NCBI GenBank assembly: GCA_009777835.1
Contig: WRKZ01000002.1
Span: forward strand, 1 to 64,000
DNA length: 64,000 bases
Reading direction: 5' to 3'
Source of the DNA: Oscillospiraceae bacterium
GTDB lineage: Bacteria; Bacillota; Clostridia; Oscillospirales; Ruminococcaceae
Shown: positions 1 to 64,000 of the stretch, piece after piece
Layout of the letters: the number at the start of each line of letters is the position of its first letter
Numbering within the stretch: position 1 is the stretch's first letter
Position numbers and translations under genes: made by a program
The notes under the pieces: model-generated
What the model saw: the letters and a program-made list of their open reading frames with translations, nothing else
Databases searched by the model: none
What the model was told of the DNA's origin: nothing

Positions 1-1
1 C

Positions 2-1909
2 ACCTCCGAAACTTCATCGACTTCCGGCGATTCAAACACATCCGAAACCTCTGCAACTTCCGACAGCGACACCACGGCTTCGGGAACTACCGGAACTTCG
101 GAAAGTGCGACTTCGAGCGAGACCTCGACATCAACTTCTGCAACCTCAGAACAGCCCGGCAACGGTAAAATCGTCTACAATCTGCAAAATGACGACACCT
201 TCGGGAAAATCGGTTCGGTCAATGCAGGCGGACACAACTTTGTGCAAATCCGTGATGGTACAGTTACCGCAAACAACGAAACGAAAACCATTTCAATTGC
301 GGGAAGGGGCGGTTCATCCCAGGCACTCCAAATCTCTCTTGCGGGACTGGGTGCAGTCGAAGGCCACTCCTACCAATTCAGCTTTACCGGCAGAATTGAA
401 GTGGAAAACGGCAATTCAGGAAACCAAGATGTATGGGTGAGAGCGGCGGTCGCGAATTCCGGTGACAACATCGGCACCGACTACCTCGCACGGAGACAGG
501 ACGTTGCACCGGGTACATCGTTCACACTCACAACAGGGTTAATTACTCAAAGCACGATTGCTTCACAACTTGCGGCGAATCCGCTTACCGTATACAGATT
601 CGGCGGCGCATCGCAAAACACCTATGTAGTCACCGGAATAACAATCATGGTGTTCTGTCCGACGGGATGCCCCGGAAACAACTGCGGCGCATCAACATCG
701 GTCGATTTTAAGAGCCTTACGGCGGCACAACTGGTCGCGGATATAGGAATCGGCTGGAACCTCGGTAACGCATTCGACTCTCACAACGCCAACAACGGTA
801 CTATCGGTTACGGGCTCACTACAAGCATTTCCACCCTCGAAACCTTGTGGCACAGTAACCGACCCACCCAAAATTTGATTCGTTCGGTTAAAAGTCAAGG
901 GTTCAACACGATAAGAATCCCGGTGACCTGGTACAAAGTCGCCGACCCGAACAACAACTACGCAATTCGTGCGGAATGGATGGCACGGATTAAAGAAGTG
1001 GTTGACTGGGCAATTGAAGAGGATATGTATGTAATCCTCAACACCCATCATGAATATCCGCTGTACGACGGAATGCGTCAAAACGGCGACCTGAACCGTG
1101 CAAACGCAATGGTTACGTCATTCTGGACACAAATCGGTAACACTTTCAGAAATTATGACGAAAAACTGATTTTCGAAGGACTGAACGAACCGAGAGACCT
1201 GTCAATGCCTTCCGGAGTTTCCGGCGATAACAGGCTGTGGTATGGCGGTTGGTTATCCGATGACCCTGCAGGACAGCTTCCGGCGGGACACACCACGGCA
1301 CAAACCCTCTCGGAAGAACAACAGCACTTCCACTACACAAGGATTAATCAGCTTAACCAAACCTTCGTCAATGCGGTAAGAGCAACCGGAGGAAACAACG
1401 ACCACCGAATCCTTATGGTGACACCGTATGCGGCAAGCGGTCAGCGTTGGAATTCAAGAGGGCCGCTCGATAACTTCCGCCGACCGACCGACCCGAAAAA
1501 CCCCGATGTAAACAAATTCGCGCTGTCGATTCATATGTATGAGCCGATTACCTTTGCGATGAGCTCGGGAAGCAGTTATCAAGCATGGGGAACGGGAGAA
1601 TCCACCGAAGCCAGAATCATCACACTGTTTGACAGAATCCAGTCACGCGCACGCGATGCGAACATCAATATGCCGGTCATAATGGGTGAGTGGGGTTCGA
1701 CCAATAACAACAACACTGCTCAAAGGGCGACCCACGCCGAACTCTATGTGAAACACGGAACTTCCCGCGGTTTCAGAATGATTGTGTGGGATAACGCCGC
1801 AAACGGTACAGGGGAAGAAAACCTCGGACTGTTCAACCGTTCAAACGGAAACGTTAACAGCGGATACGGTGCGATTATCGACGCTATGAAACGCGGCAGA
1901 TGGAATTAG
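2..1909 (+). CDS. Glycoside hydrolase family 5 endoglucanase (5' truncated by window edge) with Ser/Thr-rich linker and CBM-like domain
   Basis: Frame 2 is open from base 2 (TSETSSTSGDSNTSETS...), upstream of the listed ATG at 242; GH5 motifs GWNLGNAFDSH, LNEPRD, MGEWGS. Confidence 0.9.
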   Translation, partial: TSETSSTSGDSNTSETSATSDSDTTASGTTGTSESATSSETSTSTSATSEQPGNGKIVYNLQNDDTFGKIGSVNAGGHNFVQIRDGTVTANNETKTISIAGRGGSSQALQISLAGLGAVEGHSYQFSFTGRIEVENGNSGNQDVWVRAAVANSGDNIGTDYLARRQDVAPGTSFTLTTGLITQSTIASQLAANPLTVYRFGGASQNTYVVTGITIMVFCPTGCPGNNCGASTSVDFKSLTAAQLVADIGIGWNLGNAFDSHNANNGTIGYGLTTSISTLETLWHSNRPTQNLIRSVKSQGFNTIRIPVTWYKVADPNNNYAIRAEWMARIKEVVDWAIEEDMYVILNTHHEYPLYDGMRQNGDLNRANAMVTSFWTQIGNTFRNYDEKLIFEGLNEPRDLSMPSGVSGDNRLWYGGWLSDDPAGQLPAGHTTAQTLSEEQQHFHYTRINQLNQTFVNAVRATGGNNDHRILMVTPYAASGQRWNSRGPLDNFRRPTDPKNPDVNKFALSIHMYEPITFAMSSGSSYQAWGTGESTEARIITLFDRIQSRARDANINMPVIMGEWGSTNNNNTAQRATHAELYVKHGTSRGFRMIVWDNAANGTGEENLGLFNRSNGNVNSGYGAIIDAMKRGRWN

Positions 1910-1912
1910 CCG

Positions 1913-2035
1913 AGAGCAAAACAAGAGCCGCAGTGCGACCGGCTCTGCCGGTCGGCAGGCGGCTTGACGAATCAAGAAGCAAAACAAGAGCCGCAGTGCG
2001 ACCGGCTTGACGAGTCAAGAAGCAAAACAATAGCC
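1913..2035 (+). repeat. Tandem copies of hairpin repeat family A (AGCAAAACAAGAGCCGCAGTGCGACCGGCT...GCTTGACGA)
   Basis: AGCAAAACAA occurs three times; unit 1 has outer stem AGCCGC/GCGGCT and inner stem CGACCGGC/GCCGGTCG; unit 2 lacks the inner half. Confidence 0.8.
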
Positions 2036-2115
2036 GATTGTGAAAAGACGGGGGTATCATTGGCGAGAATCAATGATACCTCCAACTTTTATTACTTATT
2101 CAAAAGGGGGAGACC

Positions 2116-4173
2116 ATGAAAAAACTGTTTTCTTTCAAAAAAATGGCGACTAAAATCGCATTTCTCGTAACAGCCTCGGTGGTGATTGTCGGAGGCGCGG
2201 CTTGTGCGTATATGCAAACGAGAATCATTACCGAAATCGATAACCATGCCCGGCTGTATCTGCAATATCAACTGAAGTCTTCTGCGGAAGTAAGCGAAGA
2301 TGCGTTCAACGATGCCATGTACAAAGTCCATGCACTGAACGACTTTGCGGAGGTTGTTTTCGAACCCAATTTGTACATATCAAATCCCGAAAACTACTTT
2401 GACAATGTCGTGCGGGATGAAATGAACGACTACATCAGCAACATGGTGCGGAAAAGCAGATATATTTCAGCGGCTTACTTCGCAGTTGACCCGAATTTAG
2501 CGGGTTCCCCGTTAGTCAATGAAGTGTATTTCGAGCAGGACGGCAATGAAGTCGTTGAAGTCGAAGCGCAGACGTATGAAGAATATCAAGACAAGAATTC
2601 TCCCGATATAGAATGGTTTTACGGTCCGTTTACTTCGGGAAAACCGTACTGGACAGGGGTGTATATGTGGGAAGGTAACGGAATCCAAGGCTATTGCGTA
2701 AGCTACACCGAACCGCTTATCATCAACGGAAAGACCGTCGGGGTTGTCGGCGCGGATATCTTTATAGAGGATATTGAAGCTTCGATTGCGAACATTGAGC
2801 TGTACGAAACCGGGTTCGCTATGCTGAAAGACAACGACAACGTTTTCGTGGACTCAATCAAATCTTCGGCATTGAGTTCGGGCGATAAAGAATATCTTGA
2901 AAAAACCGCCACCGAGAACGGCGGAGAAGTGTTCTTGATTCGACTGGGCGGAAAAAAATATCTTGCGGCACAAATCGACCTGGCGAACGGATTCTCTATG
3001 TATGCAATCGTACCGCAGGGAGAAGCTATGGCGGAAGTCACCGCTTCTATGATTCGGTTTGCGATTATCTTCATTTCGGTTGTAATATTAGTGGTGATTG
3101 GTTCGTACTTTATCGGGAAGAAGTTCAGCAGACCGGTGGTCACGCTGACTGATTTCTTGAGCAAAGCGGGAAAAACCGGGGATATCGTGCTAACCCCGAA
3201 TGAAGAACGGGTTCTGACGGAATTAACACTGCTTTCCGACGAAATCGGGCAGTGTGCGGGGGCATCGCGGGAATTCTTTCGTCACGTAAACAACATCGCA
3301 GTGTTGCTTGAATCGGTCTCACAAGGGGACTTGACGGTCAAGTCGGAGGTACTTTCCGAAAGGGATATACTCGGCAAGTCACTCACCCACATGATTGATA
3401 AACTGGGTGAATTGTTCGGCGAAATCGATATGTCATCCGACCATGTTACTTCAGGGGCGGCGCAAATCGCCGACGGTGCGAGTTTGTTGGCATCGGGTTC
3501 GACCCAACAGGCGGCAACACTGGAGGAACTCTCGGCTTCGATTGCCGATATTTCCAACAAGAGTATTCAAAACGCCGAACGTACCGGTGAAGCTTCATCG
3601 TTGGCGGTAAAAATCATGCAAAAAGCCGAAAAGGGCAGCACCCAAATGACCAACATGATTACCGCAGTTAACGAAATAAACGAAGCGAACCAGAGCATCT
3701 CGAAGGTAATCAAGGCTATAGACGATATTGCATTCCAAACCAACATACTCGCGCTTAACGCCGCGGTCGAGGCGGCGCGGGCAGGTGCGGCGGGAAAAGG
3801 ATTCGCGGTTGTAGCGGAAGAAGTCCGTAACCTTGCGGCGAAGAGTGCGCAATCAGCGAAAGAGACCGAAATGCTGATTGCTAATTCCATGGAAAAAGCC
3901 GAACTGGGAACGCAAATCGCGAACGAAACCGCAGAAAGCCTTAAAGAAATAGTCGAAGGGATTGAGACGAGCAGTGAAATCATCGCTGAAATCGCCCGTT
4001 CATCAGACGAACAGACCGGGGCGGTCGGGCATATCAACACCGCCGTTAACGAGGTGACTTTGGTGGTTCAACAGAACTCCGCCACATCGGAGCAGAGTGC
4101 GGCTTCCTCTCAAGAGATGAGCGAGCGCTCCTTCCAACTGAAAGAACTGATTAAACAGTTTAGGTTGAAGTAA
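2116..4173 (+). CDS. Methyl-accepting chemotaxis protein with extracellular Cache-like sensor domain
   Basis: N-terminal TM, Cache-like domain, C-terminal signalling hairpin ([39 protein letters not shown]); RBS aaaggggga. Confidence 0.95.
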
Positions 4174-4187
4174 AATTAAGACTTTCA

Positions 4188-4218
4188 AAAAAACCGGGAA
4201 GCTTCCCGGTTTTTTCTG
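4188..4218 (+). terminator. Rho-independent terminator
   Basis: AAAAAACCGGGAAGCTTCCCGGTTTTTTC perfect hairpin with T-run. Confidence 0.85.
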
Positions 4219-4234
4219 TTTTTAAATCATTGTA

Positions 4235-4261
4235 ACACATTTTCGGCGTTTACATATAGTA
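4235..4261 (+). promoter_or_regulatory. Candidate sigma-K-like promoter AC-N16-CATATAGTA
   Basis: AC at 4235-4236, 16-nt spacer, CATATAGTA at 4253-4261; matches AC-N16/17-CATANNNTA. Confidence 0.5.
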
Positions 4262-4266
4262 GAGCA

Positions 4267-4278
4267 TGAAACGTTTCA
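4267..4278. promoter_or_regulatory. 12-bp perfect palindrome TGAAACGTTTCA (LacI-family-like operator)
   Basis: Exact palindrome between candidate -10 and RBS. Confidence 0.4.
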
Positions 4279-4304
4279 CAAACTTTTAGAAGGAGGAAAA
4301 GACA

Positions 4305-4466
4305 ATGTTCGGAAATAATAATTGCTGCTGGATTATTCTCATTCTGCTCTTCTGTTGCGGCGGATTCGGCGGAAACGGCTGTGGAAACGGTTGCGGATGC
4401 GGCTGTGGAAACGGTTGCGGAAACGGCTGCGGCTGCGGAAACGGTTGTGGAAACAACTGCTGCTAA
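4305..4466 (+). CDS. 53-aa Cys/Gly/Asn-rich small protein (similar in style to clostridial 'high-cysteine HCB' proteins)
   Basis: RBS AAGGAGG then ATG: MFGNNNCCWIILILLFCCGGFGGNGCGNGCGCGCGNGCGNGCGCGNGCGNNCC*. Not in ORF track (too short). Confidence 0.8.
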   Translation: MFGNNNCCWIILILLFCCGGFGGNGCGNGCGCGCGNGCGNGCGCGNGCGNNCC

Positions 4467-4508
4467 TCCCACCCTACGCTCTCTCCTACGTCTTCTTACT
4501 TAACGCAA

Positions 4509-4543
4509 AACCTCGGCGGAAAAATCTGCCGAGGTTTTCGTGT
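4509..4543 (+). terminator. Rho-independent terminator
   Basis: AAAACCTCGGCggaaaaatctGCCGAGGTTTT hairpin. Confidence 0.8.
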
Positions 4544-4564
4544 TGAGTTTGACGTTATCAATTA

Positions 4565-6163
4565 TCAATTATTAATATCAATCAAATTCGCCATTCCCGC
4601 TAATTTCTTCAGAATCTCGAACACATCTGCGATTGCAGGGGACTCCCCGCCGGTGATTCGTGCGGCGTTCCACGCGGGAGTATCGGGTTTGACTACGCTT
4701 TCCATGCCGGCGAGATATTTGAGGATTTCGAGGGCATCAGCTATCCCGATTGTGTCATTTCCCAGTACATGACCGGGACTTAACTTCCCGAATCCGACAA
4801 TAGTGTATCTGCCGAGTCCGGAATTTCTATATGCCGACATCGCGCTTATGGGAACGTATATTGTCAAAGAATCATCAAACATACGGTTAGTAGATGGTGG
4901 AATTGCCCCCGTAAAAATCACTGAAACCAACGACGTGCAACCATAGAACGCATAATTTCCTATTCCCTCAACGCTACTGGGGATTATGATTGAAGTCAAG
5001 GAGATACAATCATAGAACACCGACTGTCCTATCCACGTAACACTGTCGGGGATTATAATCGAAGTCAATGACCTGCAACCTGCAAACACCAAACTTTCTA
5101 TACTCGTAACACTGTTCGGAATCGTAATTGAAATCAAAGACGTGCAATCATAGAACACCGAATATCCTATCCACGTAACACTGTCGGGGATTGTGATTGA
5201 AGTTAAGGACGTACAGCCCTCGAATGCCGAATCTCCTATCCTCGTAACGCTGTTACCTATTGTGATTGAAGTCAAAGACGTGCAACCCCGGAACGCATTT
5301 TCTCCTATACTCGTAACGCTGTCGGGGATTGTAATCGAAGTCAAAGACGTGCAACCTCGGAACGCATTTTCTCCTATACTCGTAACGCTGTCGGGGATTG
5401 TAATCGAAGTCAAAGAGGTACAACCATAGAACGCATAACTCCCTATACTCGTAACGCTGTTACCTATTGTGATTGAAGTCAATGACGTGCAATCCCGGAA
5501 TGCATAATTTCCTATCATCGTAACGCTATCGGGAATTGTAATCGAAGTCAAAGAGGTACAACCATAGAACGCATCTTCTCCTATCCTCTCAACGCTGTTG
5601 CCTATTGTGATTGAAGTCAACGACCTGCAACCCCTAAACGCATCTTCTCCTATCCTCTCAACGCTGTTGCCTATTGTGATTGAAGTCAATGACGTGCAAC
5701 CCCTGAACGCATAACTCCCTATAATCGTAACACTGTCGGGGATTATGATTGAATTCAAAGAGGTACAACCATAGAACGCATAACTCCCTATACTCGTAAC
5801 GCTGTTACCTATTGTGATTGAAGTCAAAGACGTGCAATCCCGGAATGCATAATTTCCTATTCTCTCAACGCTATCGGGAATTGTAATTGAAGTCAATGAC
5901 GTGCAACCCCAGAACGCATCTTCTCCTATCATCGTAACACTGTCGGGGATTTCTACTGTAAGTACATCGGTGGGATTTATGCCACCTCGGCTACTCCAAC
6001 CCCTAGTTCCGTCATTAGTAGTGACAGTGAGCGTTCCGGTTGAACGGTCGAAACTCCAACCGTTGCCGGAGACTACGTTTGCCTCGACAATCACCGCCGG
6101 AATCGCCGAAATTACCATTACCACTGCAAGAATCGTTGAAATAATTCGTTTTTTCATGTTCAT
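4565..6163 (-). CDS. BspA-type leucine-rich repeat (LRR_5) secreted protein with C-terminal dockerin-like repeats
   Basis: Signal peptide; ~15 repeats of ~23 aa (CTSLTSITIPDSVTSIGENAFRG); C-terminus ADALEILKYLAGM...ADVFEILKKLAGM. Confidence 0.9.
   Translation of the reverse strand: MNMKKRIISTILAVVMVISAIPAVIVEANVVSGNGWSFDRSTGTLTVTTNDGTRGWSSRGGINPTDVLTVEIPDSVTMIGEDAFWGCTSLTSITIPDSVERIGNYAFRDCTSLTSITIGNSVTSIGSYAFYGCTSLNSIIIPDSVTIIGSYAFRGCTSLTSITIGNSVERIGEDAFRGCRSLTSITIGNSVERIGEDAFYGCTSLTSITIPDSVTMIGNYAFRDCTSLTSITIGNSVTSIGSYAFYGCTSLTSITIPDSVTSIGENAFRGCTSLTSITIPDSVTSIGENAFRGCTSLTSITIGNSVTRIGDSAFEGCTSLTSITIPDSVTWIGYSVFYDCTSLISITIPNSVTSIESLVFAGCRSLTSIIIPDSVTWIGQSVFYDCISLTSIIIPSSVEGIGNYAFYGCTSLVSVIFTGAIPPSTNRMFDDSLTIYVPISAMSAYRNSGLGRYTIVGFGKLSPGHVLGNDTIGIADALEILKYLAGMESVVKPDTPAWNAARITGGESPAIADVFEILKKLAGMANLIDINN
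4960..5960 (-). repeat. Tandem ~69-bp nucleotide repeats encoding LRR units
   Basis: Recurrent block ...aacgctgt[c/t]ggg.attgt.attgaagtcaa.gacgtgcaa.... Confidence 0.85.
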
Positions 6164-6254
6164 CTCCCCCTGTTGACAATATTGATTAATTTCCTTTTTT
6201 TGATTCTATCATATTTTGGAAAAAAAGTCAATCCCGCAAAAGGAAAAAATCCGC

Positions 6255-6284
6255 TTGACAAAATGTGAGCGAATATGATATAAT
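6255..6284 (+). promoter_or_regulatory. Consensus sigma-A promoter of type I toxin mRNA (TTGACA-N18-TATAAT)
   Basis: TTGACA 6255-6260, TATAAT 6279-6284. Confidence 0.8.
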
Positions 6285-6351
6285 ATTCTTTAGTAAGGGT
6301 ACACCTACACGGTGGCGGTCGAATCTTCCCTCTGTAAAGGGGGTGAGTTGC

Positions 6352-6438
6352 ATGACTACATTAGAGATTTTTACTTTAATAATAGTTATCTGCTATGTCA
6401 TTGAATTAATGCAGAACAACAATAACCAAAAGAAATAA
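6352..6438 (+). CDS. Putative type I toxin, 28-aa hydrophobic peptide (holin-like toxin style)
   Basis: RBS AAGGGGGTGAG then ATG: MTTLEIFTLIIVICYVIELMQNNNNQKK*; one TM segment. Not in ORF track. Confidence 0.8.
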   Translation: MTTLEIFTLIIVICYVIELMQNNNNQKK

Positions 6439-6471
6439 CCGCCCTGCCTAAGAAGCTGCGGTTATTTCAAC
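6433..6471. terminator. Hairpin AAATAACCGC...GCGGTTATTT shared by toxin mRNA and antisense RNA
   Basis: 10-bp perfect inverted repeat overlapping the toxin stop codon. Confidence 0.7.
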
Positions 6472-6514
6472 GCAATCTTTGAGGGCGACCGTCATACGGT
6501 GTGCCCTTACCTAT
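6435..6514 (-). ncRNA. Predicted antisense antitoxin RNA (ends approximate)
   Basis: Minus-strand promoter just to the right reads into the toxin 3' region. Confidence 0.65.
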
Positions 6515-6519
6515 TTCCT

Positions 6520-6548
6520 ATTATAACACGCTTCCGCGCTCTTGTCAA
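6520..6548 (-). promoter_or_regulatory. Consensus promoter for antisense RNA (TTGACA-N17-TATAAT, minus strand)
   Basis: TGTCAA 6543-6548 and ATTATA 6520-6525 on the plus strand. Confidence 0.8.
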
Positions 6549-6574
6549 TACCTTTTTCGAATTTCTTCAACAAA

Positions 6575-6600
6575 ACCTCACCCCCGACAAGGGGGTGAAC
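6575..6600. terminator. G/C-rich hairpin CTCACCCCC...GGGGGTGA
   Basis: cctcacccccgacaagggggtgaac; similar hairpin at 6845-6880. Confidence 0.5.
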
Positions 6601-6604
6601 TTGT

Positions 6605-6793
6605 TCACCGAACACGTTCCTCCCGAAACGCCTTGAAAGCTTCAATCTCATCAGTAGTCGGCTCGTCCTCCTCTATATCGTCCCACGTTTTGATTTTCAA
6701 CGAAAACGTATCCTTTGCATAAAGAAGAATTTGCATTGCTTCGTTCTCCCCTACAAAATCCAGTATACTCAATAATTGCTGTTTTGCTGTCAT
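6605..6793 (-). CDS. Small hypothetical acidic protein
   Basis: RBS GGGGAGGAG before ATG at 6793: MTAKQQLLSILDFVGENEAMQILLYAKDTFSLK...DEIEAFKAFREERVR; listed ORF start 6844 lacks an RBS. Confidence 0.6.
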   Translation of the reverse strand: MTAKQQLLSILDFVGENEAMQILLYAKDTFSLKIKTWDDIEEDEPTTDEIEAFKAFREERVR

Positions 6794-6903
6794 GATTCTC
6801 CTCCCCCTCTTTATATCACCCCCATTACTCATCAACCCCCTCAAACCTCACCCCCCACACCAAAGTGCAGGGGGTGAATGTTTACTTAGTTACGAAATGT
6901 GGA

Positions 6904-7452
6904 TTAATCGCCGCCGTCACCTTGAGGGAGAGGGGGATAAGTTCCGAAAATGCGGTTTCTTCCGCGGTCACCTTGAACAGCATCCCAAGCGTCACCGTCC
7001 CACGTAGCCAAATCATGTCCTGTACCGAAGTCCCATGCTACAGCGATAATCGCGCCGCGGTCATCAGTGTAGATGACACCTTCGCCCGCACTCAAACTCG
7101 GAGTTTCGCTGTTGAAAGCTTCCACGTATTCCTCGGTAGCGTCACTGATTTCAGCAGCAGCCCCTGTTGCTTTAGTGATTGTAGCTGTATTTCCGGTAGG
7201 AACACCACCGCTATAAGCCGAAGCCCACGTGTCCCTATTGTTGCTGTCAAACGTGGACATGATTGACGACAACGAGTTATGGATGGTTTTCGCTTCCGAG
7301 TCTGCCGATGAAATACGAGAGTTGGTTACGTAGTTCATCAGAATCGGGATGAGGATTGCCGCTAACACGGCGATGATTGCGATTACCACAATCAGTTCGA
7401 TAAGGGTGAAACCCTTCTTGGCCTTCATGGCCTGTAATTTTCTGATAGTCAT
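6904..7452 (-). CDS. Type IV pilin-like protein (prepilin N-terminal methylation motif)
   Basis: KKGFTLIELIVVIAIIAVLAAILIPIL class III signal; RBS aaggagg. Confidence 0.9.
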   Translation of the reverse strand: MTIRKLQAMKAKKGFTLIELIVVIAIIAVLAAILIPILMNYVTNSRISSADSEAKTIHNSLSSIMSTFDSNNRDTWASAYSGGVPTGNTATITKATGAAAEISDATEEYVEAFNSETPSLSAGEGVIYTDDRGAIIAVAWDFGTGHDLATWDGDAWDAVQGDRGRNRIFGTYPPLPQGDGGD

Positions 7453-7527
7453 GAAAATTACCTCCTTCTTTAGTAATACTAAAATTTTTTATGTTTAACC
7501 TCGCAAGGTTAAATCCGTGATTAGGGT

Positions 7528-7573
7528 GTCAAGCAACCTGCCGTCGGGCAAAGCCCGCCGCGCCGTTGCTCTT
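7528..7573 (-). repeat. Hairpin repeat family A copy
   Basis: Minus strand AAGAGCAACGGCGCGGCGGGCTTTGCCCGACGGCAGGTTGCTTGAC; flanked by direct repeats AAATCCGTGATT(A/G)GG at 7511-7525 and 7582-7596. Confidence 0.75.
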
Positions 7574-7576
7574 CTT

Positions 7577-7750
7577 TCAGCAAATCCGTGATTGGGTTTT
7601 CTGCCATGCCAGAAACTGCTCATCTACATATGCCACATCAACCGGGTCCATAATCGACCGTTGTCGAAGAAGAGCTTCTTCCAGACCGACAACTTTAATA
7701 TCCATATTCTGATGTTTAAGCATTAGTAAATCATGGTACGATGACTTCAA
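7577..7750 (-). CDS. 57-aa small protein, family B, TTG start
   Basis: RBS AAGGAG-6 nt-TTG; MKSSYHDLLMLKHQNMDIKVVGLEEALLRQRSIMDPVDVAYVDEQFLAWQKTQSRIC*; aligns with 7975-8163 and 53611-53802 products. Absent from ORF track. Confidence 0.75.
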   Translation of the reverse strand: MKSSYHDLLMLKHQNMDIKVVGLEEALLRQRSIMDPVDVAYVDEQFLAWQKTQSRIC

Positions 7751-7764
7751 ATCAAACTCCTTGT

Positions 7765-7941
7765 TTATTCCTCTTCAGAAGCAAACGGGGTAAGAATTTT
7801 CTTGCGTTCTTCATCAGGTGTTGTTCCGTTAGCTGTTGCCAACGTAGTGTAAATGACTTTTCCTATCGCAGCATAATTTTTTTCTTCAAACAGGATTGCC
7901 AATTTTGTGTAATCTGAAACGATTTCTACTCTATTCGCCAT
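7765..7941 (-). CDS. 58-aa small hypothetical protein
   Basis: MANRVEIVSDYTKLAILFEEKNYAAIGKVIYTTLATANGTTPDEERKKILTPFASEEE*; upstream block GAGGTACAGAAAGGAATTCGATAATGGC also precedes 8163. Confidence 0.7.
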   Translation of the reverse strand: MANRVEIVSDYTKLAILFEEKNYAAIGKVIYTTLATANGTTPDEERKKILTPFASEEE

Positions 7942-7974
7942 TATCGAATTCCTTTCTGTACCTCTAAGCCCCGC

Positions 7975-8163
7975 TCAATCGTCTTCTAATTCAACCACCA
8001 GTTTTTCGACATAAGCGACTTCTTCCTGTGACATGACTGCTTTTGTCTCTTGTATAGCTTTATTCAAACCTTTGACTGTTATTCCCGCATTTTCCTGTTT
8101 GATTCTCAACAATCTGAAAAGCGAAGAGTTGGTTGAAAGTTTTATTCCGGCACTGTCAGCCAT
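7975..8163 (-). CDS. Small protein, family B
   Basis: MADSAGIKLSTNSSLFRLLRIKQENAGITVKGLNKAIQETKAVMSQEEVAYVEKLVVELEDD; start chosen from the repeated upstream block. Confidence 0.75.
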   Translation of the reverse strand: MADSAGIKLSTNSSLFRLLRIKQENAGITVKGLNKAIQETKAVMSQEEVAYVEKLVVELEDD

Positions 8164-8194
8164 TATCGAATTCATTTCTGTACCTCATGCTACT

Positions 8195-8223
8195 ATTATA
8201 TTATGCAGAATCTGTTTTGTCAA
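8195..8223 (-). promoter_or_regulatory. Consensus promoter of small-protein operon (TTGACA-N17-TATAAT)
   Basis: Plus-strand TGTCAA 8218-8223, ATTATA 8195-8200. Confidence 0.8.
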
Positions 8224-8323
8224 GTAGTTTTTTTCAAATTTCCACAAGTTTGTAGAAATTCCACAAATAGGAACAGCGTTTTTTGTGCAACTTGCACAAA
8301 AAACTCGAGGGAAGAGCCTATCT

Positions 8324-10939
8324 TTATTCATTTTCATCATCAGATTCGTCCGATTCGTTGTCTTCCGCTTCATCGACTTCTTCTGTTTCTTCGACTTCCT
8401 CGACCGCTTCGCCCGCTTCTTCTGCGGCGGCAGCTAAGATTTCGGCTTCGTCGGCTTGTTCGACTTCTTCGAGTTCGGCGGAATCGTCATGTTCGGTTCG
8501 GGTGAAAGTCACGACCCTGCCTTCGGGGGAGAGTTTCATCACACGAACGCCGTAACCGTATCGGCTCATCGGGCGCAGGTCGTTGGCGCGGATTCTGATA
8601 ATGACCCCGTCATCGTTGATTAGAATCACGTCGTCATCGGTATACAGTGTTCTCACACCACAGACTTTGCCTTTCTCGGGGTTCATTTTATAGTTCATTA
8701 CCCCATACCCCCCGCGATTTCTCTTGGGATAACTCGAAATCACGGTTCGTCTGCCCATTCCTTTTTCGGTGACGGTCATAATGGTGGATTCATCGTCGTA
8801 GACCTTAGTTGCACCTACGACGTAGTCGGCTTCATCGTAATCGCCGCGGAATTTGATTGCTTTTACTCCGCGGGTGACTCTTCCGGACGGTCGTATAATA
8901 GACTCATCAAAATGAATCGCCCTGCCGTTTCGTGTAGCGATAATGACCGAGCTGTCGCCTTCGGTCAGGTGAGCGGCGGCGATTTCATCGCCTTCCACCA
9001 GTGTAATCGCACGGAGTGCTTTTTTCCGTACGTTTTTGTACATAGAAAGCGGGGTACGTTTAATCAGTCCGTTTTTGGTAACACAAACAAAGAACTTGTT
9101 TTCGGCGAAGTCGGACGTTTTAAGCATGGCGGCAATCCGCTCATCGGGTTGGAGTTGCAGGAGATTGACTATATTCGTCCCCCTCGACTGTTTTGAACCC
9201 TCCGGGATTTCGTAGCCTTTAAGCCGATACATATTTCCGAGGTTTGTCACCAACAGAATCATGTCATGCGTGGACGCGATGAACATATTCTCGACAAAAT
9301 CTTCATCCCGCTGTTTCATACCGGAGACCCCTCTGCCGCCTCGCCTTTGCAGGTTATAGACTTCCACGGCTTGCCGCTTGATATACCCGATGTTGGTATA
9401 AGTCAAAACGATTTCTTCCACGGGAATCAAATCTTCGATATCGACTTCGCCGCTCACCGCTTCGATTGAGGTTCGGCGTTCGTCATTGTATTTTGAACGA
9501 ATCACGTCCAACTCATTCGAAATGACCTTGAGGATATTCTTACGGTCACTGAGAAGGGTTTGATAATCGGTGATTTTAACGTTCAATGCTGTCAATTCTT
9601 CTTCTATATCGATTCGACCGAGTTTTGTCAACTGAATAATACGCATGTTCGCAATAGCTTCCGACTGGATTTCGGTAATCCCGAATCGTTCAATCAAGCG
9701 GGATTTCGCTTGAGCGGGGTCATCGGACGAGCGGATTATGGCAATAACTTCATCAATATGATTAATTACCAGCATAAACCCTTCAAGAATGTGTGCACGC
9801 GCCTGCGCTTTCTTCAACTCGAACTGTGTGCGGCGGGTGACTACCTGTTCTTGAAACTCGATGTATTTTTCCAACATCTGTTTCAAATTAAGGATTTTCG
9901 GTTCGCCGTCAACCAGGGCGAGCATAGTCACCCCTACAGTCACCTGCAATTGGGTGAAACTGTACAGCTTACTCAAAATCACGTTTGCGTTAGCGTCCCG
10001 CTTTAACTCGACAACTATTTTCATACCGCGGCGGTCGGATTCATCCCGCAACACCGCAATTCCTTCGAGACGTTTATCCTTCATCAAATTGCCCATGTTT
10101 TCGAGCATATTTGAAAGATTCACCATATATGGGATTTCGGTTATCACGATTCGCGTATGGTTCTTTTCTTCGACAATTTCGGCTTTCCCCCGCAGAATAA
10201 TTTTGCCTTTACCGGTGTAGTAAGCCGAGCGTATTCCCGAATAGCCCATGATAATCCCCCCGGTCGGGAAGTCCGGGCCTTTCACCACCGTCATCAGCAT
10301 ATCCACCGGGATTTCCTCATCCGACAACAGCATCAACTGAAGTGCGTCAATCATCTCGCCAAGATTATGCGGCGGAATGTTCGTCGCCATACCCACCGCG
10401 ATTCCCGTTGAACCGTTCACCAACAAATTCGGGAAACGAGACGGTAATACCGACGGCTCGGTGCTCCGGTCATCATAGTTAGGCACGAAATCAACCGTGT
10501 CTTTGTTTATATCCGAGAGCATTTCGGAAGAAATCCGCGCCAACCGCGACTCGGTATAACGCATATGCGCGGGCGAATCCCCGCCGATTGAACCGAAGTT
10601 TCCGTGACCCTCGATTAAAGGATACCGCAACGAAAAATCCTGCGCCATACGAACAAGTGCATCATAAACGCTCTGGTCTCCGTGCGGGTGGTAAGATTTC
10701 AGCACTGCACCCACCGTAGCCGCGCATTTACTGAACGGCTTGTCGTGGGTCAACCCCTCTTCCAACTGGGCATAGAGAATCCGGCGATGAACAGGCTTCA
10801 ACCCATCGCGAACGTCCGGCAATGCACGAGAAACTATAACCGACATCGAGTATTCGAGGAATGAGCGTTTCATCTCATGCTCAATATCGACCTCCAGAAG
10901 GTTCTCATTCTCATGTAGTTTTGCTCTTTCAAGTTCCAT
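8324..10939 (-). CDS. gyrA: DNA gyrase subunit A
   Basis: [52 protein letters not shown]; acidic C-terminal tail; start at 10939 or upstream TTG 10969. Confidence 0.95.
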
Positions 10940-11113
10940 ATTTTTATGACCATGCCACCCCCTGCACAAATCCCGACAGAGATTGCAACAGGACGGTCAG
11001 CCCTTTCTTCGGATAGAAATCCATAATCTAATTCAGTATATCATAAATCAAAGGAAATGTAAACCATTATAATATAGAAAAATCAGATTTTAAAAATATT
11101 ATTACTCCGCTTG

Positions 11114-12085
11114 TCAAGAGCGACTCGGGGACAGCCACTCCACCCCGAATTCGGTAACAATCGCCGTAATCAACGAAGCGGGGGTTACATCGAAAGAGGG
11201 GTTGAAGCATTTCACGCCGACCGGGGCAACACGTTCCGCGAAATACAAATCGGTAATTTCACCGGAATCACGTTCTTCTATAACGAAATCTGCGCCGCTC
11301 TTCGCCGATGAATCAATCGTAGAAGACGGGCAGAACACATAAAAAGGAATTCCGTAGTGTTTTGCCAAAATCGCCAGTGTGCAAGTACCGACCTTATTTG
11401 CAACGTCACGATTTGCGGCAACCCTGTCGCAACCGACGAAAACGGCATTGATTTTTCCTTGAGACATGACAACATTCGCCATGTTATCGCAAATCAGCGT
11501 GACATCAACGCCTACATTCATAAGCTCTAACGCAGTGATTCTCGCCCCTTGAAGCAGGGGGCGGGTTTCGTCTGCATAAACCTTGAATTTGAACCCTCGT
11601 TCCGACCCTAAAATCAGCGGGCCGAGTCCTGTCCCGTACCGACTCGTCGCGAGCGGCCCGGCATTACAATGGGTGAGAATCCCGTCACCGTCTTTGATTA
11701 AATCCAACCCATACTCGGAGATTCTTTTGCACATCTGCACATCTTCGTCATGAATCGCATGACATTCGGCACGCAAATCGCTTGACTTCAACATACGCTC
11801 AACCGCCCATGCAAGATTCACGGCGGTCGGTCGCGCAGACTTAACGCAGTCGGCGGCGGCACGCAATTCCGAGACGTTTTTCGTGGTTTTTGAAAGTACA
11901 TACACAGCATATGCCGCAAAAATCCCGATTGCAGGCGCACCGCGAACCTTCAAGAGTTTGATTGCATCATACATCTCCTCGGCAGTACGAAGCTCGAGGT
12001 ATTCGATTTTCCCCGGGAGTTTCCGTTGGTCAAGAATTATAATCGAATCTTCATTCGCGGAAAGCCGAATGTTAGTCAAATTCAA
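11114..12085 (-). CDS. mtnA: S-methyl-5-thioribose-1-phosphate isomerase
   Basis: [50 protein letters not shown]. Confidence 0.9.
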
Positions 12086-12660
12086 ATCACCTCCAAATGT
12101 TCCAACAGGATTTTAATTCCGATTAACACGAGAATCACACCCCCGGCGATTTCAGCCTTTGACTTCAACTTTGCACCGAACGCGCGACCGATTTTCACCC
12201 CGAAAAACGACATGGCAAGCGTGATTATGCCAATCAGCAGTACCGCCGGGACAATACTGACCTTCAAGAACGCAAACGAGACCCCCACCGCCATAGCATC
12301 AATACTGGTGGCTATAGCGAGAGGGAGCATTTTTGCGAACGTCAAGCGCGATTTATCCGAAACGTCCGAGACTTCCTGTTGTTCCTGTTTTTGAAAAGCC
12401 CCCGCAATCATTCTGCCGCCGAGGATACAAAGCACACCGAAGGCAATCCAGTGGTCGTAACTGATTATATCATCGGCGAAAAGCGTGGCGGCAAAATACC
12501 CGATTAACGGCATTCCCGCCTGGAACAGCCCGAAATACGCCCCGACAATCAAGCATTTTTTAGGGGTGACGGATGTCAATGTCAACCCGATACAGATTGC
12601 CACGGCGAACGCGTCCATTGACAGCCCGAACGCAGTCAGGGAGAGTTCAACATAATTCAT
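12082..12660 (-). CDS. mntP: Putative manganese efflux pump
   Basis: [31 protein letters not shown] duplicated motif. Confidence 0.9.
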
Positions 12661-13477
12661 TCTTCATATTTGCAACGGCAGATTTAATCAACACCTTGAA
12701 CATCGGCGCAGACTTGTCCGCCGCTTCCATCACTTCATCATGGGTCAGCGGATTATCCGACAATCCGCAAGCGAGATTCGCTATACAAGAAATGCCGCAA
12801 ATCCTCATTCCCGCGTGATTCGCCACCATAGCCTCACACGCGGTACTCATACCGACTGCATCCGCGCCCAACGTACGGAACATTCTCACTTCAGCCGGTG
12901 ACTCAAAATTAGGCCCGGTTGCCTGGAGGTAGATTCCCTCTTTCAAATCAACACCGTTGGATTTGGCGGCAGCCTGTATAATCGTATTGAGTTTACGGTC
13001 GTAAATCGCACTCATATCAGGAAAACGCACCCCGAACTCCTCCATGTTCGACCCAATCAGCGGACTCGTCACAAAAGTACTGATGTGGTCGGTAATCAAC
13101 ATGAACTCACCCGCACCGAAGCTGATTCCTCCTGCCGCATTCGTAAGAAACAGGATTTGCGCCCCCAATTTGCGCATAAGCCGAATCGGCAAGACAGTGT
13201 CCTGCATGGAATATCCCTCATAAAAATGAACCCTACCCTGCATAATCACCACCGGAACTTGGTCGATTTTCCCGAAGACGAATCGCCCTTTATGCCCCTG
13301 CACGGTGGATTGCGGGAACCCTTCAATCTCCGAATAATCGATTACGGCAACCGTTTCGATTTCGTCGGCAAGCGCACCCAACCCCGAACCGAGTACAAGC
13401 GCGACCTTCGGTACAAACCCGTTGAGTTTACCTTTTACGCTTTCGTAACAATTATTTAACTTGACTGTAGCTTCCAT
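12647..13477 (-). CDS. Purine-nucleoside phosphorylase
   Basis: KVALVLGSGLGALADEI, FPQSTVQGHKGRFVFG, LQATGPNFESPAEVRMFRTLGADAVGMSTACE; RBS AAGGAG before ATG 13477. Confidence 0.93.
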   Translation of the reverse strand: MEATVKLNNCYESVKGKLNGFVPKVALVLGSGLGALADEIETVAVIDYSEIEGFPQSTVQGHKGRFVFGKIDQVPVVIMQGRVHFYEGYSMQDTVLPIRLMRKLGAQILFLTNAAGGISFGAGEFMLITDHISTFVTSPLIGSNMEEFGVRFPDMSAIYDRKLNTIIQAAAKSNGVDLKEGIYLQATGPNFESPAEVRMFRTLGADAVGMSTACEAMVANHAGMRICGISCIANLACGLSDNPLTHDEVMEAADKSAPMFKVLIKSAVANMKNELC

Positions 13478-13521
13478 GATTCTGTTCTCCTTGTTTATAG
13501 TTATTTTTTCTTGATTTGTTT

Positions 13522-15777
13522 TCATCCCAGTCGTAATTGCGTATTTCCGATGACCCCTGCCACAGGAACGGTTTTCGTCCTGTACTTGTCCGCCTCCGAT
13601 TCATCCGGCAGAATTCCTTCGCGGTACAATTCCGCCGATTGAAGCGTGGTTTTCGTCAGTCGCATTACCTGAACCCCCTGCGTATCTCTGCTTGCTTTCG
13701 GCAGAATTAACGCCGACGAGAAAATCATGACCTTTCCCGCCGCCGATTTCAGCATGAACTCAGGCGGTTCGCCTTCTAAAAGCGAATCTGCGTTCGGGAT
13801 TTTATACATCGCCACCAATGGTGAATCCACGTTGAGCGAATTTGCGAGTTTTCTGCGCTTAGTTTTCGTCACGAACGACGACAGCAACACCTTCGCGGCT
13901 TTTCCGTTTTGGAAAAAGCTGATAATGGTCTCACTATAATCGCTTGTCAGAATCATCGACAGCAACTTTTCATCTTCGGCGAATTCCAATTTAGACGGAA
14001 TGTAATCCCCCATAACGCTGGTCTTCGTATCCTCAAAATCGGAAACCCGCGCTTTATAAGCGAATCCGTGGGTAGTAAAAAACAACAACTCATCACGGTT
14101 GTTCGCCGAATCAATATGAACCGAAACCGCGTCCCCTTCTTTGAGCTTGTGTTCGCCCGACATTCTCAGCGATTGCGGCGTGATTTTCTTAAAATACCCC
14201 TCTTTAGTCAAGAAGATGTTTACCGCATAATCGGGTACTTCTTCCTGTTCATCAGTGAATTGCGAATCCGAACCCTCAACGTAAATCAGCTCGGTCTTGC
14301 GCGGTTTTCCGTATTTATCGGCGATTTCCCGCAAATCCGCTATGATGAGGGATTTAATCTTACGTTCACTGCCGAGGATTTCCTCACCCTCGGCAATTGC
14401 CTTCTTGAGCGACTCAATTTCCTCGGTGCGTTTCACGATATACTCCCGATTTATGTGCCGCAACTTGATTTCGGCAACGTAATCGGCTTGGATTTCATCT
14501 ATACCGAATCCCACCATCAAATTCGGGACGACTTCGTTTTCTTCATCGGTCTCGCGAATAATCTTAATGGCTTTATCAATGTCAAGGAGGATTTTCGCAA
14601 GCCCTTGAAGCAGGTGAAGTTTGTCTTTCTTTTTCCCGATATCGAAATAAATCCGCCGCTTAACACACTCGGTTCTGAACGCCGCCCATTCCCGCAGAAT
14701 CTCGAACACTCCCATCACTCGCGGATTCCCCGCAATCAGCAAATTAAAGTTGCAGGAGAAAGAATCCTGCAAAGGGGTGAGCCTGTACAGTTTCTGCATG
14801 AGCGCGTCGGGGTCGGTTCCGCGTTTTAGGTCGATGGTGAGTTTCAGTCCCGAAAGGTCGGTTTCATCACGGGTGTCGCTGACTTCCTTGATTTTTCCCG
14901 CTTTAACCTGTTCGACGATTTTGTCGATAATCGCCTCGACCGTGGTGGTAGGAGGAATCTCGGTAACTTCGATTACGTTTTCGCTTTTGTCGTAGCTGTA
15001 TTTCGCGCGGACTTTGAAAGAACCCCGCCCGCTCTCGTATATGTTCTTGATTTCATCTTCGTTATACACAATCGAACCGCCGCCGGGGAAGTCCGGTGCT
15101 TTCAGGTATGCAATGACTTCATCCGAAGTCAAATCGGGATTTTTCATGAGAAGTTCGGTGGTTTTGCAGACCTCCGCCAGATTAAACGGGCAGATGTTAC
15201 TCGCCATGGAAACGGCGATTCCTATATTTGAATTTACCAGAACCGACGGAAACTTCGCGGGGAGTAACACCGGTTCGGTGGTGGAATTGTCATAGTTAGG
15301 CACGAAATCTACAGTGTCCTGCGTGATTTCGGAAAACAGTTCGGTACAGATTGATTCCAGCTTCGCTTCGGTATAACGCGATGCGGCATAAGCCATATCC
15401 CGCGAATACGCTTTTGAAAAGTTTCCTTTAGAATCGACATACGGATGTAAAAGCGACTCATTCCCCCGAGCGAGACGTACCATGGTCTCGTAAATTGCCG
15501 AATCTCCGTGAGGGTTCAGCCGCATAGTCTGCCCGACTATATTCGCCGACTTAGTCCGTGCGCCTGTCAAAAGCCCCATTTTATACATTGTGTAGAGCAG
15601 TTTACGGTGGGACGGCTTAAACCCGTCGATTTCGGGTAAAGCACGGGAAACAATCACGCTCATGGCGTACGGCATGTAGTTTTCTTCAAGGGTCTCGACT
15701 ATATTCTTCTCGTTAACCTCGCCCGCACCTTCTATATAAGCGTTGGGCGTTTTCTTCTTGATTTCTTTTTTCTTCAT
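13522..15777 (-). CDS. Type IIA topoisomerase A subunit (ParC/GyrA-like paralog)
   Basis: [62 protein letters not shown]. Confidence 0.9.
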   Translation of the reverse strand: MKKKEIKKKTPNAYIEGAGEVNEKNIVETLEENYMPYAMSVIVSRALPEIDGFKPSHRKLLYTMYKMGLLTGARTKSANIVGQTMRLNPHGDSAIYETMVRLARGNESLLHPYVDSKGNFSKAYSRDMAYAASRYTEAKLESICTELFSEITQDTVDFVPNYDNSTTEPVLLPAKFPSVLVNSNIGIAVSMASNICPFNLAEVCKTTELLMKNPDLTSDEVIAYLKAPDFPGGGSIVYNEDEIKNIYESGRGSFKVRAKYSYDKSENVIEVTEIPPTTTVEAIIDKIVEQVKAGKIKEVSDTRDETDLSGLKLTIDLKRGTDPDALMQKLYRLTPLQDSFSCNFNLLIAGNPRVMGVFEILREWAAFRTECVKRRIYFDIGKKKDKLHLLQGLAKILLDIDKAIKIIRETDEENEVVPNLMVGFGIDEIQADYVAEIKLRHINREYIVKRTEEIESLKKAIAEGEEILGSERKIKSLIIADLREIADKYGKPRKTELIYVEGSDSQFTDEQEEVPDYAVNIFLTKEGYFKKITPQSLRMSGEHKLKEGDAVSVHIDSANNRDELLFFTTHGFAYKARVSDFEDTKTSVMGDYIPSKLEFAEDEKLLSMILTSDYSETIISFFQNGKAAKVLLSSFVTKTKRRKLANSLNVDSPLVAMYKIPNADSLLEGEPPEFMLKSAAGKVMIFSSALILPKASRDTQGVQVMRLTKTTLQSAELYREGILPDESEADKYRTKTVPVAGVIGNTQLRLG

Positions 15778-15820
15778 TTAGTTTCCTTCGATTTTCTCTT
15801 GACAAATGAACGTGAAAACA

Positions 15821-15877
15821 CAATGAACAGTCAACAGTCAAATCACTGTCAACTGTCCATTGTCAACTGTCAATTAT
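15821..15877. repeat. Iterated AACTGTCAATT/ACAGTCAACAGT repeat between rpsR and topoisomerase gene
   Basis: gaacagtcaacagtcaaatcactgtcaactgtccattgtcaactgtcaatt. Confidence 0.5.
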
Positions 15878-15881
15878 TTCG

Positions 15882-16148
15882 TCAGTCTGATGCGTACGGA
15901 ATCAACGCGAGATGTCTCGCTCTCTTGACTGCGGTGGTAAGTTCACGTTGGTGGAACGCACAGCACCCGGTGATTCTGCGAGGAAGAATCTTGTACCGTT
16001 CGGTCAAGCATTTCCCGCTCTTGAGTCTCTGTACGTCTTTGTAATCGATGAAAGCTGCTTTTTCCACACAGAAAGCGCAAACTTTTCTTTTAGGGCGTCT
16101 GTTCGGGCGACCCCCTCTGTCGTTATTATATTCCCTTCTTTCAGGCAT
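15882..16148 (-). CDS. rpsR: 30S ribosomal protein S18
   Basis: KVCAFCVEK...[11 protein letters not shown]...[32 protein letters not shown]. Confidence 0.97.
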
Positions 16149-16207
16149 TGTTAGAATTCTCCTTATCGGTATTAGTTTTTTTAGGATTGTCTTGCTCTTG
16201 TTTTACT

Positions 16208-16786
16208 CTAGAACGGATAATCGTCATCGTTTCCGCTGTTCGCGGAGAAGTCCGAGTTCAAACTGTCGGAAAGCATAGTCGTCGGTGCGGAATTAGCCGT
16301 TTCAGCCGGGTGAGGTTGTGCCTGCGGCTGATTCTGATAACCGCCACCGTAATTTCCGCCGCCGAAGCCGCCTCCTCCTCCGCCGAAATTGTTTCCGCCG
16401 AAATTATTTCCGCCGCCATTGAAGCCCCCGCCACCGCCGGAATTATATCCCTGCTGTTGTTGAGGCGGTCTTTCGCCGGTGAAGTAGACCGAGTCTGCAA
16501 CGATTTCGACTACGTTTTGGGTAATATTGTTTTTGTCAACGTACTGTCTGGTCTGGAGTTCGCCGTCAATCATGACCATTCTGCCTTTTGAGAAATATTT
16601 AGAAACAAACTCCGCTTGTCCGCGCCAGGTGACTACGTTGAAGAAGTCGGCTTTACGCTCTTCCCCTTTGACTTGGTATTTACGGTCTACAGCGATTCTG
16701 AACGAAAGCACCGGAACGCCGTTCGGTGTATTTTTCAGCTCTAAATCGTTGCAGATTCTCCCCATTAATATAATTTTGTTATACAT
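16208..16786 (-). CDS. ssb: Single-stranded DNA-binding protein
   Basis: N-terminal OB fold, Gly-rich linker, C-terminal NDDDYPF tip. Confidence 0.97.
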   Translation of the reverse strand: MYNKIILMGRICNDLELKNTPNGVPVLSFRIAVDRKYQVKGEERKADFFNVVTWRGQAEFVSKYFSKGRMVMIDGELQTRQYVDKNNITQNVVEIVADSVYFTGERPPQQQQGYNSGGGGGFNGGGNNFGGNNFGGGGGGFGGGNYGGGYQNQPQAQPHPAETANSAPTTMLSDSLNSDFSANSGNDDDYPF

Positions 16787-16789
16787 GGT

Positions 16790-17218
16790 TTACTCTCCCG
16801 CACCGCTTTCGCCACTCGAATCATCTTCTTTGTCTTCTTCAGGCGGTGAAGTATCTGGAGCTTCTTCGGGTTCTTTTTCCGTTTCTTCCGGATTTTCTTC
16901 TTTAGATTCTTCTTTTGCGGGTGCTTCTTGGCGAAGCACGGTCAAGAACCGCAAAACGCCTTCGGTGATGTTGAGGATACGTTCAAGTTCCATCGGGAAA
17001 TCCGGTTTTGAATCGAACCCGTAGAGGACGTAATATCCCTCATTCTCGTAGTTGATTGGGTAGGCGAGTCTCCTCTTACCCCATTCATTCACGCTGACCG
17101 ACGTAGCGTTGCTTTCGATGAGGGTGCTGAATTTGGATTTCAACCCCTCGATGTGTTCCTCACCGTTTTTGAGTGAGTAAACCACCATGGTTTCGTACTT
17201 TTCCTGTAGTTTTGGCAT
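16790..17218 (-). CDS. rpsF: 30S ribosomal protein S6 with acidic C-terminal extension
   Basis: YETMVVYSLKNGEE...WGKRRLAYPINYENEGYYVLY; operon order rpsF-ssb-rpsR. Confidence 0.96.
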   Translation of the reverse strand: MPKLQEKYETMVVYSLKNGEEHIEGLKSKFSTLIESNATSVSVNEWGKRRLAYPINYENEGYYVLYGFDSKPDFPMELERILNITEGVLRFLTVLRQEAPAKEESKEENPEETEKEPEEAPDTSPPEEDKEDDSSGESGAGE

Positions 17219-17234
17219 TTCTTTGAAATTTCCT

Positions 17235-17378
17235 CCTTATAGACTTATGTCCCGCCGATTGCAAAACGTGACAACAATCCCGGGGATTCCACTCCCGGAA
17301 TAGATTGCTTGGCGTTTTGATAAAAGATTTTCGACGAGCAAGCAGGTAAACGCTTCACAGCGTTCAAGACAGTATATC
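17235..17378 (-). ncRNA. Structured rpsF leader, candidate S6:S18 autoregulatory leader
   Basis: Nested stems in minus strand: AAAACG/CGTTTT, GCAATC/GATTGT, CCGGG/CCCGG, downstream of TTGACA-N17-TATACT. Confidence 0.45.
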
Positions 17379-17491
17379 ACGGAAAATTTAGTTTGTCAAG
17401 CGTTGACAAAATAAAATTTTGGTGATATACTACTATTTATGTTAGAAAAAGAAAATTTTTTGTTTTTGTACAAATAAGGGGGAGGATTAGT

Positions 17492-18454
17492 TTGGAAATC
17501 AAAGGATTCACCTATGGATATGCCGCAAAAAGGGGCGACTGGCGAAGCCCCGCAGGAATCAAGTCGCAGGATTTGCTGTACGAACTCGGCAATAACTGGG
17601 TTTGCCTCGCTGTCTTGAATTATCAAGACAGCTTTCATTCCACCCAAATCAAGTTTGATTTCACCAGGACTCCCACCGACAGGGACGTGACTTTTGCGGT
17701 CGAAAAAGCACACTCCAAGGGAGTAAAGGTCTGTCTGAAACCTATGGTAAATTCCGACGACTATATGTGGCGGGCATACATAGACTTTCCCGACGCTAAC
17801 ATGGGGGAGAAAGACGTGTACTGGTCGGAGTGGTTTAAGAGTTACACGGCGTTCATGCTCTATTATGCCGAATTAGCCGAAGAACTGAAATGCGAAATGC
17901 TCTGCATCGGGTGCGAAATGCTCGGCACCGAACGGAAAGAGTCTTACTGGCGGGATTTAATCGCGCAACTGCGGAAGGTCTATTCGGGAAAACTGGTGTA
18001 TAACACCAATCACGGCAAAGAAGACAGGTTCGAATGGATGGGTGAGTTGGACTATATCGGAACATCGGCGTATTATCCGGTAGGACAGAAATCGTCTTCT
18101 AAGTCCGACATGACAGCCGAATGGGAGAACGTCCGTACACGATTGAACAAAATCGCCGATAAAACCGACAAGAAATACATCTTCATGGAAATCGGTTGTC
18201 GCTCGGCGAAGGGCTGTTCGGCGATGCCGTGGGATTTTTCACACAAGGAATTCCCGTGGAACGAAGAAGAACAGGCGAATTTCTATGAGTCCTGCCTGGA
18301 CGTGTTCGGCAAAGAAGAACGGTTCGCGGGGATTTTCTGGTGGGACTGGTCTACCTTCATCTACGATACCCGCAAAGAAGCCGAGACTAACATCGGATTC
18401 AACATTCACCTGAAAAAAGCGGAAGAGGTTCTTAAAAAATATTATGCTGAATGA
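17492..18454 (+). CDS. Glycoside hydrolase, GH113-like
   Basis: TTG start after AGGGGGAGG; GVKVCLKPMVN, EMLCIGCEMLGTE, LDYIGTSAYYPV, FMEIGCRS. Confidence 0.75.
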   Translation: MEIKGFTYGYAAKRGDWRSPAGIKSQDLLYELGNNWVCLAVLNYQDSFHSTQIKFDFTRTPTDRDVTFAVEKAHSKGVKVCLKPMVNSDDYMWRAYIDFPDANMGEKDVYWSEWFKSYTAFMLYYAELAEELKCEMLCIGCEMLGTERKESYWRDLIAQLRKVYSGKLVYNTNHGKEDRFEWMGELDYIGTSAYYPVGQKSSSKSDMTAEWENVRTRLNKIADKTDKKYIFMEIGCRSAKGCSAMPWDFSHKEFPWNEEEQANFYESCLDVFGKEERFAGIFWWDWSTFIYDTRKEAETNIGFNIHLKKAEEVLKKYYAE

Positions 18455-19580
18455 GAAAAAATCAAGCAGTGACATTCCCGATGAAAAAGAAAACGACGAA
18501 AATAAACCGTTCTTCCTGTGGGATTATTTGAAAGAACAGTCGGAACTATCTCGGCCGTTGGTTCTTTACGGAACAGGAGACGGTGCCGACAAAATTCTGC
18601 AGGTTATGAAACAATACGGGCTTGAACCCGATTGTTTCACGAAGAGCGGTGATTTAGGCGGATTTAAACCGAATGAGGTTTTCGCGGGTTATGACGTATT
18701 ACCGTTGGATTCGATTGTTAACAAACGGCTCAAAAATGCCGATTTCATCGTGTTGGTCTGTTTCGGTACCGATAAGAGCGATGTGCTGGAAAGACTGTAT
18801 TCCCTGGCAAAAGAGTATGAGGTTTATGTCCCGGACGTTCCGGTGGTCGGCGAAGGCGTTTACACACCGGAATACGTCGAGGAAAACCGCGACAAACTCG
18901 AAAAGGCACGAAAACTCCTCGCCGATGAAAAGTCGAAGGAGGTCTTTGACGGGTGGCTCGAATACCGATTAAGCGGGAAACCGGATATTCTTGAGGGGAT
19001 TTCAAGCGACAAATCGGAAATCTATTCATTGCTTAAACTCAATAACAAGGAATTTTTCGTGGATGCGGGTGCGTTTAAGGGCGATACGGTAAGTGAGTTT
19101 CTGGCGGAAGTCGGCGGGAATTTCGAGAAAATTACCGCGTTTGAGCCGGATGTAAAGAATTACACGTTCATGCGGCGGAAATTCTACGCTTTACCCGGCG
19201 AAAAATTCTGTGCCGTTAATGCGGCGGCATGGGACGAAGACGGAACGCTCGACTTTGCGGCTAAAACCGGGCGAGCGGGGAGTGCTTTTTCCAAAGAGAG
19301 GGTCAAGCAGGTCAAAAGCGCGAAAATCGATACGTTGTGCGGCGAAGACAAACCCACCTTCATAAAATTGGACGTTGAGGGTGCGGAGTCACGGGTTCTT
19401 CAGGGGGCGAAATCAATTATAACCAAACAACGCCCGAAAATGGTGGTTTCCCTGTATCACAGGGTTGAGGATATGTATGAGTTACCGTTACTGATTCATT
19501 CGTATAATCAGCGGTACAAATTCTATTTAAGGAAGACCCGATGTCTCCCGGGGTGGGAATTTCGGTTGATTGTAATTTAA
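18444..19580 (+). CDS. FkbM-family methyltransferase
   Basis: FVDAGAFKGDTVSEFL, AFEPDVKNY, IDTLCGEDKPTFIKLDVEGAESRVLQGAK. Confidence 0.85.
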   Translation: MLNEKKSSSDIPDEKENDENKPFFLWDYLKEQSELSRPLVLYGTGDGADKILQVMKQYGLEPDCFTKSGDLGGFKPNEVFAGYDVLPLDSIVNKRLKNADFIVLVCFGTDKSDVLERLYSLAKEYEVYVPDVPVVGEGVYTPEYVEENRDKLEKARKLLADEKSKEVFDGWLEYRLSGKPDILEGISSDKSEIYSLLKLNNKEFFVDAGAFKGDTVSEFLAEVGGNFEKITAFEPDVKNYTFMRRKFYALPGEKFCAVNAAAWDEDGTLDFAAKTGRAGSAFSKERVKQVKSAKIDTLCGEDKPTFIKLDVEGAESRVLQGAKSIITKQRPKMVVSLYHRVEDMYELPLLIHSYNQRYKFYLRKTRCLPGWEFRLIVI

Positions 19581-19602
19581 TGTAAGAAAGGCATAGTTAT
19601 AA

Positions 19603-19668
19603 GTTTGAATAAGAGCTCACGGGGTCGGCGGCTTCGCCGTCGAGCAGGTGAGCTTGACAGGTTTGAAT
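19603..19668 (+). repeat. Hairpin repeat family A copy (19611-19660) flanked by 8-bp direct repeats GTTTGAAT
   Basis: AAGAGCTCACGGGGTCGGCGGCTTCGCCGTCGAGCAGGTGAGCTTGACAG between GTTTGAAT 19603-19610 and 19661-19668. Confidence 0.8.
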
Positions 19669-19706
19669 TCATGCCACTTTGTGGCAGAAAGGCATGGTCA
19701 TAATAA

Positions 19707-20480
19707 ATGAGAAAGATTATTTTCATTGCTTTAGCGGTGATTGTAGTAGCGGTTGCGGCGATTTTCTGCGTGAGGGAGTTTACCGTACCGCGAATCAACT
19801 TTGTAGCCGATGAAGTCGGAATCGTCGCCAGTGCGAACACTTTGCGGGTTTCGCGGTTGTACGCCGCCGAGGTCGATTTCGATGCGTATGAACAGGCATT
19901 AGACGAAATCATAGACATAACCGAATACACCGATGAAGAGCGGTTCGCGGCGGCATTGGCATCCGGCAGACCGGAGTTTTATCCGGTTTTCGGTATGCAT
20001 GTCCTGAATGATTCCGATAATGAGCTGCGGGTAATGTGTTTCGTCCTGGAGGAAATGGCGACCGGACAGAAAGGCAAACGCTTCAAAATAGGCGAAATCA
20101 GCCTTGAAACCATGATTACCGGCGGCGATTTCACCATTGACCGCCTGGAAATCGTTCCGTTTGTCGATACGAAAGCACCCTTCGAAATTACTAAAATCAA
20201 TTCGGCACACCAAGCCGCACTTGATATAAGTAATGCGGGAACAGCATCCCTTGTTTTAGGCGGGGACTGGCTTGAACGTCTTCGAAACGGCGAGGAATGT
20301 TCGTTTACGTTGCGATTCATCTACAACATCAAATCGGACACGTTTCTGCCGCGAATCGTACTTGACGAACAGCTCCTTCAAGTAAACGGAGTGATTTCGT
20401 ACAACAATGTCGGAAAACTTGAAGTTGATTTTGCGATTGAACCGTATTCAAGTCTGGAGGAAGCGGAAAATGCAGAATAA
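19707..20480 (+). CDS. Membrane-anchored hypothetical protein
   Basis: N-terminal TM MRKIIFIALAVIVVAVAAIFCV; no family recognised. Confidence 0.7.
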   Translation: MRKIIFIALAVIVVAVAAIFCVREFTVPRINFVADEVGIVASANTLRVSRLYAAEVDFDAYEQALDEIIDITEYTDEERFAAALASGRPEFYPVFGMHVLNDSDNELRVMCFVLEEMATGQKGKRFKIGEISLETMITGGDFTIDRLEIVPFVDTKAPFEITKINSAHQAALDISNAGTASLVLGGDWLERLRNGEECSFTLRFIYNIKSDTFLPRIVLDEQLLQVNGVISYNNVGKLEVDFAIEPYSSLEEAENAE

Positions 20481-21687
20481 ATCACAGTTGCGGCAACAGT
20501 ATGAACAAATCAAAGCCGAGGGCTTAAACCTCGATATGTCCCGCGGGAAACCCGGTGCGGACGTGTTGGACTTTTCCAATGCTATGTTGACGATTCCGGG
20601 TTCGGATTATATGTCAGATTCGTTCGATTGCCGAAACTATATCCCGCTTGACGGAATCCCCGAAGTGAAGAAACTGCTGTCACCCATACTCGGGGTCACA
20701 CCCGAAAGGCTGATTATCGGCGGGAATTCGAGTTTGCAGATGATGTACGATACTATCGTGCGGGAAATGCTCTGCGGGGTGTGGAAAGAGGACAGGGGCG
20801 AAAAAATCAAGTTTATCTGCCTTGTTCCGGGGTATGACCGCCATTTCGCGATATGTGAGCGACTTTCAATCGGGATGGAGATGGTTGCTTTAGGCAAAGA
20901 CGGCCCCGATATGGATTTAATCGAAAGATTAGTCGCAGATGATGATTCAATCAAGGGAATCTGGTGTGTACCGATGTATTCGAATCCTACCGGAATTACC
21001 TACTCCGATGAAGTTGTACGAAGATTCGCCCGGATGAAAACAAAATCTGCGAACTTTCGTATTCTCTGGGACAACGCCTATGCAATTCATCATTTAAACG
21101 ATACACCGGATTCGCTGCTGAACATTCTTGATGAGTGTGAGTCTGCGGGGAATCCCGACCGTGTCTATATGTTTGCTTCGACTTCAAAGGTGACTTTCCC
21201 GGGCGGCGGTGTGGCTATGATGGCTACAAGCGACAAAAACGCCGATTTCGTGAGGGCCCACATGGGAGTCCAGACAATCGGCGGCGATAAGTTGAATCAA
21301 CTCCGTCATGTTCGATTCTTCGGTGATTTTAACCGAATAGTCGAGCATATGAAGAGGTTGAGCGGGGTTCTCAAACCGAAATTCGATACCGTTACAGAAA
21401 TACTCGAACGTGAACTCGGCAGCGATTTCGGTGTTTGGCATAAACCCAACGGCGGCTACTTCATCTCATTCGACGGGAATCCCGGAACCGCCAAAGAAAC
21501 GGTTCGGCTCTGTCGTGAAGCGGGGGTAATCCTCACGAATGCAGGGGCAACTTTTCCGTACAACAACGACCCCGACGACAAGAACATTCGCATTGCACCG
21601 AGCTTCCCCCCTGTAGAAGAACTTAAGCGGGCGATGGAAGTATTCTGTGTCAGCGTTAAATTGGCGAATGAAATAGTCAGGCAATGA
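20470..21687 (+). CDS. PLP-dependent aminotransferase (class I/II, Asp_aminotransf-like)
   Basis: MSRGKPGADVLDFSNAML, GGNSSLQMMYD, CVPMYSNPTGITYSDE, ASTSKVTFPGGGVAMMA; RBS GGAGGAAG before ATG 20470. Confidence 0.88.
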   Translation: MQNKSQLRQQYEQIKAEGLNLDMSRGKPGADVLDFSNAMLTIPGSDYMSDSFDCRNYIPLDGIPEVKKLLSPILGVTPERLIIGGNSSLQMMYDTIVREMLCGVWKEDRGEKIKFICLVPGYDRHFAICERLSIGMEMVALGKDGPDMDLIERLVADDDSIKGIWCVPMYSNPTGITYSDEVVRRFARMKTKSANFRILWDNAYAIHHLNDTPDSLLNILDECESAGNPDRVYMFASTSKVTFPGGGVAMMATSDKNADFVRAHMGVQTIGGDKLNQLRHVRFFGDFNRIVEHMKRLSGVLKPKFDTVTEILERELGSDFGVWHKPNGGYFISFDGNPGTAKETVRLCREAGVILTNAGATFPYNNDPDDKNIRIAPSFPPVEELKRAMEVFCVSVKLANEIVRQ

Positions 21688-21694
21688 ATTCAAA

Positions 21695-22843
21695 TCAACG
21701 AATCAACTCGCTTAATTTGAGGGAGTTTTCTTCTCTGAACGCAGTAAACGTACTATTTTCGATTTCGGTGCGGATTTTTTCCATCAATGCGTTGTAGAAA
21801 TAAAGGTTGTGGATTGACGACAGTCGCCCTGCGAGATATTCCTGCGCTTTGAACAAGTGACGGATATACCCGCGTGAATGTTGCGCGCAGACAGGACAAC
21901 CACACACTTCGTCGAGTGGCTTATCATCGCGTTCATACCGCTTATTCTTGATGTGCAGTATTCCCTCACTCGTGAAAATCGTTCCGTGGCGGGCGTTGCG
22001 GGTCGGCATGACACAGTCGAACATATCAATCCCCCTGAACACCGCCTCAATTATATCGGAAGGAGTCCCGACACCCATGAGGTAGCGGGGCTTTTCGGTT
22101 GGCATATACGGTTCAACAGCTTCGATTACACGGAACATATCGTCCTTTGCTTCGCCGACCGCTAACCCGCCGATTGCGTAACCGGGCAGATTCAACTCGG
22201 CGATTTCCTGCATATGTTTCACACGGATATCGTTGTAAACGCCGCCCTGATTTATTCCGAACAATAACGCAGCCGATTCAAGCCGTAACATTTCTTCCTG
22301 ACAGCGAATCAGCCAACGGGTCGTCCGTTTGACCGAATTTTCTACGTAAACGCGGCTCTGACCGTCGGGAATACACTCATCGAAAGCCATGACTATATCC
22401 GCGCCGAGATTATATTGGATTCTCATACTTTCTTCCGGCCCCATGAAGATTTTTTTTCCGTCAATGTGAGAAGAGAAGAAAACACCGGATTCCTTTATAA
22501 TGGGTGGCTTTCCTACATATCCGCTTGATTCTGTTCCGCCTGCCCGCCCCAATGAAAACACCTGGAATCCGCCCGAATCGGTGAGAATCGGCTTATTCCA
22601 ATTAGTGAAAGCATGGAGTCCGCCCAGGTCGCGGATAACGTCGTCCCCCGGACGAATGTGCAGATGATAGGTGTTGCAAAGCATGACTTGACACTTCAAA
22701 TCCGACAGTTCCGGTGCGGAAATCCCGCCTTTGATTGCGGCGGCGGTAGCGACGTTCATGAAAAACGGTGTTTGAATCTCACCGTGTGCCGTCGCAAGAA
22801 CCCCCCTCCTCGCTTTAGAATCGCTTGTGATTAATTTATACAT
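21695..22843 (-). CDS. tgt: Queuine tRNA-ribosyltransferase
   Basis: GGLHAFTNWNKPILTDSGGFQVFSL, MGVGTPSDIIEAVFRGIDMFDCVMPTRNARHG. Confidence 0.97.
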   Translation of the reverse strand: MYKLITSDSKARRGVLATAHGEIQTPFFMNVATAAAIKGGISAPELSDLKCQVMLCNTYHLHIRPGDDVIRDLGGLHAFTNWNKPILTDSGGFQVFSLGRAGGTESSGYVGKPPIIKESGVFFSSHIDGKKIFMGPEESMRIQYNLGADIVMAFDECIPDGQSRVYVENSVKRTTRWLIRCQEEMLRLESAALLFGINQGGVYNDIRVKHMQEIAELNLPGYAIGGLAVGEAKDDMFRVIEAVEPYMPTEKPRYLMGVGTPSDIIEAVFRGIDMFDCVMPTRNARHGTIFTSEGILHIKNKRYERDDKPLDEVCGCPVCAQHSRGYIRHLFKAQEYLAGRLSSIHNLYFYNALMEKIRTEIENSTFTAFREENSLKLSELIR

Positions 22844-23739
22844 TTACTCTCCTTATTGCAAATCACCAAACTCATGTCGAATGCCTTTACCGAATGGGTC
22901 AACGCACCCAAACTGATTATATCAATCCCGGTTTCGGCGGTCTCACGAATGTTTTCCAAGGTGATGTTCCCGCTCGCCTCCAACACGGCGCGACGTTGAG
23001 TGATTTCGACGGCTTGTCTCATGGTATCGGCGTTCATATTGTCGAGCAGGATTATATTCGCGCCTGCCGAAATCGCTTCACGGAGTTGTTCTAAGTCGCG
23101 AACCTCCACCTCAACGGGAATCATATGCCCGGCACGTTCACGGAGGGCTTGAACCGCCACCGTAATCGAACCGTAAGCATCGATATGATTGTCTTTCAGC
23201 ATCGCCGCCGCCGACAGATTGAATCGGTGATTATTCCCGCCACCGCACAGTACCGCATACTTCTGCAACGAACGCAGTCCCGGCAACGTCTTACGGGTAT
23301 CGACGATTCGTGCATTTGTCCCCGAAATCGCGTCAACACAACGACGAGTGTAGGTCGCAATTCCGCTCATATGCTGCAGAAAATTCAACGCAGTACGCTC
23401 TGCTTTGAGAATAGCGCAGGTACTCCCCGAAATCTCGCATATAATCGTACCGACTTCGAGCTTTTCGCCGTCTTGTATAAAAGGAGTAACCGTCACGCTT
23501 GCAATACGTGAACCCCACGAATCAAAGGAAAACACCCTCGCCGCAATCTCCAACCCGGAGAGAATTCCGTCAGCTTTGGACTTTATCACAGCCTTGGTGC
23601 GATTATCGGGCGAGAGAAGCAAATCGCTCGTAACATCAATGTAGTTGATGTCTTCTTCGAGAGCGCGCTTAATTATATCGTCAACGTAAAAATCGGGAAG
23701 TTTCGGCAGCAGTTTAGGAATTTGTTTAAGAAGACTCAT
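22831..23739 (-). CDS. nadC: Nicotinate-nucleotide pyrophosphorylase (carboxylating)
   Basis: ALNFLQHMSGIATYTRR, IVDTRKTLPGLRSLQKYAVLCGGGNNHRFNL. Confidence 0.96.
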   Translation of the reverse strand: MSLLKQIPKLLPKLPDFYVDDIIKRALEEDINYIDVTSDLLLSPDNRTKAVIKSKADGILSGLEIAARVFSFDSWGSRIASVTVTPFIQDGEKLEVGTIICEISGSTCAILKAERTALNFLQHMSGIATYTRRCVDAISGTNARIVDTRKTLPGLRSLQKYAVLCGGGNNHRFNLSAAAMLKDNHIDAYGSITVAVQALRERAGHMIPVEVEVRDLEQLREAISAGANIILLDNMNADTMRQAVEITQRRAVLEASGNITLENIRETAETGIDIISLGALTHSVKAFDMSLVICNKESKCIN

Positions 23740-25327
23740 CGGCAGTTACCTCTTTCAGAATTAAATAAGCCACCGTCGCCAGTGATTTAACCTCCGAAAC
23801 CTCCGGTGATGCTTCGGATTGAACGAGCGCGAGCATTTCTTTAATTTGCGTTACACGATGAAATCCGTCGCGGCTCTGTTCATAATCGGGCAAAACAAAA
23901 AATGCCCGTTGCATGATTGCCTTGATTTCCGCTCGAAGGCTCTCCAACAACTCACAATCAAGCGAAATCGCTGAATCTTTTTCATACGTTCGAGAAATTT
24001 CAAGGATTTCCGGGATTTCCTGTAAATTATCAAGAGAAAAATCCAAACAGTTAATATCTTCTGCGGCTAATCGGCTGAATACCAGTCCTTCCAACAGTGA
24101 GTTACTGGCTAGTCGGTTGTTTCCGTGAACCCCGGTGTACGAACATTCACCGGCGGCGTACAAGCCGTCAACTGTGGTCCTACCTGCGGAAGAAACCGTA
24201 ATCCCCCCCATGAGGTAGTGCTGACAGGGATAAATCGGAACCGGCTGTCGGCATAGGTCGTAGCCTTTTTCAAGGAGTTTCGCGTGAATCATGGGGAATC
24301 GTTCCTTCACGAACGATGATTCCAAATGCGATATATCCAGGAAGAATTCACGCTTGCCCGTACGCTTTTCTTCGGCAATTATACAGCATGAAACCACATC
24401 TCTGGGGCTGAGTTCACTTTCGCCGTAATGCTGCAGGAATCGCTCCTTTTCAGCATTGAGAAGGTACGCACCCTCGCCTCTGACCGCCTCTGAAATAAGC
24501 AGGGATTCACTGTCTCGTCCGGCGGGGCATGAAAAAGCCGTAGGGTGGAATTGAATCAGGTTCATTTTCTCGACCTTTGCACCTAAATCATATGCGAATC
24601 GGATTCCGTCACCTGTAGAAATTTCCGAATTTGTGGTATAATTATACACACGTCCGATTCCGCCGGTTGCAATCAGGCATACTTTTGTGGTATAATAACA
24701 ATAGTTATATTCTTTAACTCCGCAAAGCTCATCCTTTGGCACTCTTGAAACTCCGAAAATTCCTGCGGAATTTTCTCCGCAGGGCGAGCAAAGCTCGCCC
24801 TTTGACACTTCAACCGAGACCGCCGAAAAAAAGTTTTCTCCCGATTTCGTGAGCCGTAACAGGTGGGCATGTTCGAGACAGGTGATGTTTTCACGGGACT
24901 GTACCTGCTTCAAAAGCGTTTCCACGATTTTCTCCCCGGTGAAGTCCTTGTGGAAAGCGATTCGCTTGCGGGAATGTCCCCCCTCCAGACAGAGCGCGAT
25001 TTTACCGTCTTCATCTCGGTCGAAGTCTACACCCAACCGCGCAAGCTGTTCGACGTTTTCGGCACCGTGTTCCACCAAAATGCGCAGATTTTCACGATTG
25101 TTTTCATAACCGCCCGCCGCCAGTGTGTCGTTGATATGCGACTCCACATCGTCGGATTCGTCCAGTACAGCGGCAATCCCGCCTTGAGCCAGCGCAGTCG
25201 TACTCAAAGCGAACCCCTTCTTCGACAGAAGAAGCACCTTCAATTCCGGCGACAGATTCAATGCCGCATACAGCCCGGAAATCCCCGCACCGACTATCAG
25301 AACATCATATTTTTTGAATAACATCAC
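23726..25327 (-). CDS. nadB: L-aspartate oxidase, carrying a repeat-encoded internal insertion
   Basis: GAGISGLYAAL, TTALAQGGIAAVLDESD, IATGGIGRVYNYTTNSEISTGDG, QHYLMGGITVSSAGRTTVDGLYAAGE. Confidence 0.95.
   Translation of the reverse strand: MMLFKKYDVLIVGAGISGLYAALNLSPELKVLLLSKKGFALSTTALAQGGIAAVLDESDDVESHINDTLAAGGYENNRENLRILVEHGAENVEQLARLGVDFDRDEDGKIALCLEGGHSRKRIAFHKDFTGEKIVETLLKQVQSRENITCLEHAHLLRLTKSGENFFSAVSVEVSKGELCSPCGENSAGIFGVSRVPKDELCGVKEYNYCYYTTKVCLIATGGIGRVYNYTTNSEISTGDGIRFAYDLGAKVEKMNLIQFHPTAFSCPAGRDSESLLISEAVRGEGAYLLNAEKERFLQHYGESELSPRDVVSCCIIAEEKRTGKREFFLDISHLESSFVKERFPMIHAKLLEKGYDLCRQPVPIYPCQHYLMGGITVSSAGRTTVDGLYAAGECSYTGVHGNNRLASNSLLEGLVFSRLAAEDINCLDFSLDNLQEIPEILEISRTYEKDSAISLDCELLESLRAEIKAIMQRAFFVLPDYEQSRDGFHRVTQIKEMLALVQSEASPEVSEVKSLATVAYLILKEVTADESS
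24712..24812 (-). repeat. Palindromic repeat family B inside nadB
   Basis: GAAAATTCCtgcGGAATTTTC and GGGCGAGCaaaGCTCGCCC inverted repeats; encodes KGELCSPCGENSAGIFGVSRVPKDELCGV. Confidence 0.8.
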
Positions 25328-25366
25328 TAATTAAACCTCTATATTTTCGAAAGGAAAACTTTTCTT

Positions 25367-26638
25367 ATGAATGAAGCCCTCACAACCTATGCAATCCTTG
25401 CAGGAATCGATACCGGCGAATTTGATGCCGATTCCTCCCTTGATGAACTCGAAGAACTCGCCAAGACGGCAGGTGCCGAGACCGTCGCACGGGTTATCCA
25501 AAAGCGAAACTCACCCGATTCGGCCACCGTTTTGGGTGAAGGAAAAATCGCTGAAATAGCAGAGTTTTGCTCCGGCTATATCGAAGATGAAAACGAAGAC
25601 CAAAAAGAAAAACTCCTGCTCATTTTCGACTGTGAGTTATCGGCAAGCCAAATCCGCAATATCGAAAAAGTGGTGGAGGTACGTGTAATCGACCGTACCA
25701 TGCTGATTCTCGACATATTCGCGGGGCGCGCCGTCTCACGGGAGGGTAAGTTGCAGGTCGAACTCGCCCAGTTAAAGTATCGCCTTCCCCGTCTTGTGGG
25801 AATGGGTCTCGCCATGTCACGGTTAGGCGGCGGAATCGGTACGCGGGGTCCGGGTGAAACCCAACTCGAAACAGATAAACGGCACATTCGCAGGAGAATC
25901 GAAAAACTATCAGACGAGCTGAAAGAACTCGAAACCAGGCGGGCATTTTCGCGTTCTCGTCGCAAAAAAGACGGAACCCTTATTGCCGCAATCGTCGGCT
26001 ACACCAACGCAGGGAAGTCAACCCTCTTAAACGCACTTACCAATGCCGACGTTTTAGCCGAAGACAAACTCTTCGCGACGCTTGACCCTGTATCCCGCGG
26101 AATCGAACTGCCCGACGGCCGAAACCTCGTCATAATCGACACGGTAGGTCTGATTAGGCGGCTTCCGCATAACCTGGTTCAAGCATTCAAATCCACCCTG
26201 GAAGAAGCCGCCAACGCCGACTTAATCCTGCACGTTCAAGACATTTCCGACCCGGAACACGTTGAGAAAGCCCAAGTAACTTCAAGTTTGCTGAACGAGT
26301 TGGGTGCAGGAGAAATCCCGGTCGTGAATCTGCTCAACAAATGCGATTTAGTCGAACATACCCCTCCCGAAAACGAAAGCACGGTCTGTATTTCCGCAAA
26401 ACAAGACGGGAATACACCGAACGGATTCACTAAACTTTTTGAAACAATTGCCGCAAATCTCCCGGATTCAGCTAAAAGAATGTGTCTGCTTCTTCCTTTT
26501 GATAAAGCGGGACTCGCCGCGAAAATCCGTCAAAACGGTAAGATTTTCACCGAAGAGTATACCGAATCCGGCTTAAAACTCGACGCGCTCGTCGAAGAAA
26601 AGCTTGTCAGCCTGTTCAGTTCCTATCTAATTTCGTGA
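25367..26638 (+). CDS. hflX: GTPase HflX
   Basis: RLGGGIGTRGPGETQLETDKR, IVGYTNAGKSTLLNALTNADVLAEDKLFATLDP. Confidence 0.96.
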   Translation: MNEALTTYAILAGIDTGEFDADSSLDELEELAKTAGAETVARVIQKRNSPDSATVLGEGKIAEIAEFCSGYIEDENEDQKEKLLLIFDCELSASQIRNIEKVVEVRVIDRTMLILDIFAGRAVSREGKLQVELAQLKYRLPRLVGMGLAMSRLGGGIGTRGPGETQLETDKRHIRRRIEKLSDELKELETRRAFSRSRRKKDGTLIAAIVGYTNAGKSTLLNALTNADVLAEDKLFATLDPVSRGIELPDGRNLVIIDTVGLIRRLPHNLVQAFKSTLEEAANADLILHVQDISDPEHVEKAQVTSSLLNELGAGEIPVVNLLNKCDLVEHTPPENESTVCISAKQDGNTPNGFTKLFETIAANLPDSAKRMCLLLPFDKAGLAAKIRQNGKIFTEEYTESGLKLDALVEEKLVSLFSSYLIS

Positions 26639-27146
26639 GTAAATTCGATAGCGGCAGAATCAACATTCCCGTTGCGAAATTGTTGATTCCGTGGGTTATA
26701 TCACTATAAGGCGGGAGTAAAAATCCCGCTTTCACCCAGACTAACGTCTGCTCGAAATTCCACCCGAAGGTCAACGCTTGAAAAGGTGCGTACAGTATCC
26801 CGAAAGACAGCCCGTAGATTCCGCAAAGAAACATATGCAGCGGGACTTTCACTTTCGGCGGCAACGGAAGTTTTCCGCACAGCATGAATATTCCCCAAAG
26901 CGGCAACCAGATATACAAATACGGCAGATTCCAAGTGAGGAATCCGTAATACAGCAAATAAAGCAGGACGTACACATAAATCGGAATTAGTGCGCGCCAC
27001 CGATAAGTCAGCGTAATCGCCGATATGAACAGTCCGTTAAGCTGAACGCCCGGCAACCCGAAAAAGACAATCTGGCTTGACAGAATCACCGCGGCAAGTA
27101 TTCCGAAAGTCGTGAGTTGTTTAATCTTTAGTGTATATGAACGCAT
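26616..27146 (-). CDS. ECF transporter S component
   Basis: ~6 TM segments; translationally overlapping a DUF4430 lipoprotein-like gene. Confidence 0.7.
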   Translation of the reverse strand: MRSYTLKIKQLTTFGILAAVILSSQIVFFGLPGVQLNGLFISAITLTYRWRALIPIYVYVLLYLLYYGFLTWNLPYLYIWLPLWGIFMLCGKLPLPPKVKVPLHMFLCGIYGLSFGILYAPFQALTFGWNFEQTLVWVKAGFLLPPYSDITHGINNFATGMLILPLSNLLTKLDRN

Positions 27147-27558
27147 AGACCACGCCTTCTTCAATCTCGGTAGAATCTGCCCCGACGGTGGCGTATTCAT
27201 CATCTATATAGAACGCCCAATACGCTTTATCTTTGGTATAATCCGCGCTGATATCGGCTACAACCGTGACCAGAAGTCCATATTCACCGACTGTTCCTTC
27301 AATCAATCCTCTTTCAAGGAGTGCCGCACCCACCGTTTTTTCGTTTGTTTTCACGGTGAATTCCATAATGTTATCGCCGATTATTTCAACGCTGTGAGAA
27401 TTTTGAGAGGAATCGTCTTCCGCTGTAAGTTCAAACCTGAACACGGCTTTCGCCGCATTTTCATCAGGTTCTTTTCTGCAGGCGGTGAATGTGATTGATG
27501 CGATGAATATAATCAACATTAAAGCGGGGATTGTTTTTATTTTTCTTTTCATTTCCAT
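27121..27558 (-). CDS. DUF4430-like lipoprotein
   Basis: Lipobox-like ITFTAC; KTVGAALLERGLIEG...WAFYIDDEYATVGADSTEIEEGVVYAFIYT. Confidence 0.8.
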   Translation of the reverse strand: MEMKRKIKTIPALMLIIFIASITFTACRKEPDENAAKAVFRFELTAEDDSSQNSHSVEIIGDNIMEFTVKTNEKTVGAALLERGLIEGTVGEYGLLVTVVADISADYTKDKAYWAFYIDDEYATVGADSTEIEEGVVYAFIYTKD

Positions 27559-27758
27559 TGCTTTCCTTTTTAAAAATTTGCACTATTGAGTATATCACAA
27601 ATCTCCTGCATTGTCAAGAGGTTGACAATTCGGCGCAACGACACGACGAGAATGTTTTTTAAAAATATTGTGTAAAAGCATTGAAATTTTTTCCTTGATG
27701 TGATATACTTGTCGGTGTGTCTCTAAAATTTTCAGGAAAGGCTCGGTTATTTAATCTT

Positions 27759-29156
27759 ATGAATTCGTTTGAAGAAATCTTCGATTTAATGAAATCAAAC
27801 CTGGATATCACCGATGTAGCCCGCAAAGCATGGATTGAACCGATTAAACCGGTCAGACTGAATAATAATACAGCTGTGCTTCAAGTATCGACCCCTTTTG
27901 TCAAGCAAATCTTGCAAGAAAACTATTCTCATATCTTTAAAGAGCATCTGAAAGAAATCCTGGGCTTTGACGTTGAAATTGAAATCCTGTGCGAAAATTC
28001 GGACGAATCGAGTGAATCCGGTGACAACGATTCTCATAAACCCGGGGGGCTTCATACATCTATAAATAAACTGAGTCCTATTCCCGAACTGCAGGATGAC
28101 TTCGTCATGGTTAACAAACTCCATAAATCGCTGGCGGGGAGTAATTACCAACACACGTTTGAAACTTTCATTGAAGGGAACAGCAATAAATTAGCGTACG
28201 CCGCCTGTAAATCCATAGCGCAAGGCTTACAGAAGAATTACAATCCTTTATATATATACGGGAATCCCGGACTGGGGAAGACCCATCTGCTTTCGGCAGT
28301 TAAAAACGAACTCACCAAAAATAAACCTAATCTAAACATTGTCTTTTCGGCGGCTGATGATTTCTTTAACGATTTTGTCAACTCAATCAAGTTTGACAAG
28401 ACGGTTCAGTTTAAAAACAAATACAGAAATGCCGACGTGCTTCTTATAGATGACGTTCAGTTTTTTTCGGGAAAAGCAGAATGTCAACAGGAGCTTTTTA
28501 ATACTTTTAACGAACTTCATTCTAACGGAAAGCAGATTATATTCACGTCCGACCGTGCGCCTAAAGAAATCAACAACATAGAGCAACGTCTTCAATCAAG
28601 ATTTGAATGGGGACTGTTAGCCGACATCAGCACACCGGAATTTGAAACACGACTGGCTATAATTGAGCGTAAAGCAAAGTTAATCGGGTTGGAAATCCAA
28701 CCGCTAATCATGGAACACATAGCGGACAAGCTGAAAACAAATATTCGTCAACTTGAAGGAGCTATTATAAAAATGAACGCGTTATCGTTGGTGACGGATA
28801 TCCCGCCGACTTTAACCATGGCTAAAAACGTAATCCAAGAAATTCTGGACGAACAAGTTCCTACTCCTGTAACCATTGAAAAGGTTATAAACGAAGTCGG
28901 AAGCATTTACGGTTTAACAGGGGAAGAAATACGTTCAAAAAAAAGAAACGCAAACATATCAACCGCAAGACAAATCGCAATCTACGTGGTGCATAAAATA
29001 ACCGGACTCTCTTATATAGAAATAGGAAGAGAATTCGGGAACAGAGACCACTCAACAATCGTATATGCAGTTAATAAGGTGAAAAGCATCGTCAAGAAAG
29101 ACAAAGCCTACAGAAATACAATCGACGATTTAATCAAAAATATAGGAAATCTATAA
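27759..29156 (+). CDS. dnaA: Chromosomal replication initiator protein DnaA
   Basis: NPLYIYGNPGLGKTHLLSAV, VLLIDDVQFFSGK, EFGNRDHSTIVYAVNKV; start uncertain (27717 or 27759). Confidence 0.97.
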   Translation: MNSFEEIFDLMKSNLDITDVARKAWIEPIKPVRLNNNTAVLQVSTPFVKQILQENYSHIFKEHLKEILGFDVEIEILCENSDESSESGDNDSHKPGGLHTSINKLSPIPELQDDFVMVNKLHKSLAGSNYQHTFETFIEGNSNKLAYAACKSIAQGLQKNYNPLYIYGNPGLGKTHLLSAVKNELTKNKPNLNIVFSAADDFFNDFVNSIKFDKTVQFKNKYRNADVLLIDDVQFFSGKAECQQELFNTFNELHSNGKQIIFTSDRAPKEINNIEQRLQSRFEWGLLADISTPEFETRLAIIERKAKLIGLEIQPLIMEHIADKLKTNIRQLEGAIIKMNALSLVTDIPPTLTMAKNVIQEILDEQVPTPVTIEKVINEVGSIYGLTGEEIRSKKRNANISTARQIAIYVVHKITGLSYIEIGREFGNRDHSTIVYAVNKVKSIVKKDKAYRNTIDDLIKNIGNL

Positions 29157-29175
29157 CAAATTTCTGATTTAAAAA

Positions 29176-29348
29176 TTTTCAACACACTTTTCTTTTAAAC
29201 AGATGAATTTTCAACATAATAAACAGCCCGAAAAATTTTCAACATTTTCAACAAATTTTCCACAATGACTGATTTAAAAATTTTCAAGCTGTTTTCAAAA
29301 CAAAACCGATTTTTCAACATTCCCAACACAGCCTACTACTACCACTAC
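29176..29348 (+). other. Putative oriC: DnaA boxes (TTTTCAACA x5, TTTTCCACA, TTCCCAACA) plus DnaA-trio
   Basis: Boxes 29176, 29208, 29236, 29245, 29256, 29311, 29320; CTACTACTACCACTAC 29333-29348 followed by AT-rich tract; located dnaA-dnaN. Confidence 0.85.
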
Positions 29349-29419
29349 AAATATAATTATTATTTTTATAATTATTTAAAATTAAAAAATTCTTTTTAAA
29401 AGCAAAGGAGAATCCAACA

Positions 29420-30559
29420 ATGAAATTTTCAGTTGAAAAAACCCCTTTATACGAAGCTGTTTCAGCAGCATCAAAAGCCTGCTCACAGAAATCAGCTCTT
29501 AATATTCTCGACGGAATATTAATGAGTCTTGAAGACAACACACTCACTATTACAGGATATGATTTAGAAATAGCCATAAAAATCTCAATTTCCGTTGAAG
29601 GTCATGAAAACGGAAAAGTCGTTACCGACCCTCGATTATTTTCCGAGATGGTCAAGAAAATGCCGGGAGAAATTATTGATTTTACACTCTCTGATAATAA
29701 AACTATAAAAATTACTTCCGGTAAATCTAAATTCAATATTGCTTGCAAACCCGGTGAAGAATTCCCTAATATAATCGAGGTAAAAAAAGGAAGTTCATTC
29801 AATATAAGCGAAAAAATTCTGAAAGAACTTTTTACAAGAATAGGGTTCGCTGTTTCACGAATTAATGCAGAGCTTGAAAGTGTCAAAATCGAAACAGACG
29901 GGGATTTATTATATGCAGTCGCTACCGACGGAAACAGACTCGCAGCTAAATATTATAATATTTCGGAAGTTTTGGATTCACAAGACCTACAGGAATCAGA
30001 TAATAAAATTGATTTGCTTATTCCCGAAAAAGCAGTAAGTTCACTTGTGAAAAGCCTTTCAGATGATGCCGAAAATAAAATCAACGTCTCGGTTGATACG
30101 AATCAAATCTGCATTTCAAAAGAGAATTATATACTCATTTCACGTTTGATTGAAGGGAAATTCGTTAATTATAAAAGAATTATCGATACTGTATTCCCGC
30201 GGGTATTTACCGTAAATGTTAAAGAATTAAGCCTTTCAATGGAACGTTGCTTACTCTTAATGAGCGATAAACTGAAAATCCCTGCGTTATGTTCCTTTAA
30301 AGATGGGGTTATGAACATTTCCTGCAAGACTGCCTACGGTGCAATTGATGAAGAAATCACCGTTGAAATTAAAGAGGGTGATTTTGAAGATTACAGCATC
30401 CACTTTAATCCGCGATTTATGCTGGAAGCTTTGCAAAAAACCAACTGTGAAGAAATAAAAATCAGTCTTGAAACTAACATTCGACCTTTTAAACTCACCC
30501 CTAAAGATGATAACGGCGATTTCGTGTTTATCATAGTCCCGATAAGGAGTAATAATTGA
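29420..30559 (+). CDS. dnaN: DNA polymerase III subunit beta
   Basis: Sequence and position after dnaA; ends IIVPIRSNN. Confidence 0.96.
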   Translation: MKFSVEKTPLYEAVSAASKACSQKSALNILDGILMSLEDNTLTITGYDLEIAIKISISVEGHENGKVVTDPRLFSEMVKKMPGEIIDFTLSDNKTIKITSGKSKFNIACKPGEEFPNIIEVKKGSSFNISEKILKELFTRIGFAVSRINAELESVKIETDGDLLYAVATDGNRLAAKYYNISEVLDSQDLQESDNKIDLLIPEKAVSSLVKSLSDDAENKINVSVDTNQICISKENYILISRLIEGKFVNYKRIIDTVFPRVFTVNVKELSLSMERCLLLMSDKLKIPALCSFKDGVMNISCKTAYGAIDEEITVEIKEGDFEDYSIHFNPRFMLEALQKTNCEEIKISLETNIRPFKLTPKDDNGDFVFIIVPIRSNN

Positions 30560-30810
30560 AAAAGCAATCGATAACAGAAGTTTTCATTAAACCGCCTTTT
30601 ATAAAACTGGAACAGTTTTTGAAATTATCGGGGAGTGTTTCGACCGGTGGTGAAGCTAAAAATCTAATTCAAGACGGGAAGGTCACAGTTAACGGCGAAG
30701 TATGTTTAATGCGCGGGAAAAAGCTGTTCGGCGGAGAAAAAATAAGGGTTGATTTAACCGGCGATATTCATGATTATGCCGATTTGGTGTGTGTTGTAAA
30801 TGGTTCTTAA
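30556..30810 (+). CDS. yaaA: S4-domain RNA-binding protein YaaA
   Basis: IKLEQFLKLSGSVSTGGEAKNLIQDGKVTVNGEVCLMRGKKL; between dnaN and recF. Confidence 0.92.
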   Translation: MKKQSITEVFIKPPFIKLEQFLKLSGSVSTGGEAKNLIQDGKVTVNGEVCLMRGKKLFGGEKIRVDLTGDIHDYADLVCVVNGS

Positions 30811-31936
30811 AAAAATAATTGTAGAAAACTTTCGGAATATAAAACATGCCGAGATGGAGTTCAGTCCGAACGCTAACATCTTCTTCGGGGATAATGCGCA
30901 AGGAAAGACAAATCTGCTGGAGGCTGTTTCTGTAGCATTAGGGAAAAGTTTCAGAAATGCCAGAGGAAATTCATTCACGCCTTTTAATAATCCGGAAGCT
31001 ACAACACGGATTAGGCTTTCCTATGAAAGTGAATCCGTTCCGAATAAAATAAATGAAATAGACTATCAGTCTAATCAAGAAAAGACAACCGTTAAAATCA
31101 ATGAAATTCCGTTTAAAAAAGCTAATGATTTATACGGTGAGTTTAAATATGTTGTATTTATACCCGATAATCTCAATTTAATCAAGGGTTATCCCGATGT
31201 GCGGCGTTCTTACCTTGATAATATTGCGATTATGCAGAACAAATCTTACAGGGAATTCTTGACAAAGTATAAAGACGCACTGAAACAGCGGTGTACGGCG
31301 TATATTTCAAGGATTTATGATAAAGAAATCCTGTCGGTGTGGGATGATATTCTGATTAAGCAGGGAATTAATCTCACCTACGGGAGATTGAAGTATCTGA
31401 ACCTCATTTCAAAATACACCGGCGGAATTTATAAGAAGCTTTCCGGCGGGGAACGGATTTCAATAAGCTATTTCAGTGATGTTTTCGGCAAAATATATGA
31501 ATTGGATGCTTCTAACAAAGAAAATCTCTATGGGATTTACAAGAGAAGTCTTAATGAAACCGTTTCGGAAGGTCAAAGCGGGAGAACCCCCGGCGCGCAT
31601 AGGGATGATGTGGTTTTCTTTGTCAAAACCAAACAAGATTATGAACAAAATCGTCGCGGATTTAATGCGAGGAGTTATGCTTCCCAAGGACAACTTCGCA
31701 GTATAGCAGTGTCATTAAAACTCGCCGAGGCGGGAATTATACGGAATTTCAACAGGGAAAATCCGGTGGTTTTACTGGATGAAGTATTAGGTGAGCTTGA
31801 TTCAAATCGACGCAGTTTTATAATTAAACATTTTGATGATTCACAGGTATTTATTACTTCATGTAATGTAAATGATTTCAAAAATATACCCGGATTAAAA
31901 ATGTGGAGGGTTAAAAACGGAGAGTTTGTTGAATGA
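30800..31936 (+). CDS. recF: DNA replication/repair protein RecF
   Basis: NANIFFGDNAQGKTNLLEAV, PGAHRDD, ASQGQLRSIAVSLKLAE, VVLLDEVLGELD. Confidence 0.96.
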   Translation: MVLKKIIVENFRNIKHAEMEFSPNANIFFGDNAQGKTNLLEAVSVALGKSFRNARGNSFTPFNNPEATTRIRLSYESESVPNKINEIDYQSNQEKTTVKINEIPFKKANDLYGEFKYVVFIPDNLNLIKGYPDVRRSYLDNIAIMQNKSYREFLTKYKDALKQRCTAYISRIYDKEILSVWDDILIKQGINLTYGRLKYLNLISKYTGGIYKKLSGGERISISYFSDVFGKIYELDASNKENLYGIYKRSLNETVSEGQSGRTPGAHRDDVVFFVKTKQDYEQNRRGFNARSYASQGQLRSIAVSLKLAEAGIIRNFNRENPVVLLDEVLGELDSNRRSFIIKHFDDSQVFITSCNVNDFKNIPGLKMWRVKNGEFVE

Positions 31937-32184
31937 GTCCTTCTTATCTTTATTTAGGAAATGATATCACCGTTCATACCGATAATCTTATAGGAATATT
32001 TGATATTGAGCGGGTGACTGTTAATCGTGATGTGAACGAGTATTTGCGGGTTGAGCAGAAATCGGGGAGAATTTACTACGTTTCGCTTGATTTGCCGAAA
32101 AGTTTTGCGGTCACGGATGAGCGGGTTTATATTACGAACGTTTCGGTTGCGACTTTAAAAAAGCGGAAAAATCGCATTGCTTGA
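31933..32184 (+). CDS. remB: Extracellular matrix regulator RemB-like (DUF370)
   Basis: YLGNDITVHTDNLIGIFDIE; between recF and gyrB. Confidence 0.85.
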   Translation: MSPSYLYLGNDITVHTDNLIGIFDIERVTVNRDVNEYLRVEQKSGRIYYVSLDLPKSFAVTDERVYITNVSVATLKKRKNRIA

Positions 32185-32211
32185 CAGTCAATTGAAAATA
32201 TGATATACTGT
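32183..32211 (+). promoter_or_regulatory. gyrB promoter TTGACA-N17-TATACT
   Basis: ttgacagtcaattgaaaatatgatatact. Confidence 0.65.
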
Positions 32212-32275
32212 TTAAGCAAATTAGGCAAAATTTGAGAGAATTTCAAGAATTCAAAAAAAGGAATTTGATAGAGAA

Positions 32276-34381
32276 ATGAACGAAAATATCAAAAATATTT
32301 CCGAGAATACGGAAACTACCGAGAATCAAGAGAATATCGAGCATTATGCCGATTCTGATGTAGGTGAAATTCAAGATATATCCGAACCTATGGAATATTC
32401 CCGCATGGAAGGTGATTACGGTGCGGGAAATATTGAAATTCTTGAGGGGTTGGAGGCTGTTCGTAAACGGCCTGCAATGTATATCGGAACCACCGGCCCG
32501 AAAGGACTTCATCATCTTGTAAATGAAATCGTGGATAATGCGATTGATGAAGCTTTAGCAGGTCATTGTACAGAAATCAGCGTGAAAATTCTCCCCGGGA
32601 ATGTGATTGAAATTTCCGATAACGGTAGGGGAATCCCGGTGGGAATTCACCCGAAAGAAGGTATTTCTGCCGCAACGGTGGTTTATACGATTCTTCATGC
32701 AGGGGGAAAATTCGGTGCGGGTGGCGGTTACAAAGTTTCGGGGGGACTCCACGGAGTAGGTGCATCGGTGGTGAATGCACTTTCGGAATGGCTTGAATTA
32801 GAAGTCTGTAACGGAAAAAATATTTATTATCAAAAGTTTTCTAACGGGGGAAACTATGATGAACCCCTTAAAATTATAGGTGAGACCGAAAAGACCGGAA
32901 CAAAAGTTCGGTTTAAAGCGGATAAATCTATCTTCCAGAGCGTAGAATATGATTATTCGATTGTGCGTGAACGTATGAGGGAACAAGCGTTCTTGAATGC
33001 GGGATTGATTTTTAATACCGCCGATTTGCGTAATGAATCCGAACCGAAAGAGCATAAGTTCTCATATGAGGGCGGAATAATCAGCTATATTGAATGGCTG
33101 CAGAAAAAGCGGGGCGCGGAAGTTCTGCATAAAGACGTGATTTATTTCAACGGATTAATTGATGATATAACGGTGGAAATTGCTTTCCAGTATAATAATG
33201 ATTTCAATTCTGAGACTATTCGTTCTTTCGCCAACAATATTCACACGATTGAAGGCGGAACGCATGAAATCGCTTTTCGGCGCGCAATCAGCAAAGTCGT
33301 TAATGATTTCGTGAAAAAGCACAGGGAAGAAGAAGCCAAGAAGCCCGGCAAAGTCAAAACCAAGAAAAAAGCAACGGGTGAGCCGGAACAATATCAAAAT
33401 ATATCGGGTGAAGCTATTCGTGAAGCTATTAATGCAGTAATCAGCGTGAAATTGCCCGAGACTGAGTTTGAGGGTCAGACTAAAGCTAAACTCGGCAATC
33501 CGGAAGTAGGGCCGGTGGTTTATAAAGTAGTCACCGAAAGATTAACGTATTATTTGGAAGAAAATCCCGAGACAACGGCGATTATAGTCAATAAAGCGAT
33601 TAATTCCCAGGCTGCGCGAGATGCGGCACGTAAAGCGTTGGAAGCTAAACGTAAATCTGTATCGGACGGGGTAGGACTTCCCGGTAAACTTGCCGATTGT
33701 TACGAAAAAGATGTTACTAAGACTGAAATCTACATCGTCGAAGGAGATTCGGCGGGGGGAAGCGCGAAACAAGGAAGGGACAGTGCGTTCCAGGCGATTC
33801 TTCCTTTATGGGGGAAAATGCTCAACGTAGAAAAGGCGAGGATTGACAGGGTACTCGGCAATGAAAAGCTTATTCCGGTAGTCAAGGCATTAGGGACAGG
33901 TGTAGGTGAAGAATTCAATCTGGAGAAACTCCGTTACGGGAGAATTGTTATAATGGCGGATGCCGATGTTGACGGTTCTCACATCAGAACTTTGTTGTTG
34001 ACTTTCTTTTTCCGATTTATGCGTCCGTTGGTTGAGGAAGGAAAAATATTTATAGCTCAACCGCCGTTGTTCAAGGTATATAGAGGAAAAAAATTCAAGT
34101 ATGCTTTCACCGAAGAAGAGAGGGAGACATACATTAAGGAATTAGCCGGGGAAAACAATGCTAAAGTCGATGTTCAGCGGTACAAAGGTCTCGGAGAAAT
34201 GAATGCCGACCAATTATGGGAAACCACTATGGACCCGGCAACTCGTACCATGAAACGCGTCGAAATTGATGATGCGGCAAGTGCGGATGAAATTTTCTCT
34301 ATTTTAATGGGTGACAAAGTAGAACCCAGACGTAATTTTATAGAACAGAACGCTAAACTGGTAGTTAATCTTGATGTGTGA
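32276..34381 (+). CDS. gyrB: DNA gyrase subunit B
   Basis: EGLEAVRKRPAMYIGTTGPKGLHHLVNEIVDNAIDEALAG, EGDSAGGSAKQGRD, MADADVDGSHIRTLLLTF. Confidence 0.97.
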   Translation: MNENIKNISENTETTENQENIEHYADSDVGEIQDISEPMEYSRMEGDYGAGNIEILEGLEAVRKRPAMYIGTTGPKGLHHLVNEIVDNAIDEALAGHCTEISVKILPGNVIEISDNGRGIPVGIHPKEGISAATVVYTILHAGGKFGAGGGYKVSGGLHGVGASVVNALSEWLELEVCNGKNIYYQKFSNGGNYDEPLKIIGETEKTGTKVRFKADKSIFQSVEYDYSIVRERMREQAFLNAGLIFNTADLRNESEPKEHKFSYEGGIISYIEWLQKKRGAEVLHKDVIYFNGLIDDITVEIAFQYNNDFNSETIRSFANNIHTIEGGTHEIAFRRAISKVVNDFVKKHREEEAKKPGKVKTKKKATGEPEQYQNISGEAIREAINAVISVKLPETEFEGQTKAKLGNPEVGPVVYKVVTERLTYYLEENPETTAIIVNKAINSQAARDAARKALEAKRKSVSDGVGLPGKLADCYEKDVTKTEIYIVEGDSAGGSAKQGRDSAFQAILPLWGKMLNVEKARIDRVLGNEKLIPVVKALGTGVGEEFNLEKLRYGRIVIMADADVDGSHIRTLLLTFFFRFMRPLVEEGKIFIAQPPLFKVYRGKKFKYAFTEEERETYIKELAGENNAKVDVQRYKGLGEMNADQLWETTMDPATRTMKRVEIDDAASADEIFSILMGDKVEPRRNFIEQNAKLVVNLDV

Positions 34382-34426
34382 GTGGCTTTGCCGTGAGTGT
34401 CAAAACTTTCGTTGCGGAGCAATAGA
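34380..34426 (+). repeat. Repeat family B (GGCTTTGCCGTGAG variant) directly after gyrB
   Basis: GGCTTTGCCGTGAGTGTCAAAACTTTCGTTGCGGAGCAATA, near-identical to 58620-58661 within rsmG. Confidence 0.8.
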
Positions 34427-34438
34427 AGAGGAAATTTG

Positions 34439-34819
34439 ATGAATACACCTGAACGTAATAAAAAGAAAATCACTCAAATGCAGAAACTGGGGAAGATTTA
34501 TTCTGAAAGTGATGAGGATAAATCCGAGAATAGAGTGGTTAATCAAGCTTTAGAAAATGCAACGCGTGAATACCCGCTCCCCACTGCCAGGAAGTTTGCG
34601 TGGGTAATTTGCGGCGGATTCTGGTTTTTTTGCCTGCTTGGATTCTTGTTTGGGGTGAACATTCCGGCACTTTTACCGTTTTTGTTTTTCTCATTAGCGG
34701 GGGTGTCGTTGGTTCATATTCCTATGTTTTGGGTGAAGAAAAAACTGTTCGATATAGTTGTCGCAATTATCTTTGCAATCAGCTGCGTAGGATTGTCAAT
34801 CAGTATGTTGGTGAGATAA
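34439..34819 (+). CDS. Hypothetical membrane protein
   Basis: RBS GAGGAAA before ATG 34439; TM segments. Confidence 0.65.
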   Translation: MNTPERNKKKITQMQKLGKIYSESDEDKSENRVVNQALENATREYPLPTARKFAWVICGGFWFFCLLGFLFGVNIPALLPFLFFSLAGVSLVHIPMFWVKKKLFDIVVAIIFAISCVGLSISMLVR

Positions 34820-34823
34820 GAAA

Positions 34824-34839
34824 TGTTCCACGTAGAACA
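34824..34839. promoter_or_regulatory. parS-like site TGTTCCACGTAGAACA
   Basis: One mismatch from the perfect palindrome TGTTCCACGTGGAACA. Confidence 0.75.
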
Positions 34840-34948
34840 GTCTGCCACCATCGGCGGTGAGTGAAAATTTAGATTGGATTCATTCCAATCTAAATTTAAA
34901 TAACTATACAAGACTTGACAAGACTTGCAATACAAGAAAGGCTTATTA

Positions 34949-35485
34949 ATGAAAATTAGTTACGATAACACAGTGGAGGAATCAGCAGAAGCGTTTATGT
35001 TGTTCTGGCGGGAATATCATCTGAAACGCACGATAATGCTGTCAATTGCTTTCGGAATCGGGATTTTTGTTTCGGTCATCTCAATTGTCGGCGGAAGCGG
35101 AATAACCGCCTGGATTTTATTAGGGGCGGCAAGCGGATTCCTTCTGAATCTATGGATGAAGCCGCGGCGTTCTTGTAAAAAGTTGGTCGAAGTTCTCGAA
35201 ACTATGGCAAGTGAGGTTTATACCGCAACATTCGCGTCTGATTTGATTGAGGTTGAAACAATCATTCAAATGAAAGAATCTGAAAATCCGGAAAATTCCG
35301 GTACAAACGAAATCACCGATAAATCACAGATTAAGTTGAGTACAGAGGAATTATGTTCGAGAGAAACACAGGAATTGTTTGTGCTTTATGTGAACCGTTC
35401 ATTGGTGTATGCTTTTCCGAAGCGGTGTATGGATAATGAGGAAATCACCGGGCTTCGTACTTATTTTGAAGAAAAAAGAATCTGA
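34949..35485 (+). CDS. YcxB-like membrane protein
   Basis: Two TMs near the N-terminus plus C-terminal YcxB-like region (LFVLYVNRSLVYAFPKRCMDNEEITGLRTYF). Confidence 0.6.
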   Translation: MKISYDNTVEESAEAFMLFWREYHLKRTIMLSIAFGIGIFVSVISIVGGSGITAWILLGAASGFLLNLWMKPRRSCKKLVEVLETMASEVYTATFASDLIEVETIIQMKESENPENSGTNEITDKSQIKLSTEELCSRETQELFVLYVNRSLVYAFPKRCMDNEEITGLRTYFEEKRI

Positions 35486-35506
35486 AAATTTTGAAAGGAA
35501 ACTACT

Positions 35507-36793
35507 ATGCTTGACATTAAATTCGTAAGGGAAAATCCCGATATTGTGAGGGAGAATATAAAAAAGAAATTCCAAGAGTATAAATTGCCGCTTGTTGATG
35601 GAGTCATACGTTTAGATGTCTTTTATCGGGAAAAGCTTGCCGAGTTAGAAGACAGTCGCGCTGAAATGAACAAGATTTCAAAACAAATCGGCGCATTGAT
35701 GTCACAAGGAAAAAAAGAAGAAGCAGAAGAAGCAAAGTCCGTTGTTTCGGGATTGAAGAAAGCTATTCCCGAAATCGAAAAAAAGGTAGAGGAATCTAAA
35801 TCGGCTATTCGTGAGATTATGTTGCAGATTCCGCAGATTATTGCCGATGATGTACCGCAGGGAAAAGACGATTCTGAAAATGTCGAGGTTGAACGATTCG
35901 GAGAGCCGTCTGTACCTGAATTTGAAGTGCCGTATCATATCGAAATTATGGAACGCCTGAACGGGGTTGAATTAGAACCTGCGAGGAAAACTTCCGGTGC
36001 GGGATTCTATTATCTTAAAGGTGATATTGCACGGTTACATTCGGCTATTCTCTCCTATGCCCGTGATTTTATGATTGAAAAAGGTTTCGTTTATTATATT
36101 CCGCCGTTTATGATTCGCAGTGAAGTCGTTACCGGGGTCATGAGTTTTGCTGAAATGGAAGGAATGATGTACAAAATCGAGGGTGAGGATTTGTACTTAA
36201 TCGGTACGAGCGAACATTCAATGATTGGTAAGTTTATTAACGAAATCATTCCCGAAAGTGAGTTACCGCAGGCATTAACGAGTTATTCTCCGTGTTTCCG
36301 CAAAGAAGTCGGTGCGCACGGAATAGAAGAGCGGGGCGTATATCGAATCCACCAGTTCGAAAAACAAGAAATGGTGGTCATTTGCCGTCCGGAAGAAAGT
36401 GCGGAATGGTTCGAGAAAATGTGGAAATATACGGTTGAGTTTTTCCGCAGCCTTGATATTCCCGTTCGTGCGTTGGAATGTTGCAGCGGTGATTTAGCCG
36501 ACCTGAAAGTCAAGAGTATTGATGTCGAAGCTTGGTCGCCCCGTCAAGAAAAGTATTTTGAAGTGGGGAGCTGTTCTAATTTAGGTGATGCACAGTCCCG
36601 CAGGTTGGGAATAAGGGTGAAAAATACAGACGGAGATAAATTCTCTCCGCATACGTTGAATAATACAGTCGCCGCCCCACCGAGAATGTTGATTGCTTTT
36701 CTTGAAAACAACCTTGAAAGCAACGGCAGCGTAAGGATTCCCGAAGCGTTGCGCGGATATATCGGAGGGAAGAATAAACTGGAGGTTTGCTGA
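35507..36793 (+). CDS. serS: Serine--tRNA ligase
   Basis: MLDIKFVRENPDIVRENIKKK, ARLHSAILSYARDFM, CFRKEVGAHG, RIHQFEKQEMV. Confidence 0.97.
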   Translation: MLDIKFVRENPDIVRENIKKKFQEYKLPLVDGVIRLDVFYREKLAELEDSRAEMNKISKQIGALMSQGKKEEAEEAKSVVSGLKKAIPEIEKKVEESKSAIREIMLQIPQIIADDVPQGKDDSENVEVERFGEPSVPEFEVPYHIEIMERLNGVELEPARKTSGAGFYYLKGDIARLHSAILSYARDFMIEKGFVYYIPPFMIRSEVVTGVMSFAEMEGMMYKIEGEDLYLIGTSEHSMIGKFINEIIPESELPQALTSYSPCFRKEVGAHGIEERGVYRIHQFEKQEMVVICRPEESAEWFEKMWKYTVEFFRSLDIPVRALECCSGDLADLKVKSIDVEAWSPRQEKYFEVGSCSNLGDAQSRRLGIRVKNTDGDKFSPHTLNNTVAAPPRMLIAFLENNLESNGSVRIPEALRGYIGGKNKLEVC

Positions 36794-36794
36794 T

Positions 36795-37583
36795 ATGTCT
36801 GTATATACAGTGCTTAAAATAACCAATCTCCGAAAAAAATATAAGAAATTCGAGGTGTTGAAAGGTCTTAACATGAACCTTGAAAAGGGTTCGGTTTACG
36901 GATTCCTCGGTAAAAACGGATGCGGAAAAACCACCACCATGAACATCATCTGCAATATAGTCGCTAAAGACGAAGGGAAGATTGAATTTGAATCATCTTC
37001 TCCGAAAATCGGGTATTTGACCGAGTCTCCGGCATTATATGGATTTATGAACGGGTACGAATATCTTCGATATATTGCCGCTTGTGCGGGATACTCCGGT
37101 GATGCGGAAGCAAGGGTAAAGCAGGTTCTTGAAATCGTAGGAATGACAAGTGGGGCGTTTCGCCGAATAAAAGGTTATTCACGCGGAATGAATCAGCGGT
37201 TGGGAATAGCTGCCGCTATATTCGATAATCCCGAACTCCTCATTTTAGATGAACCGACTTCTGCATTAGACCCGGAAGGCAGGGCGGAAGTCATGGAAAT
37301 AATCCGCAGTTTGAAGGAATCCGGGGTGACGATTATCCTGTGTACTCATATTATAAACGATGTTGAACGGGTCGCAACTCAAATCGGGATTATGAAAGAC
37401 GGGATGATTGTGGAAGAGGGTTCAATTTCCGATATTATGGCGAAAGCACAGAGTGAATCAGCTTCTAAAGGAGAATCCGACACACTCACATGTGAGAATT
37501 GCGGGCATTTCATCAAGACCGAACGTAAAATCACGCTCGAAGATGTTTATTTCAGCGTAACAGGATTGAGAGGGCGCGCATAG
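36795..37583 (+). CDS. ABC transporter ATP-binding protein
   Basis: GFLGKNGCGKTTTMNII, YSRGMNQRLGIAAAI, LLILDEPTSALDP. Confidence 0.95.
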   Translation: MSVYTVLKITNLRKKYKKFEVLKGLNMNLEKGSVYGFLGKNGCGKTTTMNIICNIVAKDEGKIEFESSSPKIGYLTESPALYGFMNGYEYLRYIAACAGYSGDAEARVKQVLEIVGMTSGAFRRIKGYSRGMNQRLGIAAAIFDNPELLILDEPTSALDPEGRAEVMEIIRSLKESGVTIILCTHIINDVERVATQIGIMKDGMIVEEGSISDIMAKAQSESASKGESDTLTCENCGHFIKTERKITLEDVYFSVTGLRGRA

Positions 37584-37589
37584 ATGAAC
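37568..37589 (+). repeat. 22-bp direct repeat GAGAGGGCGCGCATAGATGAAC, copy 1
   Basis: Identical to 38093-38114; flanks hicAB. Confidence 0.97.
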
Positions 37590-37841
37590 AAAAAGAAGCT
37601 TCTTCTACGTATTATGGTTAATAAGAAGAATGTGAAATTTAATGATTTTGTATCGCTCGTTGAATCTTTTGGTTTTGTTCTTGACAGAATTGAAGGAAGC
37701 CATCGAATATATATTCATCCGGGAGCTTCTAAAATTTTGAATCTACAAAATGATAACGGAGAGGCAAAGCCGTATCAGATTAAACAGTTTCTTGAATTTG
37801 TAGAAAAATATAATTTGAAATATAATTTAAAGATGAATTGA
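37584..37841 (+). CDS. hicA: HicA-type mRNA interferase toxin
   Basis: LVESFGFVLDRIEGSHRIYIHP...EAKPYQIKQFLEFVEKYNL; next to HicB-like gene. Confidence 0.8.
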   Translation: MNKKKLLLRIMVNKKNVKFNDFVSLVESFGFVLDRIEGSHRIYIHPGASKILNLQNDNGEAKPYQIKQFLEFVEKYNLKYNLKMN

Positions 37842-37856
37842 AAGTGGGGTTGTGTT

Positions 37857-38078
37857 ATGGTTCATTATCATATCAATGTTTTTTACAGTACGGAGGACGG
37901 GGGGTTCATTGCTGACATTCCCGATTTGGAGGGTTGCAGTGCTTTTGGAGAAACTCCGGAAAAAGCAATGAAAGAAGTAATGATTGCACAAAAAATTTGG
38001 TTGGAAACAGCAAAAGAAAAGAAATATGAAATCCCCGAAGCTAAATATCGACCGGTAATTTATCAGGCAGTCGTGTAG
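37857..38078 (+). CDS. hicB: HicB-type antitoxin
   Basis: INVFYSTEDGGFIADIPDLEGCSAFGETPEKAMKEVMIAQKIWLE. Confidence 0.85.
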   Translation: MVHYHINVFYSTEDGGFIADIPDLEGCSAFGETPEKAMKEVMIAQKIWLETAKEKKYEIPEAKYRPVIYQAVV

Positions 38079-38092
38079 AACTAAAGAAACAA

Positions 38093-38114
38093 GAGAGGGC
38101 GCGCATAGATGAAC
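38093..38114 (+). repeat. 22-bp direct repeat GAGAGGGCGCGCATAGATGAAC, copy 2
   Basis: Identical to 37568-37589. Confidence 0.97.
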
Positions 38115-38909
38115 CAAATCACATCAGGTTTAAAGAAAGAATTACTGTACTTCTGGCGGAGTTTTCGTTTGATGGGAATGTTGATTCTGTTTTTCGGGAA
38201 CGTCTTGTTTAATGTCGCAATGGCGGGAATTATGATTTCCATGAACGATTCACTGGCTGAAAGCGGGATTCAAGGAACCGAAAGCCTTTCCGTCATGGCA
38301 GGAATGTTTTCGCTTGACTATATTTACTTTTCCGCGCTTGTTCCGATTGTTGTAATCGTGTTGATACTGCTTACCGGGGCAGCAGGTGGGGAACAGAAAA
38401 AACGTTCGATTATTATTCCGCAGATTGCGGGGTTGAGTCCGGTGGGATACGTTCTGCCGAAGTTTTTACTCTATCCCCCCATGATTTTCGTACTCACGAT
38501 TATAGCGGCGTTTGCGGCGAATTCCGGTTGCCATGCAATTCTTGCGGAATCGTATTCATTCGGGACGGTTCTGCTGACCGGTTCGTTAGTCGGGGTTTAT
38601 GCGGTTTTCCTGGTTAGTATGTACCTGTTTTTGGGAATAAGCCTGACTCAACCGGGATTATCGGTGATTTACGTCTTTGTGGCGGATATGTTCTTCAGTT
38701 CAATGCTTATTATTGTTTTTGACGTTGACAGATTCACCCCGTGGAATCTTACCGGTTTCGCGAATGATGCACTCTTCGGGCAGGTTGACACAGCGGGAAT
38801 AGCCGTCACGGTTGCCGTTACACTGGTTTTCAGCGTGATTTTCATGCTGCTCACCCTGTTTTCAATTGTAGCAAAGAGAATGGATAACAGTTATGATGAG
38901 GTTTATTAG
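38109..38909 (+). CDS. ABC-2-type transporter permease
   Basis: Six TM segments; follows the ABC ATPase. Confidence 0.8.
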   Translation: MNQITSGLKKELLYFWRSFRLMGMLILFFGNVLFNVAMAGIMISMNDSLAESGIQGTESLSVMAGMFSLDYIYFSALVPIVVIVLILLTGAAGGEQKKRSIIIPQIAGLSPVGYVLPKFLLYPPMIFVLTIIAAFAANSGCHAILAESYSFGTVLLTGSLVGVYAVFLVSMYLFLGISLTQPGLSVIYVFVADMFFSSMLIIVFDVDRFTPWNLTGFANDALFGQVDTAGIAVTVAVTLVFSVIFMLLTLFSIVAKRMDNSYDEVY

Positions 38910-39171
38910 ATTTGTAGTATTGATGTTGGTGTTCTTGCTGTTTTTTGTGGCGATTATAACCGCGATTGTTCTGCTGTCATCGGGATTGTTGGCGATTCCC
39001 GTGTCGCTTGTAGTGATTTCGGGAATTTTCACCGGGGTAGCATCCGACCTTTCGCCGATTGCAATGCTGTTTGCGGGGATTTCCTTTATTTCAGCGGGAC
39101 TGGCTGTTTCCCTCGGAATAGTGTCCCTGTTCCCGAAACAAGTTAATATTCTGAGAAAGTATAAACGATGA
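38893..39171 (+). CDS. Small membrane protein
   Basis: Overlaps neighbours in operon; three TM segments. Confidence 0.65.
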   Translation: MMRFIRFVVLMLVFLLFFVAIITAIVLLSSGLLAIPVSLVVISGIFTGVASDLSPIAMLFAGISFISAGLAVSLGIVSLFPKQVNILRKYKR

Positions 39172-39710
39172 TATTTGCAAAACAAGCAAAACAAGGGCGA
39201 CGAAGTCGCTTGACGAAATTTGTAAAAAAAAGCATAGACAACAGGAAGAAGCTGCTTATTATTCTGGTTTGCATTTCTTTTGTCTCGGGGATTTCGGCAT
39301 TTTTGCTCCAATTTTTTTTAGGAGGCTCAACAATTTACCGTGCTGAATTGTTTATAGAAGTAGTAGACGATGTAAATCCGACGATTTTGATTAACACGGC
39401 GGGTATGCGGGTAGAAGTCGTTCCGTGGGACGGAGAGACCGTTAAAATTGAGTGTGTGTCGGAATTACCGCTTATAATTGAAGACATCACCGAAGAGTCA
39501 AATCAGGGATTAATCAAAAATCAGACGGTGACAATCAGCCAGGATGACGGATTCGTTGTTTCGCTGTTCACGACCGAGTTGTTTCGCTACAGGATGAAGG
39601 TTTACCTGCCGCAATCCCGCGTGTACAAGGAAATAACCGTGAATTCTTCGGTTGCAAACACGAATGTTTACGTAGACGAATTACTTCAAATACAGGAGGT
39701 GAGAATATAA
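39168..39710 (+). CDS. Membrane-anchored hypothetical protein (DUF4097/adhesin-like)
   Basis: TM then beta-rich ILINTAGMRVEVVPWDGETVKIEC. Confidence 0.6.
   Translation: MIFAKQAKQGRRSRLTKFVKKSIDNRKKLLIILVCISFVSGISAFLLQFFLGGSTIYRAELFIEVVDDVNPTILINTAGMRVEVVPWDGETVKIECVSELPLIIEDITEESNQGLIKNQTVTISQDDGFVVSLFTTELFRYRMKVYLPQSRVYKEITVNSSVANTNVYVDELLQIQEVRI
39173..39232 (+). repeat. Repeat family A short copy inside the 5' end of a CDS
   Basis: AGCAAAACAAGGGCGACGAAGTCGCTTGACGA; compare 1978-2012; near-repeat flanks ATTTGCAAAACAAGC / ATTTGTAAAAAAAAGC. Confidence 0.65.
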
Positions 39711-40657
39711 TGTTATCAGTGGTTATTCCCGCTTATAATGAGGGTGAGAATATAAATATAGCAAGTGATACCATTTCTCGTATTTTTGAATCGGCGGGGA
39801 TTGAGTTTGAACTGGTGTTTTCCGATGACGGGTCAAGGGATAACACGTGGGAATTTATTTCGAAGAGGGCGGCAGCGGATTCACGGATACGTGGTTTGCG
39901 ATTCTCGCGAAATTTCGGGAAAGAAGCGGCGATATTCGCAGGGCTGGAGAAAGCGCAGGGCGATTGCGTCGTGGTAATCGACTGTGATTTACAGCATCCG
40001 CCCGAACTCATGGTCGAGATGTACGAACGGTGGAAGAACGGCGCGGAAGTGGTGGAGGCACGTAAATCGTCGAGGGGGAGAGAAAGCCCGATTTACAAGA
40101 CCTTTGCGAAGACTTTCTATAAGCTTATGAAGTCATCGTCGGGATTGAATCTTGACGGGGCGAGTGATTATAAGCTGATGGACAGAAAAGTCATCGATGC
40201 CATTAACGGAATGAAAGAGCGGTTGACGTTTTTCCGGGCTTTGTCGGCATGGGTCGGATTCAAGACCGAAGTTGTCGAGTTTGAAGTCCGACCGCGGGAA
40301 CACGGAACGACTAAGTGGAGTTTTCGTAAGCTGTTTAAGTTTGCTTTGTCGAGTGTTACCGGATTCACGAGTTTTCCTATGCACTTGATGACGGTCAGCG
40401 GAATTATATTCGCGGTTTTGTCGCTTGTGATGGGCGTGCAGACAGTTTTGAAGTTTTTCGGCGTTTTCGGCGAACCTGCGGCGGAGGGATTTTCAACGGT
40501 TATACTGCTTTTGTTGATTATCGGTTCGCTGTTGATGTTGGGCCTGGGAATAATCGGATATTATTTAAGCAAAATCTATGAGGAAATCAAGTTTCGCCCC
40601 AGATATATTATTAATGAGGAAATTTCAATAAAGAAAGAAGGAAGTGTTAACCCATGA
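39710..40657 (+). CDS. Glycosyltransferase family 2 (polyprenyl-phosphate type)
   Basis: SVVIPAYNEGENI, FSDDGSRDNTWE, DCDLQHPPELM; two C-terminal TMs. Confidence 0.92.
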   Translation: MLSVVIPAYNEGENINIASDTISRIFESAGIEFELVFSDDGSRDNTWEFISKRAAADSRIRGLRFSRNFGKEAAIFAGLEKAQGDCVVVIDCDLQHPPELMVEMYERWKNGAEVVEARKSSRGRESPIYKTFAKTFYKLMKSSSGLNLDGASDYKLMDRKVIDAINGMKERLTFFRALSAWVGFKTEVVEFEVRPREHGTTKWSFRKLFKFALSSVTGFTSFPMHLMTVSGIIFAVLSLVMGVQTVLKFFGVFGEPAAEGFSTVILLLLIIGSLLMLGLGIIGYYLSKIYEEIKFRPRYIINEEISIKKEGSVNP

Positions 40658-43600
40658 GTAAGATTAAACCGGATTTTAGCAAGTTCAAACCGAAGAATCC
40701 TATACCGGCGATAAAGGATTTCTTCATCACGAAACCGCATATATGGCTTTCGTTTGCAATCCCGTTCGGGGTTTTGTTTGCGTCATATATGCTCTTCGGC
40801 GTATGGCCGAGCCAGCGGGGTGATCCGGCGAAACCGTGGTCGGTGCTGTCGCTGGACTTGAATGCGCAGTACGTCTACTATTTCCAACATATGAAGGATG
40901 CACTGTTCGGCAGCGAAAGCCTGCTGTATTCGTGGAGCCGTAATCTGTCGGGTGAATTTGTCGGGATTATCGGGTACTATGTACTCAGCCCGTTTAACTT
41001 GATTGTTTGGGTTTTCCCGCTGTCGCACATTACCGAGGGTCTTATGCTGATGATGCTGACTAAAGTGGGATTCATCGGCGTTACCATGGCGATTTACCTT
41101 AGTTACAGTCGCGGATTCGGCAAGCACACGACGGTTATGTTCAGCATAATGTATGCGTTGCTGTCCTACAACATCGTGCAGACCATGAACCCGATGTGGT
41201 TGGACGGAGTAATGGCGTTACCGCTCGTTGTTATGGGAATAGAGAGCGTTTTGAAACACGGTAAGTACAAATTGCTGATTTTCTCTCTTACCTACTCGTT
41301 CATTACCTGCTTCTATATCGGGTATATGATTGCGATATTCACGACCCTCTATTATATCTATTACGCATTGACCTCCAGGAAGTTCACAAGAGGAAATATC
41401 ATCGTGGTTTTGAAGCGTACCGGATTATTCGCGGCGGCGGCGTTGATTTCAGCGGCGATTTCGGCATTTATACTGTTGCCGGTCTATTCGGCATTGTCGA
41501 TGGGTAAGTTGGAATTCTCCAACCCCGACTATTCCCTCAGGGCGAACTTCAATTTCCTTGATATAACACGGAAATTTTTCTTGAACAGCTACGACACGGT
41601 CAGAATGCCGGAGGGTATGCCGTTCCTCTTCTCCGGAACCGTCACGCTTTTACTGTTCCCGATTTATTTCTTCTGCGACAAGATTCGCAGGGCACGCAGA
41701 TTGGGCGGGATTCTGCTTGTTTTCGCATTGATTACGAGTATGATGATTGTTCCGTTTGATATGTTCTGGCACGGAATGCAGAATCCTAACTGGCTGCCTT
41801 ACCGTTACTCATTCATGCTTTGCTTCTTGTTCATTGCTTTCGGGGCGGAAGTGTTCGAACACCTCAAGAAAATCCCTCACAAATCGATAGGAATATCGGC
41901 GGTGGTACTTGCGGGACTGCTCATTTATTGGCAGGCGGCAGATACCTTTGAATCGACGTTGGGTGATAAAGGAAGGGATGTTTTCGACTGGTTGAGTTCG
42001 GTCATGCCGTCAATGATTGCGGTAATCGGCTTTGCATCTATTCTTATACTGGCGAAGAACAAACTCAAGAAAGAAAACGTGATTTCCTTCGTGCTGATTG
42101 CTTTGGTGGTGACGGAATTGCTGTTCAACACCCAAAACAGCATCGAGAGACAACACACCGACATTTACTATTCAAATAAGGAATCATTCCAGAGCATGGT
42201 GTTCACGCGGCAGGTGATGGACGACATTATCGCGGCGGACGATGGGTTCTGGCGTTCGGAAAAACGGTATATCCGCAGTGCGTGTGACCCGATGGCACTC
42301 CGAATGAAAGGTGTCACCCACAGTTCGAGTATGTTGAATGAACGCGCAATCGTTATTTTGAAGAATATGGGTTATTCGTCGAGGAGTCATGCTTCACGCT
42401 ATTCGGGAAATACCCCGCTTACCGACGACTTGCTGGGCTTCAAATATATCTTGTCGGCACCCACGAAAGACCATTCCAGTGTGAAGAGTAAGAGTGACAT
42501 TACGGTATACGAAAATCCCAACGTTATGCCGCTGCTTTATCTGACGAATCCGCAAATGAAAAACTTTACTTTCGACGGGCCGGACAATCCGTTTTTGAAT
42601 CAGAACAAACTGCTTTCGCAGATGTTGGAGCAGGGCGTGTCACGGATTCGTACCGCCGATACCGAGATTACCAATCTCGAAGTGCTTGAAGGCGATTATA
42701 CCGTGTATTCCAAAAACGAAACCGTCGGAAATAACAGCGAAGTCGATTATACCGATGAAATCCCGGAAAACGATGCCTATATCGATTACAGCTTCTACGC
42801 AGAACAGACAGGACATTATTATCTGCAAATCAGCAGTGATTATAAAGGCAATGAATACAGCGTATCGGTTCGAACCAGCGATTACAGTTCAGAATCCGGT
42901 GAAGTCACTACCGAAGAATACGATGCCGAAGAAATTGGGGATGAAAATATCCATTATCTGGGTTATTTTAATTCCGGTGATTCGTTTAGGGTGATTCTCA
43001 CACTTGAATCCGAAAGGCTCTTCGTCCGACGTGAAATCTTTATGGTTTCCACCGCGAAAATGAACGACATCATTGACGATTTGCTCATGGAACATGATTA
43101 TGAAGATTTGACACAAGCGATATATCAAATTCAAGATGACATTCTCACGTATATTCTCGATGATGAAACGGTGGATGAGCATTTCGCGATTGCGAACTAC
43201 AACAGCCGCACAAACGAGAAAGTCAATCAATCAGGTGGCAGTCATACCATTTACGCAAAGTCGGGTTCGGGTTCGGCATCAATCAAGTACGAAGTCTATG
43301 CCGATGTTTACGGGGACGTGTTTGCGTACTTCCCCGGAAGCGTGAGCGGAATGTTCGAATTGTCGGTTAACGGGACGAAAATCCCCGAAACGCCTGAGTC
43401 GGAGCTTACTCGCTGTTATTACCTCGGCAAATACGGCGACACCTATCTCGAAGTCGTGATTACGCCGCTCGGTAACGAAATTTTCTTCGGTGAAGGGTAT
43501 TTCGCGCGGGTGAATGAGGATATCCTGGCTTTCGAAGGGGAAGCGGCAGAGCGGTATTACGCGCGTATGCTCACGAATCTGAAGAGGTCTGATGAAGACG

Positions 43601-44988
43601 GCGGACGTTATATCGAGCAGGTTGCGGCAGCCCGTCAGTTGAACAACGTCACGGCGGATACCCGCGACGACGGAAACGTCAATTACAGCAAATCCGGCGG
43701 TGAAGCCACGATTGAGTACAGTTTCACCACAAGCACGCAAGGCGATTACTATGCGTATTTCCCCGGGGGATTCCAAGCCGCGTACAGAGTCCTTGTGAAC
43801 GGCGAACTTGTCGAAAGTGTCTTCGGTGAAGGTGAAAACGCACAAGCGGCGCGCTATCTGGGCAGTTTCGAGCGGGGGGAAAACGTTAAGGTAACGTTGA
43901 GCCTTACCGGGGATTCGGTTGTTTTCGGGGAAGCGGTATTCGCGAGGGCGAAGTACAGTTTCGAAGATGAGCGGATTCTCAGAAATCAAGAGCGTGCAAT
44001 CTCGATTCTCGGCGAAGATGCAACCGGAATCAATTCGTATTTCAAACGGATTCATTATCATGACTCACTCCCTGCGGGAATCGTCCAATCCACCACGACC
44101 GATAATCACACCTCCTACAAACGTGCCGAGGGTGCTACCGGTAATGCTCACATGGAATACTTCTTCACGGCGGAAGAAGCCGGCGACTACTACGTGTATA
44201 TGCCTACTTCTTTTGAACGTAAGAGCAATCTTTGGGTAAACGACTCGTTTATCAGTGTGATTTTCGAGACCGATAACTACCACATTCACCATTTGGGGAA
44301 TTTTGAGCGGGGCGAAGACTTCAAGGTAACGCTGTCACTGTTGGATAAGAATGAAGTGTTCTTTAAAGAGCAGTACTTCATGCGTCTGGATAAAGACCTG
44401 CTTGAATCTGACATTGCACGTCTCCACAAGACTAACGAAAACACCGTGTTTGAGGGGCTTTCGAATACTCATCTGCGGTTGACCACCAATCACCCCAAGG
44501 AAATGATGGTCTTCACCTCGATTCCTAACGAACCGGGCTGGAAAATCACCGTGAACGGCAAAACCATCAAAAAAGAGGAGATTGAGGAAATCGCAGGGGG
44601 ATTAATCGCTATTTCTGTTCCCGCAGGGGAAAACGTGGTCGAGATGAAGTTTTTCCCGAACCGTATGCCGTCGGGAATATTGCTCACCTTTGCGGGAATA
44701 GCAGGACTGATAGTGCTGAATATGTTCATGGCAAGGTTGGAACTCCGCGAACAAATGAGAGTTAGACTGGCTGCGAAATCAAAGAAAAAGTTGGTTCGTG
44801 TAGTCTCAGACGTTCGTGACGTGTATGACGAAAGCGATTATGACGATGACGAAGACGATGATGACGAAGTTCAAGAAAAAGTCAAAGAAGTCAAAGAATT
44901 CAAAGAAGTAAAAGAAGACAAAAAATCTAAAAAAGCCCAAAAAGACGAGAGCGAATCGGAGGGAGACGAAGATGCTTTTGACTCTTGA
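40654..44988 (+). CDS. YfhO-family membrane protein with expanded extracellular repeats and charged tail
   Basis: Polytopic N-terminus (LNAQYVYYFQHMKDALFG, NPMWLDGVMALPLVV); four ~120-aa repeats; C-terminal TM. Confidence 0.85.
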   Translation: MSKIKPDFSKFKPKNPIPAIKDFFITKPHIWLSFAIPFGVLFASYMLFGVWPSQRGDPAKPWSVLSLDLNAQYVYYFQHMKDALFGSESLLYSWSRNLSGEFVGIIGYYVLSPFNLIVWVFPLSHITEGLMLMMLTKVGFIGVTMAIYLSYSRGFGKHTTVMFSIMYALLSYNIVQTMNPMWLDGVMALPLVVMGIESVLKHGKYKLLIFSLTYSFITCFYIGYMIAIFTTLYYIYYALTSRKFTRGNIIVVLKRTGLFAAAALISAAISAFILLPVYSALSMGKLEFSNPDYSLRANFNFLDITRKFFLNSYDTVRMPEGMPFLFSGTVTLLLFPIYFFCDKIRRARRLGGILLVFALITSMMIVPFDMFWHGMQNPNWLPYRYSFMLCFLFIAFGAEVFEHLKKIPHKSIGISAVVLAGLLIYWQAADTFESTLGDKGRDVFDWLSSVMPSMIAVIGFASILILAKNKLKKENVISFVLIALVVTELLFNTQNSIERQHTDIYYSNKESFQSMVFTRQVMDDIIAADDGFWRSEKRYIRSACDPMALRMKGVTHSSSMLNERAIVILKNMGYSSRSHASRYSGNTPLTDDLLGFKYILSAPTKDHSSVKSKSDITVYENPNVMPLLYLTNPQMKNFTFDGPDNPFLNQNKLLSQMLEQGVSRIRTADTEITNLEVLEGDYTVYSKNETVGNNSEVDYTDEIPENDAYIDYSFYAEQTGHYYLQISSDYKGNEYSVSVRTSDYSSESGEVTTEEYDAEEIGDENIHYLGYFNSGDSFRVILTLESERLFVRREIFMVSTAKMNDIIDDLLMEHDYEDLTQAIYQIQDDILTYILDDETVDEHFAIANYNSRTNEKVNQSGGSHTIYAKSGSGSASIKYEVYADVYGDVFAYFPGSVSGMFELSVNGTKIPETPESELTRCYYLGKYGDTYLEVVITPLGNEIFFGEGYFARVNEDILAFEGEAAERYYARMLTNLKRSDEDGGRYIEQVAAARQLNNVTADTRDDGNVNYSKSGGEATIEYSFTTSTQGDYYAYFPGGFQAAYRVLVNGELVESVFGEGENAQAARYLGSFERGENVKVTLSLTGDSVVFGEAVFARAKYSFEDERILRNQERAISILGEDATGINSYFKRIHYHDSLPAGIVQSTTTDNHTSYKRAEGATGNAHMEYFFTAEEAGDYYVYMPTSFERKSNLWVNDSFISVIFETDNYHIHHLGNFERGEDFKVTLSLLDKNEVFFKEQYFMRLDKDLLESDIARLHKTNENTVFEGLSNTHLRLTTNHPKEMMVFTSIPNEPGWKITVNGKTIKKEEIEEIAGGLIAISVPAGENVVEMKFFPNRMPSGILLTFAGIAGLIVLNMFMARLELREQMRVRLAAKSKKKLVRVVSDVRDVYDESDYDDDEDDDDEVQEKVKEVKEFKEVKEDKKSKKAQKDESESEGDEDAFDS

Positions 44989-45736
44989 CGTTGGCAACAC
45001 CAATATAGTTATGTCTGTGTTCGAGGGGGAGAAATCCCTCCTCGAATCCAGGATTGACACCAACCCCGCGAGAATGTCCGACCAGTATATCGTGATGTTT
45101 GATTCTCTTCTGCGCTTGAACGGGGTTTCACGGGGGGATATAACCGGTTCAGTCATATCGTCGGTTGTTCCGCCGGTGACACGACAGATTTCGTTGGCGG
45201 TCAAGCGGTTAAACGGGATTGAACCGTTGATTGTCGGGCCGGGGTTGAAGTCGGGCTTGAATATCAAGATTGACAATCCGGCAGAGCTTGCCGCTGATTT
45301 AGCCTGTGGAGCGATTGCCGCGAAGAATCTGTATAAGAATCCCTGTATAGCGATTGATTTGGGGACTGCCACGAAGGTCTTGGCTATAGACAAGACCGGT
45401 GCGTTGTTGGGCGGAGTGATTGCCCCGGGTGTCGGGGTGAGTTTCAAGTCCATGTCGGACACGACCGCGCTGCTTCCGCTGGTCAGCGTGGAAGAACCCG
45501 GAGCAGTAATCGGTTCGAATACCATTGACTGTATTCGCGGCGGGATTATTTACGGAACTGCGTGCATGCTCGACGGATTGATTGAGCGGTTCGAGTCGCA
45601 GTTAGGCGAAAAATGTTCGTTGGTTGCTACCGGGGGCTTTTCGGAGGTGATTGTACCGCATTGTAAGCATGATATTCTTGTGAATAAGCGGCTTGTATCG
45701 GAAGGAATGCGTATTATTTACGAGAAGAATAGATAG
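44972..45736 (+). CDS. coaX: Type III pantothenate kinase
   Basis: MLLTLDVGNTNIVMSVFEG, IAIDLGTATKVLAIDKTGALLGGVIAPG. Confidence 0.95.
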   Translation: MLLTLDVGNTNIVMSVFEGEKSLLESRIDTNPARMSDQYIVMFDSLLRLNGVSRGDITGSVISSVVPPVTRQISLAVKRLNGIEPLIVGPGLKSGLNIKIDNPAELAADLACGAIAAKNLYKNPCIAIDLGTATKVLAIDKTGALLGGVIAPGVGVSFKSMSDTTALLPLVSVEEPGAVIGSNTIDCIRGGIIYGTACMLDGLIERFESQLGEKCSLVATGGFSEVIVPHCKHDILVNKRLVSEGMRIIYEKNR

Positions 45737-45850
45737 GCGTTACACTCGTAAGAGGTGATAGCAGGTCGGTGAGGGTTGCGCTGATTTACAGGCAGCTTGA
45801 GGTCGGCTAATATATGCTGATAAAAAATCAGCGAGAAAGAGGTGTTTTCT
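45737..45850 (+). ncRNA. Candidate structured leader upstream of ECF S component
   Basis: Mutually exclusive pairings CGCTGATTT(45779-45787)/AAATCAGCG(45825-45833) and GCTGAT(45816-45821)/ATCAGC(45827-45832) near the RBS. Confidence 0.4.
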
Positions 45851-46465
45851 ATGGAAAACAAAATTCCGGGGGGCAGAGCGATTCAATCAAGAACGCTTAT
45901 GCTGGCACAGACTGCCGTGTTGGGCGGCATCATGTTGGTTCTCAACTTTAGTGGGTTGGGGTTAATCAAAGTCGGGGTTTGGTCGCTTACGATTTTGAAT
46001 GTTCCGGTGATTATCGGGGCAATGACGGTCGGAAAATGGGCGACAACAGCTTTGGGCGGGTTGTTCGGTATACTGATACTTGCCGATGCACAGGTTTTCT
46101 TGGCGATTAGTTTCCCGTTGACGATTTTCTTCCTTGTGGGTTTGAGGGGGTTATTGTACGGATTCTTGTGTGCTTTAATCTTTGAAGGATTCAAGAAAAT
46201 CGACAAAACGAAGATTTGGTCGTACGGTGCGACAGGGCTGTGTTCCGCAATCTTGAATACCACGTTGTTTATCGTGGGGGTGATTGTGATTTTCGGTTCT
46301 TCGCCCGCTATTCTGGAGATGTTCGGGCAGGTAAACCGTTTCGGGCTTTTCATTCCGCTGATTTTAATGGTGGGTGTTCAAGCAATCATCGAAATTGTCG
46401 TATGTGCGGCGATTGCTATGGCGGTCGCAAAACCGGTATCGGCTTACTTAAACAAGAGAGCATAA
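45851..46465 (+). CDS. ECF transporter S component, likely pantothenate (PanT-like)
   Basis: Hydrophobic; GLIKVGVWSLTILNVPVIIGAMTVGKWATTALGGLFGI; adjacent to coaX. Confidence 0.75.
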   Translation: MENKIPGGRAIQSRTLMLAQTAVLGGIMLVLNFSGLGLIKVGVWSLTILNVPVIIGAMTVGKWATTALGGLFGILILADAQVFLAISFPLTIFFLVGLRGLLYGFLCALIFEGFKKIDKTKIWSYGATGLCSAILNTTLFIVGVIVIFGSSPAILEMFGQVNRFGLFIPLILMVGVQAIIEIVVCAAIAMAVAKPVSAYLNKRA

Positions 46466-46493
46466 TCGGCAAATAGCAAAGGAGGTGAGTGGT

Positions 46494-46682
46494 ATGGCTA
46501 ATACACCGGAGATTCGTGATACGAAGAAAACCTGTTTGTCTGTACTTGTTGCATTAAAAAGAACAGGTGGAACCATTGATGATGCAATTTCACAGATGAA
46601 AGCATCTATGGAGAGAGCAGACGCACTTGAGGTTTTCGAGTCGTTCAAAGAAGACGATGGGCTTTTGGTCAAACCAAAGTAG
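46494..46682 (+). CDS. Small protein, family A (EIRDTKK type)
   Basis: RBS AAAGGAGGTGAG; MANTPEIRDTKKTCLSVLVALKRTGGTIDDAISQMKASMERADALEVFESFKEDDGLLVKPK. Confidence 0.8.
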   Translation: MANTPEIRDTKKTCLSVLVALKRTGGTIDDAISQMKASMERADALEVFESFKEDDGLLVKPK

Positions 46683-46696
46683 AGGAGGTGAGCGGT

Positions 46697-46891
46697 ATGG
46701 CGTATGATACGAAAGTGCTGTTGTCTCAGATTGCACAAAACGTTTTGAAGTCTGTTACCCTCGAGGAAGCGTATATGTCGGTGGTAGAATCGGCTAATGT
46801 TGAAGGTCTTCAGTTGGCAAATTATAATGAAGCAAAGAAACATCTTCAGGAGTTGCGTTCGCGCTCGGAGGCGGCAGGGTCAGAATCATGA
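46697..46891 (+). CDS. Small hypothetical protein overlapping mfd start
   Basis: RBS GAGGAGGTGAG; MAYDTKVLLSQIAQNVLKSVTLEEAYMSVVESANVEGLQL.... Confidence 0.75.
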   Translation: MAYDTKVLLSQIAQNVLKSVTLEEAYMSVVESANVEGLQLANYNEAKKHLQELRSRSEAAGSES

Positions 46892-49800
46892 AGTATTTCA
46901 ACTCAGCGGCAAATTTAATTCCACAATACAATGAGTATAAAGAATGCGTTCGAAACCCCGGTATTATTTCAATATCGGGGCTTTCGCGCATACATAAAGC
47001 GCATTTCATAGCCGCAACCACCGAAGAAACCTCCGAATCGTTGCTGGTACTCGTCGATTCCGAAAGCGAAGCCGAAAGACTATGCGCGGACGTGAATACG
47101 CTCTGTAATAATTCGTGTGCTTATGTCTATCCGGCGAAAGATTCCGACCTTTTCATCGCCGAAGCCGCTTCCGGCGAATACGTCCACCGAAGACTTTCGG
47201 TTTTGTACTCTTTAACCCGGAAAATTCCTACGGAATTTTCTTCGCAGAGCGAGCAAGGTTTGTCCTTTGGCACTTCGGTTATAGTCGCCACACCGGAAGC
47301 CGCCGCACAACTCACTATCTCGCCGAAAAAGCTGACCGAGAGTATAATTCGCATCGAAAAAGACGGTGAGTTTAAATCGGAAGAGGTGTTTTCGCGATTA
47401 ATCGAGGGTGGGTACAGTCGGGTTGATATGGTCGAAAGTGTTTCGCAGTTTTCGGTGAGGGGTTCGATTATCGATATTTTCCCGGTGAACAGTGAGCTTC
47501 CGGTGAGGGTTGACCTATGGGGCGACACGGTTGATTCACTGGCGTTGTTCGATGTGGAGAGCCAGAGGAGTGTCAGCAAAATCGAGGTTGTTCACATATC
47601 TCCCTCTTGCGAACAACTTGAAGACTCTACTGCGACCTTGTTTGACTATGTTCAGAAAGTCATCGTATGTGAACAAAATGCCTGTAATGAGCAGTTCCGT
47701 TCCGCGTACGAGCAATTTAAAGAAGACCTGGCTTTGGCGGCGGAACAGGGGAACGTCTCGGGCGGGAAGTTCATGCTTTCGAAAGCTGAATACAACGCGT
47801 TGGCGGAGGAAAAGACGTTCGCTTATTTTGATGCCTTCGCAAGGAAGGGTAGGGAGTTTACTCAAGTGGCGGTTACTCAGCTTCCGCCGTGGAACGGTGA
47901 ATACAATCAGCTTTGCCGAGACCTGAAAGCATATATGAAGAGCGGTTATTCGGTGATTATATTCGCAGGGACCGAGAAGTCGGCACGGGAGTTGGCGAAC
48001 GACCTTCGTGATGATGACTTTGTCGCCGATTATGCGGTGAATCCCGAAAGGGCATATGGGAGGCATATATTCGTGACGGCGGGGACGCTTTCTGCCGGAT
48101 ATGATTACTCAGAGGCGAAATGTGCCTGCATTACACTCTTTGGAAACCGAAATTCCGAGACGGTAGTACGGGGAATAACCGGAGGGACTTCGCCTGTTTC
48201 TGCGGCGAAGAAGCCGAAACGCAAGAGTAAAGCCGAGGCCATTCGTGCGATTAGCGAAATCAATGTAGGGGACTACATTGTTCATGATAACTACGGAATA
48301 GGAATATTTGAGGGGGTGACGAAACTCACCAACGACGGAATAAGCAAAGATTACATCAAGCTCCGTTATGCGGGGAAGGATGCGTTGTATCTCCCGGTGA
48401 CTCAGTTGGATTTCATTGCGCGATATATCGGGAACACGTCTTCGGCGAATTTGAAGCTGTCGAAACTCCATACCGATACGTGGTTTAAGACTAAAGCGAA
48501 GGTCAAGCGAGCGGTAGCGGAGTTGGCGCAGGAGTTGGTTGAGTTGTATTCGGTGAGGATGAAGGCGAAGGGTCACAGTTTCGGGAAGGATACACCGGAA
48601 CAGCTTGAGTTCGAGAGCAGATTCAGTTATGTCGAGACTGATGACCAACTCACCTGTATCGAGGAGTTGAAATCAGATATGCAGTCCCCTCGTCCGATGG
48701 ACAGATTGTTGTGCGGAGATGTCGGATTCGGTAAGACCGAAGTCGCGTTGCGGGGGGCGTTCAAGTGTGTGATGGAGGGTAAGCAGTGCGCGCTGCTCTG
48801 CCCGACTACCGTGCTTGCCTGGCAGCATTATCAGACGGCGATTCAGCGGTTCGGTCTTACCGAAGGCGTTTCTTCTCGTCAGTCACTGCAAAAAAGAAAC
48901 GATAACGCGGGACTTGTCAATGTTGAGTTGCTGTCACGGTTTCGCACACCTAAACAGCAGAAGGAAATCCTTCAGAAGTTAGAGTCGGGGGTAATTGATT
49001 TCATAATCGGTACGCATACACTCGTGGGAAAGAACGTAAAGTTCAAGAATTTGGGATTGGTTATAATCGATGAAGAGCAACGGTTCGGGGTTATGCAGAA
49101 GGAGAGGCTGAAGGTTTCTTTTGAGGGGGTGGACACCCTCACGCTGTCGGCGACCCCTATTCCGCGGACATTGAATATGGCTATGTCGGGGATTCGTGAT
49201 ATGAGCGTGATTGAAACCCCGCCGCATGACCGATTACCTGTCACTACCTATGTAATCGAGCATGATTACGGGGTGATTTCGGCTGCAATCAACAAGGAAC
49301 TCCGACGGGCGGGTCAGGTTTATTATATTCATAATCGGGTGGAAACAATCATGTCGGCGGCGGCGAAGTTGCAGGGACTGCTCCCTGATGCAAGAATCGG
49401 GATTGCGCATGGTAAAATGGACGAAAAGTCGCTGTTGGAGGTCTGGCGGCAGTTGTTGGAACGCCAAATCGATATTTTAGTCTGTACGACACTTATCGAA
49501 ACCGGGGTTGATGTTCCGAATGTTAATACGCTTATAATCGAGAACGCCGACAGAATGGGTCTGGCGCAACTTCATCAGTTGAGGGGGCGGGTCGGCAGGA
49601 CGAATCGGCGGGCGTTCGCTTATTTCACCTTCAACCGCGGGAAGGTCTTGACCGAAATTGCCGAGAAACGGCTTAAGGCGGTCAGGGAGTTCACGCAGTT
49701 CGGTGCGGGATTCAAGATTGCATTGCGGGACTTGGAAATCCGCGGGGCGGGAAGTGTTCTCGGGGAGAGTCAGTCGGGACATTTATCGTCGGTGGGATAT

Positions 49801-50421
49801 GAAACCTATGTTCGATTACTGGAAGAAGCGGTGAAGTCGGTTGACGGCGGCAGGTCTTCGTCGGACGGTGAAGAATCGCCGAGCGAGGTTGTGTCACAAT
49901 GTGTCGTAGATGTAAAAGCCGACGCTTTTATTCCCGACGGGTATATATCGAATCAGTCGGGAAGAATCGCCTGTTATAAAAAAATTGCCGAAATCCGCGA
50001 TGAAGATGATGCAAAAGATGTCGTTTCGGAATTAACCGACAGATACGGTAAAATTCCCAAACCTGTGACCGGGTTGATTCAAGCGGCGCGGATTCGTAAC
50101 TTGGGCGGGCGTTGCGGAATCAGCGAAGTCAGCCAGAATAAAAACGGGGTGGTGTTCCATTGGCGGCAGAATGTAGCGGAAGAATCATCGGAATCACAAT
50201 CGGCAAAGATGGAAGGGCTTTCGTATTGGGAACGTCGTAGACTGGAGAAGGGCAATCAAGCGGGGCTTCCTGTGGAGAAGTTGTCGAAACTGCCGCAGAA
50301 ACTGTTCTCTAAAATGGAATTGAATTTGACCGAACGCCCCGGGGTCACGTTAAAATTGACCGAAAAAGACGATGTCCTCGATATAGTGACGGGTTTTCTT
50401 GAGAATTTAGTTGACAATTAG
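46888..50421 (+). CDS. mfd: Transcription-repair coupling factor
   Basis: GDYIVHDNYGIGIFEGVTKL, LLCGDVGFGKTEVALRGAFK, TPIPRTLNMAMSGIRDMSVIETPP. Confidence 0.97.
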   Translation: MKYFNSAANLIPQYNEYKECVRNPGIISISGLSRIHKAHFIAATTEETSESLLVLVDSESEAERLCADVNTLCNNSCAYVYPAKDSDLFIAEAASGEYVHRRLSVLYSLTRKIPTEFSSQSEQGLSFGTSVIVATPEAAAQLTISPKKLTESIIRIEKDGEFKSEEVFSRLIEGGYSRVDMVESVSQFSVRGSIIDIFPVNSELPVRVDLWGDTVDSLALFDVESQRSVSKIEVVHISPSCEQLEDSTATLFDYVQKVIVCEQNACNEQFRSAYEQFKEDLALAAEQGNVSGGKFMLSKAEYNALAEEKTFAYFDAFARKGREFTQVAVTQLPPWNGEYNQLCRDLKAYMKSGYSVIIFAGTEKSARELANDLRDDDFVADYAVNPERAYGRHIFVTAGTLSAGYDYSEAKCACITLFGNRNSETVVRGITGGTSPVSAAKKPKRKSKAEAIRAISEINVGDYIVHDNYGIGIFEGVTKLTNDGISKDYIKLRYAGKDALYLPVTQLDFIARYIGNTSSANLKLSKLHTDTWFKTKAKVKRAVAELAQELVELYSVRMKAKGHSFGKDTPEQLEFESRFSYVETDDQLTCIEELKSDMQSPRPMDRLLCGDVGFGKTEVALRGAFKCVMEGKQCALLCPTTVLAWQHYQTAIQRFGLTEGVSSRQSLQKRNDNAGLVNVELLSRFRTPKQQKEILQKLESGVIDFIIGTHTLVGKNVKFKNLGLVIIDEEQRFGVMQKERLKVSFEGVDTLTLSATPIPRTLNMAMSGIRDMSVIETPPHDRLPVTTYVIEHDYGVISAAINKELRRAGQVYYIHNRVETIMSAAAKLQGLLPDARIGIAHGKMDEKSLLEVWRQLLERQIDILVCTTLIETGVDVPNVNTLIIENADRMGLAQLHQLRGRVGRTNRRAFAYFTFNRGKVLTEIAEKRLKAVREFTQFGAGFKIALRDLEIRGAGSVLGESQSGHLSSVGYETYVRLLEEAVKSVDGGRSSSDGEESPSEVVSQCVVDVKADAFIPDGYISNQSGRIACYKKIAEIRDEDDAKDVVSELTDRYGKIPKPVTGLIQAARIRNLGGRCGISEVSQNKNGVVFHWRQNVAEESSESQSAKMEGLSYWERRRLEKGNQAGLPVEKLSKLPQKLFSKMELNLTERPGVTLKLTEKDDVLDIVTGFLENLVDN
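47210..47277 (+). repeat. Palindromic repeat family B inside mfd
   Basis: CTTTAACCCGGAAAATTCCtacGGAATTTTCTTCGCAGAGCGAGCAAGGTTTGTCCTTTGGCACTTC; matches nadB copy 24716-24810. Confidence 0.8.
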
Positions 50422-50488
50422 CGTTTCAAAGGGTATAATGAGCAGTAGGGAAATATAGTATGGAAATAAGAAAGGTATGGTTATAATC

Positions 50489-50710
50489 ATGGTTAGAAGA
50501 AAAGAAACGGAAATTTTAGACTTTGAGGGTTTGCAGGGAGCTTCGGCACCTGAGAGCGTGACTGTCAGGAATATAGATGAACTGTATGCAAAACTGGAGA
50601 AGTCTGAGAGGAATGTTGCAGCCGGTAAAACGATTCCCGCTGAAGTTTTGTTTGAAAAGGTGAGGAAACGGTATGGCTACCGCGGTGTCAAGATGAGAAA
50701 CTTTTTTTAA
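50489..50710 (+). CDS. RelB/antitoxin-like protein
   Basis: NIDELYAKLEKSERNVAAGKTIPAEVLFEKVRKRYG. Confidence 0.6.
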   Translation: MVRRKETEILDFEGLQGASAPESVTVRNIDELYAKLEKSERNVAAGKTIPAEVLFEKVRKRYGYRGVKMRNFF

Positions 50711-50712
50711 AA

Positions 50713-50847
50713 GGGTTTCGTTATGTTATTATCGGAAATTATTTGATGCTCTATACGATTGATGAAGTGGATTCATTGGTTATTATACACAATATCGTCT
50801 ATGGCAGACGGGATTTAAATTCAATTTCAACGGAAGAACAAACTTAA
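50713..50847 (+). pseudogene. C-terminal remnant of a RelE/ParE-type toxin
   Basis: In-frame GFRYVIIGNYLMLYTIDEVDSLVIIHNIVYGRRDLNSISTEEQT* with no full-length N-terminus. Confidence 0.65.
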
Positions 50848-50874
50848 AAACAGAAAGGTATGGTGTAAGCGGGA

Positions 50875-52038
50875 ATGAAAGAATTCAATTATAACAAAAG
50901 TGAGCGGACTTACGACATAATCTTCGGGGCGGCGGCGATTGCCCTGTCTTCGATTATATCGTTGCTGTTCCTGGTAGCGGGAATACTGTCTATGGCGGCT
51001 AATTTGACAACGGGATTAATCGGGAGATTCTTGGGCGGGGCAGTGGCTAATCGGTTGATGGAGCTTTTTCAGGCGCACGCCGGCGATGCGGGCAAGTTGA
51101 TTATGTGCGGTGCGGCTTTCGGATTAGTGTGGACTGTAATCGGGATTAAAGCGTTGTTGAGGGTACAGCGGGCTAATCGATATGCTAAGATTTTTACGAC
51201 ACAGCCTTCAGGGGTAGGCAGGGTGAAGATTGCCGAAATCGTCAAACAGACCGGGTATACGCTGAAACGTGTGTCCCACGACCTCAATACGCTGAAAAAG
51301 CGGGGATATTTCCCTACGATTAACTTCGATTTAGACAACAAGGAAGCGATTTTCGTCGAAAATTCCGAGCCGCTTGTACAAATCGGTAACGAATCGGCAA
51401 CGGTTTACAAGGAAAACCGTGAAATCCCGCTCGTCCCGATTGCGGCGGCGGTGGTTACTTTAATCTCATTCAGTTTCGGGTGGTGGCTGTTTTCGGTGAC
51501 TACTGCAATCGGTGCGGGATTGCTTACCACGATGTTTTTTCCGTTGGCGATTTATTTCAGCGAAGTGAAAAGAACCACCCCGAAAATGAAGAAACCGTCG
51601 GCTACCGGGAACAGCGATTTAGATGAAGTCCTTGCGGGGATTTACGAGAACAAGAAAGAACTCGTACGGTTGAAGGGGAGTATCGTTTCACCGAAAATCC
51701 GTACCCCGCTCGCCGATATAATCCGTGTATCGGAACAGATTTCGCAGTATGTCACCGATAATCCCGAAAAAGCCAAGAGTTTGCGGCAGTTCTGCAATTA
51801 CTACCTGCCGACGACGGTAAACTTCCTTGCTACGTATGAGGAATTGGAATCTAAGAGCGATAAAGGCGAGAACATCATGGCAACCCTCGCTAAAATCGAG
51901 GAGGTTACGGCTAAACTGGTCGATGTGTTCAAGCGGGAATATGACGAACTGTTCGCTGATAAGGTGATGGATATCGAAGCGGAAACGTCGGTCATGAAGG
52001 CAATTATAGCAGAAGCAGACGAAAGCAAAAATATTTGA
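50875..52038 (+). CDS. XpaC-like (5-bromo-4-chloroindolyl phosphate hydrolysis) membrane protein
   Basis: KIAEIVKQTGYTLKRVSHDLNTLKKRGYFP; coupled to TelA. Confidence 0.7.
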   Translation: MKEFNYNKSERTYDIIFGAAAIALSSIISLLFLVAGILSMAANLTTGLIGRFLGGAVANRLMELFQAHAGDAGKLIMCGAAFGLVWTVIGIKALLRVQRANRYAKIFTTQPSGVGRVKIAEIVKQTGYTLKRVSHDLNTLKKRGYFPTINFDLDNKEAIFVENSEPLVQIGNESATVYKENREIPLVPIAAAVVTLISFSFGWWLFSVTTAIGAGLLTTMFFPLAIYFSEVKRTTPKMKKPSATGNSDLDEVLAGIYENKKELVRLKGSIVSPKIRTPLADIIRVSEQISQYVTDNPEKAKSLRQFCNYYLPTTVNFLATYEELESKSDKGENIMATLAKIEEVTAKLVDVFKREYDELFADKVMDIEAETSVMKAIIAEADESKNI

Positions 52039-52075
52039 AGTAATTAATGAAATAACTAAAATTAGGAGAATAAAC

Positions 52076-53404
52076 ATGGAAAACATCAAATTATCATTCG
52101 AAGGGAACGACGAGAACATCGAAATCCCGGATTTTGCGGCAGAAGCGGCAAAATCAGCAGTTGAAGCATTCACGACTTCGGCGGTTTCCGAAACGGAAGA
52201 AGCGGCGGCAGAGACTTTTGCGACTCCCGCTACTCCGGCAGCGGAAACTTTCACGACCCCGGCAGTTCCGGCGGTGGCTTTCACTCCGATTGATACGGGG
52301 GTGGAAATCATTCCCGATACATCGGCTTTTACCCCGGCAGAGTTAAAGCAAATCGCCGATTTCGCTAAACAAATTGACGTTACGAATTCCACGCAGATGT
52401 TAGCTTACGGCGGTGGAGCGCAGAAGAAAATCCAGGGATTTTCCGAGGCTGCGTTACAGAATGTCAAGACTAAAGAGGTGGACGAAATCGGTGAGATGAT
52501 TACCGGGTTGGTGGTTCAACTCAAGAATTTCGATGCTGAAGATAAAGGCAAAAAGCCGGGACTGTTCAAGAAACAGCGGGATAAGATGGCATTGACTAAA
52601 GCGCGGTACGATACCGTTGAAAAGAACGTGGATAAAATCTGCGGCACACTCGAGAATCATAAAATCGTCTTGATGAAGGACGTGGCTATGCTCGACCAGA
52701 TGTACAACAAAAATCTCGAGTATTACAAGGAACTTTCCATGTACATCATAGCGGGGAGACAGCGGTTGGCTGAAATCGTGGCGGTCGAACTCCCGGAAAT
52801 CCAACGTAAAGCGACCGAGTCGGGTCTTGCGGAGGATGCGCAGGAAGCGAACAATCTGGCTGAAATGTGCAACCGTTTCGATAAGAAGCTCCATGATTTA
52901 GAGTTGAGTAAGACGGTTTCCATGCAGATGAGTCCGCAGATTCGCATGGTTCAGGGTACAAACAACATGATGGTCGAGAAAATCAACTCGTCCCTCGTGA
53001 ATGTGATTCCCCTGTGGAAGAATCAGATGGTTCTCGCACTGGGAATGGCGCATACCCAATCGGCGATTCGTGCGCAGAAGGAAGTCAGCGATATCACCAA
53101 CCAACTTCTTCGTAAAAACGCCGACGCATTGAAACAGAACACCATCGAGGCGGCGAAAGAATCCGAACGGGGAATCGTCGATATCGAGACTTTGCGGCAC
53201 ACCAATCAATCGCTTATCACGACTTTGGACGAAGTCTTGCAGATTCAGCAAACCGGTCGCGAAAAACGCCGCGAAGCACAGGTTGAACTGCATAAAATCG
53301 AGGAAGAACTCAAGGCGAAACTCCTCGACATTCGTGATGCAGGGAAACCCGCCGTAGTCGAGACTACGGTCGCCGGCGGAAGCGGACTCACGCTTGAGGG
53401 ATGA
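52076..53404 (+). CDS. TelA-family toxic anion resistance protein
   Basis: LDQMYNKNLEYYKELSMYIIAGRQRLAEI, QMSPQIRMVQGTNNMMVEKINSSLVNVIPLWKNQMVLALG. Confidence 0.92.
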   Translation: MENIKLSFEGNDENIEIPDFAAEAAKSAVEAFTTSAVSETEEAAAETFATPATPAAETFTTPAVPAVAFTPIDTGVEIIPDTSAFTPAELKQIADFAKQIDVTNSTQMLAYGGGAQKKIQGFSEAALQNVKTKEVDEIGEMITGLVVQLKNFDAEDKGKKPGLFKKQRDKMALTKARYDTVEKNVDKICGTLENHKIVLMKDVAMLDQMYNKNLEYYKELSMYIIAGRQRLAEIVAVELPEIQRKATESGLAEDAQEANNLAEMCNRFDKKLHDLELSKTVSMQMSPQIRMVQGTNNMMVEKINSSLVNVIPLWKNQMVLALGMAHTQSAIRAQKEVSDITNQLLRKNADALKQNTIEAAKESERGIVDIETLRHTNQSLITTLDEVLQIQQTGREKRREAQVELHKIEEELKAKLLDIRDAGKPAVVETTVAGGSGLTLEG

Positions 53405-53423
53405 AAAGAGGGAGGATAAGATT

Positions 53424-53606
53424 ATGGCTAATTCATCTGAAATAAGAGATACGAAAAAGTCAAACTTATCGTGTCTGTATGCGGTAAAAGTACTCGGCGG
53501 GGATATAGATATGGCAATCGTCCAGGCAAGGGCGGCGATGGATAAATCCGATGTCGAGGACGTGGAAAAAGAGTATGAAGAGTTTCTGAAAAAGGGGGAT
53601 AAGTGA
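53424..53606 (+). CDS. Small protein, family A
   Basis: MANSSEIRDTKKSNLSCLYAVKVLGGDIDMAIVQARAAMDKSDVEDVEKEYEEFLKKGDK; paralog of 46494. Confidence 0.8.
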   Translation: MANSSEIRDTKKSNLSCLYAVKVLGGDIDMAIVQARAAMDKSDVEDVEKEYEEFLKKGDK

Positions 53607-53610
53607 GATT

Positions 53611-53802
53611 ATGGCATTAGCAATCGAAGTCAAAGAAAGGCAGAAACATTTGCTCGGTATTCTGTTGAACGTAAAGAAAGCGAATCCGGGGATAACCGTA
53701 ATCGGATTGCAAAAGCAAATCGAAGACGCTGTTATCGTCATGGAACCGGAAGATGTGGCTTTAGTCGAGAAAATCGTCGGAGTCAAAGCATTAGAAGAGT
53801 GA
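53611..53802 (+). CDS. Small protein, family B
   Basis: MALAIEVKERQKHLLGILLNVKKANPGITVIGLQKQIEDAVIVMEPEDVALVEKIVGVKALEE. Confidence 0.8.
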   Translation: MALAIEVKERQKHLLGILLNVKKANPGITVIGLQKQIEDAVIVMEPEDVALVEKIVGVKALEE

Positions 53803-53840
53803 AGCATTAGAAGAGTAAAGCGAGGAGTGAGATTACGGCA

Positions 53841-54026
53841 TTGGGAATCGAAGTCAAAGAAAGACAAAAGCACCACCTTAAAGGGCTTTTGAACATCAGA
53901 AAAGACAATCCCGGACTTCATATAGTCGGGTTAGACAGACAAATCGAAGACGCTGTTATCGTCATGGAACCGGAAGATGTGGCTTTAGTCGAGAAAATCG
54001 TCGGGATTAAAGCATTAGAAGAGTGA
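53841..54026 (+). CDS. Small protein, family B, tandem duplicate with altered start codon (ACG 53835 / TTG 53841)
   Basis: LGIEVKERQKHHLKGLLNIRKDNPGLHIVGLDRQIEDAVIVMEPEDVALVEKIVGIKALEE. Confidence 0.7.
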   Translation: MGIEVKERQKHHLKGLLNIRKDNPGLHIVGLDRQIEDAVIVMEPEDVALVEKIVGIKALEE

Positions 54027-54061
54027 AGCGAACAGGCGGCGAAACACAACAAAAAGTAAAT

Positions 54062-54077
54062 TGTTCCACGTGGAACA
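54062..54077. promoter_or_regulatory. parS-like site TGTTCCACGTGGAACA (perfect palindrome)
   Basis: 16-bp perfect palindrome close to Firmicute parS TGTTTCACGTGAAACA. Confidence 0.85.
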
Positions 54078-54108
54078 CAATTAACTGTATAGCGGAGAAG
54101 GGTTTTTC

Positions 54109-55926
54109 GTGAATTTTCTTGAATCTTACGATGTTATAGTAATCGGTGCGGGCCACGCGGGTTGTGAAGCGGGGCTCGCTTCGGCACGCTTGGGGTGCAG
54201 GACTGCCGTGTTCTGTCTTTCGCCCGATACAATCGCGAATCTTCCTTGCAATCCCTGCATAGGCGGTTCCGCTAAAGGACAGATTGTCAGTGAAATCGAC
54301 GCGCTCGGCGGAGAAATGGGCAAGGCGGCGGATTTTGCTACGTTGCAGTCGCGTATGCTTAATCGGGGGAAGGGGGCGGCGGTACATTCGTTGAGGGTGC
54401 AATGTGACCGAGTCGGGTATGGGCTTTATATGAAGCGGGTTCTCGAAGACCGGGAGAATCTGTTCATAAAACAGGGCGAAGTTACGGAAATTCTTGTGGT
54501 TGCAGGCGAAGTCGTAGGGGTTCGTACAAGAATCGGTGCGTTTTACGGAGCGAAGGCGGTCATTATTGCAACGGGAACGTATCTCGGCGGGAAAATCCAT
54601 GTGGGGGAATCAAGCTATGACGGAGCGGCAGACGGACTCGCCCCTGCAATGTTCTTGAGTGATTCGTTGGCGAAAATCGGGATTAAGACCCGACGGTTCA
54701 AGACAGGGACTCCTGCAAGGGTGCATAAGCGTTCGGTGGATTTTTCGCAGCTTGCCGAACAGCACGGTGATGAGTCGCCGTTCCCTTTCAGTTTTACCGC
54801 AGAGAAAATCCCCGAGAACAAGGTGGTGTGTCACATTACATACACGAATGAGCGAACGCATGAGCTTATTCGTGCGAATCTGCATCGTTCGCCGATGTAT
54901 TCGGGACGAATCAAGGCTACCGGTGCGCGCTACTGTCCGAGTATCGAGGATAAAATCGTGAAGTTCGCCGATAAAGACCGACATCAGCTTTTTATCGAGC
55001 CTATGGGTTTGAATACGTCGGAATATTATCTCCAGGGGTTGTCAAGTTCTCTGCCGGAGGAGGTTCAAACCGAGTTGGTTCGGACAATTCCGGGGTTGGA
55101 AAACGCTGAAATCATTCGCCCTGCGTACGCAATCGAATATGATTGCTGTGACCCGACCGAGCTGTTCCCGACGTTGGAATTTAAGGCGATTCGCGGATTA
55201 TACGGGGCGGGGCAGTTCAACGGGACTTCGGGTTATGAAGAGGCGGCGGCACAAGGTCTTGTGGCGGGGGTCAATGCCGCCAACAAGATTCTTGGCAGGG
55301 AAGAATATGTTCCACGTAGAACATCTTCCTATATAGGGGTGATGATTGACGATTTAGTCACAAAGGGTTGTGACGAACCCTATCGAATGTTAACATCTCG
55401 TGCCGAGCATCGGCTTTCGATTCGTCAAGACAATGCCGAGGAACGTCTGTGCGAGACCGGGTATGAGCTTCGGCTTTTGGAAAAGGAACGTTATGCCGTG
55501 TGGGAGGAAAATTCGGCGGTGATTAGTCGGGAAATGGCGCGGCTGAAGTCGGTAACGGTGAAACCGTCGGAGTTTCCGTCGCTGAAACAAGCGGTGAAGT
55601 TGTATGACTTTCTCAAGCGACCGGAAGTGGATTATGCAGAGTTTGCGCCGTCGGATTTTTCGCCCGGTCTTGTGCGGAAAATCGACATTGCGGTGAAGTA
55701 TGAGGGGTATATTAAAGCGAGTGCCGAGAAGATACGTTCGGCAGACGAGCTGGAGTCAAAGAGGTTGCCGACGGATTTTGATTATTCGCTTGTTTCGGGG
55801 TTGCGGTTGGAGGCGCGGGAAAAGCTGAACCTTCATAAGCCGTTGAATCTGGGTCAGGCGAGCCGTATTCCGGGTGTTAATCCTGCCGATGTGACGGTTT
55901 TGCTGATTTGGCTTTCGGGAAAATAA
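54109..55926 (+). CDS. mnmG: tRNA uridine-5-carboxymethylaminomethyl modification enzyme MnmG
   Basis: [78 protein letters not shown]. Confidence 0.97.
55308..55323. promoter_or_regulatory. parS-like site TGTTCCACGTAGAACA within mnmG
   Basis: Identical to 34824-34839. Confidence 0.8.
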
Positions 55927-55962
55927 AAAAATTCCGTTGATTTCACATCAACGGAATTTTTG
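55927..55962. terminator. Rho-independent terminator after mnmG
   Basis: AAATTCCGTTGATttcacATCAACGGAATTTTT. Confidence 0.85.
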
Positions 55963-55988
55963 TATTAAGTCGCACGATAAGTTGTGAT

Positions 55989-57158
55989 TTACAGCCCCCT
56001 GAACATTACGTCGTCGATAAAGATATAATTATCGAGTTGGGCAGGCGGATATGCCCTGATGTTGATTATTGCCGCGACTGCATCAAACGGGGCGGGGCCG
56101 AAGACTTTTCTGTAATAACCGAAAGAATCTTGCGGTATACTGCCGGATTCTATAACGATGTCTCCTGCCACAACTTCCGAGCCGTCTTCACGTCGGAAGT
56201 ATACAATCACTCTCAAAAGTGAGTCGGGATTGTTGGCTTTTGCATAGAACGACAGTTCGTACAGGCAATCCGGATTTATGTCTACGACTTGCAGTAGACT
56301 GCTGGTGTTCTTCATTCCCGCTGAGTATCTGCCGGTATGCACGTTTTCCCGGTCGCTGATTTGATACACCGTATAAATCGGGGAAGCACCGCTGCCGACT
56401 TCCCAGCCGACGGGGGTCTGCCCGAAGATGGGATTGTTAACGAATTCTTCCATTTCGCCGTTAATCAGCAGGTCTCCCGTCGGCTGACACAGGCAGTCAC
56501 ATTCTCCCGGAGGGCCGGTCGGACCGGGAGGCCCGGTTTCACCGCGCTCACCATCTTCCCCCGGGGGACCGGTCGGGCCGCGTTCACCATCTTCGCCGGG
56601 AGGGCCTTGTTCACCCTGGAATCCCCGCGGGCCGCGTTCGCCTTGCTCGCCGCGCTCGCCACGTTCACCATCTTGTCCGGGAGGGCCTTGCTCACCCGGG
56701 AATCCTCTTGGGCCGCGTTCTCCCTGTTCGCCTTGTTCGCCGCGTTCGCCTTGTTCTCCTCGTTCACCGCGCTCACCACGTTCGCCCGGTTCACCCGGAA
56801 TTCCTTGCTCACCCGGGAATCCCCTCGGCCCGCGTTCGCCTTGCTCGCCGCGCTCGCCACGTTCACCGTCTTCCCCCGGAGGGCCTTGTTCACCCTGGAA
56901 TCCTTTTGGGCCGCGTTCGCCCTGTTCGCCGCGTTCACCGCGTTCGCCGGGTTCACCCGGAGGGCCTTGTTTTCCTCTGAGACCTTGCGGGCCTTGTTCA
57001 CCCCGTTCGCCTTTTTCACCGGGTTCGCCGGGCTCGCCTTGTTCTCCCTGCGGCCCGTGAGGGCCTTGTTTTCCCGGTTTTCCGGGTTTTCCCGGCGGGC
57101 CGGGAGGCCCTTGACAGCAACAACGACATTTTCCGCAGTTGCAATGACTACTGTTCAT
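55989..57158 (-). CDS. Collagen-like (GXY repeat) protein with Cys-rich N-terminus and C-terminal beta-rich domain
   Basis: [29 protein letters not shown]...; ~60 GXY triplets; C-terminal [10 protein letters not shown]...IFIDDVMF. Confidence 0.92.
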
Positions 57159-57186
57159 GCTTGTTTCCCCCTATCAGGTTTTTTAG

Positions 57187-57214
57187 CATTATATGAATAG
57201 GGGTTGAAAAGCGT
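57187..57214 (-). promoter_or_regulatory. Candidate sigma-K-like promoter AC-N17-CATATAATG
   Basis: Plus-strand CATTATATG 57187-57195, N17, GT 57213-57214. Confidence 0.4.
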
Positions 57215-57219
57215 TACTG

Positions 57220-58056
57220 TTACTTTAAAGGAATCTTCACGTTATACTCGATGAATTCATCGGTCTTGTTTTTGCGAACCACGCAATCCACCCCTGATTT
57301 TTTCATGGAGTCTATCGTGTGGTTGAAGGTGTTGATATACAAAGCCGCCTGACGAACGTAAAAGGATTTCCGAACTTGTTTTTTTGCGGGGCGGTCGATG
57401 GATTTCAATGTTTCTTCGATTAATCTGTCCGCCGCCGCCGTGTTCAGGTGGGAAGAACTGATTTTTTCTATCGCGGTAATCCGATATTCCGACGGAAGTT
57501 TAAGCAATGCGCGTGCCTGACGTTCGTTTAATCCGTAGCGTAATGCCGCCGACTTTTCTTCGTCCGAAAGCCGAAGCAGTCGCAGTTTGTTGGCAACGGT
57601 TGATTGGGCAATGCCGAGTTTCATTGCGGCTTCTTCTTGAGTGATTTTCAGAAACTCAATCAATCGATAAATCGCGAACGCCTCTTCTATATAATTCAAG
57701 TCGGAGCGTTGGATGTTCTCCATAATCGCGAACAGAGCCGACTTTTCGGCGGTTGTTTCCATTACGATGCAAGGGACACAGGACATTCCCGCCAGTTTTG
57801 CCGCACGAAGCCGCCTTTCACCCGCAATCAGTTCAAAGCGTTCGCTGTTGGAATCGTCGTTCCGACGAACCGTTAACGGTTGCAGAATCCCGTTCTGTTG
57901 AATTGAAATCGCCAATTGTGATAATTCATAATCATTGAAAATCACCCGCGGTTGGGATGGATTCGGTATGATTTTCCCCACCTCAATTTCCACAACCTTG
58001 TTGAGTACGTTTTTTTCCTCGACCCGTTCCGGGACTAACCTTTGAAAAAAAGCCAT
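57220..58056 (-). CDS. noc: ParB/Noc-family protein, Noc-type
   Basis: NPSQPRVIFND, LIAGERRLRAAKLAG, NIQRSDLNYIEEA; helix QSTVANKLRLL...ERQARALL. Confidence 0.88.
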   Translation of the reverse strand: MAFFQRLVPERVEEKNVLNKVVEIEVGKIIPNPSQPRVIFNDYELSQLAISIQQNGILQPLTVRRNDDSNSERFELIAGERRLRAAKLAGMSCVPCIVMETTAEKSALFAIMENIQRSDLNYIEEAFAIYRLIEFLKITQEEAAMKLGIAQSTVANKLRLLRLSDEEKSAALRYGLNERQARALLKLPSEYRITAIEKISSSHLNTAAADRLIEETLKSIDRPAKKQVRKSFYVRQAALYINTFNHTIDSMKKSGVDCVVRKNKTDEFIEYNVKIPLK

Positions 58057-58118
58057 TTTTAACCCCCTGTTTCCTACTTGTAGTACTTCTATAAGGGATT
58101 ATACCATATATATGGGGA

Positions 58119-58820
58119 TTATTCCATAGGATTCTTTGTAAGGTTTACCCGTCTTCTCGGATAATTTGTCGGAGTTTGGCGGGCTTTTCGTATTATTACG
58201 AGGTTTCGTGAATCTCCCGACGGAAGCGTGTACTCGATTACGTCCTCGATTTCCCCGCCGAGTGTGGTGAGGGCGGTCGCGGCGCGATGGGTTTCGCAGT
58301 CTCCGCCTTTCATAGCAAGGAACAATCCGCCGACCTTCGCGAACGGCAGACAGTATTCGCATAAGGCGGGCAGATTCGCTACGGCGCGCGCCGCGACTAT
58401 GTCGTACTTCTCGCGGTAAACAGGGGAATGTGATAACTCTTCGCTTCTGCCGGTTATGACTTCTGCATCAACCGCGATTTTGTTCAGCAGGAGTTTCAGA
58501 TAATCGGTTCGCTTTTGGGAGGAATCCAGCAGAGTCACCGATAAATCCGGGCGGAACAGTTTCATGGGGATACCGGGAAATCCCGCACCGCTGCCTACGT
58601 CTATGAGTGAAGTTCGAGCGGCTTTGCCGTGAGGGTCAAGACTTTTGTTGCGGAGTAATATAAACGGCAGAATCGAGTCGATGTAGTGCTTCTCGATGAC
58701 TTCTTGCGGTTCGGTTATACGGGTGAGGTTGGTGTGGCGGTTGTAGTCCAGCATGAAGCAGGTGAGGGTGTTCAGGAGCGTTTCGTTGCTTTTCAGAAAC
58801 GCTTCGATTATTTCATTCAC
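58119..58820 (-). CDS. rsmG: 16S rRNA (guanine527-N7)-methyltransferase
   Basis: IEKHYIDSILP, LIDVGSGAGFPGIPMKLFRPDL, YDIVAARAVANLP. Confidence 0.95.
   Translation of the reverse strand: MNEIIEAFLKSNETLLNTLTCFMLDYNRHTNLTRITEPQEVIEKHYIDSILPFILLRNKSLDPHGKAARTSLIDVGSGAGFPGIPMKLFRPDLSVTLLDSSQKRTDYLKLLLNKIAVDAEVITGRSEELSHSPVYREKYDIVAARAVANLPALCEYCLPFAKVGGLFLAMKGGDCETHRAATALTTLGGEIEDVIEYTLPSGDSRNLVIIRKARQTPTNYPRRRVNLTKNPME
58612..58664 (-). repeat. Repeat family B copy inside rsmG
   Basis: GGCTTTGCCGTGAGGGTCAAGACTTTTGTTGCGGAGTAATA; encodes LLRNKSLDPHGKAARTS. Confidence 0.75.
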
Positions 58821-58898
58821 GTATTTGATTTTCCTTTGTAGTTACTTTTTTTTAAAAACGCATTATACCATTTTTTTTGAAAAAATTCAAACTTATTC

Positions 58899-58927
58899 TT
58901 GACATTTTTTGCGTAGTCGGTTATACT
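58899..58927 (+). promoter_or_regulatory. rlmB promoter TTGACA-N17-TATACT
   Basis: TTGACA 58899-58904, TATACT 58922-58927. Confidence 0.75.
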
Positions 58928-58935
58928 GGCTATAT

Positions 58936-59712
58936 ATGAGAAATGACGGCTTAATCGTTTACGGGAAGAACCCGGTTAAAGAATTACTGGAATCAAGCGG
59001 TTCCGGTGGGAGAATCAATACGCTTTATCTGCTCAAGGGCTCAAAATCTCACGGAGAGTTCAGGGCTTTAGCGAAACAGCAGGGCATAGTCGTGAAAGAA
59101 GTCGCCGCCGAAAAGCTGAACAGCCTTTCGGGAGGGGAACGTCATGGCGGGGTTGCCGCCGAACTGTCGGCATTAAACGAAAATGAGGGGTATGCGAGTG
59201 TGGAAGAGATTCTCGCAGATTCGCCTTGTCCGTTTATATTAATGTGCGACGAAATCGAAGACCCGCACAATTTAGGCGCGCTTATTCGCACTGCCGAAGC
59301 GGCGGGCGCAGACGGGGTGATTATTCCCAAACGCAGAGGGGTCGCTGTTACCGGTGCGGTTTACGCAGCTTCTTCCGGGGCGGCGGCGCATATAAAAATC
59401 GCAAGGGTGACGAATTTAGTTCATACAATCAAGGATTTGAAAAGCCGTAACATTTGGGTATACGGGGCAGAGTCGGACGGGAGTCCTTATACAGAAGTCG
59501 ATTTCGGCGGAGGAAAAGGCGTTTGCTTGGTAATCGGCTCGGAAGGACGGGGACTTGGGCGGTTAGTCCGCGAAAATTGTGATTTTATCGTGTCGATTCC
59601 TATGCGGGGGCGGGTTAATTCGCTGAACGCATCGGTTTCGGGCGGGATTTTGCTCTTTAATATTGCAAGCAAAATCACGGCAAACACGGCAAACACGAAA
59701 GGGTGTGGTTAA
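58936..59712 (+). CDS. rlmB: TrmH-family 23S rRNA (guanosine-2'-O)-methyltransferase
   Basis: VYGKNPVKELLES, DEIEDPHNLGALIRTAEAAGADGVIIPKRR, GSEGRGLGRLVRENCDFIVSIPMRGRVNSLNASVSGGILLF. Confidence 0.93.
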   Translation: MRNDGLIVYGKNPVKELLESSGSGGRINTLYLLKGSKSHGEFRALAKQQGIVVKEVAAEKLNSLSGGERHGGVAAELSALNENEGYASVEEILADSPCPFILMCDEIEDPHNLGALIRTAEAAGADGVIIPKRRGVAVTGAVYAASSGAAAHIKIARVTNLVHTIKDLKSRNIWVYGAESDGSPYTEVDFGGGKGVCLVIGSEGRGLGRLVRENCDFIVSIPMRGRVNSLNASVSGGILLFNIASKITANTANTKGCG

Positions 59713-62700
59713 AATTAGCGAAAAGTATTCGCTTGACGATATATTGAATGAATATCCGCGTGCAACATCGCCGAAACCGGAAAAGTCCGGGAACGTACCT
59801 TTTTCGGACGATGCGGAGTCTTTAACGGCGGAAATCGCGTCAATCGAGAAGCGGCGGGGGTTGGATTTTGAGCCGTCGAAATCGGGAGAGAAATCGACTG
59901 AAGTCACGGTGAAGTCAACCCGAACGAAAACCGCTGAGTTCAGTGTTACACAGATTTTGAATGAGGCTTCCGGCAAGGCGGGGAAGTCAAGTAAAACAAG
60001 CAAATCCGATTCGGATTTATCGGTTACACAGATTCTTAATGAATCGAAAGGCATAAATGCAGGGACGGAGAATTTTCCCGAAACTTCCGAAACACCGGAT
60101 AAACCGGTGGAGCTTCAGCGGTTTTCGGCACCGAAAAAGCCGACCGGGAAGTTCAGGAAGTCGGCGGCGGTTGCAGCTAAAGCCGAAGCGCGAAATCAAG
60201 CTGAGGTCAAGGCATCGCTCGAGAAAACCTTTGAAGAAATCGTTTCCGGCGATAAATTCCCGATAGAAAAACCGGGAAGACCTACTTATCTTGTTCCCGA
60301 ATCGGTGAAATCTACGAAAAAATCCGATTCCGACGGTTTGAATGAGGGTTTGGGCGAACAATACGAAAAAGAATCCTTTATAAAAGAAGCGCGATTACTT
60401 TCGGAGGACGAGCAACTCTCGCGGGAGGAAGAACTCCTCGAAAAAGAAATGGCGTTAGAAGACCCGTTTGAGTTAATCGACGGGATTAATCCGTATGATG
60501 TTCGGAATACGGCTGCGTTGCCGGTTCAAGAGCTTGTTCAAGCACTTAATGAGAAGGAAGAAGCTGAAAATTCCGACAAAAACGGGCAAACGAAAGAATC
60601 TGAAATAGCGGCGGTTTCGGGTGATACGAAAGAATCCGATGTGTCGAAAACATCGAAGGGTTCTGCGGCTTCGCATGATTCGCAAGACTCCGAAGAAGGC
60701 GTTGAAGAAAGTGTTAAAGAGTTCAAAATTAAGAGCGACAAGAGTAACAAGAATAATTCGGTTTTCTCGGGTTTTCCTTCAAACGCTTCAAAAAAACGCA
60801 AGAAAGATTTTACCGAGATTCCGGATTTTAAACCGCCGAGCGATAATTCCGCTTTGAAGGAGTCGATTACCGACAAACTCAAACGCAAGCGACAGTCGGA
60901 CATTGATGCCCGCCGTACGCTGACGGTTGATACGCTTTCGTCGGTTGTGCCCGGGAAAGGCAAACCCCTCCCCGCGAAACTGAACATCGATTATAAGAAA
61001 CAGATTATACAGGATTCTTCCTTGTTGCCGACCTCTGACCTGCAACTCAAACAGATGGAAGAACGGGAGATGGCAAAGAAAAAGAAACGGAAAATCCGCG
61101 ATTTTATACTCGAAGATATCGAAGACGACGATGATGATTTCTACTATGAAGAAGAACAGGCGGACGAGTATGACGGCTACGATTCGAGCGGGCAAATCTG
61201 GGCCGACTTAAAGGAATCTCACAAGGGATTGCGGTGGCGGTTTGCGATTTTGTTTCTGCTTACCGCGGGGACGGTTTTCCTCGCTTTTGTACATGATTTA
61301 GGCAAGGGTAATGCAGGACTCCGTTATGAAATCACGACGGCGTTGTTCGGTGCCGATAATTTGAGCAGTTATGCGTCGGCGATGGTTTACGCTAACCTCA
61401 TTGCAGGGGTTGCGGGGATATGTATCTGTTCGGGGGTGGTTCTGCGCGGATTCAAGAATCTGTTTTTCGGGAAAGCCGATTGCGACAGTGCCTGTGCCAT
61501 TCCGATTGTCTTGACCACCGTAGCGACAATCGCGCAAATCACCGAAAAAGGCAGTACCAACTTCGTGGAGCAGAACAATGCCCACGTTTACGTGAGCGTC
61601 GCACTGGCGGGACTGTTGTTCAACACGCTGGGAAAAATGCTCATGATTGTCCGGGCGAAAAAGAACTTCGGATTTATTTCGGGGGATTCTGTCAAGTATT
61701 CGGCATTCATGCCGAATACAAATGAAGATGTCGAGGCGCGCGGTTTCACCAAGAATATACTTGATTCCCCGCCTGCACCGGTGTTTTTGCGAAAGACCGA
61801 GTTTCTGACCGATTATCTTAAGAACAGTTATTGTGTAGACTGGGCAGATTTGATTTGCCGAAAACTTGTTCCCTTATCGGTAATCCTTACGATTGTAATG
61901 GGGATTGCATCGTTTTTCCTGCCTTTCGGGAATCAGCAGTTGAGGGGAGATATTCGTTGGGCTGCGACTGTGATGGGTGTGTTTTCGACGGTACTCGCGC
62001 CTTTCTCGGTTATGTTTCTCGTGAATAATCCGCTGTTGAAAGCGGCGAAAAGCCTTTCGAAGAGTGAAGCCGTGGTCATGGGTTATACGGCGGCGCACAA
62101 GTACTCCCAAGCGAACGCGGTGGTGGTGGATGCAAACCTGCTTTTCCCTGCGGGGAGCGTGAAGTTCCTTAACGTCAAACGCTGCCAGAAGCCGAATGCG
62201 ATTAACACGGTTCAAATAGAAGAATACATGGTTGTCGCGGCGAGCCTGGCGATTAAAGGCAATTCCATCATGTCGTCGATGTTCAACGATATAATCAACA
62301 ACGATTCCGACGTACTCTGCAAAATCGAAAACTGTATCTATGAGGTCAATATGGGTCTCATGGGGTGGATGGGTTCGAAGCGAGTGATGTTGGGTAATCG
62401 CGACCAGATGAAACATCATGGGGTGAGTATCCCGGACGAGGCAACCGAAAGCAAACATTGTCCCGAAAACGGTGACGTAGTCTATCTCGCAATCGGGAGT
62501 GAGGCTGTGGCGATGTTCTTTATAGAAGTCATAGCTAATCCGGCGGTGAGAAACGCCGTACGCGAACTCGTCGCGAATGATGTCGCACTGGCGGTAAAGT
62601 CAAAAGACTCCCTCGTTACGGCGGCGAAAATTAATGAGGTCTTCGGGTTGGAGGTTGAGCCGGATATAACACGGGTGCGGGTTCTGCCTTTCGACCAGCA

Positions 62701-62989
62701 TAACAGCTTCGACGATTATTCTCGCTACACTTCCCGCGGGAATTCCGAGATTGCCTGTAACGGAACTTTTACGTCCTTCGCGAAGGCACTTATTACGGCG
62801 AAAACGCTTATTCGTGATATGATGGTGACTTCTGCTTTGATGTTCGTGTCGGTTTTTGTCGGCGGAATGTTGGGAATCGTGTTTACCGCCGCAACCGCAA
62901 CAGGATTAATGTCGGCTTCTGTCGTAACGGTTTATCATCTTGTATGGCTTGTCATCATATTAATTCTACAGGGACTGCGACGATATTAG
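59705..62989 (+). CDS. Large membrane protein with disordered N-terminus and degenerate P-type-ATPase-like C-terminal half
   Basis: GTG start overlapping rlmB end; ILNE repeats; GYTAAHKYSQANAVVVDANLLFPAGSVKF, GSKRVMLGNRDQMKHHGVSIP; multiple TMs. Confidence 0.7.
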   Translation: MVKISEKYSLDDILNEYPRATSPKPEKSGNVPFSDDAESLTAEIASIEKRRGLDFEPSKSGEKSTEVTVKSTRTKTAEFSVTQILNEASGKAGKSSKTSKSDSDLSVTQILNESKGINAGTENFPETSETPDKPVELQRFSAPKKPTGKFRKSAAVAAKAEARNQAEVKASLEKTFEEIVSGDKFPIEKPGRPTYLVPESVKSTKKSDSDGLNEGLGEQYEKESFIKEARLLSEDEQLSREEELLEKEMALEDPFELIDGINPYDVRNTAALPVQELVQALNEKEEAENSDKNGQTKESEIAAVSGDTKESDVSKTSKGSAASHDSQDSEEGVEESVKEFKIKSDKSNKNNSVFSGFPSNASKKRKKDFTEIPDFKPPSDNSALKESITDKLKRKRQSDIDARRTLTVDTLSSVVPGKGKPLPAKLNIDYKKQIIQDSSLLPTSDLQLKQMEEREMAKKKKRKIRDFILEDIEDDDDDFYYEEEQADEYDGYDSSGQIWADLKESHKGLRWRFAILFLLTAGTVFLAFVHDLGKGNAGLRYEITTALFGADNLSSYASAMVYANLIAGVAGICICSGVVLRGFKNLFFGKADCDSACAIPIVLTTVATIAQITEKGSTNFVEQNNAHVYVSVALAGLLFNTLGKMLMIVRAKKNFGFISGDSVKYSAFMPNTNEDVEARGFTKNILDSPPAPVFLRKTEFLTDYLKNSYCVDWADLICRKLVPLSVILTIVMGIASFFLPFGNQQLRGDIRWAATVMGVFSTVLAPFSVMFLVNNPLLKAAKSLSKSEAVVMGYTAAHKYSQANAVVVDANLLFPAGSVKFLNVKRCQKPNAINTVQIEEYMVVAASLAIKGNSIMSSMFNDIINNDSDVLCKIENCIYEVNMGLMGWMGSKRVMLGNRDQMKHHGVSIPDEATESKHCPENGDVVYLAIGSEAVAMFFIEVIANPAVRNAVRELVANDVALAVKSKDSLVTAAKINEVFGLEVEPDITRVRVLPFDQHNSFDDYSRYTSRGNSEIACNGTFTSFAKALITAKTLIRDMMVTSALMFVSVFVGGMLGIVFTAATATGLMSASVVTVYHLVWLVIILILQGLRRY

Positions 62990-63055
62990 AAAATCGGGGT
63001 TTAAAAAGCAATTTGATTTGCTTTTAAATAAAAAGTTTTATTGGAGGTCTATTCT

Positions 63056-63910
63056 ATGTATTCGTGTTCAAATTGCGGGAATGATTTAGCGGCAGACGGA
63101 CTCTGCCCGGCTTGCGGAACTGCACACAGTCTTCCCGAGCCGGTTGCACAGCCGACACAACCGACACAGGATTTCTACGCACAGCCGGGGCAGGAATTTC
63201 AACAGCCTTACGGAGGGCAGACTGCCGGATTCGGCGAATCCGCACAATCCGCGCAATCTCCCGAGCCTACCGGGCTTACCGGAGGAAACGGATTGGTTCA
63301 ATTCGAGAATGGTGACGCAGTGGTTTCGTTGAACGGCGGGGCGAAGAAGGTCAAGGTGTTCGTCATTGTGGGCGCGATAGCGAGTCTGCTGATGATTGCG
63401 TTTATCCTGCCGTGGTACACACTGGAAGCCGAATATTGGATTAAAATGTCTTTTTATAGCGACAGCGATACTTTAAGGGAAACAGGAAACGGGTTCGAGT
63501 TTGTTTTCGGGGACAGTTCATCGGGATTATTCCACCTTCTGCTGTTTGTGATTCCTGCGTTTATAGGGGCGATTGTTTCCGGCAAGATTGAGGCTATACA
63601 GGAGAAAGCGAACGCTTTCGCCGAAAAGATTTGGCTTGTTTTAGCGGGCGGATTCGGTTTGGGATTAATTCTCCAGTGTGTTCTTCACTCTGCGATTAGT
63701 TCTGAAGTGAGGGCAATCTTAGGTGACGCGATTTCCGCGTTCGAGGCCTTAGTTGAAATTGCAGGGAAGGATGCCGGCGGGGTTTCGGCATCGGTCAGCC
63801 CTTCGATTGGGTGGTTTCTCGCGATTATTTTGAATATAGTAGGAGCAGGAATCTGCGCTTACTGTTATATGCAACAAAAAAAGATTCAAGAGGAGGTAAA
63901 CAGAAGATGA
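63056..63910 (+). CDS. Zinc-ribbon membrane protein
   Basis: MYSCSNCGNDLAADGLCPACGTAHSLP, four TMs; RBS TGGAGG. Confidence 0.8.
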   Translation: MYSCSNCGNDLAADGLCPACGTAHSLPEPVAQPTQPTQDFYAQPGQEFQQPYGGQTAGFGESAQSAQSPEPTGLTGGNGLVQFENGDAVVSLNGGAKKVKVFVIVGAIASLLMIAFILPWYTLEAEYWIKMSFYSDSDTLRETGNGFEFVFGDSSSGLFHLLLFVIPAFIGAIVSGKIEAIQEKANAFAEKIWLVLAGGFGLGLILQCVLHSAISSEVRAILGDAISAFEALVEIAGKDAGGVSASVSPSIGWFLAIILNIVGAGICAYCYMQQKKIQEEVNRR

Positions 63911-64000
63911 ATTATTCATGTTCTAGATGTGCGACAAGTTTAGGAGCAGATGGAGTCTGCCCCGCCTGCGGAACTCCGCACAGTATTCCCGCGCCGCAGC
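63907..64000 (+). CDS. Zinc-ribbon protein, tandem paralog, truncated by window end
   Basis: AGGAGG RBS; MNYSCSRCATSLGADGVCPACGTPHSIPAPQ..., ATGA overlap with previous gene. Confidence 0.8.
   Translation, partial: MNYSCSRCATSLGADGVCPACGTPHSIPAPQ

Follow-up and report, generated by a model that had tools for sequence, protein, structure and literature searches.

The element and its direct repeats

In a draft Oscillospiraceae genome, a small hairpin lies at the 3' end of a 57-aa gene, between two nearly identical copies of that gene's last codons. Is this hairpin a mobile element that duplicated its target upon insertion, and what could have moved it? We analysed the locus within a stretch of 64,000 nucleotides (here called the window; contig WRKZ01000002.1, positions 1 to 64,000). 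The original prediction of a hairpin repeat at 7511-7597 on the minus strand was confirmed by direct reading, and the locus is laid out as follows:

7577..7750, minus strand: 57-aa gene, the end of which is duplicated; by eye, it resembles the 66-aa ORF at 7975-8175
7582..7597, minus strand: putative target duplication, upstream copy ACCCAATCACGGATTT, the last codons of the 57-aa gene
7528..7581, minus strand: palindromic element belonging to a dispersed family, matched by the family model at 7528-7580 with 64.8 bits
7511..7527, minus strand: putative target duplication, downstream copy ACCCTAATCACGGATTT, joined to the pilin leader
7494..7513, minus strand: small dyad TTTAACC..GGTTAAA in the pilin leader, beside the insertion point and kept in relatives
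6904..7452, minus strand: pilin-like gene with an N_methyl match (PF07963), downstream of the element

On the minus strand, the order is ACCCAATCACGGATTT (7597-7582), the element and ACCCTAATCACGGATTT (7527-7511). The element itself, GCTGAAAG-AAGAGCAACGGCGCGGCGGGCTTTGCCCGACGGCAGGTTGCTTGAC (7581-7528, 54 nt by direct reading), is a two-part hairpin of 53/54 nt, and its left end GCTGAAAG was set by comparison with the empty-site loci described below. Its fold combines an outer stem, AGCAAC/GTTGCT, with a GC-rich inner hairpin whose loop has 3 nt, and it is stable both as RNA (−22.7 kcal/mol, z −2.6) and as DNA (z −4.5). The near-identical flanking repeats had been given as 15 bp. They are present, with 14 of 15 positions matching, but they in fact begin two bases before that, directly at the element end, and they are best read as ACCC(T)AATCACGGATTT (16/17 nt). 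Exact copies of AATCACGGATTT number two in the window, and at most one mismatch is found at six places, a count reached by none of 100 shuffles; in the whole 1.74-Mb genome, it occurs only four times.

In the frame of the 57-aa gene, the downstream copy reads CGG ATT TAA versus CGG ATT TGC TGA in the upstream copy. Judged from these codons, the change would be consistent with an insertion within the stop codon. The 57-aa gene has no match in Pfam or PHROGs. The pilin leader motif GGATTTAACC..GGTTAAACATAAAAA is retained in relatives, as is the dyad at 7494-7513, and neither has an Rfam match. No Rfam match in the window reached the gathering level, and the weak matches at seven loci lay only outside the element. 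Elsewhere in the window, a small ORF of 53 aa (4305-4466) has many glycine, cysteine, and asparagine repeats.

A dispersed family with covarying stems

The family was searched with a right-arm pattern and then with a covariance model built from 33 copies. At least 94 matches were found in this genome (G000). The window holds five of them, namely the element above and the following copies:

1916..1968, plus strand: another full family copy (77.1 bits; z −4.2)
1979..2011, plus strand: second copy, in tandem with 1916..1968, with the inner hairpin missing (model match)
19604..19658, plus strand: copy of the TCAC subtype within a longer composite repeat ending ...GGCATGGTCATAA (model match)
39186..39214, plus strand: copy reduced to the outer stem, with a diverged flanking repeat (model match)

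Compared with the copy at 1916-1968, the outer stem of the element is changed on both sides (AGCAAC/GTTGCT versus AGCCGC/GCGGCT), as had been predicted, and covariation statistics bear out that structure is kept while the stem sequence varies. Both-sided stem changes amount to 81 cells versus 31 in shuffles, and the stem covariation score is 0.366 versus 0.147; neither value was reached in 500 shuffles, an excess that can also stem from common descent in related sequences. The signal is lost when the partners are slid by one to three columns. In the outer and in the inner stem alike, the two sides change together, while hardly any variation is seen in the unpaired motifs AAGAG, GCAG, and CTTGA. 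The family alignment runs from GCAAAAC to TTGAC and comprises stems of 6 and 8 bp with an internal loop and a terminal loop of 3 nt; a CCA tail is absent.

Four congeners also carry the family (G003, 47 matches; G006, 73; G041, 73; G047, 30), G020 has a single weak match, and the other 54 of the 60 congeners sampled have none. In a sample of 299 genomes from 126 genera of the same taxonomic family, only G000 matched and the 298 others did not, under stricter filters that may lose weak copies. Hence, judged by these searches, the repeat seems to be confined to a single lineage. By GyrA, the named relatives nearest to this genome are MAGs assigned to Oscillospiraceae, with 72-83% identity for the first five, and their isolate names presumably denote termite-gut samples. 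The named gyrA loci (500 kb) contain no model-detected copies, which is uninformative at such a copy density. Downstream of gyrA, the five nearest named relatives differ, and no direct empty allele was found there.

Two other repeats were seen. A second dispersed repeat family, GTGGCTTTGCCGTGAG..TCAAGACTTTCGTTGCGGAGTAATA, lies at 34372-34427 and 58608-58663 of the window, with related sequence at six loci (L002, L006, L007, L009, L038, and L039); at L038 and L039, a copy of the 53-nt palindromic family is nested inside it. The hairpin also forms part of a longer composite repeat, which ends ..GGCAGAAAGGCATGGTCATAA or a variant thereof and was seen at 19580-19705 of the window and at L117-L129 and L140-L144. 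This composite repeat often stands directly before a start codon and is abundant in G006.

Filled and empty sites

Orthologous loci that lack the element had been proposed as a check. A single pilin leader with CGGATTTAAC/GGATTTAACC and without the element is present in G006, G047, and G041, and the more distant G022 and G025 likewise have the leader once and no element. CGGATTTAAC, which is part of the downstream duplication copy, occurs once in the relatives. Upstream synteny is partial and best in G041, which alone among the relatives without the element at this site keeps an upstream gene resembling a window gene (a 58-aa gene, by eye). The pre-insertion junction of the 57-aa gene with the pilin leader, on the other hand, was found in no relative, and a scan of all 71 genus genomes for an empty allele of this site gave pilin-leader and element matches only. 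As this junction was not seen in the relatives, we infer the duplication at 7511-7597 from its likeness to the proven loci below, and the evidence at this exact locus is weaker than at those.

rpe: At the 3' end of this gene, G006 has the target GCATTCATTTTTTCGACAGC once and no element.

recJ: A 20-aa in-frame insert is missing from G006 and G047.

hisH/hisA: At this junction, G003, G047, and G041 have the hisH end and the hisA start once.

aspS: Two 20-aa units are missing in G047, G003, G041, and G025.

G006 methyltransferase gene: Two 57-bp inserts are present versus none in its paralogue. One of them consists of the 53-bp element and a 4-bp AAAA duplication.

G006 kinase gene (PfkB-like): The insert is present in this gene, and two paralogues are without it.

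gatB and iorB: The relatives have single starts, but the upstream regions are unalignable.

The insertions within genes, including those in aspartyl-tRNA synthetase and RecJ, keep the frame, and some loci of the family display tandem growth. An old hairpin that never moved, with a local tandem duplication or a chance repeat around it, would suit the many loci without a duplication and the common arrays. It is contradicted at six loci by empty sites in sister genomes and same-genome paralogues, and we hold it to be the least probable of the explanations considered here.

Target duplications across the family

The claim that insertion duplicated the target is upheld at other loci by the filled and empty sites, and family-wide by flanking duplications far above chance. 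A flank-match score of at least 14 was found at 8 of 75 non-composite loci versus 0.28 expected from swapped flanks, and repeats abutting both element ends reached a score of at least 10 in 13 cases versus 2.0 expected (p 3e-4); these hits include array units and composite repeats and are not all independent. New insertions of this dispersed family duplicate the adjoining target over 4 to ~60 bp, and the duplicated stretch often extends across a gene end or start. Clear duplications lie at the starts of gatB (45 bp, exact), hisA (~47), iorB (~25), and proB (15), and further ones at the rpe end (~30), in recJ (~15), and at the present site (16/17). Another clear duplication, of ~28, was read by eye at L137, which is outside the 75 loci. 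At about 80% of the loci, a duplication is not recognisable; this may reflect age, or the duplication may not be obligatory.

The longest duplications reach ~60 bp when the diverged stretch beside the element is counted. The stretch that separates TTGAC from the exact repeat could be taken for a spacer in its own right; we rejected this, as alignment at seven hand-chosen loci suggests that, for the most part, it continues the duplication in diverged form. At these loci, a relation between this stretch and the target is supported (p ~0.003).

Position relative to genes

Between gene pairs of the same direction, the element has the orientation of the genes in 47 cases and the opposite one in 10 (ORF-based counts, with some overlapping loci). 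As read from the table of loci, many copies appear to start ~15 nt or less from the upstream stop codon, and such placement beside genes has been described for REPs (PMC3733652).

Seven loci, picked for having the strongest repeats, all show a distance between the repeat copies of 2 modulo 3. Four of the seven are gene starts, where the stop of a short leader ORF overlaps the second ATG. As insertions within genes are 0 modulo 3, the spacing is read as selection for translational coupling. At L018, L025, L035, and L043, the shortened first copy reads through the element and its TGA overlaps the second ATG (4/4); from these reading frames, translational coupling appears to be kept.

How the element may move

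The element at 7528..7581 is probably a non-autonomous mobile palindromic repeat, inserted with duplication of its target by an activity that acts in trans and is of neither the Y1 nor the RAYT type. It would be folded as a single strand and recognised via its fixed unpaired motifs. Opening of the target with a stagger that varies in length would be followed by joining of the element, and filling of the gaps would produce the duplication. Insertions would survive where the duplication or the frame keeps both neighbouring genes intact; here, the point of insertion would have been the stop codon that ends the 57-aa gene. The fixed ends and the invariant unpaired motifs argue for specific recognition, and a DDE transposase is disfavoured by the variation in duplication length. 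A MITE of a DDE transposon is expected to have a duplication of fixed length, and the length differs between loci here.

The search for candidate agents covered two protein families, PF01797 and PF00078. A RAYT or IS200-type Y1 transposase, which the original prediction had suggested as an agent in trans, would suit a REP-like hairpin with fixed unpaired motifs. This suggestion fared poorly: PF01797 is unmatched in the five element-bearing genomes G000, G003, G006, G041, and G047 (drafts, so that absence is not absolute) and present in two other congeners, G014 and G019, which are both without the family. Target duplications, moreover, are not known from IS200/IS605 elements. We consider mobilisation by such an enzyme very improbable.

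Target-primed reverse transcription of a hairpin RNA would create variable target duplications in the manner of SINEs. It would agree with the span of 4 to ~60 bp, with the element lying mostly in the sense direction of transcription, and with the 3'-truncation of the trailing copies. However, a PF00078 (RVT_1) gene was found only in G000 and in none of G003, G006, G041, and G047, several of which are incomplete, and the array spacers hold host target sequence, which an element RNA would not supply; this route is improbable. The contig C11 of G000 carries a solitary reverse transcriptase ORF (L230, 379 aa) between ORFs that by eye are ThiF-like and serine recombinase-like.

The arrays carry further information. 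Many end in trailing partial left ends, and in some, different subtypes share one spacer, with identical locus spacers at L019 and L013 and 16 of 17 bases at L026. Chimeric copies joined in the GGCTTCGCC loop occur at L022 and L015. The trailing ends and shared-spacer subtypes are not explained by simple insertion, and the mixed-subtype arrays together with the chimeric copies suggest that template switching or conversion took part at some point. In replication template switching, which is enzyme-free, a stalled nascent strand would jump to an ectopic element copy at a short shared sequence (GCAAA), be extended on it, and return upstream of where it left, so that the target is copied twice, and repeated loops would build arrays. 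Besides these arrays and chimeras, such switching would account for the varying duplication length, the short sequence that some targets share at their left end (AspRS and insert 1 of the methyltransferase gene), the relatedness of the diverged segment to the target, and the lack of a PF01797 transposase in the five genomes. On the other hand, clean insertions (53 bp) have nearly constant element ends and the unpaired motifs do not vary, which suggests specific recognition; a downstream return, giving deletions, should be no harder; and the mixing of subtypes could also come from gene conversion that follows tandem growth. We rank insertion by an activity in trans first and enzyme-free template switching second, as a tentative alternative. 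Somewhat more doubtful still is its full form, in which the palindrome spreads with no dedicated enzyme at all, each ectopic switch duplicates 4 to ~60 bp, and loops build arrays from different donor subtypes.

Relation to known palindromic repeats

The closest known kinds are the REP/RPE palindromes and the YPAL elements, from which the family is set apart by clade, structure, and duplication range.

YPAL/RU-2: Like the present family, these are short palindromes with variable target duplications (3-26 bp), filled and empty sites, and co-translation with genes (PMC2229807). The duplications found here vary from 4 to ~60 bp, also with filled and empty sites. The targets of YPAL/RU-2 span or adjoin dyads (PMC2229807), and a dyad lies beside the insertion point here too. 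Compared by description, YPAL/RU-2 elements are ~168 bp and enterobacterial, whereas ours are 53 bp, from Oscillospiraceae, with duplications to ~60 bp.

RPE: These palindromes lie in frame inside conserved protein genes (PMC3733652, PMC2229807), as do the insertions in recJ, aspS, the methyltransferase gene, and the PfkB-like kinase gene. By description, the original class is 105-146 bp long and from a different phylum, and its target duplication is marked unknown (PMC2229807).

CGTC-tagged REPs: These also lie in genes and beside gene 3' ends. They have no dedicated transposase; of the two protein families searched here, PF01797 was unmatched and PF00078 was confined to G000. On the other strand, one end of the present family reads GTC, often CGTC, of which only GTC is regular. 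CGTC-tagged REPs have a single 8-9 bp stem (A and T pairs first), a 4-5 bp loop, a CCA tail, and head-to-head dimers, whereas the present family has two stems, an internal loop, a 3-nt loop, and head-to-tail arrays; this structure of tag, stem, loop, and CCA tail was not found here. The survey of these REPs covered five phyla without Firmicutes.

GTAG REPs with RAYT: The likeness is in high-copy hairpins with fixed unpaired motifs. The ends here are GCAAAAC..TTGAC with no unpaired GTAG, and no RAYT gene (PF01797) was found in the five draft genomes.

Target duplications of variable length were thus already known from YPAL (PMC2229807), and palindromes inserted in frame from RPE. New is an Oscillospiraceae family that has both variable duplications up to ~60 bp and in-frame insertion, with filled/empty pairs. 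How transposase-free REP-like and RPE-like palindromes move, a question left open for the CGTC REPs (PMC3733652), could be approached with this family. In a few related genomes, it has recent insertions with clean empty sites, several of them within conserved genes, which would allow measurement of the element ends and of the duplication and show whether any enzyme is required. As read from the gene sequences, protein-coding palindromes appear to occur in Oscillospiraceae, within RecJ and aspartyl-tRNA synthetase.

Follow-up and report, generated by a model that had tools for sequence, protein, structure and literature searches.

Two orphan families of small proteins, f1 and f2, at housekeeping gene junctions in Oscillospiraceae

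On the minus strand between positions 7577 and 8223 of a contig from an Oscillospiraceae bacterium, three very short open reading frames (ORFs) follow a perfect promoter, which raises the question of whether they are genes at all, whether they belong to one family, and what their products might do. We address it here for the window, meaning the whole stretch of 64,000 nucleotides that was analysed, and for related genomes.

The array and its translation starts

The three ORFs lie as the first-pass annotation had described them, except that the start of ORF 1 is probably at 8175 and not at 8163; the promoter that it had reported is exact, and the upstream block common to ORFs 1 and 2 is likewise present:

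8195..8223, minus strand: exact sigma-A consensus promoter, TTGACA-N17-TATAAT, with 0.06 chance sites expected per window
8159..8186, minus strand: 28-nt leader block, copy 1 (GAGGTACAGAAATGAATTCGATAATGGC), ahead of ORF 1
7975..8175, minus strand: ORF 1 (p1), family f1, 66 residues from the most likely start, ATG 8175 (62 residues from ATG 8163)
7937..7964, minus strand: 28-nt leader block, copy 2, ahead of ORF 2, with AAAGGA instead of AAATGA
7765..7941, minus strand: ORF 2 (p2), family f2, 58 residues
7577..7750, minus strand: ORF 3 (p3), family f1, subfamily C, TTG start, 57 residues

The array has its own promoter, from which the transcript is predicted to start at about 8188, leaving a very short leader; exact promoters with spacings of 15-19 nt number four in the window, compared with 0.06 expected from shuffles. 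The 28-nt block GAGGTACAGAAAKGAATTCGATAATGGC occurs exactly twice in the window and in none of the shuffled sequences, the copies being located at ORF 1 and ORF 2 with no third across the 1.74-Mb genome, and this confinement to two copies marks it as a local duplication. In the ORF 2 copy, the AAAGGA site lies 8 nt 5' of the ORF 2 ATG, while in the ORF 1 copy the sequence AAATGA abolishes this site and yields the ATG at 8175. Since GAGGT stands 6 nt 5' of that ATG but some 18 nt from ATG 8163, translation of ORF 1 most likely begins at 8175. The TTG start of ORF 3 is preceded by AAGGAG at 6 nt; its N-terminus is shorter than in homologues, one of which, on contig C85, has an upstream ATG that is absent from ORF 3. 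A single transcript likely spans ORFs 1, 2 and 3, initiated at the 8223-8195 promoter, with each ORF presumably translated from its own ribosome-binding site.

Other small or repetitive genes were noted in the window. Another exact consensus promoter (region 50411-50710) precedes a 77-residue ORF (50477-50710) that sits between mfd-like and XpaC/TelA-like genes and matches no Pfam family above cut-off. A small acidic ORF at 6605-6844 (...TWDDIEEDEPTTDEIEAFKAFREERVR) resembles an orphan antitoxin-type protein, and a 389-residue protein encoded at 55989-57158 carries long collagen-like GPP/GEQG repeats.

Two families of small, predicted helical proteins

ORFs 1 and 3 truly belong to f1, a hitherto undescribed family of acidic three-helix proteins of about 60 residues that is present in many copies. 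The motif that the first-pass annotation had seen in both ORFs and in the proteins at 53.6-54.0 kb reflects true homology: the protein at 53611, used as a single query, matches ORF 1 (E=5.5e-7) as well as copies on contigs C24, C1 and C85. A family profile of 31 sequences returns ORF 1 at E=5.1e-24 and ORF 3 at E=4.3e-19, although both are in its seed alignment and the single-sequence match, together with independent paralogues, is the cleaner evidence. Membership was defined by a full profile match over about 60 residues and a helix-3 cap, M-x-x-[E/D]-[D/E]-V, both of which are found in ORFs 1 and 3 and not in ORF 2. The 31-sequence profile finds 13 copies in the organism's own genome and a 63-sequence profile finds 14, six in the window and eight elsewhere. 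Besides ORFs 1 and 3, the window holds the following members, of which the first, second and fourth had previously been counted in part or not at all:

46494..46682, plus strand: f1 member, subfamily E, 63-sequence profile E=3e-14, just 5' of an mfd-like gene of 1177 residues at 46888
53424..53606, plus strand: f1 member q0, subfamily E, 31-sequence profile E=6.8e-16, directly 3' of a TelA-like gene
53611..53802, plus strand: f1 member q1, subfamily B, 31-sequence profile E=9.8e-25
53841..54026, plus strand: f1 member q2, subfamily B, 31-sequence profile E=7.2e-23

At the position of the q1 ATG start, q2 has ACG (GAGATTACGGCATTG vs GAGATTATGGCATTA), so that q2 either begins at a TTG two codons on or has lost normal initiation; the q1/q2 dN/dS of 0.19 indicates that constraint persists despite the altered start. 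Across all loci we collected about 85 distinct f1 copies from 18 genomes, and because all of these sequences come from metagenome bins, copy numbers and junctions hinge on assembly. Sorted by eye, the copies form roughly five subfamilies, one with the pattern MASSxEIR..QK..L..LLKLKK..[V.GL].LI...KA.MEAEDVAYVEKMIAEL and others with the N-termini MPTNKNADLK..., MAQxDTRH.EK... and MANxxEIRDTKK....

The codon-level conservation on which the first-pass annotation had staked its proposal is strong. Of 3443 pairs in the f1 codon alignment, 99.4% diverge more at silent than at replacement sites, and where dS could be measured most close pairs have a dN/dS of 0.04-0.2, one tandem pair in genome G020 being an exception (0.83). 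ORF 1 and its 65% identical paralogue on contig C1 (pN 0.19, pS 0.86) differ by 12, 15 and 31 changes at codon positions 1, 2 and 3, and ORF 3 differs from its C85 homologue by 19, 15 and 36. Members of f1 are thus under strong purifying selection, and the excess of third-position and silent-site changes means that the ORFs encode proteins. That they are instead chance frames held open because a repeat is conserved at the RNA or DNA level, as their shortness and the repeated 28-nt leader might suggest, is contradicted by this clustering of changes and by the ribosome-binding sites of most copies (71 of 85 carry a G-rich Shine-Dalgarno-like sequence), and we consider it highly improbable.

AlphaFold2, run with the family alignment, confidently predicts a three-helix bundle for ORF 1 (residues 4-28, 37-46 and 50-64; mean pLDDT 88.1, pTM 0.73), in which the near-invariant residues I41, M48, D52 and V56 (ORF 1 numbering) would fit a buried core and helix cap. 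The family is acidic, with a median pI of 5.3 and a charge of -2.3. A match to a known family would have spoken against novelty, and the Pfam, NCBIfam, PHROGs and PDB profile libraries give none above curated cut-off; Pfam returns zero matches for 31 f1 members even at E=1, Foldseek searches of the model against the PDB and a viral library return nothing at E <= 0.001, and the f1 motif strings were not found in the literature searched. The only PADLOC match, of one of the 31 members to a Type II methyltransferase model (E=4e-4), is regarded as spurious. Weak, non-significant profile and fold matches prompted a comparison with uL29, which is of similar length and also helical; homology found no support, with an hhalign probability of 0.2% over five aligned columns against a two-sequence uL29 alignment. 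The ribosomal protein is basic and present in a single copy per genome. Spo0E-like phosphatases (PF09388) are small helical proteins with several copies in Firmicutes, and they are among the Pfam families that none of the 31 members matches at E=1. Closer in kind are the lineage-specific small-protein families of the GMSC catalogue (2024, PMC11364881), which share with f1 a length of <100 codons, the lack of a Pfam or CDD domain and a narrow taxon range; f1 differs from them in its large paralogue set per genome, its positions at housekeeping junctions and its near-perfect promoters.

ORF 2 founds a second undescribed family of helical small proteins, f2. The earlier proposal of one new small-protein family therefore stands as regards novelty for ORFs 1 and 3 and falls as regards a single family, because ORF 2 belongs to a different one; homology between f1 and f2 found no support (hhalign probability 0.2%, no detectable relation). 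ORF 2 has relatives within the genus (E=6e-9 and 2.7e-7) and carries the f2 profile pattern MNR-[IVL]-E-[IV]-x-x-[FY]-x-x-[LM] ... L-x-x-A. Its AlphaFold2 model likewise consists of three helices (2-19, 23-38, 42-55; pLDDT 86.6) and matches no solved fold at E <= 0.001, and neither scans of f2 against Pfam nor a scan of ORF 2 against NCBIfam gave a match above curated cut-off. Among genomes of the genus, f2 is found in 10 of 14 that bear f1 and in 0 of 57 that are free of it (Fisher p=2e-9, the genomes not being independent), a co-occurrence that may be partly or wholly due to common clade history. Like f1, f2 genes occupy housekeeping junctions, for instance infB-rbfA, and they sometimes adjoin f1, as in the array described here and in the contig C1 array epimerase-f2-f1-SDR, where stop and start codons overlap. 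In genome G003 (L108, 10188-10745), two small ORFs of 73 and 46 residues flank an f1 gene 5' of an SDR gene and could possibly represent a third family or distant f2.

Genomic positions, expression signals and distribution

Copies of f1 stand alone or in short tandem arrays at gene junctions, next to unrelated housekeeping genes, among them (names assigned from sequence) gyrA, mnmG, fliH/fliI, dnaK, lepA, carB and rsmI. They share the orientation of the upstream gene in 63 of 77 cases and are found more often at operon ends than at operon starts (18 vs 6). The fliH-fliI junction is occupied in genomes G047 and G012, where the f1 stop overlaps the fliI start, and empty in the organism's own genome and many relatives, where fliH and fliI abut or overlap; occupancy in two related genomes and emptiness in the others argue that f1 spreads as gene-sized units. 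At this junction the flanking genes of G047 and G012 are about 85% identical and the f1 genes only about 65-70%, so that the resident copy has been replaced, inserted twice, or has evolved faster. The nearest relative lies in the same genome for 22 of 83 copies, and for 19 of these 22 at an unlinked place; label shuffling, repeated 2000 times, gives 6.5 such copies and never more than 18. In the youngest unlinked pair, from genome G046, the two copies are similar over a stretch that begins close to the ribosome-binding site and ends some 15 nt beyond the stop. We conclude that f1 genes are duplicated and moved, each as a unit the size of a gene, into junctions between housekeeping genes.

No terminal repeats or common target motif were seen among the f1 copies, and flanks of paralogues have no extended sequence in common. 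Leader duplication, clear in single cases such as ORF 1/ORF 2 and the contig C1 array, was rejected as a general mark of insertion, as it does not exceed controls (p=0.10-0.18). Of the features that define transposable elements, namely terminal repeats, target-site duplication and a mobility enzyme, none was seen in f1. As a separate observation on synteny, gyrA lies directly 5' of mnmG in several relatives and the order in G047 is gyrA-f1-mnmG, while in our window gyrA and mnmG (8324-10969 and 54109-55926) are separated by 43 kb and run in opposite directions, each bordering an f1 array. This layout suggests that the genome was rearranged at a junction occupied by f1, and the adjacency in relatives hints that the segment from 8 to 54 kb, between both arrays, may have been inverted.

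Expression signals accompany many of these genes. An exact 12/12 promoter lies within 110 nt of the f1 start in 17 of 83 copies vs 26 of 679 control genes (p=3.7e-7), and for non-operonic copies in 14 of 46 (30%) vs 22 of 396 (5.6%, p=1.8e-6); the controls are other genes of the same loci, and their start sites were set by a simple rule, which makes the contrast approximate. Two recurring upstream sequences were noted as well. In G047 and G012 (L137, L138, L082, L187), GTGAAGAAAGGACNTNNTGAAAA is dispersed ahead of f1, f2 and unrelated genes and reads as a putative repeated ribosome-binding leader. In G046, f1 genes of different subfamilies have in common a promoter module (CACTTGACAAGC..AAATAATCGCTGTATAATAATAG), which is repeated nearby, at the following sites:

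L129, 6637-6653 and 7375-7391: G046 promoter module
L132, 3116-3132 and 3331-3347: G046 promoter module

The distribution of f1 is narrow. It was found in 14 of 71 genomes of the genus, 3 of 149 sampled genomes of the family and 4 of 394 genomes of the order, each count including the organism's own genome, and in 1 of 399 genomes of the phylum, which is that same genome; viral contigs, phages and plasmids gave none, the phage and plasmid searches being run with a single member. Each of the 18 named f1 loci comes from a metagenome-assembled genome, 17 from Oscillospiraceae and one from Defluviitaleaceae. The sample codes Emb289 and Lab288 denote the higher termites Embiratermes neotenicus and Labiotermes labralis, and Nt197 and Th196 denote Neocapritermes taracua and Termes hospes (PMC7024585). 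As far as tested, f1 is limited to a few Clostridia lineages, and on the basis of these four codes, with Pal332 (5 of the 18 loci) being a code of unconfirmed origin, the named carriers come from termite guts.

A proposed role and its rivals

Copies of f1 that have settled at junctions either retain a constitutive promoter close to perfect or are carried along by the host operon. In the explanation we favour, their products would be soluble, constitutive, non-enzymatic protein-binding modules of adaptor or regulator type, with f2 as a possible partner. Taken as a whole, including dispersal and the protein-binding role, this explanation has in our judgement about an even chance of being right; for the functional step by itself, which draws on the predicted fold, the absence of catalytic residues and the expression signals, the chance is one half at best. 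The conserved positions of f1 lie in the structural core and in the helix-3 cap (M-[E/D/S]-x-[E]-[D/E]-[V/I]), and it is the loops and outer faces that vary between paralogues, as expected if the copies bind different partners or one partner with different strength. The conserved residues look structural in the model, and any binding face is thus only putative. Because the neighbouring genes are so diverse, an f1 copy is argued not to act on the product of the adjoining gene, and gene-specific partners were set aside on the same ground.

Three other readings share some of this evidence. The many copies at unrelated junctions that are empty in relatives, their gene-sized boundaries, the nearest relatives within the same genome and the narrow, patchy distribution reaching one Defluviitaleaceae genome would also suit a selfish element whose own mobility explains the junctions and whose protein or RNA works for its propagation and not for the cell. 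Such an element lacks terminal repeats or a common target motif, its leader duplication is not general, and no recombinase-like motif is found in its 60 residues; moreover, insertions that respect starts and stops are also explained by selection against damage, and plain duplication with selection is enough. We hold this reading unlikely, and equally so the related proposal of a self-spreading single-gene unit of about 60 residues, expressed intact and without a known mobility enzyme, that would bring a near-perfect promoter or couple to a host operon and would have crossed Clostridia lineages within the termite gut.

No better placed is the possibility that f1 and f2 serve as immunity proteins, antitoxin-like proteins or decoys against phage, with diversity kept by an arms race. 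Multi-copy, diversified and patchy families whose two small genes often stand together would fit it, but no toxin-like partner recurs beside f1 copies, the lone PADLOC match is taken as spurious, relatives in phages, plasmids or viral contigs were not found, and close copies are under purifying, not diversifying, selection. Alpha/beta-type small acid-soluble spore proteins have about 60-70 residues and several dispersed genes per clostridial genome, and the copy number, size and strong promoters of f1 recall abundant structural or nucleoid-type proteins of this kind with one bulk role. This seems slightly less probable still, given that f1 is net acidic, shows no sequence match to these proteins, leaves the spore-protein families of Pfam and NCBIfam unmatched, and shows, in place of sporulation control, sigma-A promoters of the vegetative type and positions in operons.

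The standing of f1 and f2 as new orphan families with an unusual genomic habit is well supported, and while orphan small proteins are common, it is this habit that sets f1 apart. In a compact 1.74-Mb genome, 14 constrained copies under unusually perfect promoters would not be expected as an idle cost. The confinement of f2 to f1-bearing genomes suggests a partnership. Among named genomes f1 is limited to termite-gut carriers, which points to a role tied to that habitat. The f1 paralogues and their empty sites offer natural material on the birth, movement and retention of small genes.
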